Below, in pieces: positions 1 to 64,000 of a stretch of 64,000 bases of DNA; within the stretch, counting starts at the first letter, position 1, and each line of letters begins with the position of its first letter. The notes under the pieces are model-generated. The model saw nothing but the letters and a program-made list of their open reading frames with translations, did no database searches and was not told the DNA's origin. A program made the position numbers and the translations under genes. The stretch lies in the NCBI GenBank assembly GCA_964036195.1, contig OZ038455.1, positions 16,695,855 to 16,759,854 on the forward strand, written 5' to 3'. The stretch is from Sphaerolaimus hirsutus (lineage: Eukaryota; Nematoda; Chromadorea; Monhysterida; Sphaerolaimidae).

Positions 1-3000
1 GCGATTAGTCAAAAGCAGCCCTCACAACCTGCTGCTGACTATCGCAAGCCGAAATTCGAGTGCTTGTTCTGCGGCATCAAAGAGCACTACACAACCGACT
101 GCCCTCAATACGTCACACCGAGAGAGCGCACTGAACGGTTGCGAGCTTTGGGCGATGTGTGCACGCGCTGCACGCGCAGAGGCCATCAAGCGGCACAGTG
201 CACTCAACAACTGAGTTGCTACTACTGTCGCCAGATTGGTCAGCATCACGGGGCGTTCTGTCCTACCAGACAGGCACCCGCCAGGCGTCAGGTAAACAAT
301 TCACAAAATAAAGCCTTTGTCAAAGCAACGAGCGCTAATTTTGTCAACGCTCAGGTAATCACAACGGGCGCGGCGTCGTCACATGCACCGCCATCGTATC
401 CGCCTTCACATACGGAACCGATGAGCGTGTGTGTCATCCCACCGGACGAAAACGATTTCCGGTGGAGACAGAATACGCTGTACCAGCTGGACATGGACGG
501 CCCGCTCGACATGGGCGAATGGCCGAGGCCCGCTAACGCACAACAGGCGAAAGCTCAGGAGGAAGCCCGCATATATCACAGCGAAAACGAGCTGTGGACA
601 ACGCTCCGTGCCAACCTCATCCAGGAAGGCACAGATATGGAGAATGTCGAGGCCAAAATCCGCGGCTTCCAGCAGAAACGGTACGAGGTGTACCCACACC
701 TCAACCCGAATCAAATGTCATCGTCGGTGCCACTTCAACCTAGTCACAGGCCCACGGTGGAGGTGCTGAGCGCACAGGCGGGTTACGGTAACCCCAACCC
801 CGCTACCAGGCAGCAGGCCGAACAAGAATGTGAGTTCGATTTTGCACCTATTGTTCGTTTGCAAGTGGCCCAGGCTTCATTAATTAATAAAGACGCTGAA
901 TTAAATAGAGTCACAGACCCTTTGTTAATATTCTTTGACACTGGATGCGAATATTCATACATTAAAGCATCCGTGGCAAATGAGTATAACTTTGAAAACA
1001 AAGGAGATGTTGTTCTTCAAATGAACGTGTTTGCGACAAAAACGCCCGTCACAGTCAATACGTTTTTGGTCGAGGCTGTCATGCCTATTTACAAACACGT
1101 CGACAATAAGGGCAATATGTTACAAATTCCGCTCACTTTACGTGCAGTGGATAATTTGGCAACATATGCATGCCCACCTCCTTTGTCACAAGATGATAAA
1201 ACAGTCATTTATATTGTGTACGGTGAACATGCACAAGAACAATTCGCGGAACCGCTTGAATTGACCGAAATGACTGATGAGTTTTGTCACAAACTATGTC
1301 AACCAGATGTAGTCATTGGTCAAGACTATTATTGGAAGTTCGACATTCGACCAACAGAAATCGAACTCCCATCTGGATTGATCATAGTCGAATCAATACT
1401 TGGATTGATGCTTGGCGGAAATGCGTCATCACAATCATTTGTCACAACACCCGACATTTCACCACATCAATTCATGGTTTCATGCAGTTCACATGCTTCA
1501 TCAGCTGTTGCTGTTGGCCAAGAGACATTATTTCAATTTCACAGTCTCGAGTCAATAGGTATCACAGACGATCCCTTATCACATGATGACGACATAGCTG
1601 AACAGTTAATTCTGGAATCAATTACTCTCGATCCAGAAACTGGTCGCTATAGCGTGGATTGGCCATTCAAATCAACAATTCAAGAATTGCCAACCAACAA
1701 TGCAGAAGCATTTCGTCGCTTTCTGTCATTGTTGAAACGGTTTCGAAAAGATCCCGATTTATTCGCTACATACGCGAAAGTCATCTCAGATCAACTTCAC
1801 AAGGGTGTCATAGAACCCGTCTATGGTTCACAAGATGGTTTGCAAGAACACATCTTACCTCACCAACCTGTCCTCACACCTGGCAGATCGACAACATGTC
1901 GAATAGTGTATGATGGTTCTGCAGGCAAGCCAAGTCTCAATAATTGCTTATTCCGAGGCCCAGTTCTCACACCACTGGCGCTCGGATTAATGCTTCGCTT
2001 CAGAGCCGGAAAAGTGGTGTTATTAGCAGATATTGAAAAAGCATTTTTACAAATTGCTCTTCACTCAAAATCACGCGCCTTCACAAAATTTTACTGGCTG
2101 CGTGATGACACCATTCCATCTCATGAAGACAATATTCAAATGATGCAATTCACAAGGGTGCTGTTTGGTCTCACATGCAGTCCATCCATTTTGTCAACTG
2201 TCATCAAATATCACTTAGAAGAAGAATTAGCTCACATGCATCCCGCTGAGACCAATGAACGAATGAAACTGGAGCTGTTGCTCAACAGCATTTACGTTGA
2301 TAATTTAGTTATCAGCGTAGATGACGACAAATATGCAATACAGCTCTATCGTCTAATTAAAGCTGTTTTTGCCAGAGCAAATTTCAACATGCGCGAATGG
2401 ATGACAAATTCGCCAATGGTCTCGGAAAAAATCAAACCCGATGACCTCAACCCGAAAAAATCACAATATATCAAAGTAATGGGTCTCGTTTACGATCACA
2501 TTGAAGACACCATTGCGGTGCCAGCTCCCAAGAAAGATTTCACGCTCATTGTCACAGCCACTCGCCGCAATTTAAATAAATTGCTGGCTTCAACATACGA
2601 TCCTATTGGCGTCACAGCACCCGCGTTATTTCGGTTAAAATTTCGCGTGTCACAAATAATTCAAAGGTGCAATATCACAACCTGGGATGAACTCATCGAA
2701 GACCCAGAGGCGGATGACTTATTGGACGATTTAAAAAGACATCTCTCGTCCATAAGTCAAATCAAATTCCCACGCTCATTTCACTCTTTTGGCATCGATG
2801 TCAAAGCTGTCACAAGGCCATTAGAATTACATGTGTTTTGTGATGCCTCAAAAGATGGATACGCCGTTTGCGCTTATTTGCGTCAACAAGCGATTTCACC
2901 TGACGAATACGGTTATGAAGATGACCGGTATTTTAGTGGTTTTCTCACAGCTCGCACAAAACTAGCCCCACTTCCGTCAAAACAAGGTCAACCCCTCACA

Positions 3001-5469
3001 ATCACACGCTTGGAATTGCTAGGTGTCACAATTGGTGCACAGCTCATCGATTATTTACATCATGAACTCGTTGAGCTGGGTGGATGGAAAATTCACAGTA
3101 ATTTCCTCTGGACCGATAGTACAGTTGTCATCGGCTGGCTATATACTGCAAAGCCGCTGGCTACTTTTGTCAACAATCGGGTCACAAAAATCCACTCACT
3201 AATGTCAAAGCATTGCATTCAAATTTGCAAGGTTGCTACAAAAGACAACCCAGCCGACATCGCGTCACGGGGTTGTACTTTTGATCAACTGATGATCGAA
3301 ACAATGTGGTTCACCGGACCCACATTTTTAGCTGAACCTCTCACATCAACCATGCTTGACATTTCGCCATATCAAGCGCAACCTGTCACCGAAGAGCTTG
3401 CGAAAGGCGACATTCACATCAGTCGACCTTTATATGCTGGAGCAGTAACTTCACAGCCCGTTTCACAGCCTGATTCACAACCAGCTAATGCTCTTGCACA
3501 GCAAGTACCTGTCAACTTGGACCCCAATTTGTCACAAAATGTCACTCCTCAAAATCCGTTTGTCGAAAGTCGACAACGTCACATCCCTTCAAATCCATTC
3601 GAAATCGACATTCGACGATTTTCAACACTGTCAAAATTGTTGCGTACTGTCGTATATCTACTTCGTGTCAAAACATATTGGCTAAATCGCTCCATGCATA
3701 AAGCTGCAAAGCGCGAAAGCGAATATTTATCAAAACCCATCACACAAGCTGATTTGAACGAAGCATTTAGACATGTATTGCGCATTTCACAGGCAGAAGA
3801 ATGTGCCAGTTGCATTTCACAAGCGCAACTTGGCAAACACCACATGCTCAAATGGGACGCGTGGAATAATTTATTATATTGTGTCACGCGTGTGTCTCAC
3901 AAAGAACACCGAAACCCTTCATTGTTTTACTACCTGCCAAAGACTGGGTGGTTAACAACGCTAGTGGTTACTCATTTTCATGAGCTTGCTGGTCACAGTG
4001 GCATGCTTCACACTTTAGCAGATTTACGCGAACACTGCTGGTTGTCAAGCGCCAAGCAGGTAGTTGCAAAAATTTTGCGAAAATGTGTCACATGCCGCAA
4101 AGCGGAAGGAGGTCCATTCACATTACCTGATTTTCACACATTACCTGTCACTCGAACTCAATCACAAATCAAGCCATTTCAACATATTGGCATTGATTAT
4201 ATGGGACCGTTAGTTTATTCACAGAACGGAACCCGTCACAGTCAACACATTTTGTTGCTAACATGCTTCAGTACACGCGCCATTCATTTAGAGTCAACTA
4301 ATAGTGTCTTGACAGCCGACACAATTATGGCTCTAAATCGTTTTATTTCACGTCGAGGCATGCCGGACACAATTTGGTCCGACAATGCCCCAGCATTCAA
4401 AAATTGCGTCAAAATGCTACCGGACGTAAAATGGCATTTTATCACAGCCAATAGTCCTTGGCAGGGCGGCGTGTACGAACGCATGGTAGGTTTAGTCAAA
4501 CGCTTGCTCAAAAAAGCATGCGGACGACGTTGTCTCACATGGCATGAATTTCTCACAGTCATGCTTGACGTCGAATTCTCCGTCAATACGCGACCATTGT
4601 CATACTTGTCAAACATAGACATTGGTGCAGCGATACTGCGCCCAATACATTTTCTTTGGGGCACCCCACCACCATGTTACATGGATGAAAAACGTGAGTT
4701 GGAACTCGATTCCACCACGATTGAACCCATGCGAAAAATTCCAAAAGAAGAATGGGAAAGAATGACGGATGGATCTTTCAACCTCACACCCTCACAAATC
4801 GAAAAAACCTACACACTCACACCCCCACGTGTCAATGACGTCAACTGTATCGACGAAATTGCACTCAGCTCTGTGCCTGAAAAGGACAGAGATGACATCA
4901 CATTACTTTGGGACCAAATTCGTCACAATCGTGAAGTGCTTTGGTATGAGTGGTCACGTCAATACATTGACCTACTCAAAGATCGAGCTAAAAATCAACG
5001 CTTGAAAAAAGGCACAATCAACGAAGCTCCCAAACGTGGCCAAGTGGTGTTAATCACAGATGATAAACAACCACGCGGCATGTGGCAAATGGGCCGCGTT
5101 CACGAAATACACGTGTCTAGCGATGGCAAAATACGTGCAGTCACAGTATTATCAAGTAACGGCCGTCGCACACGTAGATCCCCATCTAACCTAGTGCCTC
5201 TTGAAATCGACACAGAGGACGGTGTTGAATATAAAATCGACACTGAGGTAAAAGATGATGATAATTCACAACCTTCACCTGATAAGGGTGATGATTCACA
5301 AACTGATCAATCACATCAACAACCACAATCTTCACAGCGAGATGCAAGACGCGCAAACCCACGTCGAACATGTCGCTACACTGGCACATATTCGTTCTGG
5401 GGAAACGTGTCGCATTTAATGGCGCTCTCGTTGCTAATACAATCAAAATTAGGCAACGCGCTCACATAG
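1..5469 (+). CDS. Gag-Pol polyprotein of BEL/Pao element (3' part)
   Basis: The frame is open from the window edge to the stop at 5467-5469, about 1822 codons; its start lies upstream. It encodes the Gag tail and the replication enzymes. Two CX2CX4HX4C knuckles (nt 61-102, 160-201) and a third, CX2CX5HX4C (217-261), are typical of BEL/Pao Gag. A retropepsin DTG lies at 937-945. RT motif A is LLADIEKAF (about 2020-2045), motif B FGLTCSPS (about 2165), and motif C reads YVDN (2293-2304) rather than YVDD. RNase H carboxylates lie in FCDASKDG, TRLELLG and WTDSTVV (2836-3130). The integrase zinc site H-x-H-C-C spans about 3979-4095; its catalytic triad is D at 4195, D at 4381 and E at 4477. A DUF5641-like domain follows (about 5030-5200). 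The last residues are hydrophobic. There are no frameshifts or stops. Confidence 0.95.
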   Translation, partial: AISQKQPSQPAADYRKPKFECLFCGIKEHYTTDCPQYVTPRERTERLRALGDVCTRCTRRGHQAAQCTQQLSCYYCRQIGQHHGAFCPTRQAPARRQVNNSQNKAFVKATSANFVNAQVITTGAASSHAPPSYPPSHTEPMSVCVIPPDENDFRWRQNTLYQLDMDGPLDMGEWPRPANAQQAKAQEEARIYHSENELWTTLRANLIQEGTDMENVEAKIRGFQQKRYEVYPHLNPNQMSSSVPLQPSHRPTVEVLSAQAGYGNPNPATRQQAEQECEFDFAPIVRLQVAQASLINKDAELNRVTDPLLIFFDTGCEYSYIKASVANEYNFENKGDVVLQMNVFATKTPVTVNTFLVEAVMPIYKHVDNKGNMLQIPLTLRAVDNLATYACPPPLSQDDKTVIYIVYGEHAQEQFAEPLELTEMTDEFCHKLCQPDVVIGQDYYWKFDIRPTEIELPSGLIIVESILGLMLGGNASSQSFVTTPDISPHQFMVSCSSHASSAVAVGQETLFQFHSLESIGITDDPLSHDDDIAEQLILESITLDPETGRYSVDWPFKSTIQELPTNNAEAFRRFLSLLKRFRKDPDLFATYAKVISDQLHKGVIEPVYGSQDGLQEHILPHQPVLTPGRSTTCRIVYDGSAGKPSLNNCLFRGPVLTPLALGLMLRFRAGKVVLLADIEKAFLQIALHSKSRAFTKFYWLRDDTIPSHEDNIQMMQFTRVLFGLTCSPSILSTVIKYHLEEELAHMHPAETNERMKLELLLNSIYVDNLVISVDDDKYAIQLYRLIKAVFARANFNMREWMTNSPMVSEKIKPDDLNPKKSQYIKVMGLVYDHIEDTIAVPAPKKDFTLIVTATRRNLNKLLASTYDPIGVTAPALFRLKFRVSQIIQRCNITTWDELIEDPEADDLLDDLKRHLSSISQIKFPRSFHSFGIDVKAVTRPLELHVFCDASKDGYAVCAYLRQQAISPDEYGYEDDRYFSGFLTARTKLAPLPSKQGQPLTITRLELLGVTIGAQLIDYLHHELVELGGWKIHSNFLWTDSTVVIGWLYTAKPLATFVNNRVTKIHSLMSKHCIQICKVATKDNPADIASRGCTFDQLMIETMWFTGPTFLAEPLTSTMLDISPYQAQPVTEELAKGDIHISRPLYAGAVTSQPVSQPDSQPANALAQQVPVNLDPNLSQNVTPQNPFVESRQRHIPSNPFEIDIRRFSTLSKLLRTVVYLLRVKTYWLNRSMHKAAKRESEYLSKPITQADLNEAFRHVLRISQAEECASCISQAQLGKHHMLKWDAWNNLLYCVTRVSHKEHRNPSLFYYLPKTGWLTTLVVTHFHELAGHSGMLHTLADLREHCWLSSAKQVVAKILRKCVTCRKAEGGPFTLPDFHTLPVTRTQSQIKPFQHIGIDYMGPLVYSQNGTRHSQHILLLTCFSTRAIHLESTNSVLTADTIMALNRFISRRGMPDTIWSDNAPAFKNCVKMLPDVKWHFITANSPWQGGVYERMVGLVKRLLKKACGRRCLTWHEFLTVMLDVEFSVNTRPLSYLSNIDIGAAILRPIHFLWGTPPPCYMDEKRELELDSTTIEPMRKIPKEEWERMTDGSFNLTPSQIEKTYTLTPPRVNDVNCIDEIALSSVPEKDRDDITLLWDQIRHNREVLWYEWSRQYIDLLKDRAKNQRLKKGTINEAPKRGQVVLITDDKQPRGMWQMGRVHEIHVSSDGKIRAVTVLSSNGRRTRRSPSNLVPLEIDTEDGVEYKIDTEVKDDDNSQPSPDKGDDSQTDQSHQQPQSSQRDARRANPRRTCRYTGTYSFWGNVSHLMALSLLIQSKLGNALT

Positions 5470-5507
5470 ACAGATCAATATCACAAAACTTTTAATCTGT
5501 GCCATAA

Positions 5508-8318
5508 ACTAGCACTGGGCACGCAATACAACTTCCGGAAAAAATAACATGTCACTTTCCTCAAGTCACAGCCATAGAGGATATTGTGGTATCCATATGG
5601 ACGTTGCGTGTTCAGCCACAAACAACACCAATTTATAGATGCTTTCAACAAGAGCATACTATAGTCACGTATATGAGCTTGGTGGGCGGAAAAGCTATGC
5701 TGCCACCAGAAATCATTAAAAACCACAGAGTCACAACCTACGATTGCATGATCGCCTACCAAAATAAAACTTGGAAAGGCGAACCTTTAATAAAAATCGG
5801 TCATGCATTGTGGAGCACTAACAAATCACTTCACATCGATTATTGTTACTTTTGTCACAATCTGAGTAACACAGTAATGAACTTTCACATAGAGGAAGGT
5901 GTGGTCGCAAGTCTTGACGGAAAGAAAATAGTTTCCGAAATTCAAGATCTATCACATTGCAACCCACAAGCCGGCTATTGTTATGACAGCGACAATGGCG
6001 TCTCTTTATGGAATGCTACCGCATTTAACAAGCAGTGTGCATTCCAAGAGATTGGTCAATTTGACGCGCAATATTCACAAAATCATTACATAGTGGAAAA
6101 ATTGCAAGCTGCATTTTCTGTCACATGGAGATCACAACAATTCCCAAATAATGCAGAATGCGTGCCAAAAGACGCAAAATATATTGACCAGGGCTCAGCA
6201 TTCATTCAATTTCTTCGATATCAACTTAAGAAATTGAAAAAGCCTCCAACCGAAAAAGCTCCTCTTCATTTCAAACTCGCACCAAATCTTGACGTTGGTG
6301 TATTTCACTTACTCACAGCTCGTCAACAATATGAAGTTGACAAAATTGCACATCTAGAACAAAAACAATTTGGATCTATCTGGCAACAATTATGTCACAT
6401 CCGACAAACCCAACTAGATATAATTCATGCAATTGTCACATTCAATCCCACACTTGGCTTGCGAGCATTGCTAGGACGTCAAAATCTCTACGCTGAATGG
6501 CATGGAGATATATTAATGTTCTGGGATTGTAAACCAGTCACAGCAGAAATTATTTATTTTCAACACGAATATAACAATACTTGTTATAAATTTCTGCCGG
6601 TCAAAGTCACAAATCACCCACATATTATGTTCGTTGCTCCTGGCACCAATGATCTGATCACACATTCACCAATAGATCATTGTCTCATGAAAGATCACAA
6701 ATATTATCAATTAAATGATAATTCATGGGCCAACGAAAACGGACCAACGAATTTGCACGTCACAAAACTCCCAATCGAATTAATTTGGGCTGGCTCGTGG
6801 AAACCATTCACACTAAATGTTTCCGGGTCACCAGGTGTAAGCATGACTGATATTGCATTCAGTATCATGGCTGCACATCATCACTTTCAAAATTTGCAAC
6901 GACTCGAACAACAAGTCACACGTTCGGTCGATTATATTGCAACAAAGTCCAACGATCCTGAAGCAGTGCAAGCATGTATTGCTGGCATAGGCCAAGGGGT
7001 TGGCGCATATTTTGAAGGTGTAGGAAAAGAATTGGGTCACATTATTCACGGTAGTGTCACAGGTGGTGTGTCTGCATTAGATACGTTACTTACTGGGCCA
7101 CTTCAAACAGCTGTGAACATTATACTCATCATTATCACAATTGCTTGTATTGGGTATATTGGTTATGTTTACATGCAGTGGCGGCTCGTAACCGGCAGGG
7201 GTATGCTGCCAGACATCAAGGGCTTTTTCCGAAGAAAGGGCAGAAAGGACAGAAACCCAAACAAATGGGAGCCCCGCCCGTTCAACAAGGAAAAATCGGT
7301 AAGCGACGGCGACGTAACCGCCAGAAGAAGCCGACAAGCGGTTTCAACAAACCCGCTTTGTCAAATCAAACCGTCACACAATCGTCACAGTCGTCAAGTT
7401 CGTCACAGTTACCTTCAAAGTTTGTCACACCCCTCAAACGAGTTTCTCCATTCAAACGGCTTTCAGGACGCACGGTACAGCCTAGATCGGATCCCCCGAT
7501 CGGTTATAGTACCGAACGCGCCGAGGAAATCGAAATGGAGACGGGGGCGTGCCGGGTCACAAAACCTGTACCCTCCTGCGAGTCACAACCGCAGAGCTCG
7601 TCACCAAACGCCAGACTCACAGTCACCGAGCCTGTCACAACAGAAGTCACAATGGAAGACGCGATCCCTGACCGCGAGCCCTTGCAAAAGCGACTCAAGA
7701 GATTCGCTGGAGTCGCAGGGCTCCCAGGTGAGCAGAAATTGTCACACCAAACATTTTCCTTTATACCCCAAACTTTTCACAAATTCAATAACATCAATAA
7801 AAAACTGGTCAAATCAAAAGTTAAACGATCTAAAAAGATCTGTGACCTTCCTCAAACAAACACCTTCACAGTCCGACATAGAAATCGGAGAGATGGAAGA
7901 AAGTCACGATCAAGATCTAGATCCCCCTCCGTACCATTTGACCAATTCAACTCAATCACTTCACAGTGTACGACCTCATTCACAACCTCCCATGTCCCCT
8001 TGCTATCAAGCCAACCGCTTGCAGCATCGGAGCAATGGCAGCCCACCGAGCCGTCGAAGACGATCGTCGACGAGACCGACGCGCTCCGACAAGCCTTCGA
8101 GAGGCTCGCCGAGGAATCGGAGAAGCTCCCCAACTGGCCGGGAAGACCAGCGGGGGCCCCAGAAGACCAGGCGCCCGGACACGGGGAAGGCAGCCAGCCT
8201 GAGGAGGATGCCGTCGAACCCATGGACGAGCATCATGAGGAGGGCCGGGAAAATGCCGGTGTCGAAGACGCCGACGATCTGCTACCACAGGAGTGATGAA
8301 AGTATCACAGGCGTTTGA
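5508..8318 (+). CDS. Env-like fusion glycoprotein
   Basis: The frame opens after a stop at 5505-5507, 36 bases beyond the pol stop. Its first in-frame ATG is only at about 5671, inside the apparent ectodomain, so a spliced leader exon probably supplies the start and signal peptide. The ectodomain has many cysteines and N-glycosylation sequons. A block with LGR, YAEWHGD and C-KPV (about 6470-6540) and a glycine-rich pre-membrane stretch with GAYFEGVGKELG (about 6990-7040) resemble the layout of class III fusion proteins of the herpesvirus gB/chuvirus type; that assignment is inferred by eye. One transmembrane helix lies at about 7110-7185. The roughly 375-residue cytoplasmic tail is unusually long, basic and Ser/Pro-rich, and carries a PPPY motif (7923-7934), the class that recruits Nedd4-type ubiquitin ligases. 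A second frame overlaps the whole tail. Confidence 0.85.
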   Translation, partial: TSTGHAIQLPEKITCHFPQVTAIEDIVVSIWTLRVQPQTTPIYRCFQQEHTIVTYMSLVGGKAMLPPEIIKNHRVTTYDCMIAYQNKTWKGEPLIKIGHALWSTNKSLHIDYCYFCHNLSNTVMNFHIEEGVVASLDGKKIVSEIQDLSHCNPQAGYCYDSDNGVSLWNATAFNKQCAFQEIGQFDAQYSQNHYIVEKLQAAFSVTWRSQQFPNNAECVPKDAKYIDQGSAFIQFLRYQLKKLKKPPTEKAPLHFKLAPNLDVGVFHLLTARQQYEVDKIAHLEQKQFGSIWQQLCHIRQTQLDIIHAIVTFNPTLGLRALLGRQNLYAEWHGDILMFWDCKPVTAEIIYFQHEYNNTCYKFLPVKVTNHPHIMFVAPGTNDLITHSPIDHCLMKDHKYYQLNDNSWANENGPTNLHVTKLPIELIWAGSWKPFTLNVSGSPGVSMTDIAFSIMAAHHHFQNLQRLEQQVTRSVDYIATKSNDPEAVQACIAGIGQGVGAYFEGVGKELGHIIHGSVTGGVSALDTLLTGPLQTAVNIILIIITIACIGYIGYVYMQWRLVTGRGMLPDIKGFFRRKGRKDRNPNKWEPRPFNKEKSVSDGDVTARRSRQAVSTNPLCQIKPSHNRHSRQVRHSYLQSLSHPSNEFLHSNGFQDARYSLDRIPRSVIVPNAPRKSKWRRGRAGSQNLYPPASHNRRARHQTPDSQSPSLSQQKSQWKTRSLTASPCKSDSRDSLESQGSQVSRNCHTKHFPLYPKLFTNSITSIKNWSNQKLNDLKRSVTFLKQTPSQSDIEIGEMEESHDQDLDPPPYHLTNSTQSLHSVRPHSQPPMSPCYQANRLQHRSNGSPPSRRRRSSTRPTRSDKPSRGSPRNRRSSPTGREDQRGPQKTRRPDTGKAASLRRMPSNPWTSIMRRAGKMPVSKTPTICYHRSDESITGV
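7265..8296 (+). CDS. Overlapping accessory ORF beneath the Env tail, ends DLLPQE
   Basis: A second frame, open from about 7145, has its first ATG at 7265 and stops at 8294-8296, 22 bases before the Env stop. From the ATG it encodes about 343 residues. Early on it has an arginine-rich patch (GKRRRRNRQKK), later a basic stretch (KSKVKRSKK), an RS-rich stretch (about nt 7890-7920) and an acidic C-terminus ending ADDLLPQE. Upstream of the ATG the frame runs back through a CAG/TGGCG junction at about 7177, which looks like a splice acceptor. The related element at 58-60 kb has an equivalent frame at the same place with the same last six residues. By analogy with retroviral regulatory genes whose exons overlap env, it may be a spliced RNA-binding regulator; that is inference. 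I recognise no family. Confidence 0.6.
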   Translation: MGAPPVQQGKIGKRRRRNRQKKPTSGFNKPALSNQTVTQSSQSSSSSQLPSKFVTPLKRVSPFKRLSGRTVQPRSDPPIGYSTERAEEIEMETGACRVTKPVPSCESQPQSSSPNARLTVTEPVTTEVTMEDAIPDREPLQKRLKRFAGVAGLPGEQKLSHQTFSFIPQTFHKFNNINKKLVKSKVKRSKKICDLPQTNTFTVRHRNRRDGRKSRSRSRSPSVPFDQFNSITSQCTTSFTTSHVPLLSSQPLAASEQWQPTEPSKTIVDETDALRQAFERLAEESEKLPNWPGRPAGAPEDQAPGHGEGSQPEEDAVEPMDEHHEEGRENAGVEDADDLLPQE

Positions 8319-8384
8319 TTTTGATTGTTTCACATCAATTTGCCGAGATTGGCTGAGATAAAATTAAATTAAATTTAATTTTTA

Positions 8385-8399
8385 TTCTAGTTTCGGGAG
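8385..8399 (+). promoter_or_regulatory. Polypurine tract before the 3' LTR
   Basis: A short purine-rich run ending CGGGAG directly precedes TGTG at 8400. The second element shows GGGGAG directly before TGTG at the matching place, which supports this as the plus-strand primer and fixes the LTR start. It is short and imperfect. Confidence 0.55.
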
Positions 8400-9499
8400 T
8401 GTGTAACATTATCGTAAAATGTAAAATCTTTAATATTTAAGTTGACGTTCTTATGTTCGCTTTTATATTTAATCAATTCAATTCAGTATGATTCCATTTT
8501 TATTCACATTCCATTTCTTAACATCTTCACATTCGCCATTTAATATCTCAAGCGATGTTGTTTACAACGTGCGCTTCACATCGCTCACATATTTAGATCT
8601 TAGTCATTGCTCACATTCCGCCACATTTCCTTGACAAGCAGCACGCAAATACGCCGTCATGTTTATGTTAAGCGGCGGGCCCGCCCCGAGTGGGGGGCCG
8701 GGCCCGCGCGCCATTTCAAATGCTGTCTGGCTTGTCTCACATTTTCACTATCTTGCCAGTTTAGCTCGCTTTTCATCGGAGAAGCGAGCGGGCAAGGATT
8801 GAACTTTCACAATTGGAAATGTTGGGTAAAAATCGGAGATTAGAGCCGACCGATTGGCGCCAAACAAATCGCCATCGGTCTGGCCCTTAAAAGCCGATTT
8901 CACAGCTAAAATCGGCAGTGTTTGCAACCTCGTCAACTTCACACGAATCTCTTCCTAGGATCTAAATAAGCGCCGTAGTCACTTTATTAAGTCGCTTGTT
9001 TTTGGTGCTAAGTTTCACGCTTGGTGCTTTAAGTCACCTCAGTGCTTTATTTCACACCAGCGCTGTTTTGAGGTGCTTTATTCACAACCGCGCCACTTAA
9101 TTGTCGCCTTTTGTCGTAATTAAGTGCCCTCTTTAAATTGCCTTATTTCTCCGGTAATTAGAGCTTCTTTTACGTTTTATTTAAGTAATTAATTTAGTTG
9201 TAAATTAATTCCTTTGTTTACGTATATTTTTATATATATTTTATTTACATTTATTTCTTTGTATTTAATTGTCTAAATAAAAACGTTCGTCAAAACCTTT
9301 GGTAAACAATCTAAATTTGCTTCACACTAACTCACGTCAATTCACTTCAACTCAACTAATCACATTTGATAAAATAACGGAACGTCAACTAGAGACGACG
9401 CTTCACGTCAACTTTCACTTGTTCACATTTGTCCTCTTCCTCGGTTAGGAATAGGAGCTGGTTCACAAGTCACTTCAACAAGTTCCGTATTATTTTACA
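8400..9499 (+). repeat. 3' LTR of BEL/Pao element (~1.1 kb)
   Basis: Begins TGTGTAACATT after the purine tract and ends ATTATTTTACA. The ends are near inverted repeats of each other (TGTAAC.. against ..TTTACA). A GC-rich block (about 8675-8715) may include promoter sequence, and the LTR carries AATAAA near its 3' end. About fifteen TCACA pentamers continue through it. The 5' LTR is not in the window, so the limits come from the termini, the second element and the flank. Confidence 0.75.
9276..9281 (+). promoter_or_regulatory. Polyadenylation signal AATAAA in LTR
   Basis: AATAAA about 220 bases before the LTR end, just after a TATA-rich stretch (about 9219-9250). It is a plausible 3' end signal for the genomic transcript. 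Confidence 0.45.
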
Positions 9500-9699
9500 C
9501 CATCTACTTACCTACTTATATAAGTATATAGAGTCTTATAAAAAGCAGTTTTTGTTGTGACATCTGTGTTAGGTATCTACAAACAACAATTTAGTACTGG
9601 GATATTGAAAAATTTCTGGCAGAATAATACACCCCCCTCGAAATACCCACCCTCGTTTAACCCCCCCCCCCAAGTTTCCACTCTGAAAAAATAATACGG
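9500..9699. mobile_element. CCGTATTTC/poly-C MITE, right part
   Basis: The right-hand remainder of a TA-flanked MITE (C-runs, TCGAAATACCC, ending AATACGG before TA at 9700). The same DNA occurs uninterrupted at about 37150-37339, so the retroelement inserted into this MITE; its left part lies left of the window. Confidence 0.6.
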
Positions 9700-9701
9700 T
9701 A

Positions 9702-10165
9702 TTTAAAGCCAATTTTGTATTTTATGCTGATATTTTATTTGACGCCAATTTTTAAATTGTTGTTTTTATTGCATTCGCTCTGTTGGTGAATTAAATGTAT
9801 CAATGAGTGAATTAAATGAAGAAGCAGGACACTGGTTTGCATCACTCATTCCACCATTTTTAATGCTAATTTATGGTTAAAATAAAGTCATAACAACTGA
9901 GCAGAACATGAAGACAGTCCAAATTCTGTGTTTAAAGCTTAAGATTCAATATTTTTCCAAAAAGATTCAAAAATTATTTGAAAAAATTCGAAAACTAGCC
10001 AAAAAAATTCGAAAATTGCCAAAAAAGATTCGAAAATTTGAAATTCGAAAATTAAATTCGAAATTCGAAAATTATTTAGAAGAAAAATTCGAAAATTCGA
10101 AAATTCATTTCAGAAAAAACACTTAAAAGTTTAAATACTTTTTTTTCGACTGTTTGCCATCGTTA
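9702..10165. mobile_element. hAT-like TTCGAAAA foldback element, right part
   Basis: Closely matches 37340-37798: a core containing AAGACAGTCCAAATTCTG, then a run of AAAATTCGAAAATTCG units, ending GCCATCGTTA. It hosts the MITE at 9500-9699, which in turn hosts the retroelement. Confidence 0.65.
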
Positions 10166-10783
10166 GTGGCACTCCATTGCACTCCATAGTCCATACCCCA
10201 TCAACTTGCAGCAATTATCCCTTTCGGTCATGCAAGAAATTCTGCCATATGGGTGAACATGACCGCCATCTCGCAATGTGGAACGAGATAACCCAATGTC
10301 AGTGCAAATCAATAATTGTTTTTCAAAGCGGAATGAGTCACCTAGGTAATTGGATAACTCGTACCATACCATGGTTATTTCGTGGGGGGGTTGATTTGTG
10401 CCCTACGGCCGTGAGCAGGCTTGGCCATCCGACAGCCCGATGCTTGTTTTGCTTGGCAGTGAATTGAGTAACATGAAACATGAGATACACCGGTTTGAGT
10501 CTACTTGGGCTTCTAAAGTTGGCGTTGGGCACTGACGGTTATCATAGAAATTATGGGATAATTGAATTTATTTACAATGATATTGTGTTTGCTCAGTTTG
10601 CAAAAATCTATCGGGTGATTCGATTCAGACATTAGTAAGCCAAAGTGTGTTGTAAAAAACTTGGAATGCTTATGACTATGTAATTACAACCCATACTCTA
10701 ACAGAAAAGCCAGGTTGACAGAAATGGTAGAAAGAACTGCAACTGTTAGATCTAACATTCTGTACAAAATTGGCAGCAAATCA
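10166..10783. other. No gene seen
   Basis: AT-rich unique-looking DNA between the retroelement nest and the last CAP exon, probably including the 3' UTR of that gene. I see no repeat or coding signal. Confidence 0.4.
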
Positions 10784-10914
10784 TTAACATTGGCACTTTT
10801 TCAAGAAGGTCTTCTTGCCATTGGAATTTGTAGTGTACCAGTTTGATTTTTGACAGGCACCACGTTTGCCAGCACAGAAAGCATCTGATTCACAGTCATT
10901 GCCAGATTTACATG
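10784..10914 (-). CDS. CAP gene terminal exon: six-cysteine repeat 3 and stop
   Basis: 131 nt, acceptor tttcag. Contains CKSGNDCESDAFC and ends C-Q-C-TAA. The cysteine spacing is identical to repeats 1 and 2. The stop is at 10784-10786. Confidence 0.8.
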
Positions 10915-13900
10915 CTGAAATGAAATTGTTTTGGCAAATGCATTAAAATTGTATAGATCATTTGATCTGTTTTTTAATAGTCATGCTTTAATAAAGATTA
11001 CCATCAATAACAAACAGATGCTGATTCGCATTTGAGTAGAAATTGACTATTCTGTGGTGAGAATGCTGAATATTTGAAATATGGCTTTGGACACATTTAC
11101 TTTTCTATTGTGCCACATTGTCTTCTGCATTTTTGGCCAAAAAATCTGACTCTGGATATTCACAAAATTCAAACAATAGAAAACTTCCTGAACAACTCAC
11201 CTGTATCACACTGACACCTGTTGATGTATCTCTTGGTTCCCCCATTCTCTACATAATACTCGCTGGTTTTTCGGCATGCAGTTTTCACATTTCCGCAATG
11301 GAGGTCTGATTGACATTCCCTGCCATCTTTGCAGTCTGAATGTAGAATATAACGAATTATTATTATTATAACAACATTATTTTGACCAGCGTTCCCATAC
11401 TTACCATTAGTGATGGAAATACGTCAGAAAAATGGCGCTGGGCGGCAGATGGCGCCAGAGAAAATGGCGCCAACCGCCAATGGCACCATGGCGCTGGCGC
11501 GCTTTGGCGCCATTAAAGGGACCATCACTCGTTACCACACCTGTCAATCAAGTAAATATCTAAAAATTCCCAAACACCTCACAGACCAGTGCTGCATTCA
11601 CACTGCGATATAATTTTCTTACTGCCATCCGGCAATATCCAAAAACGATTGGTAGCTCTGCAGGCTCCGGCGATGGCGCCGCATGCTGCATCGCTGTCGC
11701 ATTCAGAGAACTGCTCGCATTCTAAAAGTTGTAAAATAATTGTGCAACTGCGAGGACGTTTGTATGTTTTTTGAAAAATATTTGTAGGTTTTTCCTATTT
11801 TTGTGCACAACTTGAAAAAGTCAATAATGATTTTAGTTTTTTTATTTTATTAATTTTAGTGGTGGTGTTTTGTGTTGTGTGTAGGCTATTTACACAGGTT
11901 CCGGCCGGGGACTGGAACCCGGCAAAAAATAATTTTTTTCAAAAGTGAATAATTGGCGTGTATGGGTTGTTTGCATGTTAATTAGGTGAATTATCACCAA
12001 ATTAGCATGCACAAAATTTTTGCAAGACAGTTACACACGCTGATGCATTTTCTTTGGGGGAGTGTATAATTTTTTTGGATTTGTCTGAATTTTGGCATGT
12101 GTGTACTCCTTTGTTTAGTGAGTACACATGCCAAATTTCAGCTCAGCGCGGTTGAACGTCCCCGGTCGGGGACCAAAATTCTGTGTTTACTGAAAAAAAA
12201 ATTTATCACCAGGGACGTTTGACCCCGGTCGGGCCATTTCGACATCACCAGCGACCAGTCCCCAGCAGGATTTTGATCACTATACAAAAATACAGTGATC
12301 AAAAAAAATTGAAGTATAAATAAAATAAAAACCAGCAACCGCGCTGAGCTGAAATTTGGCATGCGTACTCACTAAACGAAGGAGTACACACATGCCAAAA
12401 TTCAGTCAAATCCAAAAAAATTATACACTCCCCCAAAGAAATTGCATCAGTGCATGTAACCGTCTTGCAAAAATTTTGTGCATGCTAATTTGGTGATAAT
12501 TCACCTAATTAACATGCAAACAACCTGTACATGCCAATTATGCCAATTATTGAATAATTTTATTTTTTGCCGGGGACCGGTCCCTGGCTGGGGCCTGTTT
12601 AAGTAGCTTTGTGTGCAGGGTTGGCAAAATCTCAGAAAAAAAATAAAATAAAAATATTAAATTTAAAAAAGTAAAATTAAAATAAAATAGAAAATTGAAC
12701 AATAAAATAAAATAAAATGGATGATTAATAAAATTAAAATAAAATTTTACTAAAATTCTAGTTTTTTTTAAATTTTTTGAAAAATTGTACAAAAATTCAA
12801 ATTTTAGTAAAAAATTTGTAATTTTTTTACAAAAACTCATGTGTCTGTAAAATTCTATGAAAAGTTTTCTATCCTATTGCTTGAGATTCTAGCTGCCTAT
12901 TTGCAGAACTGGTGCCTTGTTTTTGCTTAAATTGTTGTGATTGAAAAATATTTTTGCTCAAAAGTGCAAATTTCCACATCTTTTAATATATTGTCACCTT
13001 AAAAATCACTTATTAATGTGATTTTTTTCCCATTTTCTTCATTCCATACCTTGAAAAAGCCGATGCATTGAACCCCGCAAGGCCACCCCACCACACCCCC
13101 CCCAAAAAAAAACAAATGTTTATCTAATTTAATTTAATTTTGGAATTTAATCTATCTTTCCCTCAGGAGCTACATAAATATCTATCCGGCCCTCGTGGGG
13201 GTCAAAATTCAAGATATCTACGTCGCAACCCTGTGTCTACATTAATTTTTGTTTGTATTCATCTGCATGCTTCTAGCATGCACATTGTTTTATTGTCTTG
13301 CATCCAAGATTGTTTTTTTTTTGTAAAAAGATTTGTAAAATTTTTGTAAAATGGTTTCATTTTATTTTATGAGTGACATTTCAGAATAAAATAAAATGAA
13401 ACGTGAAAAAAAATATAAAAAAATTTTTAATAAAAACTTTAATAAATAAATACAATATTAGTATAAATAATTTTACTAAAACCAACCGTGGTTGTGTGTT
13501 TGTTGTGTAGGAATATAAATAAAAAGGACTCACTGCCTGATCTGGAATATTTGGATGGAACTGATTGGCCATTTGGGCACATTCCTTTACTGCACGTGGC
13601 ACCTGAAATATAGTATTGAGCAACATTAGTAGTGATTCCGAAATAAAAACATTTGCAAACGCACCCTTCGCGCATGCTGAACAAGGTTGACCAATCTGGT
13701 ATATGGGTTCGCTTATAATCTGTGGCCCTTTGTACCTGCACACGAAAAACCATTCCCAGTTCATGCGGCCTTTGCAATTGCCCATTGCGCAACCGACAGC
13801 CGTTGTGTCTGCCCAGATCATCTGTGTTCGATTTGGATTTGAATTATTCGGTGCAATGAGATGATAAAAATGTTTTCTGAAACAATACTTGCTTGATGTG

Positions 13901-16900
13901 GTATAGTGTTGGAAAAAGCGCCAGAACTTTGGTGCCAAGCGCCAAAAGCGCCATGGTGCTTTTACGAACCACACGCGCCAAGCGCAAATGGCGCCAAGCA
14001 ACAAAAGCACCATGGCGCTTTTTGCTTTGGCGCTGGCGCCAGGCGCCAGCGCCATGCCATGGTTCTTTTTCATCATTAGTCATCTATCACATTGCTTAAA
14101 AATTCACCCTTTCTGGCATCTACGAAAAGTACCCAGTACTAGTGATCGAAAAAGCGCCAGGACTTTGGAATTGGAGCGAAGCGCCACGAAGGCCATTGGT
14201 GCCAGAGCAAAAGGGGGCCAAGCACCAGAAGCGCCATGGTACGTTTTGGTTTGGTGCTATCACCAACACCAAACACCAGCGCCAGGCATTTTGTTCTTGG
14301 CGCCGCACTTAGCGCCATGGCGATATTCATGGGTGTGGCGCCAAGCGCCTGGCTTTCTGCTCTGGCGTTAGCGCTAGGCGCCAGCGCCATAGCACTTTTC
14401 TATCACTACCCATTACAGAGCCAACACAGATTATTACATGATGACACACCTGCGTAAAATGTCCCAGCCCCTCCCACTGCGGACAATCTCCCGTACTCGT
14501 TCTCTGGCGGCAGTAGCTGGACACATTTGCTTGTCTGCCCAGAAAACCGGGATCTCTATCGATCTCGTGATACCACAGCGAAATCATGTTGCGAACTGAG
14601 TGATTTGGTCCTGTGATGGCTGCCAGGTTTTCACCCTGGTCCCCTGGTCTTGAAGTGTCTGTGTGTGGGATGGTGAGATTTTATTTGGTGGTTTAGTTGA
14701 ACACAAACCAAAATCTCAGAGCCAGAAGTGGTGATCAATTAAAACTGGTGTTGAACCGCACCAGCACCAGTGATGTTGTGAAGAAGTTATGTCACGCTAA
14801 ATTTTGCAATTGTCGTGTGGATTAAAAAGCCCCGTAAAAGACACATTCCCCAGTCACTTCACATATTTCAGGGTGCGCCACTGGCCTTAGTATCAGCTGA
14901 ACAGCTTAAACCAGGATCATTTTCACCCTGTCTCTACGACAGAGTTGTACAAATACTGGTATTTTTGGAAAACGTAAATATAAACGTAAATACCTTTTCA
15001 AAATCAAAAGTATAAATACTAAAACGTAAGGTATTTTTAAAATACCAAGGAATACATAAAAAAACGTAAACGTAAAATTTTTATACATGTAGTACTTGTC
15101 ATTTTGCTTTGGAAAATGCCATTATTTTCAGCTTTATATGGGTCAATTGCTGATTTCCATACACTATTTTTATGTTTTTAACACTACATGCTCACCATAA
15201 TGAACTACATCAAGTCAGACAACTATAACAAATCATAATCTAACACAAACAATGGTGATATAAACATCAAAAATGAGCAAAAGTTACACCTTTTTATCAT
15301 TCAATCTGATAAATAACTCGCTGAAATGTTTCCATATCCCAAATGGATCATTTTACCTTATTTCAAAAGCCCATCATGTAGGGCTCGAACTCGACTCGAC
15401 TCGACTCGACTCGACTCGTGACTCGAGGGTAAAATTGGGTACCGACTCGACTCGACAGACTCGACCGAAAAAATATGGCCCAAACTCGAGACTCGAGGTT
15501 TTTGCCTGACTCGACTCGAAATTTTGGCAAATTTCGGGTCGGGGATCACCATTGAAGCATGTCAACAATATCTCATTTAATATGAATTTTGAAACATTTT
15601 TTTCAAAATTTTTGTGCGCAAGCGCGCATTTCGACGCCGCATGCAAAATTTATCATTATTTATATACCGTATTTCCTCGAATTACCCCCTCGGAATACCC
15701 CCCTTCAAAATGAGCACTATGAATTAATAACCCCCTTCTCGAAACACCCCCCAAAAATTCAGTGTATAGGGAACGTAGATGACAAAAGCTCTGGGAAACG
15801 AACGCGGAACACACGTTAAAAACAATGATTGTCTTACATTAGAACATGGTTTATATCATCTACATACTTATTTAAAGGCTATAAACTCTTATACATGGTG
15901 GTTTTTCTAGCATTTTTCTCCGTCTGCATATGTTATTAGTACTGGGTGTTCAAAAAAATTTCTGGCGAAATAATAACCCCCCCCCCCTCGAATTACCCCC
16001 CTCGAAAAACCCCCCCTCAAAATTCCCACCCTGAAAAAATAAACCCCCTAGGGGTATTTCGAGGAAATACGGTACTCGAGTATAGGTACATATTTATTGA
16101 TTAAACGTAAATACGTTTCAACATGTAATTTTCTGGCTGGTTTAGGAATGTAATTTTATCAATAGTTTTCTTTAAAAAATTGTACTTATTATAAAAAAAC
16201 TGGGTCAATAAAATATGTTGTTTTTCCATTGCCAGGCTGGTTTTTTTGCAACTTTTTGTGGGAACATCAAGAGAGTGAAAATGTGTGACAAAAAGTTATA
16301 GTTTTGCTTTATCTTTGTATGAAAATGAACTGTTGGCATTAGACTTCATTAAGTGTGTGTGTGAAAACATCGGTAGAGAAACCAGTATCTGAAATTTCTG
16401 CGAGCGTCATTCCAAAAAGTAAAACATCCGACTCGACTCGAGACTCGAGATTTTTGCCTGACTCGACTCGAATTTTCACAAACTCGCCCGACTCGACTCG
16501 CCGACTCGACCGGAAAAATTTTCTGGTTCCGACTCGAACACGAGTTTGAAAAAAATCGAGTTTCGAGCCCTACCATCATGGCTAAATGGACGCTCTACAG
16601 CACCGTTTCAGTGCATTGCAACTTTTAAAACTGTTTGTTTAGCCTATTTTGGAAAAATGTCCCATAAAATAAAAATACTATTACATCTGACATACCTATA
16701 TGAAGACGGAACCTTAAATCGTGTTGAATTTTTCATCATAAATATTACATTTCTTACACTATTTTGTTCATAATTTGTTGTCAGTTATGACAAAATACAG
16801 TTACATTTTTATGCGTGACAATGACTCCAGTCAGTAAACAATAGTGGCTATGTATTGGACTGTATTAAATATTTGAGGTATTGTTTGTAATCATTCTAAT

Positions 16901-17907
16901 CGATGCACTAAAGCGATCGCCACATCATTCTGACCATTTTAAGTGCTCAAGCATCATAATCGGTAGAGCATTCATGGAAATATGCAGTTCCGTCCGAGGG
17001 CATGGCCACTAAGAAACTACTTAATATCGGAATTTTTACGTTTTCCCAAGTACCCGGGTATTTCGGTCAGGAAAACGTAACAAAACGTAATGGTATTTTT
17101 GGAAAACGTAAACGTAAACGTAAATATAAATACCCGAATAACCGGGTATTTCGGGTAAACGTAAATACGTTTTTCCAACTCTGCTCTACGATAACAGTTT
17201 TCACATTCAAACAACACTCACCATGCCTCCACTGGCAATTATTCGCCCATTTTTGCGCATCCCTTTCTAATCCCTTGTCATATGTCTGCGGATAAAAAAA
17301 CAATTTCCATAACATAAAAACTAAATTCGAGTGACTAGAATTGCCAGAAACACAACGTGAACACAATCACTTGATTATTACGTCTAACATTCATTTTTCA
17401 TGAGACAAATTTCATTATTTACTGTATTTCCTCGAAATACCGCCTCAAAATGCACACTATGAATTTATAATCCCCCCTCTCTAAATACCCCGCCATCATT
17501 TAACCCCCCTCCCTCAAAATTTCCACTCTTAAAATAAAACCCCCCCGCGGGGTAATTAGAGGAAATATGGTACATTGGTAATTTGATTGATATACAAATC
17601 TTTAAAGCGAAAATCAATGATTTTAGGTTTTTTTGGACTTGTGCCAACATTTCGTCACGCATTTACCTATGTGCTTCAAGGACAATGTGCGCGCCTCGTT
17701 GCACTGCTTAAAGATCGGATTACAGATAATCAGATCTTTGTATACCAAAAAATGCATTTACTTGTTTACAATAACAATGTGAAAAAAAAGTTTAAGAAAC
17801 GATGAACCAACCAAAAGTTGCATATTCGCAGCCCTGGGTAATCTGGTTCCCCTCTTGTCTTTAACTGCCCCCAGCGCGACCAGTCTTCTCACCGCATTGT
17901 GATAACC
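10784..17907 (-). CDS. CAP-superfamily secreted protein with three six-cysteine repeats (eight exons, N-terminus missing)
   Basis: Assembled from eight exons with consensus borders and matching phases: 17907-17812, 17285-17222, 14658-14450, 13821-13665, 13602-13534, 11721-11587, 11335-11201 and 10914-10784, about 330 residues in all. The first four cover a whole CAP (SCP/TAPS/CRISP) fold: HNAVRRL, KWANNC with the following H, GENL, LWYHE, GLGHFTQ, IWADTTAVGCA and a YQIGQPCSAC hinge. All four putative cavity residues (H, E, E, H) are present. A linker exon and three cysteine-repeat exons follow, the last ending in TAA. CAP proteins are usually extracellular, with roles in immunity, reproduction or venom; the role here is unknown. 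The signal-peptide exon should lie right of 18.1 kb and was not found. Introns are full of small transposons. Expression is unproven. Confidence 0.85.
11201..11335 (-). CDS. CAP gene exon: six-cysteine repeat 2
   Basis: 135 nt, phase 1 to 1, acceptor ttcag, donor gtgagt. Same cysteine spacing as its neighbours, with REC-QSD-HCG and CQCDTG. Equal length and symmetric phase with repeat 1 indicate exon duplication. Confidence 0.8.
11408..11530. mobile_element. GGCGCC-word hAT-like MITE in CAP intron
   Basis: Starts TAGTGATGGAAA, ends GACCATCACTC, interior of GGCGCC/GCGCCA units. Flanks cttaccat and gttaccac match 6 of 8, consistent with an aged 8-bp duplication. Confidence 0.6.
11587..11721 (-). 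CDS. CAP gene exon: six-cysteine repeat 1
   Basis: 135 nt, phase 1 to 1, acceptor tttag, donor gtctgt (weaker). Cysteine pattern C-x5-C-x5-C-x6-C-x19-C-x-C, with FSECDSDAACG and a C-E-C-S-T-G end. Confidence 0.75.
11885..12605. mobile_element. CCGG-family foldback element, complete (MULE-like)
   Basis: About 720 bp in two mirror-image halves. Starts GGCTATTTACACAGG with CCGGCCGGGG, ends GCCTGTTTAAGTAGCT. Flanking ttgtgtgta and ttgtgtgca match 8 of 9, a 9-bp duplication as expected for Mutator-like elements. There is no transposase frame. It lies in a CAP intron. Confidence 0.7.
12617..12845. repeat. GGGTTGGCAAAATCTCAG + AAAATAAAATA repeat
   Basis: A shared head (GTTGGCAAAATCTCAG) followed by degenerate AAAATAAAATT units. 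The same head and tail occur near 31277, 48720 (inverted) and 52225. Right border not defined. Confidence 0.45.
13534..13602 (-). CDS. CAP gene exon: hinge/linker
   Basis: 69 nt between atttcag and gtgagt, phase 1 to 1. Encodes ATCSKGMCPNGQ, matching the C-x4-C end of a CAP hinge, then a Ser/Lys-rich linker. Confidence 0.7.
13665..13821 (-). CDS. CAP gene exon: CAP2 and hinge
   Basis: 157 nt, phase 0 to 1, donor gtgcgt. Encodes MIWADTTAVGCA, WFFVCRYKG and YQIGQPCSACAKG, the C-terminal CAP signatures and the start of the cysteine-rich hinge. Confidence 0.87.
13904..14078. mobile_element. GGCGCC-word hAT-like MITE
   Basis: Starts TAGTGTTGGAAAAAGCGCC and ends TTTTTCATCATTA. No convincing target duplication. 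Sits in the CAP intron between 13821 and 14450. Confidence 0.55.
14140..14408. mobile_element. GGCGCC-word hAT-like MITE with 8-bp TSD
   Basis: TAGTGATCGAAAAAGCGCC to TTTCTATCACTA. Flanks cccagtac and cccattac match 7 of 8. Same CAP intron as the preceding copy. Confidence 0.7.
14450..14658 (-). CDS. CAP gene exon: GENL to GHFTQ
   Basis: 209 nt between cacacag and gtgtgt, phase 1 to 0. Contains GENL, SLWYHE and GLGHFTQ, supplying the two cavity glutamates and the second histidine, with extra cysteines in between. Confidence 0.85.
15379..16572. mobile_element. hAT-like CTCGA-word element with perfect 8-bp TSD
   Basis: Ends TAGGGCTCGAA and TTTCGAGCCCTA are inverted repeats and match YARNG. 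Both flanks read ccatcatg (15371-15378, 16573-16580). Both subtermini are runs of GACTCGACTCGA. Hosts a poly-C MITE. Confidence 0.85.
15665..16072. mobile_element. CCGTATTTC/poly-C MITE nested in the CTCGA element
   Basis: CCGTATTTCCTCGAA to GAGGAAATACGG, flanked by TA on both sides. C-runs at each end surround a core of about 200 bp (GAACGTAGATGACAAA...) shared with copies at 25, 26, 37, 47 and 49 kb. Confidence 0.8.
17222..17285 (-). CDS. CAP gene exon: YDKGLERDAQKWANNC
   Basis: 64 nt between ccgcag and gtgagt, phase 0 to 1. Encodes the helix with AQKWANNC and the first cavity histidine (CQWRH). Confidence 0.85.
17422..17570. mobile_element. Short CCGTATTTC/poly-C MITE
   Basis: CTGTATTTCCTCGAAATACC to GAGGAAATATGG between TA dinucleotides, lacking the core of longer copies. 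In the CAP intron between 17285 and 17812. Confidence 0.7.
17812..17907 (-). CDS. CAP gene exon: N-terminal CAP segment
   Basis: 96 nt, phase 0 in and out. Encodes GYHNAVRRLVALG... through PRAANMQLL, the HN-x-x-R and A-A-N-M signatures that open a CAP domain. The donor is TTG/gttggt. The acceptor CAG coincides with the terminus of a foldback transposon beginning at 17908. Confidence 0.8.
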
Positions 17908-18102
17908 CTGGGGCAGTCCCAAGCCCTGTAAAATAACCTGTAAAATGTCAAATGTCATGCAAAGTGTCAAAAGTCGTGTAAAATGTCCTGCAAAATAGCA
18001 ACATGGTTACCATTTTGCAGGGCATTTTACATGACTTTAGACACTTTGCGTGACATTTGACATAGTACATGGCATTTTACAGGGTCTTGGATTGGCACCA
18101 AG
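17908..18102. mobile_element. TGTAAAATGTC-word foldback element abutting a CAP exon
   Basis: Inverted ends CTGGGGCAGTCCCAAGCC and GGTCTTGGATTGGCACC, with repeated CCTGTAAAATGTC/GACATTTTACAGG words between. Its left terminus supplies the apparent CAG acceptor of the exon ending at 17907. Relatives: 36362, 46571, 48720, 52150, 53940 and 61050. Confidence 0.65.
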
Positions 18103-18547
18103 GCTATTTTCCTATCAGCTGTAGATAAGCAGAATACCAGCAATGGTAAAATGCTTAATTGTGAAATTATAAGTAGAAATTTTGCGTTTTTTACTGTAGT
18201 AGACATTTCTTTGTTGAATATAGGATAGTTAGAGTAGAATTGAATATACTGGTTATTGTGTGGGCGGCAGTTTCCAGTGCGACGCGGGGCAGTGTACGCT
18301 TCAAATGGAAATTTGTATTATCACTTTGGAAATTGCTGACTTTGTGGGGGAGGAACCCTTTCGAGGGCGCTGCCTCATTACTCCAGTCAGTCATGGAATG
18401 AACATTTTTTCACCAAAACCTATTCAGGTATATTTGCATTGGCATGCAGATAGTTTATCAAAATTACACGAATAAATACATGTATTGCAAATAGAGATAG
18501 GTAAATAGCAAACTGTCGACGTCATACAAATTGAGGGAAATGTAGTA
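18103..18547. other. No supported gene; possible missing first CAP exon region
   Basis: Contains a GC-richer stretch (about 18255-18400) bounded by gcggcag, but neither strand gives a protein I recognise. The CAP signal-peptide exon could lie here or further right. Confidence 0.3.
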
Positions 18548-18842
18548 CCGTATTTCACCTAATAGTAGAGCGCCGTTCTAAAACTAAATCAAATGTGAAA
18601 ACAACCCTCAATCATAGTTCTGACTTCTGAACACCTTGGATGTCCTATCACCCATTTATCTTATAATTTTTTATTTTGGCACTCTTCGAACATAATTTTT
18701 ACCAGCCGTTCTATTGGAGGTGCCGTTCTATTGGATGCTGCCGTTCTATTGATTTCGTGAGTGCAAAATCGAGCCAAAACCTGCCGTCCTTTTGGAGGTG
18801 CCGTTCTATTGGAGGTATGCCGTTCTATTAGAAGAAATACGG
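18548..18842. mobile_element. CCGTATTTC MITE, CTAATAGAACGG vocabulary
   Basis: CCGTATTTCACCTAATAG to ATTAGAAGAAATACGG. The interior repeats GCCGTTCTATTGGAGGT. TA on the left flank; the right flank reads TG. Confidence 0.7.
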
Positions 18843-19254
18843 TGAATTTAAATACACGTTGATTTATGTTTTCCCCAAACATGTTAAATACATGAACAAC
18901 GCGGTCTACGACTACGAGAGGGAAAATACTAGCTTAAGATCAAAAGTAGGCCTATGTTGTATTCTTTTTACAAGTAAATAAATGATCTGACATAAACTTT
19001 AATAAGCTCAAATTGGCGCAATTACAACGCACAATAAACACAAAATAATCCACCAAATCCACGCATTTTGATGTCAATGTAATGAATGAGATTTAACTCA
19101 ACTAGGTAAGCAAAAATTTTTTTTGGTTATTGGAATGGAAATGGCCAATTTCATTGTAAAGGCGAGGTCAGACGTCTACAATGATATATACAAATATTTC
19201 TAAATAGAGTAAAATAGTGATTCAATCGGTTCAAGTGGTTCAATTTTGCTGGCA

Positions 19255-19971
19255 AAACGATGGCAAAAAAATTTGAAAACACTTTCGAATTTTTGATTTT
19301 TTTTTGGACTTTTCGAATTTTTGAGCACGCGGGAACAAAATACATAAAAAATCGATTTTTTCAAAAGATCCGAAAAGACTTCGAATTTTTCTGGGAATTC
19401 AAAATATTGATGTGTATTCTTAAGTTCAACATTCTAAATCAATTGACAATGGACTTGTAGTGTGTCTGAGCTGTAATAAATTAAACATAAAAACAAGTTC
19501 TGAGTCTCTAGAAAAGAGGTTATGATGCAAGTGAATTGTAAAGTTTGTGCAGTAACTACAGATGAGTTGTGTGTATTGCCATTGATTTTGAAAATCTTGT
19601 CCTTGTAACGATGAGTGAATGAAACAAAGATATCAAAAACTGGTTCACATGAGGGCTTTGATTAATGTAAATGCAAGACGCTTGTGAAAATGAGGTTTTA
19701 AAAGGTCAATGAACATGATGACTACTCAAATACTGCATTTAAAATTTTTTAGTAACATTTTTTCCAGAAAAATCCCAAACTATTTAAAAAATGAGAAAAC
19801 TACCCAAAAAAATTAAAAAACCACCCAAAAAAAATCAAAAACTACCAAAAAAATGTGAAAATTCGAAAATTTGAAAACTGTTTAGGGGAAAAATTCTAAA
19901 ATTCGAAAAGTCAGTTTAGAAAAAAACACTAACAAATTTCAATACTTTTTCTGGAGGGTTTGCCATCGTTA
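19255..19971. mobile_element. hAT-like TTCGAAAA foldback element
   Basis: AACGATGGCAAAAAAATTTG to GTTTGCCATCGTTA, with AAAATTCGAAAA words near each end and an interior shared with 36656-37798. No clear target duplication. Confidence 0.6.
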
Positions 19972-20734
19972 GTCGTCACTGCACTGATTTACTTCAATCT
20001 TCCTTTAAGAACAAAAAAAACAACGGAAAAAAGCTCTCACATCTAAATACAAAAAACTCAGAGTATGTATTACAGCACTACTTTTGTTAGTCAAATTTTG
20101 TAGCGTCATAGATTCTGCAGGTAACACTATAACAATGGTTAGGTCACTATGACGACTCAATAGCGATAGAAAAGCGCCAACAAAACTGCAAAAGTACAAC
20201 TGGGGCCATACTGCCACGCCAAATGCCAGGGGTGCCAGGAAGAGAAGGCGCCATGGGTCTATTCGAAAAAGGGCGCCACAGAAACAAGGTGCCGAGCGCA
20301 AATGGCGCAATGGTCATGGCGCAACGTCCATTGCCCCCCCTTGAATTGTGTCAGCATCGTGGTGTGCCATTTCATCCTACGCAGAAAATTAGGTGGTTCT
20401 TATTGGATGCCACTTGAACAGAATTAGATTGTTGGAAAAGAAAAGACACATCTCATTACCGTTAAAATACAATTGCGAAATTGACCCGCAAGTGAGCGAC
20501 CAGTTTTTTGGCAAACAAAACTCGAATCGAAAACGCAACTGTCAGTCAATGTGAAGTGAACACTTGAGTGCTACATAAATCCTTACGATAAAAAACTTGC
20601 ATTGTATATGCGTGGTTTTATATTTGTAATTGTGCGCAACTAAACAGGACACGTGTAAAATTGGGCAATAAACCCATGTCATGATTCATATCCATCCAGC
20701 AATTACCCAGTAATAAAATACTCTTCACTAATAT
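19972..20734. repeat. Degenerate GGCGCC MITE (about 20161-20335) in otherwise empty DNA
   Basis: TAGCGATAGAAAAGCGCC begins a decayed GGCGCC element; its right end is unclear. The rest of this stretch shows nothing recognisable. Confidence 0.4.
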
Positions 20735-21135
20735 ACAGTATATCCTCGAATAAGACCCCAGTGGAGTTATTTTTCGTCAGAGTTTTAGAGGGGGGAGTTT
20801 TTCAAGGGGGAAATTATTCAAATGGGAGGTATTTTTCCCTCAGAATTACATTCTGTTTCTGTTCTCATGTAGACTGATATTCGTTGTATCTTTCGTTTCA
20901 CACACTCCACTGCATTTGCAGCTGAGGCGTAGCTTTATTTGGTCTGTCTAACTTCATTGATTGTTTGTTAGATTGACCTAACATCTTTTCCACATATCGC
21001 AGATGGGGGAGTTATTTAAGTGTGGGCAATTATTCAAGGGGGCCTTATTTTTCCTCACTCGGCCAACAGGGGAAGTTATTCAAGGGGGGGGGGGAGAGTC
21101 ATTCATAGGGGGTTCTTATCCGAGGATATACTATG
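20735..21135. mobile_element. Degenerate TCGAATAAGACCCC MITE
   Basis: Left end TACAGTATATCCTCGAATAAG, right end CTTATCCGAGGATATACTATGG, G-runs and GGGGGAGTTATT words between. Confidence 0.55.
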
Positions 21136-21618
21136 GCAAAATAGGATACCAGCTGTTCCACTGTACAAACATGCACGAAAACCTGCTCCAAAAAGATCAC
21201 AAATAAATACCTTTATATGCAATTTCTGAAAAATGATAACTGTTTACCAGACATGCAAATCATGAGTTATAAATTGTGCTGTTTGCACAATGACTATTTC
21301 AGATATCAGATATTTGAAAAACTGAATGGGTGGTTACTCTGCACTCGAATAGGTTATGCCTATTAAAGTGAATTTAGATCAAAAAGTGACAAGCACCAGT
21401 GAAAATTGCTCGAATAAACTGTGTCAATTTGAGTGTCACTCTATAAAAATTACTTACCACCATATTCACAGATAAAATGTTTTGAGGACTGATTCTTATA
21501 GGTAGGTATTATCGTGCTAAGCAGATATTTTATGTATCTCATAGAAGGAACTACCAGAGAGTGCAATAATATAGCAACCATAAGCTTTCCTGAAACTGGC
21601 AGCTTAAGTGAGCAAAAT
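21136..21618. other. No gene or repeat seen
   Basis: AT-rich single-copy-looking DNA; short open frames only. Confidence 0.35.
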
Positions 21619-21841
21619 TGGGGCCAGTTCACTAAGTGGAGAATTGAAAGCGCAAACGGCAGAAGTGAAGTCAAATAGCAAGTAAATTGGCAAAAGCGAG
21701 GTAAAACGACAAGTCAAGTTAAAAAAATGTGCCATTTCACTGTTGCTTTTTCCTATTTGCTTGCCATTTCACTTCGCCTTTGCCATTTCACTTCGCTTTT
21801 GCCGTTTGCGCTTCATTTCTCCACTTGCATAACTGGCACCA
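21619..21841. repeat. AAGTGAAATGGCAAA-word foldback element
   Basis: Left end GGGGCCAGTTCACTAAGTGG, right end CCACTTGCATAACTGGCACC. The halves are imperfect inverted copies built of AAGCGAAG/GCCATTTCACTTCG words. Confidence 0.6.
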
Positions 21842-23204
21842 GGTCTTTTTCATTTTGTGTAAAATATACCGATTATGAATTCGGAGCAACAGTCAAAGGT
21901 ATTTCATGAAATGAAAGCTCGCTTTCCTATCGATTTCCCACGTGCAAAAATTTTGCTCCACTTTTTACACTCCCCAGCAATGATTTATCAAATTAGGTGC
22001 TGACAGCGAACTTTTTGTGTAATGAATAAATATGATTTTTTTCCCAAACAACAAAATTATTACATTGTGATCGGTTTATCATTGTCAAGTGCAACTTAAT
22101 CAAAGAACATTATTATGTGGCTCCATGCCATATTATCATTATCAATTTATATGTGTAATTGTTGATGTAAATATGGTATAATATATTTTACAATATGATT
22201 TATTATATAACATACACAATATAATATATTTTATTAAATTATAATATCTTTCTGGACAAAAATTCTTCAACGATTTATGAGTTTATGAGTGGAATGCGTC
22301 ACTGAGAAAAATAGGTATACACTTTTATAACCTCAAAAATAGAGACTGCTGCACTGTGATCTAAAAGTAACATAATTTATACATGTGCATAATGCACATT
22401 TAAAAACTATGTATAATTGAAGTGGGATGTAATTGCTGCATGGCACTAAATGTTTTCTTTTGTAGATGTTGCAGTCTTCTCCCGAACCGTGTATGCCAAA
22501 AACTCAGAACAATGGCAATCCAACGACACTTGTGACAATTGCCAATGACAAGTGACAAGGTGATTGTATAGTTTTATCACTTTTTATGTAATTTAATTGG
22601 GTGCACTGAACTTCTGTCAAAAGATTGGGTGCAAATGTGTATAATAGGTTCAATTAAGAATATTCACAATCACATGACAACGATTTTGAACTTGACACGA
22701 TCTGAAAAAGCCACGATTTGTGAAATTCATGCTTTTATGGTGATCTAAAATATATATTCATGCAAAAAGTTTGACGTGCACGCTAAATATGCATGTGATA
22801 GTTCATAAGTTAACTCCTTTGTGTGTTCAACAATTGGAGTTTTGGACTCAATCCAAAATACATAAATGTTTGCACATAAAAGTGTGGAATAGATATTTTA
22901 TTTGAACTCCAACACGGGCTGTGGAGATAGGTGAAAGACAGCAATATTCATTGTGTAATCCAGACAACAATGTAAAAAAACAATTTTGAAACAAAATAGG
23001 TTTATGTATTTATATTGGTAAAAAGAAAATATTGCAGTAGTTGATTGAACTTACTTCAAAATTTATATGAAGGTTACTTGCTGACAGCGCCCCGCTGGTG
23101 TGACGTGGCGCACCAGAAAAAGTTTGTTCCAGAAATTACCTGAAACATGTTGAAGGTGATTTCTTCAAGAAAAACGACACAATATGGGCAGCCCCGCACG
23201 CACC
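21842..23204. other. AT-rich DNA, no gene seen
   Basis: Very AT-rich around 22140-22260 (TATA-type runs). No coding signature or bordered repeat recognised. Confidence 0.4.
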
Positions 23205-23212
23205 CTGTAAAG

Positions 23213-23577
23213 CAGTGTTGTTAAAAGTACCAAACTTTTTTCGAAGTATGCGTATGCATAAGATATTTTGTTTTTACTCACCCCCCGAGTACAGAAGGCG
23301 CAAAGTAAAATTTTTTACTTTTACTCACGAGTAAATGAGAGTAAAATACTTTTTCTCAGAAAGCGTAAATGTGAATATTTTTTTTAAAAGCGAGTGGGTA
23401 AATTTAAAGTTTCTTTCTGGAAAAAGCATTATGAATGATTACCCTGGACAACAAAAAGGTGTTTTCTTTCATACAGGCGAGTACAGATACTTTTTTCAAA
23501 GTATGAGTATGCGTACTTACTCGGTACTCGAGTATGCATACTTTTTGAGTAAAAGTAAATACGCATTAACAACTGTG
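23213..23577. mobile_element. hAT-like GTACTCGAGTA-word element with perfect 8-bp TSD
   Basis: CAGTGTTGTTAAAAGTAC to CATTAACAACTGTG. Both flanks read ctgtaaag (23205-23212, 23578-23585). Interior words are ACTCGAGTA and AAAGTAAA. Confidence 0.85.
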
Positions 23578-23594
23578 CTGTAAAGTGTAAAGTA

Positions 23595-23958
23595 CAGAGT
23601 TGTTAAAAGTACTGAAGGTTCTTGAACGTCGTAAACGTATTGTATTTCCTTTTACTCACCCCCTGAGTACAGAAAATGTAAAGTAATTTTTCACTTTTAA
23701 TAAACGGTAAGACTGTTATCTAACAGTCAAAAAGTGAATATTTCAGAACCATACGGAAAAATAGAACAGCGCTCTCATATTAGAAGGAATACGGTATATC
23801 ACGAAACCATAATGTCTTTGCCGCACCAAGCGGAGGTATTTAAGTGAAGCGGGTGGCTGTTGCTATGCAACAAAAGCATCGGAAGATATTCCTTCCTACT
23901 ATTTATTTATTTATGTGAAGGCAGACACACATGTCTTATGGTCATTACATCTTTTACG
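23595..23958. repeat. Truncated CAGAGTTGTTAAAAGTA element and flanking DNA
   Basis: A left end (CAGAGTTGTTAAAAGTACTG) begins at 23595, ten bases after the preceding element's TSD, but I find no matching right end; the remainder is unassigned. Confidence 0.4.
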
Positions 23959-24347
23959 CGTAGTTGTTAAAACGGATTTACCTTTACTCGATAAATACGT
24001 ATACTCGAGTACACAGTAAATACGTTTACGTTCCCTCCGAAAAAAGTTTCGGTACTCGCTTTTACGTATACTTTTTGAAAGTACTCGAGTACAGAAAACG
24101 TATTTCAGATCGTCTTTTATATAGATTTTTAAAAGTATAGAAGGGAAAAAGGGAGAAAATATGCTGAAAATATGGGAAACTAATTGAAAATGGGTACAGA
24201 ACCAAATATACACCAAAATATGTGTAAAATAGGCAAAAAGTTATGAAAATAAGTAATTTGAGCAAACATTTTGGCAACATTTCTTAAAAGTACTCACGTT
24301 TTCGTTTTCTGAGGGGAAAAGTACGTTTACTCATGTTTACTCATGAG

Positions 24348-25221
24348 TAGTGATGGACAAGCGCCAGAAAAAAGGGCGCCAGGCGCCATTGGCGCCATGG
24401 CGCCATTCGGAAACTGGGCGCCAAGCGCCAAGGGCGCCACAGAAAATGGGCGCCAGGCTCCAAGGGCACCATGGCGCCATTCGGAAAGTGAGCCCCAGGC
24501 ACCAAGGGCGCCACGAAAAGATTGCGCCATGGAGCCATTTAACAAATAGTCACGCTCAAAACGTGCAAACAACACACTGTGTGTGTTATTTCCCTATAAC
24601 TGTCATGCACACATTCACTTCGTTATCCACGTTCTCCAGGATGTAGTGAACAAAAGGAGACTAGCAACGATTTTTGGTAAAGTCATACCCATGTTGAATT
24701 CCAACACGATGAAAATTGTCATTTGACAAAAAAGTGTATTCACTTCAATTATGTTTTCTGTTCACAAATGTTTTTTTTCTTCAAATGGACGAAAAATGAA
24801 TTGCAGCGATTTGAACCCGTTGATTTACGGGTTTGTATGTTAGACGGTCCATTATTCTCAGCTTATGATCCATCAGAAGCGTCTGACGAACAGTTGTACA
24901 AAAGATTTTCATCTAATCGCACCAGTTTGTCATTTTTCCAGCGAATTTCATTCATGTACGGCTCGCTTTTTCATTTTTTTTTGCATTTATGCAGCACTCA
25001 CCTTGAAACCCTGCTGGCGCCATTTTGGCGCCCTTTTAAGGCAGGGCGCCAGGCGCCAAGGGCGCCACGGAAAAAGGGCGCCAAGCGCCAAGGGCGCCAT
25101 GGCGCCTTTCATAAAGTGGGCGCCAGGCGCCAGGGGCGCCACATAAAAAGGGCGCCAGGCGCCAATGGCGCCATTTGGCGCCCTCAAATGGCGCCAGCGC
25201 CATAGCGCCATTCCATCACTA
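24348..25221. mobile_element. GGCGCC-word hAT-like element with perfect 8-bp TSD
   Basis: TAGTGATGGACAAGCGCC to GCGCCATTCCATCACTA. Both flanks read ctcatgag (24340-24347, 25222-25229). Dense GGCGCC words occupy both ends; the middle (about 24545-25010) is ordinary sequence with an open frame of 160 codons and may be captured host DNA. Confidence 0.85.
24786..24965 (+). other. Exon-like open stretch inside the GGCGCC element
   Basis: In frame it reads a protein-like stretch (RFEPVDLRVCMLDGP, then SAYDPSEASDEQLYKRF) with balanced composition, unlike the low-complexity ends around it. I recognise no family. It could be a captured exon or chance. Confidence 0.25.
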
Positions 25222-25306
25222 CTCATGAGTAAAAGTAAAAAAATATACTTTACGTGTTCTGTACTCAGGGGGTGTTTAAAAAATAAATACTTTACGTTTA
25301 CGTATA

Positions 25307-25759
25307 CCGTATTTCCTCGAAATACCCCCCGGGGGGTGATTGTTTCATAGTGGTCCCGAGAGGGGGGGGTTAAACGAGGGGGGGGGTATTTCGAGGGGGG
25401 GGGTTATTGTTTCACAAGAAAAATTTTCAAATCCCAGTACGAAATTGTCGTCTGAAACGTACGCAGACATCAAAAAATACAACAAAAACCGCCATTTATA
25501 AGGTTATGTAGACTAATATTAGTATATAGACAGTATAAACAATGTTCTAACGTGATTACGACATTGTTTTTACCTGTGTTCTGCACTACGCAGAACACAA
25601 ACTGCAGTATTTGTCATGTACGTTCCCTTTACACTCAATTTGGGGGGGGGGGGTATTTCGAGGGGGGGGGTGATTGTTTCATAGTGGTCCCGAGAGGGGG
25701 GGGGTCAAACGAGGGGGGGGGGGTATTTCGAGGGGGGGGGGTATTTCGAGGAAATACGG
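25307..25759. mobile_element. CCGTATTTC/poly-G MITE, full length
   Basis: CCGTATTTCCTCGAAATACC to GAGGAAATACGG between TA dinucleotides. Long G-runs at both ends surround the conserved core (ACATTGTTTTTACCTGTGTTC...). Confidence 0.85.
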
Positions 25760-25966
25760 TACTTTGGAAAAAGTTTGGTACTTTTAACAACTCTGCTTTT
25801 ATGATAGTCTTTGAATTTGATTGAATACGCGTGGTGATGTTGCCAAGTGCCCCATTGTCATTTGTTATCTGTTCAGTGTCTGTTACCCAGTGCACGTTAT
25901 TTGGTTGTTCATGCGGTGCGGTGCACTAAGCCCACTGTTAACCCATGTTAAATGGATGTGCACCTA

Positions 25967-26212
25967 CCGTATTTCCTCGAATTACCCCCCGGGGGTTTAT
26001 TTTTTCAGAGTGAAAATTTTGAGAGAACAGCGTGAAAAATGCAACAATAACCACCATTTATAAGTTTTTACAGCCTTATATAAGGATGTAGATGGTATAA
26101 ACGATGTTCTAACGTAACACAGTAAGTGTTTTGAACGTCGATCTGTTATGCATTTCCCGGACAACAAATTCATAGTGCCCATTTTGAGGGGGGGTATTTC
26201 GAGGAAATACGG
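25967..26212. mobile_element. CCGTATTTC/poly-G MITE
   Basis: CCGTATTTCCTCGAATTACC to GAGGAAATACGG, TA on both sides, shortened core. Confidence 0.8.
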
Positions 26213-27574
26213 TAGTTTGTGTGTTCCACAGACCACATAAGTGTGCTTTTGGTTTTCGATCTTCAATTGCAAATCAACTCAAATTCATAGGTGTTCTCTT
26301 AGGTATTTACGTAGACCAATTTCACTTCGACCCATTACCCACTCTTTTTCACACTGATATTTGCACATTTGTATATGAAAGCTCGTTTTAGAGAAAACTA
26401 TTGACATAACTTTGTGATGGTGTAAATCTGGCATAGAAAACACGGTTCCATTTCGATTTGCTCGGCTTGTACTCTTGATTCATCATCTCGACGATTCCAG
26501 CAAGCACACCCACATGGCTAGGGCTGTCTTTGTTTGTAACGGTGACATTAAAGGTGAAGTTACAGAATAATGACAAATAAAAGGTAAAAAAATACTGAAA
26601 CATTTTTATTATACCCATGTTTTCAACTTTTTTCAAAATTCATGTTCAAAACTCAATTTTCCTCGAAAAAAAATTTATGTGAAAGATGTCATTTTCAAAT
26701 TTGAGTGAAAAACATATGATGAAAAATTGTCCAATGATATATCAATTGTATCATACATTGATGTATTTGTCATCCATCATTGTATGCACTGCCGTTCATT
26801 TACGTTTCACCCTTCAATCGCCATTATGCTGTTGTAACTCCACTTTTATAGCCCCTTTTAATCGTGACTGTTGTGACTTCTTCTACACATATTTACCTAC
26901 TGTATTTCTTGTAATACATATAGGTAGGGATCTAACTGTGCTTGACTTTAGAGTCGTGACTGGATGCATAAAATGGGTGCTGAAAGACTCGGCTCAGCTC
27001 ATGTATGTGAAAAATTTGACTCGAGCGAAAAATTTGCGAGCGAAAACATCGAGCTTCGAGGTTCGAGCCACAGGATATTTCACACATTTACAAATTTACA
27101 AATTAATGACATAAATGCTCGCATGCACAATGGGAGCCTCTATTCATCCAGCCATAGAGAATCACATGTAGCATTCAGTTAGGCATCAGCCAGCCTGCGC
27201 ACATGCATCAACTATTGTATTTGTGCATGTTGTTTGCTCTTCGGGTAGTCTCAGCGGCTTCAGCGGGAGCCACGCAAATCCATGTCGTGGTGTTCGCATT
27301 CGCAACGGGTATGTGCCATCCCACATCTAAACCCATCCCACATCCTGGCCCAGAAATTGGATGCCTGTCATATTTGATGCGTATTCCTTGCATCCTTGCA
27401 GGTGGATAATGGATGCGAAAAATGTTGATGATGAAAAAGTGCTACATTAAGAGCCACTTTCGATGACTCGGTGATTTCGCAGGTCAAAGTTGTACTCAAT
27501 AATTGTCAACTGTCGTGTTTAAACACATGTTGGTGTCAAATTGCCTTCAAACACTCTAACATTTTATATTAGAT
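26213..27574. other. No confirmed gene; one exon-like stretch
   Basis: On the minus strand about 26400-26580 reads a balanced protein-like segment (SPSHVGVLAGIVEMMNQEY) ending in a stop. Family unknown and splice borders unclear. Around 27000-27070 there is a small CTCGAG/TTCGAG word cluster. Nothing else was seen. Confidence 0.25.
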
Positions 27575-27842
27575 TGATTATACTCGGCGGACATGAAACT
27601 CTGCGCTCGCACTTATTTATGTATCACGTTGGAAGCGCGCCAATGATGATGAAGCATGCGATTTTTATATAAAAGATGAAAAAATCATTGTCGTGAATAC
27701 TTAATTTAATGTATAGTGTTATAACAGAGATGACTTCTTCCAACTTTTTATGAAACTCGTATGCGTAGAAAAATTGTTGGCACACTTCCAGCGGGAACTA
27801 CGCGTGCAGAGGGTAAAGTAACTGGAGTATACTTTGTGTCAT
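27575..27842. repeat. Dispersed repeat, inverted copy at 32330-32570
   Basis: About 250 bp sharing AGCGGGAACTACGCGTGCAG, AAAAGATGAAAAAATCATTG and GGCACACTTCCAG segments with the reverse complement of 32330-32570. Each copy is internally mirror-like. Confidence 0.55.
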
Positions 27843-27973
27843 CACGACTTTTTTGAAATTCCTTAAATTAAATACAGTCTATTTGAGAAACAAAGTAGAT
27901 TTAGATGTGGGATGGGTTTAGATGTGGGATGAGCCTACGTCGTTCGCTACTGCAGTTTGCAGTGCGGTGCCAG

Positions 27974-28415
27974 TGACGATGGCAAAAATGTTTGAAAATT
28001 CGAAAATGTTTTTGAGTTTTCAAATTTTTATTTTACCACTAAAACACTTAAGGTCGATTGTTTTCTAGAAAAATTCGAAAACGAATTTTCGAATTATCGA
28101 TTTTTTTGCCATTTTGTTGAAAATGAATATAAAATGCAGAAACACAATTCAAACAAATTCACATTTCAAAATTCCACATGAATATTTTTGCACAGGCAGA
28201 ACTAAAAAATGTGCCAGCGCTAACAACTTGGAAGTCAGCAAGACATTTTGAGATGTATTCAAAACTCAGAGAAAATTCGAAAATGCAATAATTTAGTGCA
28301 AAAGTCCCAAAACGATTCCAAAAAGATCGAAAAATCTAAAACTAAATTCGAAAAGTCATTTCAGAAGAAACCCCCCTATAAATTTGAACATTTTTGAGAG
28401 GGTTTGCCATCGTTA
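27974..28415. mobile_element. hAT-like TTCGAAAA foldback element
   Basis: TGACGATGGCAAAAATG to GGTTTGCCATCGTTA. Flanks ggtgccag and gggtccag match 6 of 8. Confidence 0.7.
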
Positions 28416-28599
28416 GGGTCCAGTGGCCTGCACTTGGGCAAAATTGAAACGAGGACACACACACACTGAGAGAGTAAATTGTGAAGCGTTTTACCATTTC
28501 TCATTACTACAATCTATATTATTTTCCACCATGTTTTTACACATTTTTCTTAATAGTTTTTTTATGAGACTCAAGCACTATTTTTATACCTGAGCATCA

Positions 28600-28771
28600 A
28601 TTCAGGGTTATTGAATGGGGGTTATTGAAGGGGATGTTTTTTGAGGAGGGTTTTATTCGAGGCTATACAGTAGTTTATATTTCGTTTCTGAAACCTATTT
28701 TTTTTAAGTTCGTCAATTGTTGATTTTGCATAGATATTTCGAGGGGGGGGGGGTATTTCGAGGAAATACGG
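28600..28771. mobile_element. CCGTATTTC/poly-G MITE, partial
   Basis: Right end GAGGAAATACGG before TA; G-run words GGGGGTTATTG to the left; left terminus not found. Confidence 0.5.
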
Positions 28772-29169
28772 TATATAAACTTTAATAAAACTTGAATAAT
28801 CCTTTTGAACATTTTGAACCCAATAAGTTCTATACCAGGCTGTCCGGGAGGGGCACATACGTATGTGCCCCTGCATGTGCCCGCTATGTATGTTCCCCAT
28901 ATTTGGGCACATGCACGCGATAAAAAGAATGTATGTGCCCAGCTTCGGGCACATACAACTTTTGAAAACGATGCATGTGCCCGCGCTTGGAAACATGCAC
29001 GTGTGTATGTTCCCCAAGATTTGGGCACATACATCTAAGAAAAAACGTGTATGTGTCCAGTTTCGGGCACATACAAGCTTTTTTTTAAATGTATGTGCCC
29101 GCATTTGGAAACATGCTCGGAAAAATAATGATGCATGTTTCCACATTTGGGAACATACATAACATAAAT

Positions 29170-29844
29170 TTAGTGTTTGCGGCTTGTAACCGCACCTTTC
29201 AGGATCAGCAGGTATCGATTAAGAATTTTTGGCTGGATATCTGTCCGGAGCATTGATTATATTAGTGAGTTTTTTATCTGTTCAAGTTTGGACAGGAGTA
29301 ACCACAGGTGCTATGTTTGATCTGCCGCGGCGCTGGTGCGGCTATGTTACTCTGTATCAAACTTGATGAGATAAAAGATGCCGCTTTTATTCCCAGCGCT
29401 GAGGCATGACATCCAGTCATAAATTGTTTACAGATAACAGGTAATCCCCAAAACGAAATTGAACGGCGGCATGATGAAAGTGGCCACATGTGCAAAAAAG
29501 TTGTGGCCACCATGGTGCCATTTTCACATATATGTGCAGCAACTGGGCGGCGGCACCTTTGTGTTTATTTCCTGCTGCATTTCGCTACACAACTTCATAT
29601 CGTAAATAGATAAGTCCGCTCTCTTTGAAGGAAAAAGCCAACACACACTAGTTGACAATGACACCAATGTCAACTGGTTTCGATCCGAATTTAAGGCTTG
29701 CTCACAAATGACGTTCAAATGCAAAAGTGTTGAATCATGTTGCAAAAAAAACAAAAAATTAAAGTAAAACAGAGCAGAAGCAAAAAACAAAAGCAGATAA
29801 TGCATCATATACATTGCATAAATACATGATGTATATCATTCTAG
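29170..29844. other. Interior of the 5.8-kb element, nothing recognised
   Basis: Unique-looking DNA; short frames only. Confidence 0.35.
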
Positions 29845-29948
29845 ACAGGGGGTATTTTGAGGGGGGGTTTATTTTTTCCCTAGCTCGCAAACACCTAAGG
29901 GTAGTTTGAGGGGAGTTAATTCAAGGGGGGTAATTCGAGGAAATATGG
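29845..29948. mobile_element. CCGTATTTC/poly-G MITE, right part
   Basis: Preceded by ACATGATGTATATCATTCTAG, the core of the 39912 and 45.8 kb copies; ends GAGGAAATATGG before TA. Confidence 0.55.
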
Positions 29949-29989
29949 TAAAACACCTATGCGCATAGCCTAAATGTTTTTTTTAGTGC

Positions 29990-30290
29990 ACCGGTTCACA
30001 CTAGAGTTCGGAATATCAAAATTTTTGGTTCCGGTTCACGGTTTCAAAATTTCAATTTCAAAAGAATTTTGGATCTGGCATCAGTTCAGTTCGGTTTTGA
30101 TCATTTTGGTTGTAAAATGTCGGGTTTGGGTTGGATATTCAGTTCCCATTCTGGTTATCAGTTCCAAAATGTGCTCATTTACTCAGTTTGGTCCGGCCGG
30201 GCTGGGTCGGCTTTTCAACCTAGTTCACACTCTCCCTCTATTTTACTCAAAATATTTGAATCGATTGCGTGGTGCACAGACAGATAGAGG
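29990..30290. repeat. GGTTCGGTTC-word low-complexity repeat
   Basis: Degenerate CCGGTTCACGG / GTTCGGTT words, related to 33408-33826 in opposite orientation. Borders uncertain. Confidence 0.35.
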
Positions 30291-31136
30291 GACATTGAAT
30301 ATACAGTGTGATTCACCTGTATGTTTCCCGGTGTTTACAGTGTACTCATTATTCAGTGTTGATTTCCAATTTGTCCTTATTTCCTGTATGTTTTTTCCTA
30401 TTTTTAACTTTTTGTAGTGACTGTTTTTTCGCTAACTCAGATTTTGTGGACCATCCTGTATTTTACTGTAGTGTGGGTTTTTGACACTGGTACTCTTAAG
30501 AGCTGGCCCACTGATAAACTCAATTAGTTCTGAACCTTTTTGAGTGAATGAATATGCAAATCTTTAAAACTATTTTACATATGTATTCCAAAGAAAAATT
30601 TTTTGGACAATAAAGTGTATATAGTATTAAGATTTCAGAGAATTGAAATAATTGAATCAAATTCTGATGCAATTTGTATTTTGAGCCACCATGTATTGAT
30701 GCTCAAGGCTGCGGTGTGCTCAAAGTGTAAATCAGCGGTTTTGGGTTTTGTGGCCCCCGATGCTATTTAGCTGTCTTCTGTTTTTTTGCCATTTTTTCAG
30801 GCAAGTTGTTTCATAAAGAGAAATTTACTAATATTTGTGATATTACACAATGGCACGCAAAATGTCTATAGCCATGTCAAATGCCCTGTAAAATGTAACA
30901 TGGCATGCAGTGTGTGATACAGAATACCGCCAGTCCTCACAAAACTTGACGTGTTTTTCCTTTCATCCTGTGGTTGCATTTTTGGGATGGCATTTTTCAG
31001 CCATTTTCATAGATTTTGATGCATAAACATTCAAAATGATCGGAAAAACAGTGATTTCATTTCTGGGGTCTCTTTTGTCGTGTCGCATCCGCGACAATGG
31101 GAAATAGTGGAAATTTAATGGTGCGACACATCCTAC

Positions 31137-32040
31137 TGATGACACTGCACCCAGTATGTATACCGCGACATATATTTATAGGATTAAGTCATCCATGAGT
31201 TGTGTCGATGACAACATATTTATATTTTACTGTGTTTATTGAAGAAGAGTGAGTGAAGTGTACTCATATTGTGTAGGGTTGGCAAAATATCATAAGAAAA
31301 AATTAAATAGAAAATTGAAAACAAATAAAATGGAAAATTGAGGGATAAAATAGGATGGACAATTGAAGAATAAATAATAAAAAATTTACAAACATTTTTG
31401 TGCAAAAATGTTTATAATTTTTGTAAAATAGTTGTAAAATCAAGTGTCTGAGTGTCAACAGTCACATAAAATGCCCTATAGAATGTCAAATGTCATGAAA
31501 AGTGTCAAAAGTCTTGAAAAATTCTCTGGAAAATGTTGTGCATGGTGTCAGAAGGGACCATGAAAACCTTCAGTACTTATTCAGGAAGAAAAGGGGAAAA
31601 AGTAGCTAAAAGTAAAATCCACACAAAGTAGGTGGAAAAAGGCTAAAAATAGGTACATAAGCATACATAGTCCAACCAATAGCTGAAAAGGAAATAAAAC
31701 ATGTGAACTAGTAGTGATTTTGAAGGTAGAAAATATATAAAAAAGTGTGAAAATTTGTGATTTTGAGCAAATATTGGGGTAAATATGAATGACATGATTA
31801 TGTAGAACTACAAATTTTTTTACAATTTTACTTAAATTGTAAAATTGATAAATTATTTTTTTTTAATGAAATTTAGCCATGCACACAATCTGTAAAATTA
31901 CACATCACTCACTCTTCTACAATAAATACAGTAAAATATAAAGATATTGTCATCGACACAACTTATGGATGCCATTAGCCTGTAAATATACATTGCGGTA
32001 TACATGTTCAGCGGAATGTCATCCATGAGATGTGTCGGAC
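31137..32040. repeat. TGTCATCC foldback, ~900 bp
   Basis: Arms 31150-31250 and 31900-32020 are inverted copies (GTCATCCATGAGTTGTGTCG; TATTTTACTGTGTTTATTG). The loop holds an AAAATGGAAAATTGA-type AT repeat. Confidence 0.55.
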
Positions 32041-32329
32041 CATTCAATTACTGCATTACGTATGTGTACTGAATGAATACTGAATACAATTTATATGTAC
32101 TCAACAATTTGTGGATATTTTTGAGTTTATACCCATTGTGCATCATGCAAAACGCATTGTGTGTCAAAAGTTGCATAAAATTACTGAAAATGTCAATTGT
32201 AATGAAAGTGTCAACCATCACACAAAATGCTGTGTATAATGTCAAATGTCATGCAAAGTCTCAAAAGTCTAGTAAAGTGGTCTGCAAAATTTCATGCAAA
32301 TTGTGAGAAGTCATGTAAAGTGATGTAAA

Positions 32330-32570
32330 TATACTCCGGTTACCTTACACCTTGCACGCGTGGTTCCCGCTGGAAGTGTGCCAACGATGGTTAACGCGTG
32401 CGAGTTTCATAAAAAGATGACAAAATTGATTGTTGTTATAATGGTATTCATTAACATATTCACATCGATGATTTTTTGTCATCTTTTAACGGAAATCGCA
32501 TGATTAAAAAATCATTGGCACCTTTCCAACAAGAGACATAAATCAGTGCGAGGGCAGAGTATCATGTACG
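32330..32570. repeat. Dispersed repeat, inverted copy of 27575-27842
   Basis: CGCGTGGTTCCCGCTGGAAG and AAAAGATGACAAAATTGATTG segments match the other copy in reverse orientation. Inside the 5.8-kb element. Confidence 0.5.
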
Positions 32571-33407
32571 TCGAGTATATGTATATGTGACTCTTGTATG
32601 ACACTTGTCTATAACTGGGTCGAGTGCCGAGAATAAGCAAACACAGGTGCAGTTGCTCCGCGCATTTATCCCATTTTTCCGCGTTATTTCGTTTGCAATT
32701 TTCCTTATTTTTGCTGCTTTGTTTGAGCACATCATATTTTTCTATCATTTTTTGGATATCATTATCATTTTGGATTTTTCTATCAGGGGTAGTTTTCCAT
32801 ACTAATTTTTATGCATTATCGCGGCAATTGGGACCAAATTCAGGATAGATACACGCTGTATATTTCAAACTGGGTAGATTGAGAAATTGCGCAATAAAAT
32901 AGCAAGCAACAAATCAGATGTCTAAATGATTGCAAGCCTACACAGCATATCCCACCTACACCACTCGCGCCACGGAGTATCTACATAGGCTAGGAAATAA
33001 CGCGCTCCATGATTCAATTGCATAAAGTTTGTTGGTAAAGTAATTAGTCCAATGGCTTCGCGCACGCTAGTGATTACCTATGTCATTTATAATTAGATAA
33101 TTATACATGGTATTTTTGGCGGTAAACTATTTCATATTTTCAAAGATGGTAGACACAAATTGACATAATTGCGCGCTGTAAAAACTCCCTAAAATGTGAA
33201 ACCTCACATGCATCATTATAAACTTGACTTGTTGACTTAATGAATTTTCAAAATGTTGACTTAATGAATTTTCAAAATGTCAACTAAATTTTCGCTCAAT
33301 TTCGATCACAGAACAATTTTCAAGGGCACATGCCGCAATGTTGCAAAGGAATCAATATTGCTATGCACATTTGAACGTAAAGCCTCAGATAAAACATTCT
33401 ATAATGC
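32571..33407. other. No gene seen
   Basis: Interior of the 5.8-kb element; no recognisable coding or repeat structure. Confidence 0.35.
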
Positions 33408-33826
33408 TAGGGTTGGTAAACCACACTGACCCGAACTGAACCGAGTCAAATCGTGATAATTGAGACCGAGAAACATCAACCGGAACCGAAACTCAAAACT
33501 CAAATATGTGAACCAGATCCTATAGGTATTCAAACATAATACCGGAGCCTAGCTTGAAACTCACTCACAAAAGTACTCACTTCTATGTTCTCTGGGAAAA
33601 TACTATTTTACTCACATTTACTTCGAAAAATTAAAAAAGTATTCTTATCTGTACTCAGAGGGTAAGTAAATAACTAAATACTTTGGAAAAAGTATGGCTA
33701 TTTTTACAACTTTGCTATCCACATAAATCCGATAATTTCAATGCTCATTTATGAAAATTGGGTGATACCGATTTTTCCAATAGAGAACGAGAACCGGAAC
33801 CGAAAATTTTGAAATGTCCAACACTA
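33408..33826. mobile_element. hAT-like GAACCGAA-word element
   Basis: TAGGGTTGGTAAACC to AAATGTCCAACACTA, with AACCGAAACTC words. A GTACTCACTT (TTGTTAAAAGTA-family) segment sits inside (33560-33720). The flanks do not match as a duplication. Confidence 0.5.
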
Positions 33827-34335
33827 ATTGCAACCTGCATGCGCAACCTACGAATGTGCCATGGAGTCTATTACACCACCTCAATTTGCACCTAGAGTAT
33901 GCACAGTTCTGATAAATTTTGTAATTAACAATTCCAGTGCAAAAACTAAATATTTTGATGAAAACTGTATAATTTTTGGTTCATGACGTTGGTTCAGTTA
34001 TCAGATCAGTGATGGTAGGTTTCCATACTAAGTGTGATGTCTGCCGAGTACATTGATAACACGCTTTAATGCGCTAAGTGTAAAATTAACTGAGCCACCC
34101 CTTATCCTGTGTGAAATGAATATTAACTACAGCGGTGATAAATACATGAAGCGTCCACTTTTAACAGTCGATAACTAAAATTTCAAACTATTTCAAAAAT
34201 TGAGCAGGGAAATTACATCTAGGTAGGTAGAATAGGTCCCGCCCTTCATTTTTTTAAGGTCACGGTTTTTGCGATAGCGATGTGATAGTGAATTGATGCG
34301 CGCAGGGCTGATATCCCAGTTTTTTTTACTTAATC
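33827..34335. other. No gene seen
   Basis: Unique-looking AT-rich DNA before the right-hand GTATGTGCCC array. Confidence 0.3.
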
Positions 34336-34931
34336 TAAAAATGTCTTTTCAAATGTGTATGTGCCCGCGCTGGGGAACATACAATCACCTCGGAATTATG
34401 TATGTGCCCAGTAACGGGAACATACGGACTTCTAAAAAAATGTATGTGCCCGCGTTTTGGAAACATACACGCGCGAGCGCGCGTGCATGTGCCCAGCCGC
34501 GGGCACATACAAACATGCATGTGCCCGGTAGTTTGGGCACATACAAACTGAAAACGAAATGTATGTTTCCAAGTTTGGGCACATGCAAATTTGTATGTGC
34601 CCAGTGTACCCCAGTTTGTATGTGCCCCTCCCGGACAGCCTGTTCTATACTCGGCGAACCGCAAAGTATTTATGCGTATAAAATTACTCACGTCTTAGAC
34701 GATAACGCGCGAGCAGAGCAGGATGCACGCCACGCACGCACTTTCACAAACGAAAAATATTCACAAAAAAGGCGGAGCGAAATATTGGTCTGTCGCAATA
34801 GTTTTTGCCGTTTCCGCATGGTCTCCCATTGAATCGTTCTGGATCGTGCGGTTTCAGCAGGAGTATATAAGCTGGTATTACAGCTCCACGTATAACTCAA
34901 AATAAAAGTTTACCACTGAATTGATTGCATA

Positions 34932-35028
34932 CCGTATTTCTTCTAATAGAAGAGCGCAGTTCTATTTTTTCGTCAACTTTTTTACCTGCCGTTCTTTTGG
35001 AGGTGCCATTCTATTAGAAGAAAGACGG
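34932..35028. mobile_element. 97-bp CCGTATTTC MITE, CTAATAGAACGG vocabulary
   Basis: CCGTATTTCTTCTAATAGAAG to CTATTAGAAGAAAGACGG; TA on the left flank. Nearly only the termini plus two GCCGTTCTTTTGG words. Confidence 0.75.
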
Positions 35029-36025
35029 TTAATGGTGATGACATTACACGTCTCCAACTTTATGTTTCCGACTGATTATATTTACATCGAAATTTCTTTG
35101 AAAAATCATTTACACCGGAAACGGTGAACCGGATATGCATGTTGAGTTTCGGATATGATTAAGAGATGGATTAGGTAGTAGTACTGGCTCCTCTTTTATG
35201 TAATCAATTACATTGCGGTAAAATGTTTTGCTTGAATTAATTCCAGCTTACCTATATACCCCGGTTGGAACCCACTGGGATCGGACGATCCAACGGGAAA
35301 CGAGCCGGAAATAAAACAACTTTCTTCCACGTGCGACTGACCAATAGGTACAAGCGACAGATGTTTTCTTCCTGAAACGTATTTTGGGCAATTTTTATTT
35401 TATCAACAAGATGTAGTTTTTCCTTCAGAGAAACGCATTGCATGCGGTCCGCAGAGTATACTGGTTATTGTATTGAAAACTGCCATTTTATCGGATGTTG
35501 CCATTCTATTTTTTTCGTGAGTGTGAAAATAAGTGCCATTCCACTGGATGTCCTTCTATTGGATTGTGGAATCCCCGATGCCATTCTGTTATCAGAAATA
35601 TGCTATAACTGTGAGGAGACAACTGTAATTAATTGTGAGGAATTTTACAATGATCCTTCAAAATTTCAGTTGTTTAAATGTACACACATTTACCCGAAAA
35701 ATACGCGTACGTGGTAATTACATTTTCATACTTTAAAAAAGTAATGTAAACACTCAGTTTTACGCGAACATTTTAAAAGTACACGCGTACAGAGAAAATG
35801 TACTTTTCATAGCTAAAATCACAATTTCCTGTTGCTAAAATAAAAAAATTTTGAAGACATCCTATCATTTTTCTGAAAAATACTAAATATTTCACTAAAA
35901 AACGACATCTACCTATTATGTCTTACAGTGTAAAACTCACTCTCACATGTAAAAAGTAGTAGCTTTTACATTTTCCTGGGTAAAGATATTAGCATTTACA
36001 TTTTCCTGGAAAAAAGTGTTTTAGA
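35029..36025. other. No gene; decayed repeat words
   Basis: About 35480-35600 carries degenerate GCCATTCTATTGGA words of the CTAATAGAACGG type, and 35690-35810 ACGCGTACGTGG-type words. No bordered element or gene. Confidence 0.35.
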
Positions 36026-36361
36026 CAGCGTTCACACTGCATTTTTGTGATGACTCCGACAACACTTGAAAAAGTTCCATATTCATGAGTGAATGTGGTA
36101 AAGTGTACATACCACCTAGGTGTATATGCATGTCAAATTTCAGATGAATCGTGTGTGTTGCTCAAGAGTTCTGCATGTTTATAAAAAAATTAGCCATTGT
36201 CTGAGCCAGACAGGTGCGCCGACAATTTAAAAAAAAGTGGTTGTCACATTGCGAGAGTGTGACGAGACGACAAGTAAAATATTTGATCTAGCCGTCATGT
36301 GACGGTTAAAAATGAGCATGGTTAAAAAAGGGTTGCTACTTGTCGCCAATAACGAGGCTGA

Positions 36362-36592
36362 CCTGGGGGCAATCCCAAGCCCTGTAAAGTGTAAAGTAAA
36401 GTGTCAAATGTAAAGTCAAATGCAACGTAAAGTGTCAATCAAAACAAAAAAAGAAAAGATTTTCTTACTGAACTTTGCATGACAATTGACACTTTACTTT
36501 GCATTTGACTTTACATTTGACACTTTTCTTTGCATTTGACTTTAAATTTGACACTTTACTTTACACTTTACAGGGCTTGGGATTGCCACCTG
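36362..36592. mobile_element. TGTAAAGTGTC-word foldback element
   Basis: CTGGGGGCAATCCCAAGCC to GGCTTGGGATTGCCACCTG, nearly perfect inverted ends; TGTAAAGTGTCAAATG words between. Confidence 0.75.
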
Positions 36593-36655
36593 TCGTCAGA
36601 CTCGTGAAAATCTGCAAAAAAATAGATTTGTCATCACAAAACGGTCTGTGACGAG

Positions 36656-37798
36656 TAACGATGGCAAAAAAGATTCGAAAATTCGAAAACATTTTCGAAT
36701 TTTCGAATTTTTTCGGAATTTTCGAATTTTTATTTCGCCCCTAGAAAAAACACTTAAAAATCGATTTATTTTTCAAAAAATTCGAAAATTCGAAAATAGT
36801 TTTCGAATTTTTTAGGGAATTCAAGGCAACAAAACACACTGTTAAGTTCAACGTGCTAAATAAATCAACAATTGATACGCGGCGCTGTATGGAAAAGCGA
36901 AACGTAACGAAAAAAACGTTGATATGTCATCCACGGCGGAAGAGGCGGACTTCGACACATCCGTTTTTTTATACTGTATTTTCTCGAAATATCCCCCTCA
37001 AATACCCACCTCAAAATTAACACTATTAATTTATAAACCCCCCTCGAAATACCACCCCCCCCCCCCCAATTTGGTGTATAGAGAACGTAATGCAGTTTGT
37101 GATCTGGGAAACACAGAACACACGTTAAAAACAATGACTGTGTTGTGTAGAACAGGGGTTTGTACCATCTACGTAATATAAGTATATAGAGTCTTATAAA
37201 AGGCAGTTTTTGTTGCATTTTTTGACATCTGTGTTACCTACAAACAACAATTTGGTACAATTTCTGGCAAAATAATACACCCCCCTCGAAATACCCACCC
37301 TCGTTTAACCCCCCAAGTTTCCACTCTGAAAAAATAATATTTAAAGCCAATTTTGTATTTTATGCCGATATTTTATTTGACGTCAATTTTTAAATTGTTG
37401 TTTTTATTGCCTTCACTCTGTTGGTGAATTCAATGTATCAATGTGTGAATTAAATGAAGAAGCACGCGTTTGCATAACTCATTCCACCATTTTTAATGCT
37501 TATTTATGGTTAAAATAGGGTCATAACAACTGAGCAGAACATGAAGACAGTCCAAATTCTGTGTTTAAAGCTTAAGATTCAATATTTTTCCAAAAAAATT
37601 CGAAAATTATTTGAAAAAATTCGAAAACTAGCCAAAAAAAATCGAAAATTGCCAAAAAAGATTCGAAAATTCGAAATTCGAGAATTGAATTCAAAATTCG
37701 AAAATTATTTTGAAGAAAAATTCGAAAATTCGAAAATTCATTTCAGAAAAAACACTTAAAAATTTAAATACTTTTTTTTCGACTGTTTGCCATCGTTA
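36656..37798. mobile_element. hAT-like TTCGAAAA element with perfect 8-bp TSD
   Basis: TAACGATGGCAAAAAAG to GTTTGCCATCGTTA, flanked by gtgacgag on both sides (36648-36655, 37799-37806). Carries a nested MITE; its right 600 bp closely match 9500-10165. Confidence 0.88.
36974..37339. mobile_element. CCGTATTTC/poly-C MITE nested in hAT-like element
   Basis: Starts CTGTATTTTCTCGAAATATC; the right terminus has lost CGGTA compared with the copy ending at 9699. Core shared with 15665-16072. Confidence 0.7.
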
Positions 37799-37848
37799 GT
37801 GACGAGTAAGATCTGTTGTTGTCACACAAGTGCAGTGTGAAAGGGGCC

Positions 37849-39262
37849 TTACTCACATTTACGCATGAGTATGAGTAAAAAAAGTATTTTACATTTTCTG
37901 TACTTTGTGGTGAGTAAAAAATACTTTCATTTACATATACTTTTTTTAAAAAGTTCAGTAATTCTAACAACTCTGCTCCACACACCAATCCTGGAACATT
38001 TCACACCACTAGTTCTAAATATTTCGATTTTAGAGTGGCTTGTTTGCGTGCAGAAATGGCCTGGAAACTCGCTGCATGTGGATAGATAGCATTTCCTGCA
38101 TTTGAGCAGTTGTGCGTGTGGTCGCTCCATTTGCATTTGTGCACAACATTTGCTGCTTGTTCCTCTCACTCTCAGGCAGTGCTTTTTGTTTTGATCTACC
38201 TAGTATCATACAATATTTACGTAACCCTTGATGTACCTTCTAAAGTGCCACTAACAACAGATTCTAAATATGATGGCGATAAATTTCAAAAAAAATTTAT
38301 CTGCAGTATTTTATTAGGCTTACACTTTTCTTCATGATATTTTCTTGCGTGTACTTTAGATGTACTCATAACAGTTCTTTTGGATACTGTTTAAATGTGA
38401 AATTTCGGATACACACTTTAATATAAACAACAACAGACTATCGAGCTGGAAAATGGAGAATAAGCCAAACAAAAAGAAATTTCAGCCAGAAAATGGAAAA
38501 AATGGAAACATGGAAACGGAAATGGAAAAAATTATCAGCCGGAAATTGGAAATGGAAGAACTTTTTCTTTCAGAAACCAGAAATGGAAAACTGAAAATTG
38601 ACAGTTCATGCTCTAATTGGAATTGATGCAGACATGTGCAGTGCGATGTTGTTGCATGCATACCCACATGCGTGAAGGTTAATAGCCTGTGCATTTGACA
38701 ACTAGTGCTCATCATGTGACTGAATGAATGCGAGACTTGAGCTCAACATTCTCATTCAACCAAACAATTGATGAGCAGCAATTTTGGATGAAACACTGAT
38801 TATCTTATCGGTCAGAGTACCGAGCAACCAAAAGGTAACCGCTAAAAAGAATAATTCCTCCTGTGGGATGAGTGGGAAAAAACCGCTTTGCGTTAACAAC
38901 ATTCAGTGAAGCCAGCTGGTCCAGATATGCCTGTTCCGATTACACAGTGATATAAATGCATTACATTCCTCGATTGATAGAATTCCTCCAATTAAGGTGG
39001 AGTTTTCGGATTAAAGGAACCCTATTTTTAAAAAACTTTTTATTTTCCATAAGTTTTTCTGAAAATTCTGATATAGAAAGTTCACCGCTTCTAAACGAGC
39101 TAGATTTCAAATACCAAGTAAACAAAAACTGATGAAAAAATAACTGCAAGCCGATATGCACGACTTATTGAACACACCAAGTGATTTCAATTAGTTTGAT
39201 GTAAGCTGCTTGCGTATCATGTCGGATGACATATTTGTGCGTGCAGAATGATTCATTCATAT
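37849..39262. other. No gene; GTACTCGAGTA-family right end and TGGAAA-rich repeat
   Basis: A right end TTCTAACAACTCTG at 37975 lacks a left partner. About 38448-38600 is a degenerate TGGAAA repeat (GGAAATGGAAAA). The rest is unassigned. Confidence 0.35.
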
Positions 39263-39745
39263 CAGAGTTGTTAAAAGTACCAAACTTTTGTCAATGTATA
39301 CATAACTGTAAAGTATTTCTTTTTTTACTCACCCCCCAGGCCCCAAGAAATTTTTGTTACTTTTACTTGTGAGTAAACCTAAGTAGAATCTTTTTGTGTT
39401 TGGAAAACGGAAAAGATTTTGAACGTTTTTGCCCATATTTTTGCTCAAAATCACTTATTTTTATACTCTTTGCCCCTTTTCACGTTCAAATTCACTAGTA
39501 AATGGGCTTTTCAGCTTTTTGGATATAAATATGCATTGCATATACCTAATTTAGATATATACCCATTTTTCCTATTTTTAGCTTTTTTTCCATACTATGC
39601 CTAGAAAAATCCTATATAAAAGCATACGTTGTACCAGCATATCTGAAATACGTTTTATGTACTCATGTACAGGTACTTTTTTCAGAGGAAACGTAAACGT
39701 AAATACATATTTATCGACTAAACATAAATAAGCTTTAACAACTAT
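39263..39745. mobile_element. hAT-like GTACTCGAGTA-family element
   Basis: CAGAGTTGTTAAAAGTACC to GCTTTAACAACTATG. Flanks attcatat and gttcatgt match 6 of 8, both differences transitions. Confidence 0.7.
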
Positions 39746-39911
39746 GGTTCATGTATATACCATAATGCAGAGTGATGAATTATCGCGAACACAATGCTAC
39801 TGAACCCAATTCATTACATTTTAGCTAAATATTTTATAACAATGTATTTCAAATCTCAGTCTGCTGCATTGGTTAGGAACTTTGTGCGGTTGTGGCGACA
39901 GAAAATAAATA

Positions 39912-40255
39912 CCGTATTTCCTCGAAATACCCCCAGGGGGTTTATTTTTTTAGAGTGGAAATTTTGAGGGGGGTATTTCGAGGGGGGCTTATTCGAGGGG
40001 GGTTTTTATTTCGTCCGAAATTCACGAAATTCATAGTAAAGAGTACGGTTTTATGTACCCGAAACGTGTCCAAGTATCTGCGATGCAAACTGCGACCAAT
40101 ATATACATCAGGTACATTGCATACATGATGTACATCATTTCAGACGGGGGTATTCTTCGAGGGGGGGAGTATTCTTTCCCCAGCTCAAAAACACCTGGGG
40201 GTATTTCGGGGGGGGGGGGTTAATTCAAGGGGGCGGGTATTTCGAGGAAATACGG
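39912..40255. mobile_element. CCGTATTTC/poly-G MITE
   Basis: CCGTATTTCCTCGAAATACC to GAGGAAATACGG between TA dinucleotides; core variant with ACATGATGTACATCATTTC. Confidence 0.82.
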
Positions 40256-41710
40256 TAAATACCTAGTTAGTGTTTATGCGTGCATCAATAATCCATATCC
40301 CACATGTTCCCCGTGTGTTTTTTTGCCGACCTCTTTCTGCAAACTGCGCAATTGGGTAACTTTTTGACAGTGTGGTATCATTTTGGAACATTCGACGTTT
40401 GCATACTTGCAAAGTGAAATGTTGGTATAAAAGTACAGAAAAAGCTGTCGAAAAGAGTTTGGCAAACTTTCAATTTCTAGAGCGAACCTGTCTTAAGAAT
40501 AGTAAGCTTTTTCACCATTTTGCTAAACGAACAGACCCTTTTGTCTGTATAGTAGTGTATTTTGTCGCTCTGACTGTTTGCCGGCGGCAGCGATGAACAA
40601 ATATGCTGTAACCTGGCAACCTACAAATTAATTGCGGAATTACAAAAACTGTGAAAAATTGAAGAAAATTTTTTGCAAGTTATGTGGGAACTGCAAATAT
40701 TTTTCACTTTTCACTGCAAAACGCACACTTGTGCGCATTCAGTGTCTCGTAACTTTCGCGTTGGTTATGTGTTTCAAGTTTCTAAGTATTTATGTATTGT
40801 ATTTATTATAAACTGTACTCAGCTGAACTACTTCTGTGCTGCTTTTGGATCTAGTGTTGACTTAAATGAGCTTTTTTCCTTTGTTTTTACTGCAATAGAT
40901 TGCACATTTGTCTAGTAAAAAATTTAACTGCACATTTATGACCAGACTAACCACATCAATATTATTGATTACTTAAGCACTTGATTAATTCAGTGTATAG
41001 AAAATAATTTTTGATATTTTGTAACATTTAGATCATCAATGTTCCGAATTGCCGCCTAGCTGTTATCGATGCATTGTTCCATCGTTTTTGTACCACCCTG
41101 TCCATTAATTTGAATTTTCTTAGTGTTGTTGAGCATTTTGTATTGAAATACTTATGTACCCATTTTCAGTGCATATCGCATGAGTGCAGTTACTTTTTGT
41201 TTGTACATGACCCTGTTTTATGATTTCTAAAAAATGCTGAACCCTGTCCACAGTAGGCAGCACCACCATTTTATACAAAAACCATCTTTGAAATATTTTT
41301 GTGTTACCAGTAACCCGAGTATTTTGTGTATTCGGGAAGCATAACAAAGTGTAGGGGTAATTGCTGAAAGCCTGAAAGCATAATGTTAGGCTGCCACATA
41401 AGTAAAAATATCCCAAATACCTGCAAGAAACTGGAGTGTTCTGGGTAAACAAAATGCACTTTTGCAACTCATCTTACTGCCAAACTGGTGATTATTATTA
41501 CCCAATAACATGTTTCATTTATTTATTTATTTCAATAATTTTTCAAAAAAATTTAGGAGGTTGTGAAAGAAAAAAAGAAAGAAAACCATATGATCAATTT
41601 TAAAACTAGAGAAGAATCAACATCAATGAAAAAGTAACCTTTAGTTGGGAAAGTATTCTATTCTTTTAAGGGTAACTTTATGAAATTTATCACTCAGAGA
41701 AACACTCCAG
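40256..41710. other. No gene seen
   Basis: Unique-looking DNA with only short frames; no convincing splice-bounded coding stretch. Confidence 0.4.
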
Positions 41711-42505
41711 CAGAGTTGCGAAAGTGTATTTACACTTACCCGAAATACCCGGGTAAATGGGTATTTATATTTACACTTACACTTACACTTTCATAAAATA
41801 TCTATACACTTTTTTTACACTTTCCTGAGCAAAATACCCGGGTACAGAAAGTGTATTTTTTTCTTTCAGATGGCCCTGTTTTATGCTTTTGAGAAAGCAT
41901 AAAATAGGGTCATGCACAAAAAATAACTGCACAGTGCACACATGCAGTTATGCATTGAATGTAGAAAATATGGCAAAAGTACAAAGTAGCCTTTGATCTC
42001 CAACCTTTGATCAGTACTCATGGTATTCTACAGTTTCATCATACTTTTGTAAAAAGGAGATGATCAATGGAAATTCACCAGCTGGACACAAAGTCATCTG
42101 GCTTTTGCATTGACATTTGCTGCATGTCCAATCTTGCATTTAAGCAGTGTGTATCGCATCGCATTGCTTAATCAGTAGATATCAACACTGAAAAAGTGCC
42201 ATTATGAGTGAACTTCATACCACTACAGTATTTGCTACAGTCTGAAATGTTTCATAAAAGGCAGTAAAATGTGAATGATGCATAAAAATGACAAATATAG
42301 TGATCTAAAGGTGAAAACAGTGTTGTATTCTAATGCTCAACAGTGAAAGATCTTTCTAAAAAAATTTTTTTACACTTACACTTTTTTTCACTTTCCTAGG
42401 TCTTTTAAAATACCTTACACTTTTGGTATCCATACTCAAAATTTGGAAAGTGTATTTACACTTACACTTACACTTTCCAAAAATACCGGTATTTTAACAA
42501 CTCTG
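41711..42505. mobile_element. hAT-like CAGAGTTG element with perfect 8-bp TSD
   Basis: CAGAGTTGCGAAAGTG to ATTTTAACAACTCTG, flanked by cactccag at 41703-41710 and 42506-42513. Words are AGTGTATTTACACTT and CCCGGGTA, unlike other CAGAGTTG elements. Confidence 0.85.
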
Positions 42506-43284
42506 CACTCCAGGACATTTGAACAGACAATACAAAAAACCCTAAAAAGTCCGATGTTATTAGGCATTATTAGTTGAGTATAGTACGCTTTAAAGTAAAA
42601 GTAAAAACACTTTAACATCTACATATTTAAAAAGATCAATTAAAAGGGTCTCTCTGTGGAAAACATTGCACTTCTTTCTTCCCATTTGTATTATACACGG
42701 CAATTGTTTTCGTACAGCTGTACCTAAGTAAATGGATACTGCGATAGGTGATATTATTTAGTGCATTTGTCTGTCTCGACTACAAAACTGATTTTGGCAC
42801 TAGTTAGCATATATATTACCCTGAATCGCTGTGAGAGAGAAGTTAAACATCAAAATGATTAATGTTCGAATGCACTGCAAATGTTCATTGCATTGCAACT
42901 AATATCTCAATTTCATTTGCGAGTGTGTCAGTGATGAAAAGCTCATTTTGTAGTATAAACAGTACAGAACTATTTTACTTGGGTATAATATTTTTCTGTT
43001 TCATTTTTGTGCTCAATACTACAGTATTAAGTTTTTCTGAGTTAATCAACTGTTGAACCTCACCTTATGAGGAGATTGAAAAATTTATGGAAATTGCTAT
43101 CCGCAATCGGGTGATTAAATGCATTTCAATTTACCATACTTCCTCGAAATACGCCCATGGTGTCCTCCACGAAATACCTCAATACTATGTAAATTCGGGT
43201 GTAAATTCGAGGTATTCAATGGGGACTATTCGATTATTGTTCAGGTTATTGTTTCGATTTTCGTGAAAGTTCGTATCCAATGTA
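42506..43284. other. No gene seen
   Basis: AT-rich; 43135-43215 has decayed CCTCGAAATACGCC words of the poly-C MITE type. Confidence 0.3.
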
Positions 43285-43657
43285 CCGTATTTCTTCTAAT
43301 AGAATAGCGCCGTTCTATTTATTTCGTCAACTTTTTTACCTGCCGCTGTATTAGAGGTGCCGTTCTATTGGAGGCTGCCGTTCTATTTTTTTCACCAATT
43401 TTTTTCAGTGATTTCTCATTTCAGAGCCTAATTTTTTTATGAAGCCTGAGAAATATTTTAATATCAGAGCATCAATTCGAGATTTACATACCTTTTTTGA
43501 TGCTTAGAAAGTTCTCATCAACCATTTTTTTGTCCTTTGGCACACTCCCACCATTATCTAACCTGCCGTTCTATTGAAGGTGCCGTTCTATTGGAGGTGC
43601 CGTTCTATTGGAGGTGCTGTTCTATTGGAGGTGTGCCGTTCTATTAGATGAATACGG
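43285..43657. mobile_element. CCGTATTTC MITE, CTAATAGAACGG vocabulary
   Basis: CCGTATTTCTTCTAATAG to CTATTAGATGAATACGG between TA dinucleotides; repeated GCCGTTCTATTGGAGGT. Confidence 0.8.
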
Positions 43658-43858
43658 TATTCATATAGGTAAACATATCTTTTCGACGGATCAGCACGGT
43701 CCGGGCGCAGTTTTATTTGTGTGTGCTCTGCTATTTAGGTTTGTATTTACCGAATTTCCTCGAAACACCCCCCCCTTCAATTGACCCTCTAAAAAATTTG
43801 TGTTTACGTTGATACCTGTGATATTTGTGCCATCTACGTTGATATGTCGAAATAGGTA

Positions 43859-44634
43859 CCGTATTTCCTCGAAATACCCGCAGGGGGTTTATTTTTTCAG
43901 AGTGGAAATTTTGAGGGGGGTATTTCGAGGGGGGGGGCTTATTCGAGGGGGGGGGGTTATTATTTCGTCAGAAATTTTCGGTAAAATCGTACTAAAGAAT
44001 ACGCTTTTAGATACACCAAACCCGTAATAAACGTGACCAAATAGGGTATATAGGGACATACGTTCACTAAATTTCAAGTGAGTGAAGGTGCTTAAAAACG
44101 TGATAAAAGAAGGCACACAGCAGCATGCACACAGCAGAAGGCAGCATGAACACACCAGCATGAAAAAATGAAAGGTTTTACACCACCTGACCCCAATGGA
44201 GGGTGGGGTGGGGGCTATCCCTAGATACCCCAGCTCGACCCCAGCTAGATCTATCTTTCCCAGAGGAGGCTCAGCTCATCTATGTATTTATCTATCTGTT
44301 CTGGAGGCAAAATTTTTGGTCACTACCCAATACCCCCCCCCCCCAAATAAGTGAAATCACTTTGGCGCAGGCGCCATTGGCGCTTGGCGCCATCCTCTTC
44401 TGGCGCCATTGGCGCTTGGCGCCGTTGTCCAGAAAAGCGCCACGGCGCTCTTGGCGCTTGGCGCTCAAATGGTCTGGCGCCATTGGCGCTTGGCGCCGTG
44501 GTCTAGAAAAGCGCCGTGGCGCTTTTGGCGCTTGGCGCTAGAAGTCTGGCGCTTTTTCCATCACTAATACAAATACAAACCAATACAAATTCAATGGGGG
44601 GTTTTCGAGCCGGGGGTATTTTAAGGAAATACTG
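43859..44634. mobile_element. CCGTATTTC/poly-G MITE with a GGCGCC element inside
   Basis: CCGTATTTCCTCGAAATACC to AAGGAAATACTG; TA left. A GGCGCC-word block with hAT-like right end CCATCACTA occupies about 44360-44566. Confidence 0.6.
44360..44566. mobile_element. GGCGCC-word hAT-like MITE
   Basis: Dense GCGCCATTGGCGCTTGG words ending TTTTTCCATCACTA. Left terminus decayed. Confidence 0.5.
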
Positions 44635-44749
44635 TTTACAACTAAAATAAGACAGGTCAGAGGTATGTTCGGTACAGTTTCAGGAGGGCTTTTTTACTTG
44701 GTATCCATGTAAATATTATTAATAAGAATATAATTATTGCAAATCTCAG

Positions 44750-45390
44750 GGCTAGTTACACAGGTCCCGGCCGGGGACCGGGACCCGGCAAAAAATAAAA
44801 AAATACAAAAATTAAAAATTGGCGTGTATAGGTTGTTTGCATGTTAATTAGGTGAATCATCACCAAATTAGCATGCACAAAATTTTTGCAAGACGGTTAC
44901 ACCTGCCAATGCATATTTTTTTGGGCAGGTGTATAAAATGTTGCGATTCAACTCAAATTTGGCATGCGTGTACTCCTTCGTTTAGTGAGTACACATGCCA
45001 AATTTCAGCTCCGGGCGATTACCGGTTTTGTTTTAATTTATACTTTAAATTTTTTCGATCACTATATTTTTGTATAGTGATCGAAATTTTGCCGGGGTCC
45101 GGTCCCCGGCAATTTTGAAATGGCCCCGACCGGGGTCAAACGTCCCCGGTGTGGAACTTTTTTTTTCAGTAAACAAATGATTTTGGTCCCCGACCGGGGT
45201 CGTTTGGCCCCGGTACCACACAAAAATTTGTGGTACTTTTTGGGACTTTGTGGTAATTGTCCCCGGTCGGGGCCAAACGACCCCGATGAGAAAAAATATT
45301 TTTTCAGTAAGTATTTTTTGTGATTTCACTGAAATATGCATGGTCGGGCTGAAAAGTCCCTGGACAGTGCTCGCCATTCGCGCTAGGGGT
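44750..45390. mobile_element. CCGG-family half-element, left edge of palindrome
   Basis: GGCTAGTTACACAGG with GTCCCGGCCGGGGACC words, GGTTGTTTGCATGTTAATTA and GGCATGCGTGTACTCC segments as in 11885-12605. Mirrored at 55140-55785. Confidence 0.7.
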
Positions 45391-45439
45391 AAGCTACAGT
45401 CATAAAATTCTAAAACGTATACATATCAGGTGTTTTGAG

Positions 45440-45645
45440 TTTTCACCCAAAGTTTCACCCCTCTAGCTCCACCCACTGCGGAACTGTGGGGGTTACAATT
45501 TCGGTCATTGTACTGATGTACACATGGTGCTCTATCTCAACGCTGCTTTAAGTTGTGATCATGAAACTTTGGCCAGTGTAAGCCAGTGTGTTGGCAATGT
45601 GCTGATAGTATTCAACACTTTCATCAACATCATTGCTATTAAGGT
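45440..45645 (+). other. Exon-like open stretch, mirrored at 54895-55095
   Basis: Reads HMVLYLNAALSCDHETLA then a hydrophobic run and ends AAG/gtaaag, a good donor. The mirror copy keeps the frame. Family not recognised; it might be captured gene DNA. Confidence 0.25.
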
Positions 45646-45772
45646 AAAGTTTATATGCAAATCAGGGTGATGTGCAAGAAACGTGTGAACTGTGATGGAT
45701 ATTTTGGTGATCATCTGAGATCATGTTGTATTGCAGTGATTTTAATGTTGTTTTGAAATGTGCAGTAAATAT

Positions 45773-46193
45773 TTACCGTATTACCTCGAAATACCCCCAT
45801 GGGGGTTTATTATTTCGCCAGCAAAATTTGAGGGGGGGTTAATTCGAGAGGGGGGTTTATTCGAGGGGGGGGTTTATTATTTCGTCAGAAATTTTCGTGA
45901 ATATCATAGTAGAGAATACGCTTTTTCATACACAAAAACGGTAATAAACGAGAGAAAATAGGTTATATTGGGGCTAATGATGTACATCTGTACGCAAACG
46001 AGCGTATAAGTGTAGTTGCAATGCAAATTAGTAGTAATAAATACATCATGTACATTGGATACATGATGTACATCATTCCGGAGGGGGGGTATTTCGAGGG
46101 GGGGGTTTATTATTTCCCCAGCCCATTTTGAGGGGGGGTTAATTCGAGGGGGGGGGGTTAATTCAAGGGGGGGGATAATTCGAGGTAATACGG
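45773..46193. mobile_element. CCGTATTTC/poly-G MITE
   Basis: CCGTATTACCTCGAAATACC to GAGGTAATACGG, TA flanks, core with ACATGATGTACATCATTCC. Present only in the left arm; the right arm at about 54755 shows the region without it. Confidence 0.7.
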
Positions 46194-46570
46194 TATGTAC
46201 ATTAAATTTCATTTGTGTTGTGACCAAATATTTTTGGTTGCTCAAATAATCCCCCAGTCCTGAGATTAGGGCGTCTATTCAAGGTGTTCATTTTGTATGC
46301 CTTATCTGGACATTGATTTTGAAGCTTAATAAGGTGGTCATTATGGGCTGTTTATGAGCGGTTGACGATTCAAATGATCAGGACAGCATGCAGATTCAAT
46401 TTTTGTGGTCGGATTAGTGATGTGTAAATTTCATATGCTGATTTGGTCCAGTTGAATGAAAACGCATGCAATTTCAGAACTCAATATCTCAGCTATTTCT
46501 CAGCCGATTTTCACCAATAAACACTTAAAATGATCAGAATCACCTGGAGCTTCCATACTTATGTTTTGAT

Positions 46571-46952
46571 TATCAGCTGCCACTCCTAGACCCTGTAAAA
46601 GACCCTGAAAAGTGTCAACGACCCTGTAAAATATCATGTGTCATGTAATATACCATGTAAAGTGTCATGTGTATCCAAATCTTATTTTATCATATCCAAA
46701 TCTTATGTTTTAGTATCCAAATCTTACTTTACACATAAGATTTGGATACAAAAACATAAGATTGGGATATGATAAAATAAGATTTGGATACACATGACAC
46801 TTTACAGGGTATTTTACATAATACATGACATTTTACAGGGTCTTTGACACTTTTCAGGGTCTTTTACAGGGTATTTTACATGACACATGACATTTTACAG
46901 GGTCTTTGACACTTTACAGGTTCTTTTATAGGGTCTGGGAGTGCCCCCAGCA
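46571..46952. mobile_element. TGTAAAAGACCCTG-word foldback element
   Basis: GCCACTCCTAGACCCTG to CAGGTTCTTTTATAGGGTCT, mirror halves meeting at ATCCAAATCTTA words. Mirrored at 53940-54372. Confidence 0.65.
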
Positions 46953-47215
46953 TGTGGTCTATGCCCTTTCTAGTTTACACACTATTATTATTTTGCATAT
47001 GGCCTGCAGCAACATCTTTTGATCTCCAAATGATCGAGATTGTGATTTATGATGATCTGTGGTGCACAGCAATAATTACTTTGAATGGCTATGTCAGTGA
47101 CAGATTGTTGTTAGAATTGTTTTTCACAATGGGGTATTTATTGTGGCATAAACTGTATTTTCCAATGGGACACATTTCTCAATTGAAAAAAGTTCACATT
47201 GATGTGATTGAGTAG
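46952..47215 (+). other. 87-codon open frame conserved in both palindrome arms
   Basis: Opens with a signal-peptide-like hydrophobic stretch (VYTLLLFCIWPAATSF) right after a ccccag acceptor-like site and runs to TAG. The mirrored frame (53939-53676) differs at three residues. No family recognised. Coding function is uncertain because the two copies are recent duplicates. Confidence 0.3.
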
Positions 47216-47230
47216 TCAATGTTTGAATAC

Positions 47231-47675
47231 CGTATTTCCTCAAAATACCCCCCATGGGGTGATTGTTTCATAGTGGTCCCGAGAGGGGGGGGGGTTAAAC
47301 AAGGGGGGGTATTACTAGGGGGGTTATTATTTTGTCAGAAATTTTTTCAAATCCTAGTACAAAATCGTCGTTTGTGATGTACACTGGGGTAGAAAAATGC
47401 ATCAATAACTGACATGTATAGACTCCTGTAGACTAATAGTAGTATGTAGATGGTATAAACACTGTTCTAACATGATTACGACATTGTTTCAACGTGTGTT
47501 CTGCACTACGCAGAACACAAACTGCAGTATTTGTCATGTACGTTCTCTTTATACTCAATCTGGGGGGTATTTCAAGGGGGGGGGGTGATTGTTTCATAGT
47601 GGTCTCAAGATAGGGAGGGGGGGTCAAACGAGGGGGGAGGGGTATATCGAGGGGGGGGTCGAGAAAATACAGTAA
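47231..47675. mobile_element. CCGTATTTC/poly-G MITE, mirrored at 53215-53663
   Basis: CCGTATTTCCTCAAAATACC to GAGAAAATACAG, TA flanks, full core. Confidence 0.75.
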
Positions 47676-47914
47676 TCAAGTGGAGCATTTGATGTTTACA
47701 TGTGTTTTACTCTGCTCCAACACATGGTTTCTGCATGGTAGTTTTACAAAGTGCAGAAAACTCCTAACTTACATGTTTCATTGTCAAAATTGAAACAGCT
47801 ACTCAATTGAGCCCTCAATAAATTCCACTTTGAATACCCCCACCCCCACTTGAAAAACTGAACATTGAAAAACCTTCCTCTAAATAACTCCTCTATAAAG
47901 TTGGCCTTGAATGA

Positions 47915-48060
47915 TGATGTAAAAAGCGCCAGACTTTTGGCACTAAGCGCCAAAAGCGCCATGGCGCTCTTCAGGAACACGGCGCCAAGCGCCAATGGTG
48001 CCAAAGCATGTTGGCGCCAAGTGCCAAGGGCGCCAAGCGCCAAAAATTTTTGCTGCTCCT
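47915..48060. mobile_element. GGCGCC-word MITE, mirrored at about 52835-52975
   Basis: GATGTAAAAAGCGCCAGAC begins GCGCC words; present in both arms. Confidence 0.55.
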
Positions 48061-48308
48061 CAAGTGCAGCAAAGCTAATGCAGTGCTGTTTACTTGTGTA
48101 AGATGCAAGATTATGCCTAATTGAGTCAAGTTTTCTTCTTTTTGTGATGTTATTTTACAGCTGAGAGTTCCGGTTGACAATGGCAAGCCATCGTGGAAAA
48201 AAGTGCTTCAATTTGTATAGATAATGTCATGTGTCACATAAAAGACTCTGTTTAGTGTCAAATGTCATGTAAATACCCTTTAAATTAAAGTGTCATGTTT
48301 ATCTAAAT

Positions 48309-48357
48309 GGCTATTTACACAGGTCCCGGCCGGGGACCGGGACCTGTGTAAATAGCC
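48309..48357. mobile_element. 49-bp minimal CCGG-family transposon with 9-bp TSD
   Basis: Two 21-bp inverted ends (GGCTATTTACACAGG...) back to back around a 7-bp centre. Flanked by tatctaaat at 48300-48308 and 48358-48366. The mirrored site in the right arm (52580-52588) has one copy of that 9-mer and no insertion. Confidence 0.9.
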
Positions 48358-48939
48358 TATCTAAATCCTATTTTATAGTATCCAAAGCTTATGTTTTTGT
48401 ATCCAAATCTTACTCTTTTACATAAGATTTGGATACAAGAACAGAGGGTTTGGATATGATAAAATGAGATTTGGATATGATAAAATAAGATTTGCATACA
48501 CATGACACTTCACAAGGTTTTTTACATGATATTTAACACTTAACATGGTTTTTACATGACACCTGATTACGGTTGGTTGTATAAAAATTATTTGTGTACA
48601 AATTGTATAAAAATTGTATTTTATATTAATTTTCTTCTTGTTTCATTTTATTTTATTTTATTCTTCAATTTTCCATTTTATTTTTATTTTTTTAAATTTT
48701 TTCTGAGATTTTGGCAACCATGCACCTGACATTTTACAGGGTCTTTTACACTTTACAGGGTCTGTTACAGGGTCTGGGACTGGCACCAGGTACATTGCAT
48801 ATAAACATATAATATCGACAATAAAACTTGATTGTCAACACAACGCAACACCATGCATTTGAACATCTCTCATCTGCCCATTATTTGGGAAAGTGTTGAA
48901 TATCCTTGCAATTGCATGAACATGTATACTGTATTTCAT

Positions 48940-49360
48940 TGAAATACCCCTGGGGGTGATTGTTTCATAGTGGTCCCGAGAGGGGGGGGGGCGTTAAACG
49001 AGGGGGGGGGGGGTATTTCGAGGGGGGGGTATTACTTCGCCAGAAATGTTTTCAAATCCTAGTACAAAATCATTGTTTGTGATGCACACTGGGTAGAAAA
49101 ATGCATCAATAGCTGACATGTATAGACTCCTGTAGACTAATAGTAGTACGTAGATGGTATAAACACTGTTCTAACGTGATTACAACATTGTTTTAATGTT
49201 TGTTCTGCACTACGAACACAAACTGCAGTATTTGTCATGTACGTTCTCTTTACACTCAATCTGGGGGGGGGTATTTCGAGGGGTGGGGGGGGGGGGGTGA
49301 TTGTTTCATAGTGGTCTCGAGAGGGGGGTCAATGAGTGGGGTATTTCAAGGAAATACGGT
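48940..49360. mobile_element. CCGTATTTC/poly-G MITE
   Basis: CTGTATTTCATTGAAATACC to AAGGAAATACGG with G-runs and full core. The right arm (51840-52020) keeps only one end because of the 571-bp deletion. Confidence 0.7.
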
Positions 49361-49489
49361 ACAAAATAAGCAGTAGAGGGTTTGTTCTTCCTGAATACAC
49401 TTACAGTAACACATTTAGATCTGTAAATCAAGCACACAAAATCTTTTCACATAAAATAGTGATATATTTTTTGAACTCCTTGGTGCTTA

Positions 49490-49700
49490 TTTGGTGCTTT
49501 TTAAAATGCTAGCGCCAAGCATCAATGGTGTCATGGCATCATAGCGCCAAGCACCAAAAGCACCATGGCGCTTTTTTGTAACACAGCACCAAGTGCCAAT
49601 GGCGCCACAGCAAAAAGGTGGCAAGCGCCAAAAGCGCCATGTCGCTTTTTGCTTTGGCGCTAGTGCCAGGTGCCAGTGTCGTGACGCTTTTACATCACTA
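49490..49700. mobile_element. GGCGCC-word MITE, decayed
   Basis: GCGCCAAGCACCAAAAGC words ending TTTTACATCACTA; only the end survives in the right arm. Confidence 0.5.
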
Positions 49701-50082
49701 GCCTTGAATAACACCCCTTGAATAAATCCCTCCTCATTGAGTAATTCCTTGCTTGAGTAAGATGTGATTGAGATTGATTAGTCCTTGGTTGGTAAAATTT
49801 GTGCACAATTCCTGCGTGGTACTTGCAGACAGTGCAAAGAAGTTGTAACTTACATCTCTCTTTGCCAAAATTGATAGAGCTACTGTATTTACTCCATTTT
49901 ATCCCTCTCTAACTCCCCCCTGTTAGTTGAGTGTAGAAAAAATAAAAAATACCTGCTCCCTCTAAAAAAACCCCGACTCCATAGTAAAACTCTTCTCCGA
50001 TTGATGTCTGAAAACATCCTTGGGATAAAATATGTTATGTTTGTTTTCTTTTTGGTCATATATTCTTTTGTCTGTATTTTGG

Positions 50083-51440
50083 GGCTATTTACAGCAGCCT
50101 CTATAAGGAACTGGTCCCCAGTGAAAAATAATTTTTGCAAAAGTCAATAATTGGTGTGTATGGGTTGTTTGCATATTAATTACATTAATTATCACAAAAT
50201 TTGCAAAATGCAAAATTTCTGCAACATGGTTACATGCGCTGACGCATATTCTTTGGGAGGTTGTATATAAATTCATCGATTTGTCTCATTTTTGGCATGT
50301 GTTTACTCCTTCATTTACTGAGTACGCATGCCAAATTTCAGCTCAGAGGAGTTAGCAGTTCTTATTTTTTAATGCTTTTATTTTTGTCAATCACTGTATT
50401 TTTGTATAGTGAACAAAATCCCACTGGCACTGGTCCCTGGTGAGTACAGAAAGGTCCCTGACACAGTCAATTAACACAAATTTTGTGCACAATTCCTGTG
50501 TGGTACTTGCAGACAGTGCAAAGAAGTTGTAACTTACATCTCTCTTTGCCAAAATTGATAGAGCTACTGTATTTACTCCATTTTTTCCCTCTCTAACTCC
50601 CCCCTATTAGTTGAGTGTAGTAAAAAGAAAAAATACCTGCTCCCTCTAAAAAAAACCATTCCCTCATAAAACTCCCCTCCAATTGATGTCTGTGACATTC
50701 ATGGAAAAAAATATGTTATGTTTGTTTTCTTTTTAGTCATATATTCTTTTGTCTGTATTATGGAGTGATTTACAGCAGCCCTTATAAGGTGAAAAATAAT
50801 TTTTTTCAAAAGTCAATAATTTGTGTGTATGGCTTGTTTGCATTTTAATTATGTTTATTATCACAAAATTTCCGCAAGATCATTACATGCGCTGATGCAT
50901 ATTCTTTGGGAGGGTGTGTAGCAATTTTTTTCAATTTGTCTCAATTTTGGCATGTGTTTACTCCTTCATTTACTGAGTACGCATGCCAAATTCCAGCTCA
51001 GAGCAGTTAGCGGTTCCTTTTTTTAATGCTTTTATTTTTGTCATACACTGTATTTTTGTATAGTGGACAAAATCTCACTGGGGACCTTTCTCTTCTCACC
51101 AGGGACCAGTCCCATGTGGGATTTCATTCACTATACAAAAATACAGTGATTGAAGAAAATAAAAACATTAAAAAAATAAGAACCACTAACTGCTCTGAGC
51201 TGAAATTTGGCATGCGTACTCACTAAACAAAGAAGTAAACACATCGATGAATTTATATACAACCTCCCAAAGAATATGCGTCAGCGCATGTAACCATGTT
51301 GCAGAAATTTTGCATTTTGCAAATTTTGTGATAATTAATGTAATTAATATGCAAACAACCCGTACACACCAATTATTGACTTTTGCAAAAATTATTTTTC
51401 ACTGGGGACCAGTTCCTTATAGAGGCTGCTGTAAATAGCC
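50083..51440. mobile_element. CCGG-family foldback at the palindrome centre
   Basis: GGCTATTTACAGCAGCC to GGCTGCTGTAAATAGCC, carrying the family's GGCATGTGTTTACTCC and ACTGGTCCCCAG segments. It includes a partial direct duplication (about 49800-50460 repeated at 50480-51100). It is the symmetry centre of the 11-kb palindrome. Confidence 0.7.
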
Positions 51441-52224
51441 CCAAAATACAGACAAAAGAATATATGACCAAAAAGAAAACAAACATAACATATTTTATTC
51501 CATGAATGTTTTCAGACATCAATCGGAGAAGAGTTTTATAAGAGAGTGGGTTTTTTTTAGAGGGAGCAGGTATTTTTTATTTTTTCTACACTCAACTAAC
51601 AGAGGGGGAGTTAGAGAGGGATAAAATGGAGTAAATACAGTAGCTCTATCAATTTTGGCAAAGAGAGATGTAAGTTACAACTTCTTTGCACTGTCTGCAA
51701 GTACCACACAGGAATTGTGCACAAAATTTACCAACCAAGGACTAATCAATCTCAATCACATCTTACTCAAGCAAGGAATTACTCAATGAGGAGGGATTTA
51801 TTCAAGGGGTGTTATTCAAGGCTAGTGATGTAAAAGCGTATTGATGCATTTTTCTACCCAGTGTGCATCACAAACGATGATTTTGTACTAGGATTTGAAA
51901 ACATTTCTGGCGAAGTAATAACCCCCCCCTCAAAATACCCCCCCCCCTAGTTTAACCCCCCCCCTCTTGGGACCACTATGAAACAATCACCCCCCGGGGG
52001 TATTTCAAGGAAATACGGTATACATGTTCATGCAATTGCAAGGATATTCAACACTTTCCCAAATAATGGGCAGATGAGAGATGTTCAAATGCATGGTGTT
52101 GCGTTGTGTTGACAATCAAGTTTTATTGTCGATATTATATGTTTATATGCAATGTACCTGGTGCCAGTCCCAGACCCTGTAACAGACCCTGTAAAGTGTA
52201 AAAGACCCTGTAAAATGTCAGGTG

Positions 52225-52345
52225 CATGGTTGGCAAAATCTCAGAAAAAATAAAAATAAAATTAAAATAAAATGGAAAATTGAAGAATAAAATAAAATAA
52301 AATGAAACAAGACGAAAATTAATATAAAATACAATTTTTATACAA
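52225..52345. repeat. TTGGCAAAATCTCAG + AAAATAAAAT repeat, mirrored at 48600-48725
   Basis: Same head and tail as the repeat at 12617; nested in a TGTAAAATGTC-word element in both arms. Confidence 0.5.
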
Positions 52346-53214
52346 TTTGTACACAAATAATTTTTATACAACCAACTGTAATCAGGTGTCATGTAAAAAC
52401 CATGTTAAGTGTTAAATATCATGTAAAAAACCTTGTGAAGTGTCATGTGTACAAATCTTATTTTATCATATCCAAATCTCATTTTATCATATCCAAACCC
52501 TCTGTTCTTGTATCCAAATATTATGTAAAAGAGTAAGATTTGGATACAAAAACATAAGTTTTGGATACTATAAAATAGGATTTAGATAAACATGACACTT
52601 TAATTTAAAGGGTATTTTACATGACGTTTGACACTAAACAGAGTCTTTTTAGTGACACATGATATTATCTATACAAATTGAAGCACTTTTTTCCACGATG
52701 GCTTGCCATTGTCAACCGGAACTCTCAGCTGTAAAATAACATCACAAAAAGAAGAAAACTTGACTCAATTAAACATAATCTTGCATCTTACACAAGTAAT
52801 TAGCACTGCATTAGCATTGCTGCACTTGAGGAGCAGCAAAATTTTTTGGCGCTGGCGCCATTGGCACTTGGCACCAACATCCTTTGGCACCATTGGCGCT
52901 TGGCGCCGTGTTCTTGAAAAGCGCCATGGCGCTTTTGGCGCTTAGTGCCAAAAGTCTGGCGCTTTTTACATCATCATTCAAGGCCAACTTTATAGAGGAG
53001 TTATTTAGAGGGAGGTTTTTCAATGTTCAGTTTTTCAAGTGGGGGTGGGGGTATTCAAAGTGGAATTTATTGAGGGCTCAATTGAGTAGCTGTTTCAATT
53101 TTGACAATGAAACATGTAAGTTAGGAGTTTTCTGCACTTTGTAAAACTACCATGCAGAAACCATGTGTTGGAGCAGAGTAAAACACATGCAAACATCAAA
53201 TGCTCCACTTGATT

Positions 53215-53663
53215 ACCGTATTTTCTCGACCCCCCCCCCTCGAAATACCCCTCCCCCCTCGTTTGACCCCCCCTCCCTATCTTGAGACCACTATGAAACA
53301 ATCACCCCCCCCCCCCTTGAAATACCCCCCAGATTGAGTATAAAGAGAACGTACATGACAAATACTGCAGTTTGTGTTCTGCGTAGTGCAGAACACATGT
53401 TGAAACAATGTCGTAATCACGTTAGAACAGTGTTTATACCATCTACATACTACTATTAGTCTACAGGAGTCTATACATGTCAGTTATTGATGCATTTTTC
53501 TACCCCAGTGTACATCACAAACGACGATTTTGTACTAGGATTTGAAAAAATTTCTGGCAAAATAATAACCCCCCTCGAAGTACCCCCCCCCCTTGTTTAA
53601 CCCCCCTTCTCGGGACCACTATGAAACAATCACCCCACCGGGGTATTTCGAGGAAATACGGTA
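53215..53663. mobile_element. CCGTATTTC/poly-C MITE, mirror of 47231-47675
   Basis: CCGTATTTTCTCGACC to GAGGAAATACGG between TA dinucleotides. Confidence 0.75.
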
Positions 53664-53939
53664 ATCAAACATTGACTACTCAATCGCATCAATGTGAACT
53701 TTTTTCAATTGAGAAATGTGTCCCATTGGAAAATACAGTTTATGCCACAATAAATACCCCATTGTGAAAAACAATTCTAACAACAATCTGTTACTGACAT
53801 AGCCATTCAAAGTAATTATTGCTGTGCACCACAGATAATCATAAATCACAATCTCGATCATTTGGAGATCAAAAGATGTTGCTGCAGGCCATATGCAAAA
53901 TAATAATAGTGTGTAAACTAGAAAGGGCATAGACCACAT

Positions 53940-54372
53940 GCTGGGTGCACTCCCAAACCCTTTAAAAGAACCTGTAAAGTGTCAAAGACCCTGTAAAATG
54001 TCATGTGTCATGTAAAAGACCCTGTAAAAGACCCTGAAAAGTGTCAAAGACCCTGTAAAATGTCATGTATCATGTAAAATACCCTGTAAAAGACCCTGAA
54101 AAGTGTCAAAGACCCTGTAAAATGTCATGTATTATGTAAAAAACCCTGTAAAGTGTCATGTGTATCCAAATCTTATTTTATCATATCCCAATCTTATGTT
54201 TTTGTATCCAAATCTTATGTGTAATGTAAGATTTGGATACAAAAACATAAGATTTGGATATGATAAAATAAGATTTGGATACACATGACACTTTACATGG
54301 TATTTTACATGACACATGATATTTTACAGGGTCGTTGACACTTTTCAGGGTCTTTTACAGGGTCTAGGAGTG
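53940..54372. mobile_element. TGTAAAAGACCCTG-word foldback, mirror of 46571-46952
   Basis: Same element in the right arm with extra ACCCTGTAAAAGACCCTG units, so word number differs between arms. Confidence 0.65.
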
Positions 54373-55785
54373 GCAGCTGATAATCAGAACATAAGTATGG
54401 AAGCTCCAGGTGATTCTGATCATTTTAAGTGTTTATTGGTGAAAATCGGCTGAGAAATAGCTGAGATATTGAGTTCTGAAATTGCATGCGTTTTCATTCA
54501 ACTGGACCAAATCAGCATATGAAATTTACACATCACTAATCCGACCACAACAATTGAATCTGCATGCTGTCCTGATCATTTTAATCGTCAACCGCTCATA
54601 AACAGCCCATAATGACCACCTTATTAAGCTTCAAAATCAATGTCCAGATAAGGCATACAAAATGAACACCTTGAATAGACGCCCTAATCTCAGGACTGGG
54701 GGATTATTTGAGCAACCAAAAATATTTGGTCACAACACAAATGAAATTTAATGTATATAATTATTTACTGCACATTTCAAAACAACATTAAAATCACTGC
54801 AATACAACATGATCTCAGATGATCACCAAAACATCCATCACAGTTCACACGTTTCTTGCACATCACCCTGATTTGCATATTAACTTTACCTTAATAGCAA
54901 TGATGTTGATAAACGTGTTGAATACTATCAGCACATTGCCAACACACTGGCTTACACTGGCCAAAGTTTCATGATCACAACTTAAAGCAGCGTTGAGATA
55001 GAGCACCATGTGTACATCAGTACAAAATGACCGAAATTGTAACCCCCACAGTTCCGCAGTGGGTGGAGCTAGAGGGGTGAAACTTTGGGTGAAAACTCTA
55101 AACACCTGATATGTATACGTTTTAGAATTTTATGACTGTAGCTTACCCCTAGCGCGAATGGCGAGCACTGTCCAGGGACTTTTCAGCCCGACCATGCATA
55201 TTTCGGTGAAATCACAAAAAATACTTACTGAAAAAATATTTTTTCTCATCGGGGCTGTTTGGCCCCGACCGGGGACAATTACCACAAAGTCCCAAAAAGT
55301 ACCACAAATTTTTGTGTGGTACCGGGGCCAAACGACCCCGGTCGGGGACCAAAACCATTTGTTTACTGAAAAAAAAAGTTCCTCACCGGGGACGTTCGAC
55401 CCCGGTCGGGGCCATTTCAAAATTGCCGGGGACCGGACCCCGGCAAAATTTCGATCACTATACAAAAATATAGTGATCGAAAAAAATTAGAGTATAAATT
55501 TAAAAAAACCCGGTAACCACCCGGAGCTAAAATTTGGCATGCGTACTCACTAAACGAAGGAGTACACGCATGCCAAATTTGAGTTGAATTGCAACATTTT
55601 ATACACCTGCCCAAAAAAATATGCATTGGCAGGTGTAACCGTCTTGCAAAAATTTGGTGCATGCTAATTTGGTGATGATTCACCTAATTAACATGCAAAC
55701 AACCTATACACACCAATTTTTAATTGTTGTATTTTTTTATTTTTTGCCGGGTCCCGGTCCCCGGCCGGGACCTGTGTAACTAGCC

Positions 55786-56205
55786 CCGTATTTCTCCGTT
55801 TATAGCACCCCCCCGTGCATAACACCCTGGGTGTTATATAGTTTTATAGCACCCCGGGGGTGCTATACAAATGTTCAAAAATGGCACAAATTGAATGGTT
55901 TGAATATTGTATTTGGTGCCACTCATTGTAATTCCGCGGCACAGCACGTGCACCACGCATATTTTTCCATTGAATTAGCTGCGCGCTGCGAACCAAAACA
56001 ATATGTAGGGGTGTTTGTATTTAGAAAATGAGAGAGCACGGTAATTTTTATGCTCTTTTTTGCTGTATTGTTCGATTGAAGGTAAATTCCATGTATGGCA
56101 CCCCCATTGACCTAACACCCGGGTGCTATACAAGTTTTTAAAAAGTTCGCTGAAAATTGCTCCGATTTTGTATAACCCCTGGGTGTTATAAACGGAGAAA
56201 TACGG
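55786..56205. mobile_element. CCGTATTTC MITE, TTTATAGCACCCC vocabulary
   Basis: CCGTATTTCTCCGTTTATAG to TATAAACGGAGAAATACGG with GGGTGCTATA words; TA on the right. Its left end directly abuts the palindrome. The interior (about 55880-56000) recurs inverted at 62400-62530. Confidence 0.7.
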
Positions 56206-56337
56206 TACCCTTCCTTGAAAAAGGAGAAACATACCTAACTCCCCAAGGGATTATTCGACGATGTTTGGCTTTTAAAAATTATGTAAATTCTTCAGAACTG
56301 CATGATTAGTTTATTTTGCTGATGCACTGCATGATTA

Positions 56338-56375
56338 CCATATTTCTTCTAATAGAACAGCATACCTCCAATACA
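56338..56375. mobile_element. CCGTATTTC MITE (CTAATAGAACGG type) cut by gap
   Basis: CCATATTTCTTCTAATAGAAC leads straight into the run of Ns; the right end is not visible. Confidence 0.5.
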
Positions 56376-56575
56376 NNNNNNNNNNNNNNNNNNNNNNNNN
56401 NNNNNNNNNNNNNNNNNNNNNNNNNNNNNNNNNNNNNNNNNNNNNNNNNNNNNNNNNNNNNNNNNNNNNNNNNNNNNNNNNNNNNNNNNNNNNNNNNNNN
56501 NNNNNNNNNNNNNNNNNNNNNNNNNNNNNNNNNNNNNNNNNNNNNNNNNNNNNNNNNNNNNNNNNNNNNNNNNNN
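56376..56575. other. Assembly gap, 200 N
   Basis: Exactly 200 unknown bases, probably a nominal gap size. Open frames running through it are meaningless. Confidence 0.99.
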
Positions 56576-56744
56576 GATTCATGACACGAACTTTGGCGGA
56601 CCCCCCCCCCCAAATGCTACCCAGAAAATCCCCTATGTGCGCGAGGTCTCTGGCTGTCTGCATGCCGCCATGGCGCCGCTCGGAAAAATGGCGCTGGGCG
56701 CCAAGCGCCGAGTGTACGGGAAAGATGAAAAAATTTCTGGCGAA

Positions 56745-57135
56745 ATAATAAAGCGGCGTTTTGTGCCGACAAAAAAAGAAGACAAAAAGTTTCATAATTC
56801 CACAATAAAGTTCCATATCTGCAAGACAAAGCAGTGAAGTATACTCACTAGTTGAGTGTACACACATGCCAATTTGCGGATAATTCGGGCATGTCGTTCA
56901 AGACTTAAAAACAAATTACACTTGTCGGTTCGGTTTTCGTCTTGAAACCGAACCGACAAGTGTAATTTGCTTTCAAGTCTTGAACGACAGGCGCAAATTA
57001 TCTGCAAATTGGCAAGTGTGTACACTTAACTAGTGAGTATACTTCAGTGCCTTTCTTTGCAGATATGGAACTTTATTACGGAATTATCGAACTTTTTCAC
57101 TCGTTTTTTTTTGTCGGCACACGAAACCGTGTAAA
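56745..57135. repeat. ~390-bp near-perfect palindrome
   Basis: Arms meet at about 56942 (GGTTCGGTTT/tcgtcttg/AAACCGAACC). They extend through ACTCACTAGTTGAGTG and TGCAGATATGGAACTTTATT to GTGCCGACAAAAAAA on both sides. GGCGCC words lie just left of it. Likely a foldback MITE. Confidence 0.65.
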
Positions 57136-57554
57136 GCCCCCCCCCCTCGTTTAACCCCTCAATATTCTCACTCTGAAACAATCACCCCACGGGGGAATTT
57201 TGAGGAAGTTTGAGTACAAGTTTTCTGAGGAAAAAATAACCCCCCCCCCCTCGAATAACTCCCCCCTTGAATAAGTCCCCCTCCAAAACATCTAACGAAT
57301 AAATAACTACCCTGGGGCCAGATTTAATTGGGCAGACAAATTTTTGCCCTCCCTGCCTGGCACCTGACACGCCCGTCACGCCTGCCAGGCACCTGACACG
57401 ACCAAGCGCCTGCCAGACGTGCCCTCACTCGTGCCAGATTTGCCCGAAAAATGGCTAACGAGATTTAATTGCGAGGGCAATTGCACGTCTGCCGGGCAGA
57501 ATAAAAAAGGAAAAGGATATTCTGCCCTGCAGCCCCAGAGGTGCAGGGTGGGCA

Positions 57555-57907
57555 TGTAAAATCCCAGATAATTACTAATTTACTGTCCTAATGAAATCTT
57601 GGATTTTATATTGACGTTCGTATACGAGTTATTTATATTTGTGTGAATATGACAAATGAATATAGCTGTATCTCAACTCGGGAGGTAAAATATTTATTCA
57701 ACGTCCAAAGTCGTAAGTGAAGTGAGAAATAAAATTCGCTCCCTGAACCACTGCAATCATAAAAGGTTAACAGACAGCAAAAAGATCACTTAATCAGCCC
57801 AAACACCTGCTTTTGAGCTGACTGCAGTTTGCTATTTAGCTAGCGAAAGGCAAAGATAAAATACCTAAAATTAGTCAAAACATAACATTTTCCGCAGGTG
57901 CGGCACA
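57555..57907 (-). repeat. LTR of second BEL/Pao element (~353 bp)
   Basis: On the minus strand starts TGTGCCGCACC right after GGGGAG and ends GGGATTTTACA, matching the terminal bases of the first element's LTR. AATAAA lies near 57693. It is much shorter than the other LTR and does not share its TCACA enrichment. Confidence 0.65.
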
Positions 57908-58016
57908 CTCCCCAGAAATAAAAAAAAACCTTTGACAAATTCAAAAATATTGAAATTAAATAATCAAATAAAGAAATCCTAAAAAAAAATGAATCTATCT
58001 GGTTTTTGAAAATCGA

Positions 58017-58739
58017 TCACTCTTGGGGCAACAAGTCCTCTGGATTATCTTGTTCCTCATATTCCATCATCACACTTTCGAATTCTGACTCTTTGACGGG
58101 TGAGGTTCCGATGTCACAGGTTCTCTGCATGTCTGTTGACGCATCTGCATAGACAACGGGAACGCTGGAACTGGGGCCAGCTTCTGAAATGGTTGAAGTG
58201 GGTTGAGTTCGATGGAATGGTGATCGATTGATAGGGTTGACAAGTTTTGATCGTTTTTTCTTGAATTTGAGAGGTTGAACCTTACTCTTTGTTTCATTTG
58301 ATTCAGTTGATTGGTACACCAACTCTTGACCGAATGTAGCGACTGAGTTGACGGAGCAGGTTTCAGGACTAGAATTTTTGGTTTTTTGTTGATTAGTTCT
58401 AGGTCCAAAGATTCTATCGAATCTTGTTTTCCAAGATTCGCGCTCAAGGGTGATTTTGATAGTGTGGGGAGGGTGTTCCGCCATATCATATTTTGGGGTT
58501 TCACCCTTTTGCTCAGGGGTCTCAGAGGCGACATTGGTTGTGGTGAGTTGATTAGGGAGAGAGTTGAGTTGTGAGGTGATTGTTGAGTTGGGGTCGAATG
58601 ACAATCGATTTGCGAGTTCTCTATTTTTTGTCCCGAGCTTAGCTTTGAGACGTTTAAGCTTTCTCTTACCCGCTTTGTTGAAGGCTTGAGGTTGGTGGCG
58701 CCTCCGCGGCTGCACAGTTGACCAATCGTCGCTCGCCAC
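58017..58739 (-). CDS. Overlapping accessory ORF beneath the Env tail, ends DLLPQE
   Basis: 240 codons in the alternative frame, counted from a GTG at the conserved CAG/TGGCG junction; the frame is open further upstream. It has a lysine/arginine patch (GKRKLKRLKAKL), a second basic stretch (KFKKKRSKL) and an acidic end PEDLLPQE, in the same order as the frame at 7265-8296. It stops 53 bases beyond the Env stop. Length differs (240 against about 343 codons), mainly in the middle. A spliced regulator is the favoured guess; no family is recognised. Confidence 0.6.
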   Translation of the reverse strand: MASDDWSTVQPRRRHQPQAFNKAGKRKLKRLKAKLGTKNRELANRLSFDPNSTITSQLNSLPNQLTTTNVASETPEQKGETPKYDMAEHPPHTIKITLERESWKTRFDRIFGPRTNQQKTKNSSPETCSVNSVATFGQELVYQSTESNETKSKVQPLKFKKKRSKLVNPINRSPFHRTQPTSTISEAGPSSSVPVVYADASTDMQRTCDIGTSPVKESEFESVMMEYEEQDNPEDLLPQE

Positions 58740-60040
58740 TGCATATACAGGTATAAAATATAAATTAGGAACCCAATGGAGGCGACAATAATAATAATGT
58801 TGAAAATGGTTTGCAAGGGCCCAGTCAAAAGTGAATCTAATGCGCTGGCGCCCCCTACTGACACTCCCTCAATTAAATGTCCAAGTTCTTTGCCGACCCC
58901 CTCAAAATAGGCGCCAGCACCTTGGCCTAACCCAGCAATAAATGATTTTATTGCTTCTGGGTCATTTGACATAGTTGACAAAAATTCAGTTGAGCGTCCT
59001 ACTTGATTTTCGAGTTGATGTAATCGTTGAAAATGGTGATGTGATGCAGTTAAGCTAAATGCTATGTCTGTCATACTTTTACCAGGAGCACTTGACACAT
59101 TCAACACGAATGGTTGCCAAGTCCCTTTCCAAATAAGTTCCACGGGAATTTCGGTAATGTGTAGATTTATTTTTCCATTCTCATTCGCCCAGGACCCATC
59201 ATTTAATTGGTAATATTTATGATCCTTAAATTGGCAATTATCCAGAGGCGAATGAGTAATGAGATCTTTAGTACCCGGTGAAACGAATAAGATGTGAGGA
59301 TGATTTTTTATTTGAATTGGCAAGAATTTATAGCAAGTGCCATTGAATTGATGAGAAAAGAAAATTCTAAGAGCTTGAACGGGTTTACACTCCCAGAACA
59401 TCAATACGTCTCCATGCCATTCGGCATACAGATCTTCTCTACCCAACAGGGCCCTCAATCCCAGAGTGGGGTTGAATGTGATGAATTGATTGATTAATTT
59501 TAATTGAGTTTGTCTGATATGACATAGTTGCTGCCATATCATGGCAAATTGTTGACTTTCTAAAAAGGATAGTTGATCAATTGTGAATTGTCTTTGAGAT
59601 GTAAGAAAGTTAGCGAGATCAACTATGCCTTTATGTGTTGAGTTAAACTGGTTAAAAGAATATTGTTGAAAAATAGGATTTTTCACTATTTTCCTTCGCT
59701 TTTTCACTATTTCAATAAAGGTTGACCCCTGATCGGCATATTTAGCCTTTTCTGGCACACAATCTGCATGTTCCGGTCTAGGGTGATGGTAAATAATTGA
59801 AAAAGCAGCTTGAATTGACTCAATTATAAAGTGTTGTTGAGTCATTTTCGCTTGAAATGTGCCAAAGTTGACAAATGCACACTGATGTTGAAAAACGGAT
59901 GCATTCCATAGTGCAACTCCGTTGTTGTAATCAGTACAATAGCCAGCTGCTGGATTGCAGTGAGACAAATCTTGAACCTCTGAAACAAGTTTCAATCCAT
60001 CCAGGCTTGCTTTGCATTTTGCATGATTGTAATTAAAAGT
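58070..60040 (-). pseudogene. Env-like fusion glycoprotein, N-terminally truncated
   Basis: The minus-strand frame is open for about 650 codons without stops and aligns with the Env of the first element from just before SLDG through the tail. Shared landmarks are DLSHCNP-AGYC, LC-IRQTQL, FNPTLGLRALLGR, YAEWHGD, GAYFEGVGKELG, SALDSLLTGPLQT and YMQWR after the single transmembrane helix. About 115 N-terminal residues are missing, with a stop upstream, so it is a truncated gene although the rest looks intact. It lacks the PPPY motif. The tail keeps a weakly conserved K-W-x4-LN-K-V-F segment (about 58300-58370) although a second frame overlaps it. Confidence 0.85.
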
Positions 60041-60179
60041 TTAGATAAAAAACATCTGAGGATGTCAGATGTAATTAAAAACGTTGAAAATCGCAAAAAT
60101 CATCGTCACAAACGTGATTTTTATTGTCTATATTTAAAAAATACAATGTTCAAATATGAATGTTGCTAAGACAGAATGA

Positions 60180-60475
60180 GCAACAAGTCCTGTGGTCTAT
60201 GTGTACGTGTTTCCGATGGGAGTTCACAGGTCCTGTGTTCAAATGTGGCTTAAGGTGCCAAACTTTTTTTCAACAACCAATAATTTAGCAGGTTCATTAT
60301 GTCGCAAAACGGACATAAATTTTTATTGTAAAATTATTTTTGCACCAACCATTCTGTAATTTGGCTGTGATTTTTACTTAAATACCCACACACAACTTTA
60401 ACTTGCTAAACTACCAGTTGCTTAAAAAAGTGCAAAAAAAATTGGCACCTCAAGAGGATACGAACACAGGACCAG
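60180..60475. repeat. SINE-like foldback with tRNA-like head
   Basis: GTGGTCTATGTGTACGTG and GGTCCTGTGTTCAAATG at 60193-60245 recall the A and B boxes of a tRNA gene. GGTGCCAAACTT reappears inverted at 60440-60473 with CGAACACAGGACC. It could be a tRNA-derived SINE pair or a foldback element. Confidence 0.35.
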
Positions 60476-60972
60476 AGTTGTTAAAATTACTAAAAAAAAA
60501 TTCTAAGTAAATGTAAAGTATTTATTTTTTACTCGCCCACTGACTACAGAAAATGTAAAGTAATTTTTTTACTTTTACTCATGAGTAAACATACTTTTCG
60601 TCGTAAACGTTTTGTCGTAAGAAAATGTAAACGTGAGTACTTTTGAGAAATATTGCGAAAATCTTCACTCAAAATCACTCATTTTCGTAACTTTTTGCTT
60701 ATTTTACGCAATTTTAGACTATATATTTGGTTTTATACCCATTTTCGACTAGTTTCCCATATTTTTAGCATATTTTCTCCCTTTTTCCCTTCTATGCCTC
60801 TAAAAATCTATAAAAAAGATTATCCTAAATATGTTTTCTGTACTCAAGGACTTTTGAAAGGTATATGTAAAACTGAGTACCGGAACTTTTTTGGAGGAAA
60901 TGGAAATGTATTTACTCTGCACATGAGTATACATATTTATCGAGTAAAAGTAAATACGTTTTAACAACTATG
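60473..60972. mobile_element. hAT-like GTACTCGAGTA-family element
   Basis: CAGAGTTGTTAAAATTAC to CGTTTTAACAACTATG. Flanks cacaggac and cacagggc match 7 of 8; inserted at the edge of the SINE-like repeat. Confidence 0.75.
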
Positions 60973-61039
60973 CACAGGGCAAATTTGGGCAATAAAAATT
61001 TACATTTGTGGTGACGATTTTGGCAAATTTTAAGGTGTT

Positions 61040-61160
61040 CCATTACATCAGACATTTTACATTTTACAGGGCCTTTTACACAACACATGACATTTTACAG
61101 GGAATTTTTACACTTTACAGGGTTTTGTACAGGGTCTGGGACAGCTCCCGGATGCCGATC
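61040..61160. repeat. TTTTACAGGG-word element, partial
   Basis: ACATTTTACAGGGCCTTTTACA words ending AGGGTCTGGGACAGCTCCCGG, a right end of the TGTAAAATGTC family. Confidence 0.5.
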
Positions 61161-61259
61161 AGCTATCTATCCCAAGGCAAATTTTTTTGCAACTATCTCC
61201 TGACCCCCCCCCCCCTCCCCCTAAATCGTTCTGCAACAATCTATTTACGTGTAGCAAAT

Positions 61260-61790
61260 TATGAGCGATTTTTCCCCCATTTTTTACCCAAAATCGCTCA
61301 AATTCGCTCCATTTTGAAAACTGTGACCATCATAATCGCTATTCTTATCGTTATACATCGTTATATACCTATTTTTGGTCAATTTTTCTATATTTATGGC
61401 TATTTCGAAATTTTTGGCCGGCTGCCAAGTTTTCATAAGACGTATCTCCAATTTTTCTTTTTCTTTTTGGGAGTAAAATCCTGCCCGACCCGCCCGCCGC
61501 GCCAGGCGCCTGACAGCTGCCGCCCGGCACGCAATTAAATCTCGATCTGTCTGGCAGTCGGGCGGTGGCTGTCAGGTGCCTGGCGCGACGGGCGGGTCGG
61601 GAGGGATTTTACTCCCGAAAAGAAAAAGGAAAATTGGAGATACGTCTTGGCAGCCGGCCAAACATTTTGAAATCGCCCAAAATGTATATACCTAACGATG
61701 TATAATAATGAGAATAACGATAATGAAGGCCACAGTTTTCAAAATGGAGCAAATTTGAGCAATTCTGGGTAAAAAAGGGGCGGGCGGGCG
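61260..61790. repeat. ~530-bp imperfect hairpin
   Basis: Arms 61262-61530 and 61555-61785 are inverted copies (CCATTTTGAAAACTGTG; GGCCGGCTGCCAAG; GGGAGTAAAATCC; CGACCCGCCCG) meeting at AATTAAATCTCGATCTG. A diverged single arm recurs at 63820-64000. Confidence 0.7.
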
Positions 61791-61897
61791 AGCGAGGGCA
61801 TGCCTGTCCAATTAAATCTCGAATTGCCAGACACGCCCGTCATGTCCTCCCTCTCAGGGATAATCTGCCCAATTAAATCTGGGGCCTGGGGTCTTAT

Positions 61898-62676
61898 TCG
61901 AGGATTTAGGGTAGTGGAATTTTTATGTAAAATTTAAATCGGTTGTCAACATGTCAATTTAACATGTTTTCAACATGTCAATTTAAATGTCGATATCACT
62001 AAATGTTTTCCAGTGTATTTGTTATCTGTCAAAACTTAATTTGTGTTTTCACACTTTATTTGTTGTTATGCAGCACTAAGCTTTCCACTGACAATTTGGG
62101 TGTTGATGATATCCCCAAGCATTCCTGTGCATTTGTAATTGGTTGAGACTGTATTTGTCATTTCACCTTTCATCTGTCGTTTTGCTGTAATTGTGAATCC
62201 ACCATAATACCCAAAACATGGTTGAGATAACTAATCAAATTCAAATCACAAACAATGGGTATCGTAACAAATTGTGAAATCTTGACATTAAATTCATATC
62301 CCGAGAACTCAAGCTGAAAACTAGTTTCCCAACTGGAAATTTCAGCTGCTGTTAAAAAACATTTTCAATGATTCTGTTTGTTTTTTACAATCAAGGGGCA
62401 GTATTTTTTCTTCCCAGTGTGCAGCTAATTCAATGTGCAGTAGTTCATTGAACTGGAAAAATGTGCAAACCGCGGAATTACAATGAGTGCCATCAGGCAC
62501 AATATTCAAAGAGTTCAAACCGAGTGGACATTTCATTACTGTGCAGCTTCATTTGTTGCGTCGATATTCTTGTCAACTTTTGTCAACCTTTTTGAAACTT
62601 ATCGTGCCAGGGGGTACTATAAGGCAGTGCAACGCCCTTGGCTGGGCTGGTGGTTTACACGGTAGTCCGAAAAATA
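61898..62676. other. No gene; inverted fragment of the 55.9-kb MITE core
   Basis: About 62400-62530 repeats 55880-56000 in reverse orientation (CTCATTGTAATTCCGCGG; CATTGAATTAGCTGC). The remainder is unassigned. Confidence 0.45.
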
Positions 62677-62849
62677 CCGTGTTCCTTCTAAAAGAAAAGC
62701 GCCCTTTTGTTTTTTCGTCATCTTTTTCCTGCCGTTCCATTGCAGGTGTCGTTCTATTGGACGTGCCGTTCTATCGTTTTCGTGAGTGCAAAAACGCCCA
62801 AAACCTGCCGTTCTATTGGAGGTATGCCGTTCTATTAGAAGAAATACGG
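62677..62849. mobile_element. 173-bp CCGTATTTC MITE, CTAATAGAACGG vocabulary
   Basis: CCGTGTTCCTTCTAAAAG to CTATTAGAAGAAATACGG between TA dinucleotides. Confidence 0.8.
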
Positions 62850-63690
62850 TAATTACTTTTATTCAGCACAGGTTATTCATTGAAAATAAAAGCTAAATAC
62901 AAAAGTTCTTCTTTTCATCACCGTGTAAATTAATAAATAAAATACTTAATGTCGCACAGCGCACAATAAATAAAAAGCAGGCAAATAAATAAAACATTTC
63001 ACTATGAATGGTGAAATGATAATCATTTCGCTTTTAGCCTTCTTTCATACATCAAAAAGAATGGAACGAGCAGTAAATGTGTCATGGCGATGGCATCCAT
63101 GCGAACAATTCAAACACGTTCGAACAATTTTTGCCCAAGCCCCTTTTTTGCTTGTACACCACAATTTGGGTGTTCGTGTTAGGTGTCTTTCTGGTACTGA
63201 GCATAGGTAAATAAAAATGGCCAAGACAATAAATTACAAGGCTGGATATTACATTTTCAATTCAATTTACTCAAGTAACTAATAAAGAAAATGGTTCTTG
63301 TTGTTGTCAAGTCGAGCATAAGTATGAAGATTGACAGTTGATAGTTGACAGTCGACAGTTGACGGCACAGGGTAATCCATGCAAAATGTCAGCTGTATTT
63401 ACATCAGATCTATGGCACACCAGGTCGTGGCTGCAAAGTTGCTCACCGATCGACAACCATTTTCCCAATACGGTTTCGCACGTGCAAAAAATTCACATGC
63501 CGGACACTTCGCATGAACTGTAGCCCCCCACGCAAACAACCATGTGACACACGTTGAATAGTAATGATAGTGACGTAAAGAAACCTTTGCGCTGGTGCGA
63601 CAGCAAAACGTTTGGCGCTATGTTTATCACGTTTTTCACTGTGTTCGATAATATACCTACCTAGTCATGGAGGCAGTCCCGAACATAGGC
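62850..63690. other. No gene seen
   Basis: Contains a small direct repeat GACAGTTGATAGTTGACAG near 63330-63362. No convincing coding signal. Confidence 0.35.
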
Positions 63691-63696
63691 GGCGTA

Positions 63697-63800
63697 TGTG
63701 CTTGTACAAGCGGAATTTTTGGTGTCACAAGCGGAATTTTTGGTGTCACAAGCGGAAATTTCAATGTCACATTGTGACATTCACAAGCGTGTATTGTACA
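63697..63800. repeat. ACAAGCGGAATTTTTGGTGTC tandem/foldback
   Basis: Three direct units of CAAGCGGAATTTTTGGTGTC followed by an inverted part (CACATTGTGACATTCACAAG...TTGTACAA). The same construction as other word-type foldbacks. Confidence 0.55.
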
Positions 63801-64000
63801 AACGAGAGTGAAATCTCCAAATTAGCTCAAAATCGCTAAGATTTGCTCCATTTTGCCAATTTTCACCTCTATTATAACTATTTTCATCTATTTACATGGT
63901 TATTTACCTATTTGTAGCCCATTTTTATTATATTTTTAGTTATTTCGAAATTTTTGTCTGGCTGCCAACTTCAGATAAGGGCTCCGATAAATTTTTTTCG
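63801..64000. repeat. Single arm related to the 61.3-kb hairpin, cut by window edge
   Basis: AGCTCAAAATCGCT, GCTCCATTTTGCCAA, TTATTTCGAAATTTTTG and GGCTGCCAACTT follow the order of 61262-61440, diverged. The second arm, if any, lies beyond 64000. Confidence 0.55.

What the first reader, a model, noticed from the sequence alone, without database searches (positions are those of the whole stretch)
1..9499. Strand-specific saturation of the retroelement with the pentamer TCACA
By hand I count roughly 125 TCACA between 1 and 9499, where about 9 would be expected by chance, against only about four TGTGA. The copies occur in all three codon phases (GTC-ACA, TCA-CAA, xxT-CAC-A), in gag-pol, env, the overlapping frame and the non-coding LTR, and stop abruptly at 9499. 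Amino-acid preference cannot explain the phase independence or the LTR copies. One reading is an RNA-level signal that marks the element's own transcripts for a Gag, accessory or host RNA-binding protein; a strand-biased mutational or escape process is an alternative.
Basis: partly seen in the sequence, partly recalled or inferred. Interest (0 to 1): 0.88.

Follow-up and report, generated by a model that had tools for sequence, protein, structure and literature searches.

The report
Retroelement saturated with one RNA word
An animal retroelement carries one five-letter word at about three quarters of the places its proteins allow, on its RNA strand only, and a related group in the same genome does the same with a different word, which suggests a spelled-out label that lets an RNA-reading protein recognise the element's own RNA.

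Summary
Window 1-9499 has 127 TCACA and 4 TGTGA. The whole 12,287-bp BEL/Pao element, including the part left of the window, has 161 and 4. Background is 1.5 per kb per strand. Synonymous permutation gives 93 against 33.4 +/- 4.2, maximum 49 of 2000. Keeping codon-junction dinucleotides too gives 93 against 55.6, z 9.1. All three codon phases and the LTR share it. Of 124 slots where the protein allows TCACA, 93 are used.

The new part is a clade-specific dialect. Sister copies in the same genome, about 60% identical in env, are saturated with TCAAC instead, 8 of 8 fetched. Positions turn over: of 92 gap-free aligned positions, 1 is shared by all seven families. Distant BEL/Pao families show a weaker CAGA excess. 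Five Gypsy-type pieces show no excess of these words.

Best reading: dispersed linear RNA words read by an element-encoded protein, probably the zinc-knuckle nucleocapsid, for packaging of own RNA. The signal is shown; reader and purpose are inferred.

The parts
1..9499 (+). 3' three quarters of a BEL/Pao element; TCACA-saturated stretch (127 sense copies, 4 reverse complements)
   Evidence: the 5' part lies in L001:7168-9955
1..5469 (+). open frame: end of gag (nucleocapsid), protease/RT/RNase H region, integrase
   Evidence: 73 TCACA
61..261 (+). three CCHC zinc knuckles of the nucleocapsid, proposed reader of the word
   Evidence: pattern match; reader role is inference
2008..2190 (+). reverse transcriptase stretch (PF00078, below curated cut-off)
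2560..3120 (+). Peptidase_A17 / Pao domain (PF05380)
   Evidence: E 9.3e-31
3955..4104 (+). integrase zinc-binding domain (PF17921)
4909..5193 (+). DUF5641 (PF18701)
5508..8318 (+). env frame with a viral fusion glycoprotein match (PF24664 Monjiviricetes_fusion at about 5937-6728)
   Evidence: 20 TCACA in 5508-7054
7055..8296 (+). second open frame overprinting the env tail, ends ...DLLPQE
   Evidence: 16 TCACA
8400..9499 (+). 3' LTR, 1,100 bp, identical to the 5' LTR; 15 TCACA, 0 TGTGA
9500..9504 (+). target-site duplication CCATC
58017..60040 (-). fragment of a sister element (env plus overlapping frame): 27 TCAAC against 4.4 expected, only 5 TCACA

Best explanation
The element's RNA carries a dispersed, linear, sense-strand recognition word (TCACA) that selection places wherever the protein code and the non-coding parts allow. 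Many weak contacts along one RNA would then let Gag pick out and package its own RNA rather than host RNA or RNA of other families. Because reader and word evolve together, related clades speak different dialects: TCACA here, TCAAC in the sister clade, and more weakly CAGA in distant families. Shown: the saturation, its strand and phase independence, its clade-specific shift, and the turnover of positions.
For: Synonymous permutation: 93 against 33.4, maximum 49 of 2000. With junction dinucleotides also kept: z 9.1 for TCACA, z 12.5 for TCAAC in four sister families, z 5.5 for CAGA in four distant-family pieces. 93 of 124 allowed slots used, 32.7 expected; sister copies use 318 of 496 TCAAC slots, about 132 expected (eight copies, two of them near-identical). 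LTR and leader carry the word. Of 17 aligned env TCACA, 1 is TCACA in the sister; of 14 comparable sister TCAAC (2 more fall in gaps), none is TCACA or TCAAC in this element. TCAAC is kept between families at 0.416 against 0.19 for pentamers overall, with turnover. Gypsy-type pieces show no excess of these words. Predicted unpaired probability at TCACA is 0.373 against 0.312 for comparable words, p 0.006. Three zinc knuckles in gag of both clades; the residue before the second knuckle's histidine differs between clades. Precedent: the zinc-finger proteins Gis2p/ZNF9 bind short linear repeats inside coding sequences (PMC3091301, abstract).
Against: No binding or packaging data. The knuckle comparison rests on five sequences, one of which (L046) gave only two of the three knuckles. 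No stem-loop geometry around the word, unlike classical dispersed packaging signals. Apparent avoidance of the complementary GTGA (7 against 20.7) vanishes under the stricter control (7 against 8.0). Against synonymous permutations the extra accessibility is weak (0.376 against 0.303 +/- 0.040; for TCAAC 0.354 against 0.329 +/- 0.022). In 2,100-nt trims of sister copies the overlapping word TTCAA, not TCAAC, was on top in 3 of 8, so the exact sister word is less sharp than TCACA. Two dialects in one genome could also reflect two host proteins. The short LTR of one TCAAC family holds only 2 copies in about 373 nt (my count). Neither clade avoids the other's word.
Confidence: 0.5

Rival explanations
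1. A host RNA-binding protein reads the words, for export of a long unspliced RNA, splicing suppression, localisation to germ cells or stability. The element is saturated with binding sites for it.
For: UCAC is the RNA bound in the RBPMS RRM crystal structure, and that RRM is conserved in fly CPO and worm MEC-8 (PMC4783296, passages). TCAG is low (17 against 44.4 by first-order Markov; 17 against 30.1 with TCACA masked), as if 3' splice sites were avoided.
Against: RBPMS needs only CAC, but other CAC contexts are not enriched: GCAC, ACAC and CCAC are at 0.60, 0.67 and 0.73 of an expectation that TCACA itself inflates, and with TCACA masked GCACA is at 0.99, CCACA 1.12, ACACA 0.59. A shared host reader does not easily explain a switch to TCAAC in a sister clade of the same genome or the lack of excess in five Gypsy-type pieces.
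Confidence: 0.25
2. A strand-specific mutational or templated process (error spectrum of the element's own reverse transcriptase, or an editing enzyme) generates the word.
For: Phase independence, LTR copies and equal density in coding and LTR fit a blind process; dialects could follow the enzyme. Some one-mismatch neighbours are low with TCACA masked: TCAGA 0.24, TCATA 0.44, TCTCA 0.58, TCGCA 0.59, ACACA 0.59.
Against: Other neighbours are not low: CCACA 1.12, TTACA 1.12, TCCCA 1.24, and TCACT, TCAAA, TCACG, TCACC are high (1.48-2.18). One conversion cannot yield the word from the varied sequences seen at the same places in the sister. TCAAC is retained about twice as often as pentamers overall. 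Frames stay open: 31 of the 78 scored copies lie in open frames of 3,237-3,249 codons (my count).
Confidence: 0.12
3. Escape from, or tolerance to, host small RNAs or another sequence-reading defence favours the word.
For: The family is young and high-copy: 78 copies at 99-100% scored out of 1616 candidates, and the two LTRs of this copy are identical.
Against: Escape predicts avoidance of words, not enrichment of a single one; neither clade avoids the other's word.
Confidence: 0.08
4. Amino-acid or codon preference alone.
For: TCA, ACA, GTC and CAC codons are common here.
Against: Excess remains with protein and codon counts fixed, with junction dinucleotides fixed, in three phases, and in the LTR.
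Confidence: 0.02

Closest known systems
Belpaoviridae (BEL/Pao LTR elements); glycoprotein-carrying Pao elements of mosquitoes ('Anakin', PMC7642597, abstract and outline)
   Same: Pao peptidase domain, integrase, LTRs, gag with zinc knuckles, a viral fusion glycoprotein as env
   Different: At 12,287 bp longer than the 4-10 kb in the ICTV profile (PMC8742986, whole text); that profile describes no genome-wide RNA word
Dispersed packaging signals of RNA viruses (MS2 and others; PMC6281560, passages)
   Same: Many copies of a shared recognition motif across one genome RNA, proposed to be read by the coat or nucleocapsid protein
   Different: Those are motifs presented in stem-loops; here the word is linear and has clade dialects
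DNA uptake sequence dialects in Neisseriaceae (PMC3630211, abstract and outline)
   Same: A short word in very many genome copies marks self, with dialects that follow the phylogeny
   Different: Bacterial DNA uptake; here strand-specific in a retroelement, and no reader has been shown
Gis2p / ZNF9 targets (PMC3091301, abstract and outline)
   Same: Zinc-finger RNA-binding proteins read short linear repeats inside coding sequence
   Different: Cellular proteins and G(A/U)(A/U) repeats
RBPMS / CPO / MEC-8 targets (PMC4783296, passages)
   Same: UCAC fits the RRM pocket
   Different: CAC is what is recognised there; other CAC contexts are not enriched here

Membership tests
Belpaoviridae (BEL/Pao) | Pao-type peptidase/RNase H region | tested here: met
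   PF05380 E 9.3e-31
Belpaoviridae (BEL/Pao) | LTRs of 0.2-1.2 kb with target-site duplication | tested here: met
   1,100-bp identical LTRs, CCATC duplication; size range
Belpaoviridae (BEL/Pao) | gag nucleocapsid, and integrase downstream of RT | tested here: met
Belpaoviridae (BEL/Pao) | genome 4-10 kb | tested here: not met
   12,287 bp by coordinates; a size range quoted by ICTV, not a phylogenetic criterion
Belpaoviridae (BEL/Pao) | RT phylogeny inside the family | not tested
   no tree built; only similarity to PF05380-bearing proteins
Dispersed packaging signals | shared motif in many copies across the genome RNA | tested here: met
Dispersed packaging signals | motif presented in stem-loops | tested here: not met
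   flank pairing flat and no excess of closing stems
Dispersed packaging signals | bound by the coat or nucleocapsid protein and acts in packaging | not testable with these tools
   needs binding data
Self-marking word with dialects (DUS-like) | clade-specific variant of the word | tested here: met
   TCACA against TCAAC
Self-marking word with dialects (DUS-like) | cognate reader that discriminates the dialects | not testable with these tools
   knuckle residues differ between clades, binding unknown
RBPMS-type CAC clusters | enrichment of CAC irrespective of the base before it | tested here: not met
   GCAC, ACAC, CCAC not enriched (with TCACA masked)

The most novel reading that the evidence does not exclude
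BEL/Pao elements of this genome carry an RNA address code: each clade writes its own short word along its whole RNA, and a co-evolving nucleocapsid reads it, so that co-resident families package their own RNA. Dialect switches would then mark reader changes and keep families apart, a self/non-self code inside one genome.
Probability: 0.35. Interest if true: 0.95.

Novelty: new variant of a known kind. Interest (0 to 1): 0.86.

Why it matters
How LTR retroelements pick their own RNA from a sea of host RNA is usually credited to a structured signal near the 5' end (recalled; HIV-1 examples seen only as abstract starts in the listing). Here the whole RNA appears to be lettered with a word that changes between clades living in one genome. 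That would make word-reader co-evolution, specificity and cross-packaging directly testable by sequence and simple binding assays. It also warns that synonymous sites of mobile elements can be under strong RNA-level selection, which affects dating and codon-usage work. The pattern can be found by a cheap scan of any genome.

Tried and rejected
Stem-loop presentation: the flank-pairing matrix was flat and closing stems equalled the shuffled null (12 against 13.1 with a stem of 5 or more, of 125 sites). Rejected.

Avoidance of the complementary word: strong under plain synonymous permutation (GTGA 7 against 20.7, 0 of 1000), gone when junction dinucleotides are kept (7 against 8.0). Rejected.

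TCAAC as a real second word of this element: 30 against 24.0, z 2.0. Weak, not claimed.

CAGA as a dialect of equal strength: no. It was picked from 12 pieces; 7 of the 12 were tested, where CAGA was among the four printed 4-mers in 5 of 7. It was the top 4-mer in 4 of 4 pieces fetched afterwards; by place and frame length these are other regions of the same groups of families, not new families. In 2,100-nt trims it was the top 4-mer in 6 of 10. L044 showed no CAGA excess; L038 showed CATCA.

Controls that reach high values: single Gypsy pieces gave z 5.0-5.2 for a 4-mer, 5.4-5.7 for a 5-mer and 7.0 for a 6-mer (CATTGC, 8 against 1.0) with other words. Of 18 control open frames of 180 codons or more, two overlapping-region frames in L021 gave z 12.5 and 9.5, by eye from repeated peptide stretches; the other 16 gave at most 5.9. 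So one high z in one piece is not proof; the argument rests on the same word recurring across pieces and families. In the six 358-515-codon pieces of this element TCACA was top in 5 of 6 (TGTCA in the sixth).

RNA structure as the cause: sense 300-nt windows of this element fold better than dinucleotide shuffles (mean z -2.59, 15 of 20 below -2; antisense -1.57), but TCAAC families fold only weakly so (-0.61 to -1.43), and five random genomic stretches ranged from -0.49 to -4.2. Noted, not used.

Relatives elsewhere: none in viral contigs; the env piece found nothing at E 0.001 in the protein database; the RT piece found 36 distant proteins. The organism was not identified: the cytochrome oxidase search did not complete. 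The LTR copy search and a gag search for more sister families did not complete either.

Print search: nothing describing this pattern was seen in the listings; two searches returned no papers (open-access library only).
Full report
What is there. The window's first 9,499 bases are the 3' three quarters of a BEL/Pao element in a 348-Mb genome (window = G000:C7:16695855-16759854). The rest lies to the left. The 5' LTR is L001:7168-8267 and the 3' LTR is window 8400-9499, both 1,100 bp and 100% identical, flanked by CCATC. The element therefore spans 12,287 bp. Domains: three zinc knuckles, a weak RT stretch, Pao peptidase PF05380, integrase zinc-binding domain, DUF5641, and an env with a viral fusion glycoprotein match, PF24664. 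A second open frame overprints the env tail (7055-8296). This copy has an in-frame stop in gag and its env is in another frame than pol; 31 of the 78 scored copies lie in open frames of 3,237-3,249 codons around env (my count). The family is young and abundant: the 78 scored of 1,616 candidates are all at 99-100% identity.

The observation. TCACA occurs 127 times and TGTGA 4 times in 1-9499. Over the whole element the counts are 15 + 19 + 127 = 161 and 0 + 0 + 4 = 4. Expected in 1-9499: 13.1 by composition, 27.8 by first-order Markov. In 20 10-kb stretches spread over the same chromosome the rate is 1.5 per kb per strand, and no 1-kb window of 720 exceeds 7 on either strand, against about 13 per kb sustained here.

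Controls. With protein and codon counts fixed, coding pieces (1-5466 and 5508-7052) hold 93 TCACA against 33.4 +/- 4.2, maximum 49 in 2000 permutations; it is the top word of 1,024. With codon-junction dinucleotides fixed as well the expectation rises to 55.6, maximum 66 of 120, and z is still 9.1. Where the amino acids permit the word by synonymous choice, it is present in 73 of 99 places in the first frame and 20 of 25 in env, 32.7 expected in all. The count of permitted places includes those created by the word itself, so the fraction is an upper view; the permutation tests do not have this weakness. The LTR has 15, against 2.0 by first-order and 6.3 by second-order Markov, and the leader between LTR and gag start has 4 in 278 nt (my count).

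The dialect. The window holds, on the minus strand at 58017-60040, a fragment of a relative whose env is 60.5% identical. It has only 5 TCACA; its top pentamer is TCAAC, 27 against 4.4. A genome search with this env (106 scored of 1,537 candidates) listed, besides itself, eight copies at 73-99% identity; its other matches were at 61%, the level of the present family. I fetched 3.5 kb of each of the eight. In 8 of 8 the top word by first-order Markov is TCAAC on the sense strand, 34-48 copies against 6.6-8.5 expected, with 1-5 reverse complements; TCACA is near expectation (62 against about 55 summed over the eight; 28 against 34.6 in four of them). Two of the eight (L025, L026) are near-identical, so seven families. 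Their slots are filled 318 of 496, about 132 expected. In the synonymous test TCAAC is top in 7 of 7 long pieces and in two gag pieces (L026 not run); in 2,100-nt trims TCAA is the top 4-mer in 8 of 8 and the top 5-mer is TCAAC in 5 and TTCAA in 3 of 8. The two leaders read hold 4 TCAAC in 155 nt and 2 in 129 nt (my counts).

Turnover. Of 17 aligned TCACA in this element's env, 1 is also TCACA in the sister; of 16 sister TCAAC, 2 fall in gaps and none of the other 14 is TCACA or TCAAC here. Among the seven TCAAC families, at 65-76% nucleotide identity, TCAAC is kept in 616 of 1,481 comparisons (0.416) against 0.19 for all pentamers, rank 13 of 287 frequent words. There are 126 distinct aligned positions; of the 92 with no gap in any family, 48 occur in one family only and 1 in all seven. 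So words are kept above background, yet lost and gained at other places: this looks like selection on number, not on place.

Other elements. PF05380 matches 150 scored of 2,290 candidates, and the 12 fetched pieces are 30-34% identical to this element. They hold 3-6 TCACA and 2-4 TCAAC per 2.3 kb. A weaker CAGA excess appears in 5 of the 7 pieces tested and in four pieces fetched afterwards: z 5.6, 6.0, 4.9, 5.5, z 5.5 pooled under the stricter control, where TCAAC and TCACA show no excess. One of them has CAGAC as its top 5-mer (9 against 2.9) and another a 6-mer at z 7.0, so single-piece peaks occur in controls too. Three pieces of two other long open frames peak at z 4.0 or less.

How it most likely works. 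The pattern is RNA-sense, indifferent to codon phase, present in untranslated parts, linear rather than hairpin-bound, slightly more accessible than comparable words, restricted in this sample to BEL/Pao elements, and spelled differently by clade. A reader that differs between clades in the same cell is most simply one that the element encodes. The nucleocapsid with three zinc knuckles is the obvious candidate. Its knuckles differ between clades: the residue before the histidine of the second knuckle is G in the TCACA element and in both CAGA-type sequences, N in both TCAAC sequences (five sequences, so a lead only). The arginine-rich product of the overprinted frame is a second candidate (inference). 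Packaging of own RNA is the most likely use. I put 0.9 on RNA-level selection for the word (inference from the controls above) and 0.5 on the full statement with an element-encoded reader and packaging.

Known relatives of the idea. Dispersed packaging signals (PMC6281560, passages), DNA uptake sequence dialects (PMC3630211, abstract and outline) and zinc-finger readers of coding-sequence repeats (PMC3091301, abstract and outline) each share part of the pattern. Glycoprotein-carrying Pao elements are known from mosquitoes (PMC7642597, abstract and outline). The ICTV profile of Belpaoviridae (PMC8742986, whole text) calls replication poorly understood and mentions no such signal. My paper searches listed no report of it; they cover open-access papers only.

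Limits. One genome, unnamed; no expression, binding or particle data; families sampled by short pieces; TCAAC and CAGA were found by scanning, so only pieces fetched later count as confirmation (the eight sister copies for TCAAC, four pieces of the same groups for CAGA).

Noticed in passing
58017-60040 (-): Fragment of a sister element with its own word TCAAC; it proved the key comparison.
   Followed up: yes
7055-8296 (+) and 58017-58868 (-): A second open frame overprints the env tail in both clades and ends in DLLPQE; the frames are only weakly similar between clades. Possible accessory protein, arginine-rich in this element.
   Followed up: partly
1-8300 (+): Sense RNA folds much better than dinucleotide shuffles (two 600-nt pieces z -4.9 and -5.5; 15 of 20 windows below -2), more than antisense: possible genome-scale RNA structure. 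Random genomic stretches were no clean control.
   Followed up: partly
L020:4825-9999: 1,725-codon open frame with Retrotrans_gag above cut-off, PNMA and Monjiviricetes_fusion matches just below theirs, and no Pfam polymerase match.
   Followed up: no
L034-L039, L049: One distant BEL/Pao group shows extra words CATCA and GTCAA in the synonymous test.
   Followed up: partly
1-9499: TCAG is low (17 against 44.4 by first-order Markov; 17 against 30.1 with TCACA masked), as if 3' splice sites were avoided.
   Followed up: no
45045-45425 (-) and 55110-55490 (+): Two nearly identical 126-codon open frames in opposite orientation about 10 kb apart: an inverted repeat pair.
   Followed up: no
L001:9230-9232: In-frame stop in gag of this copy; other copies of the family have longer open frames.
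   Followed up: no
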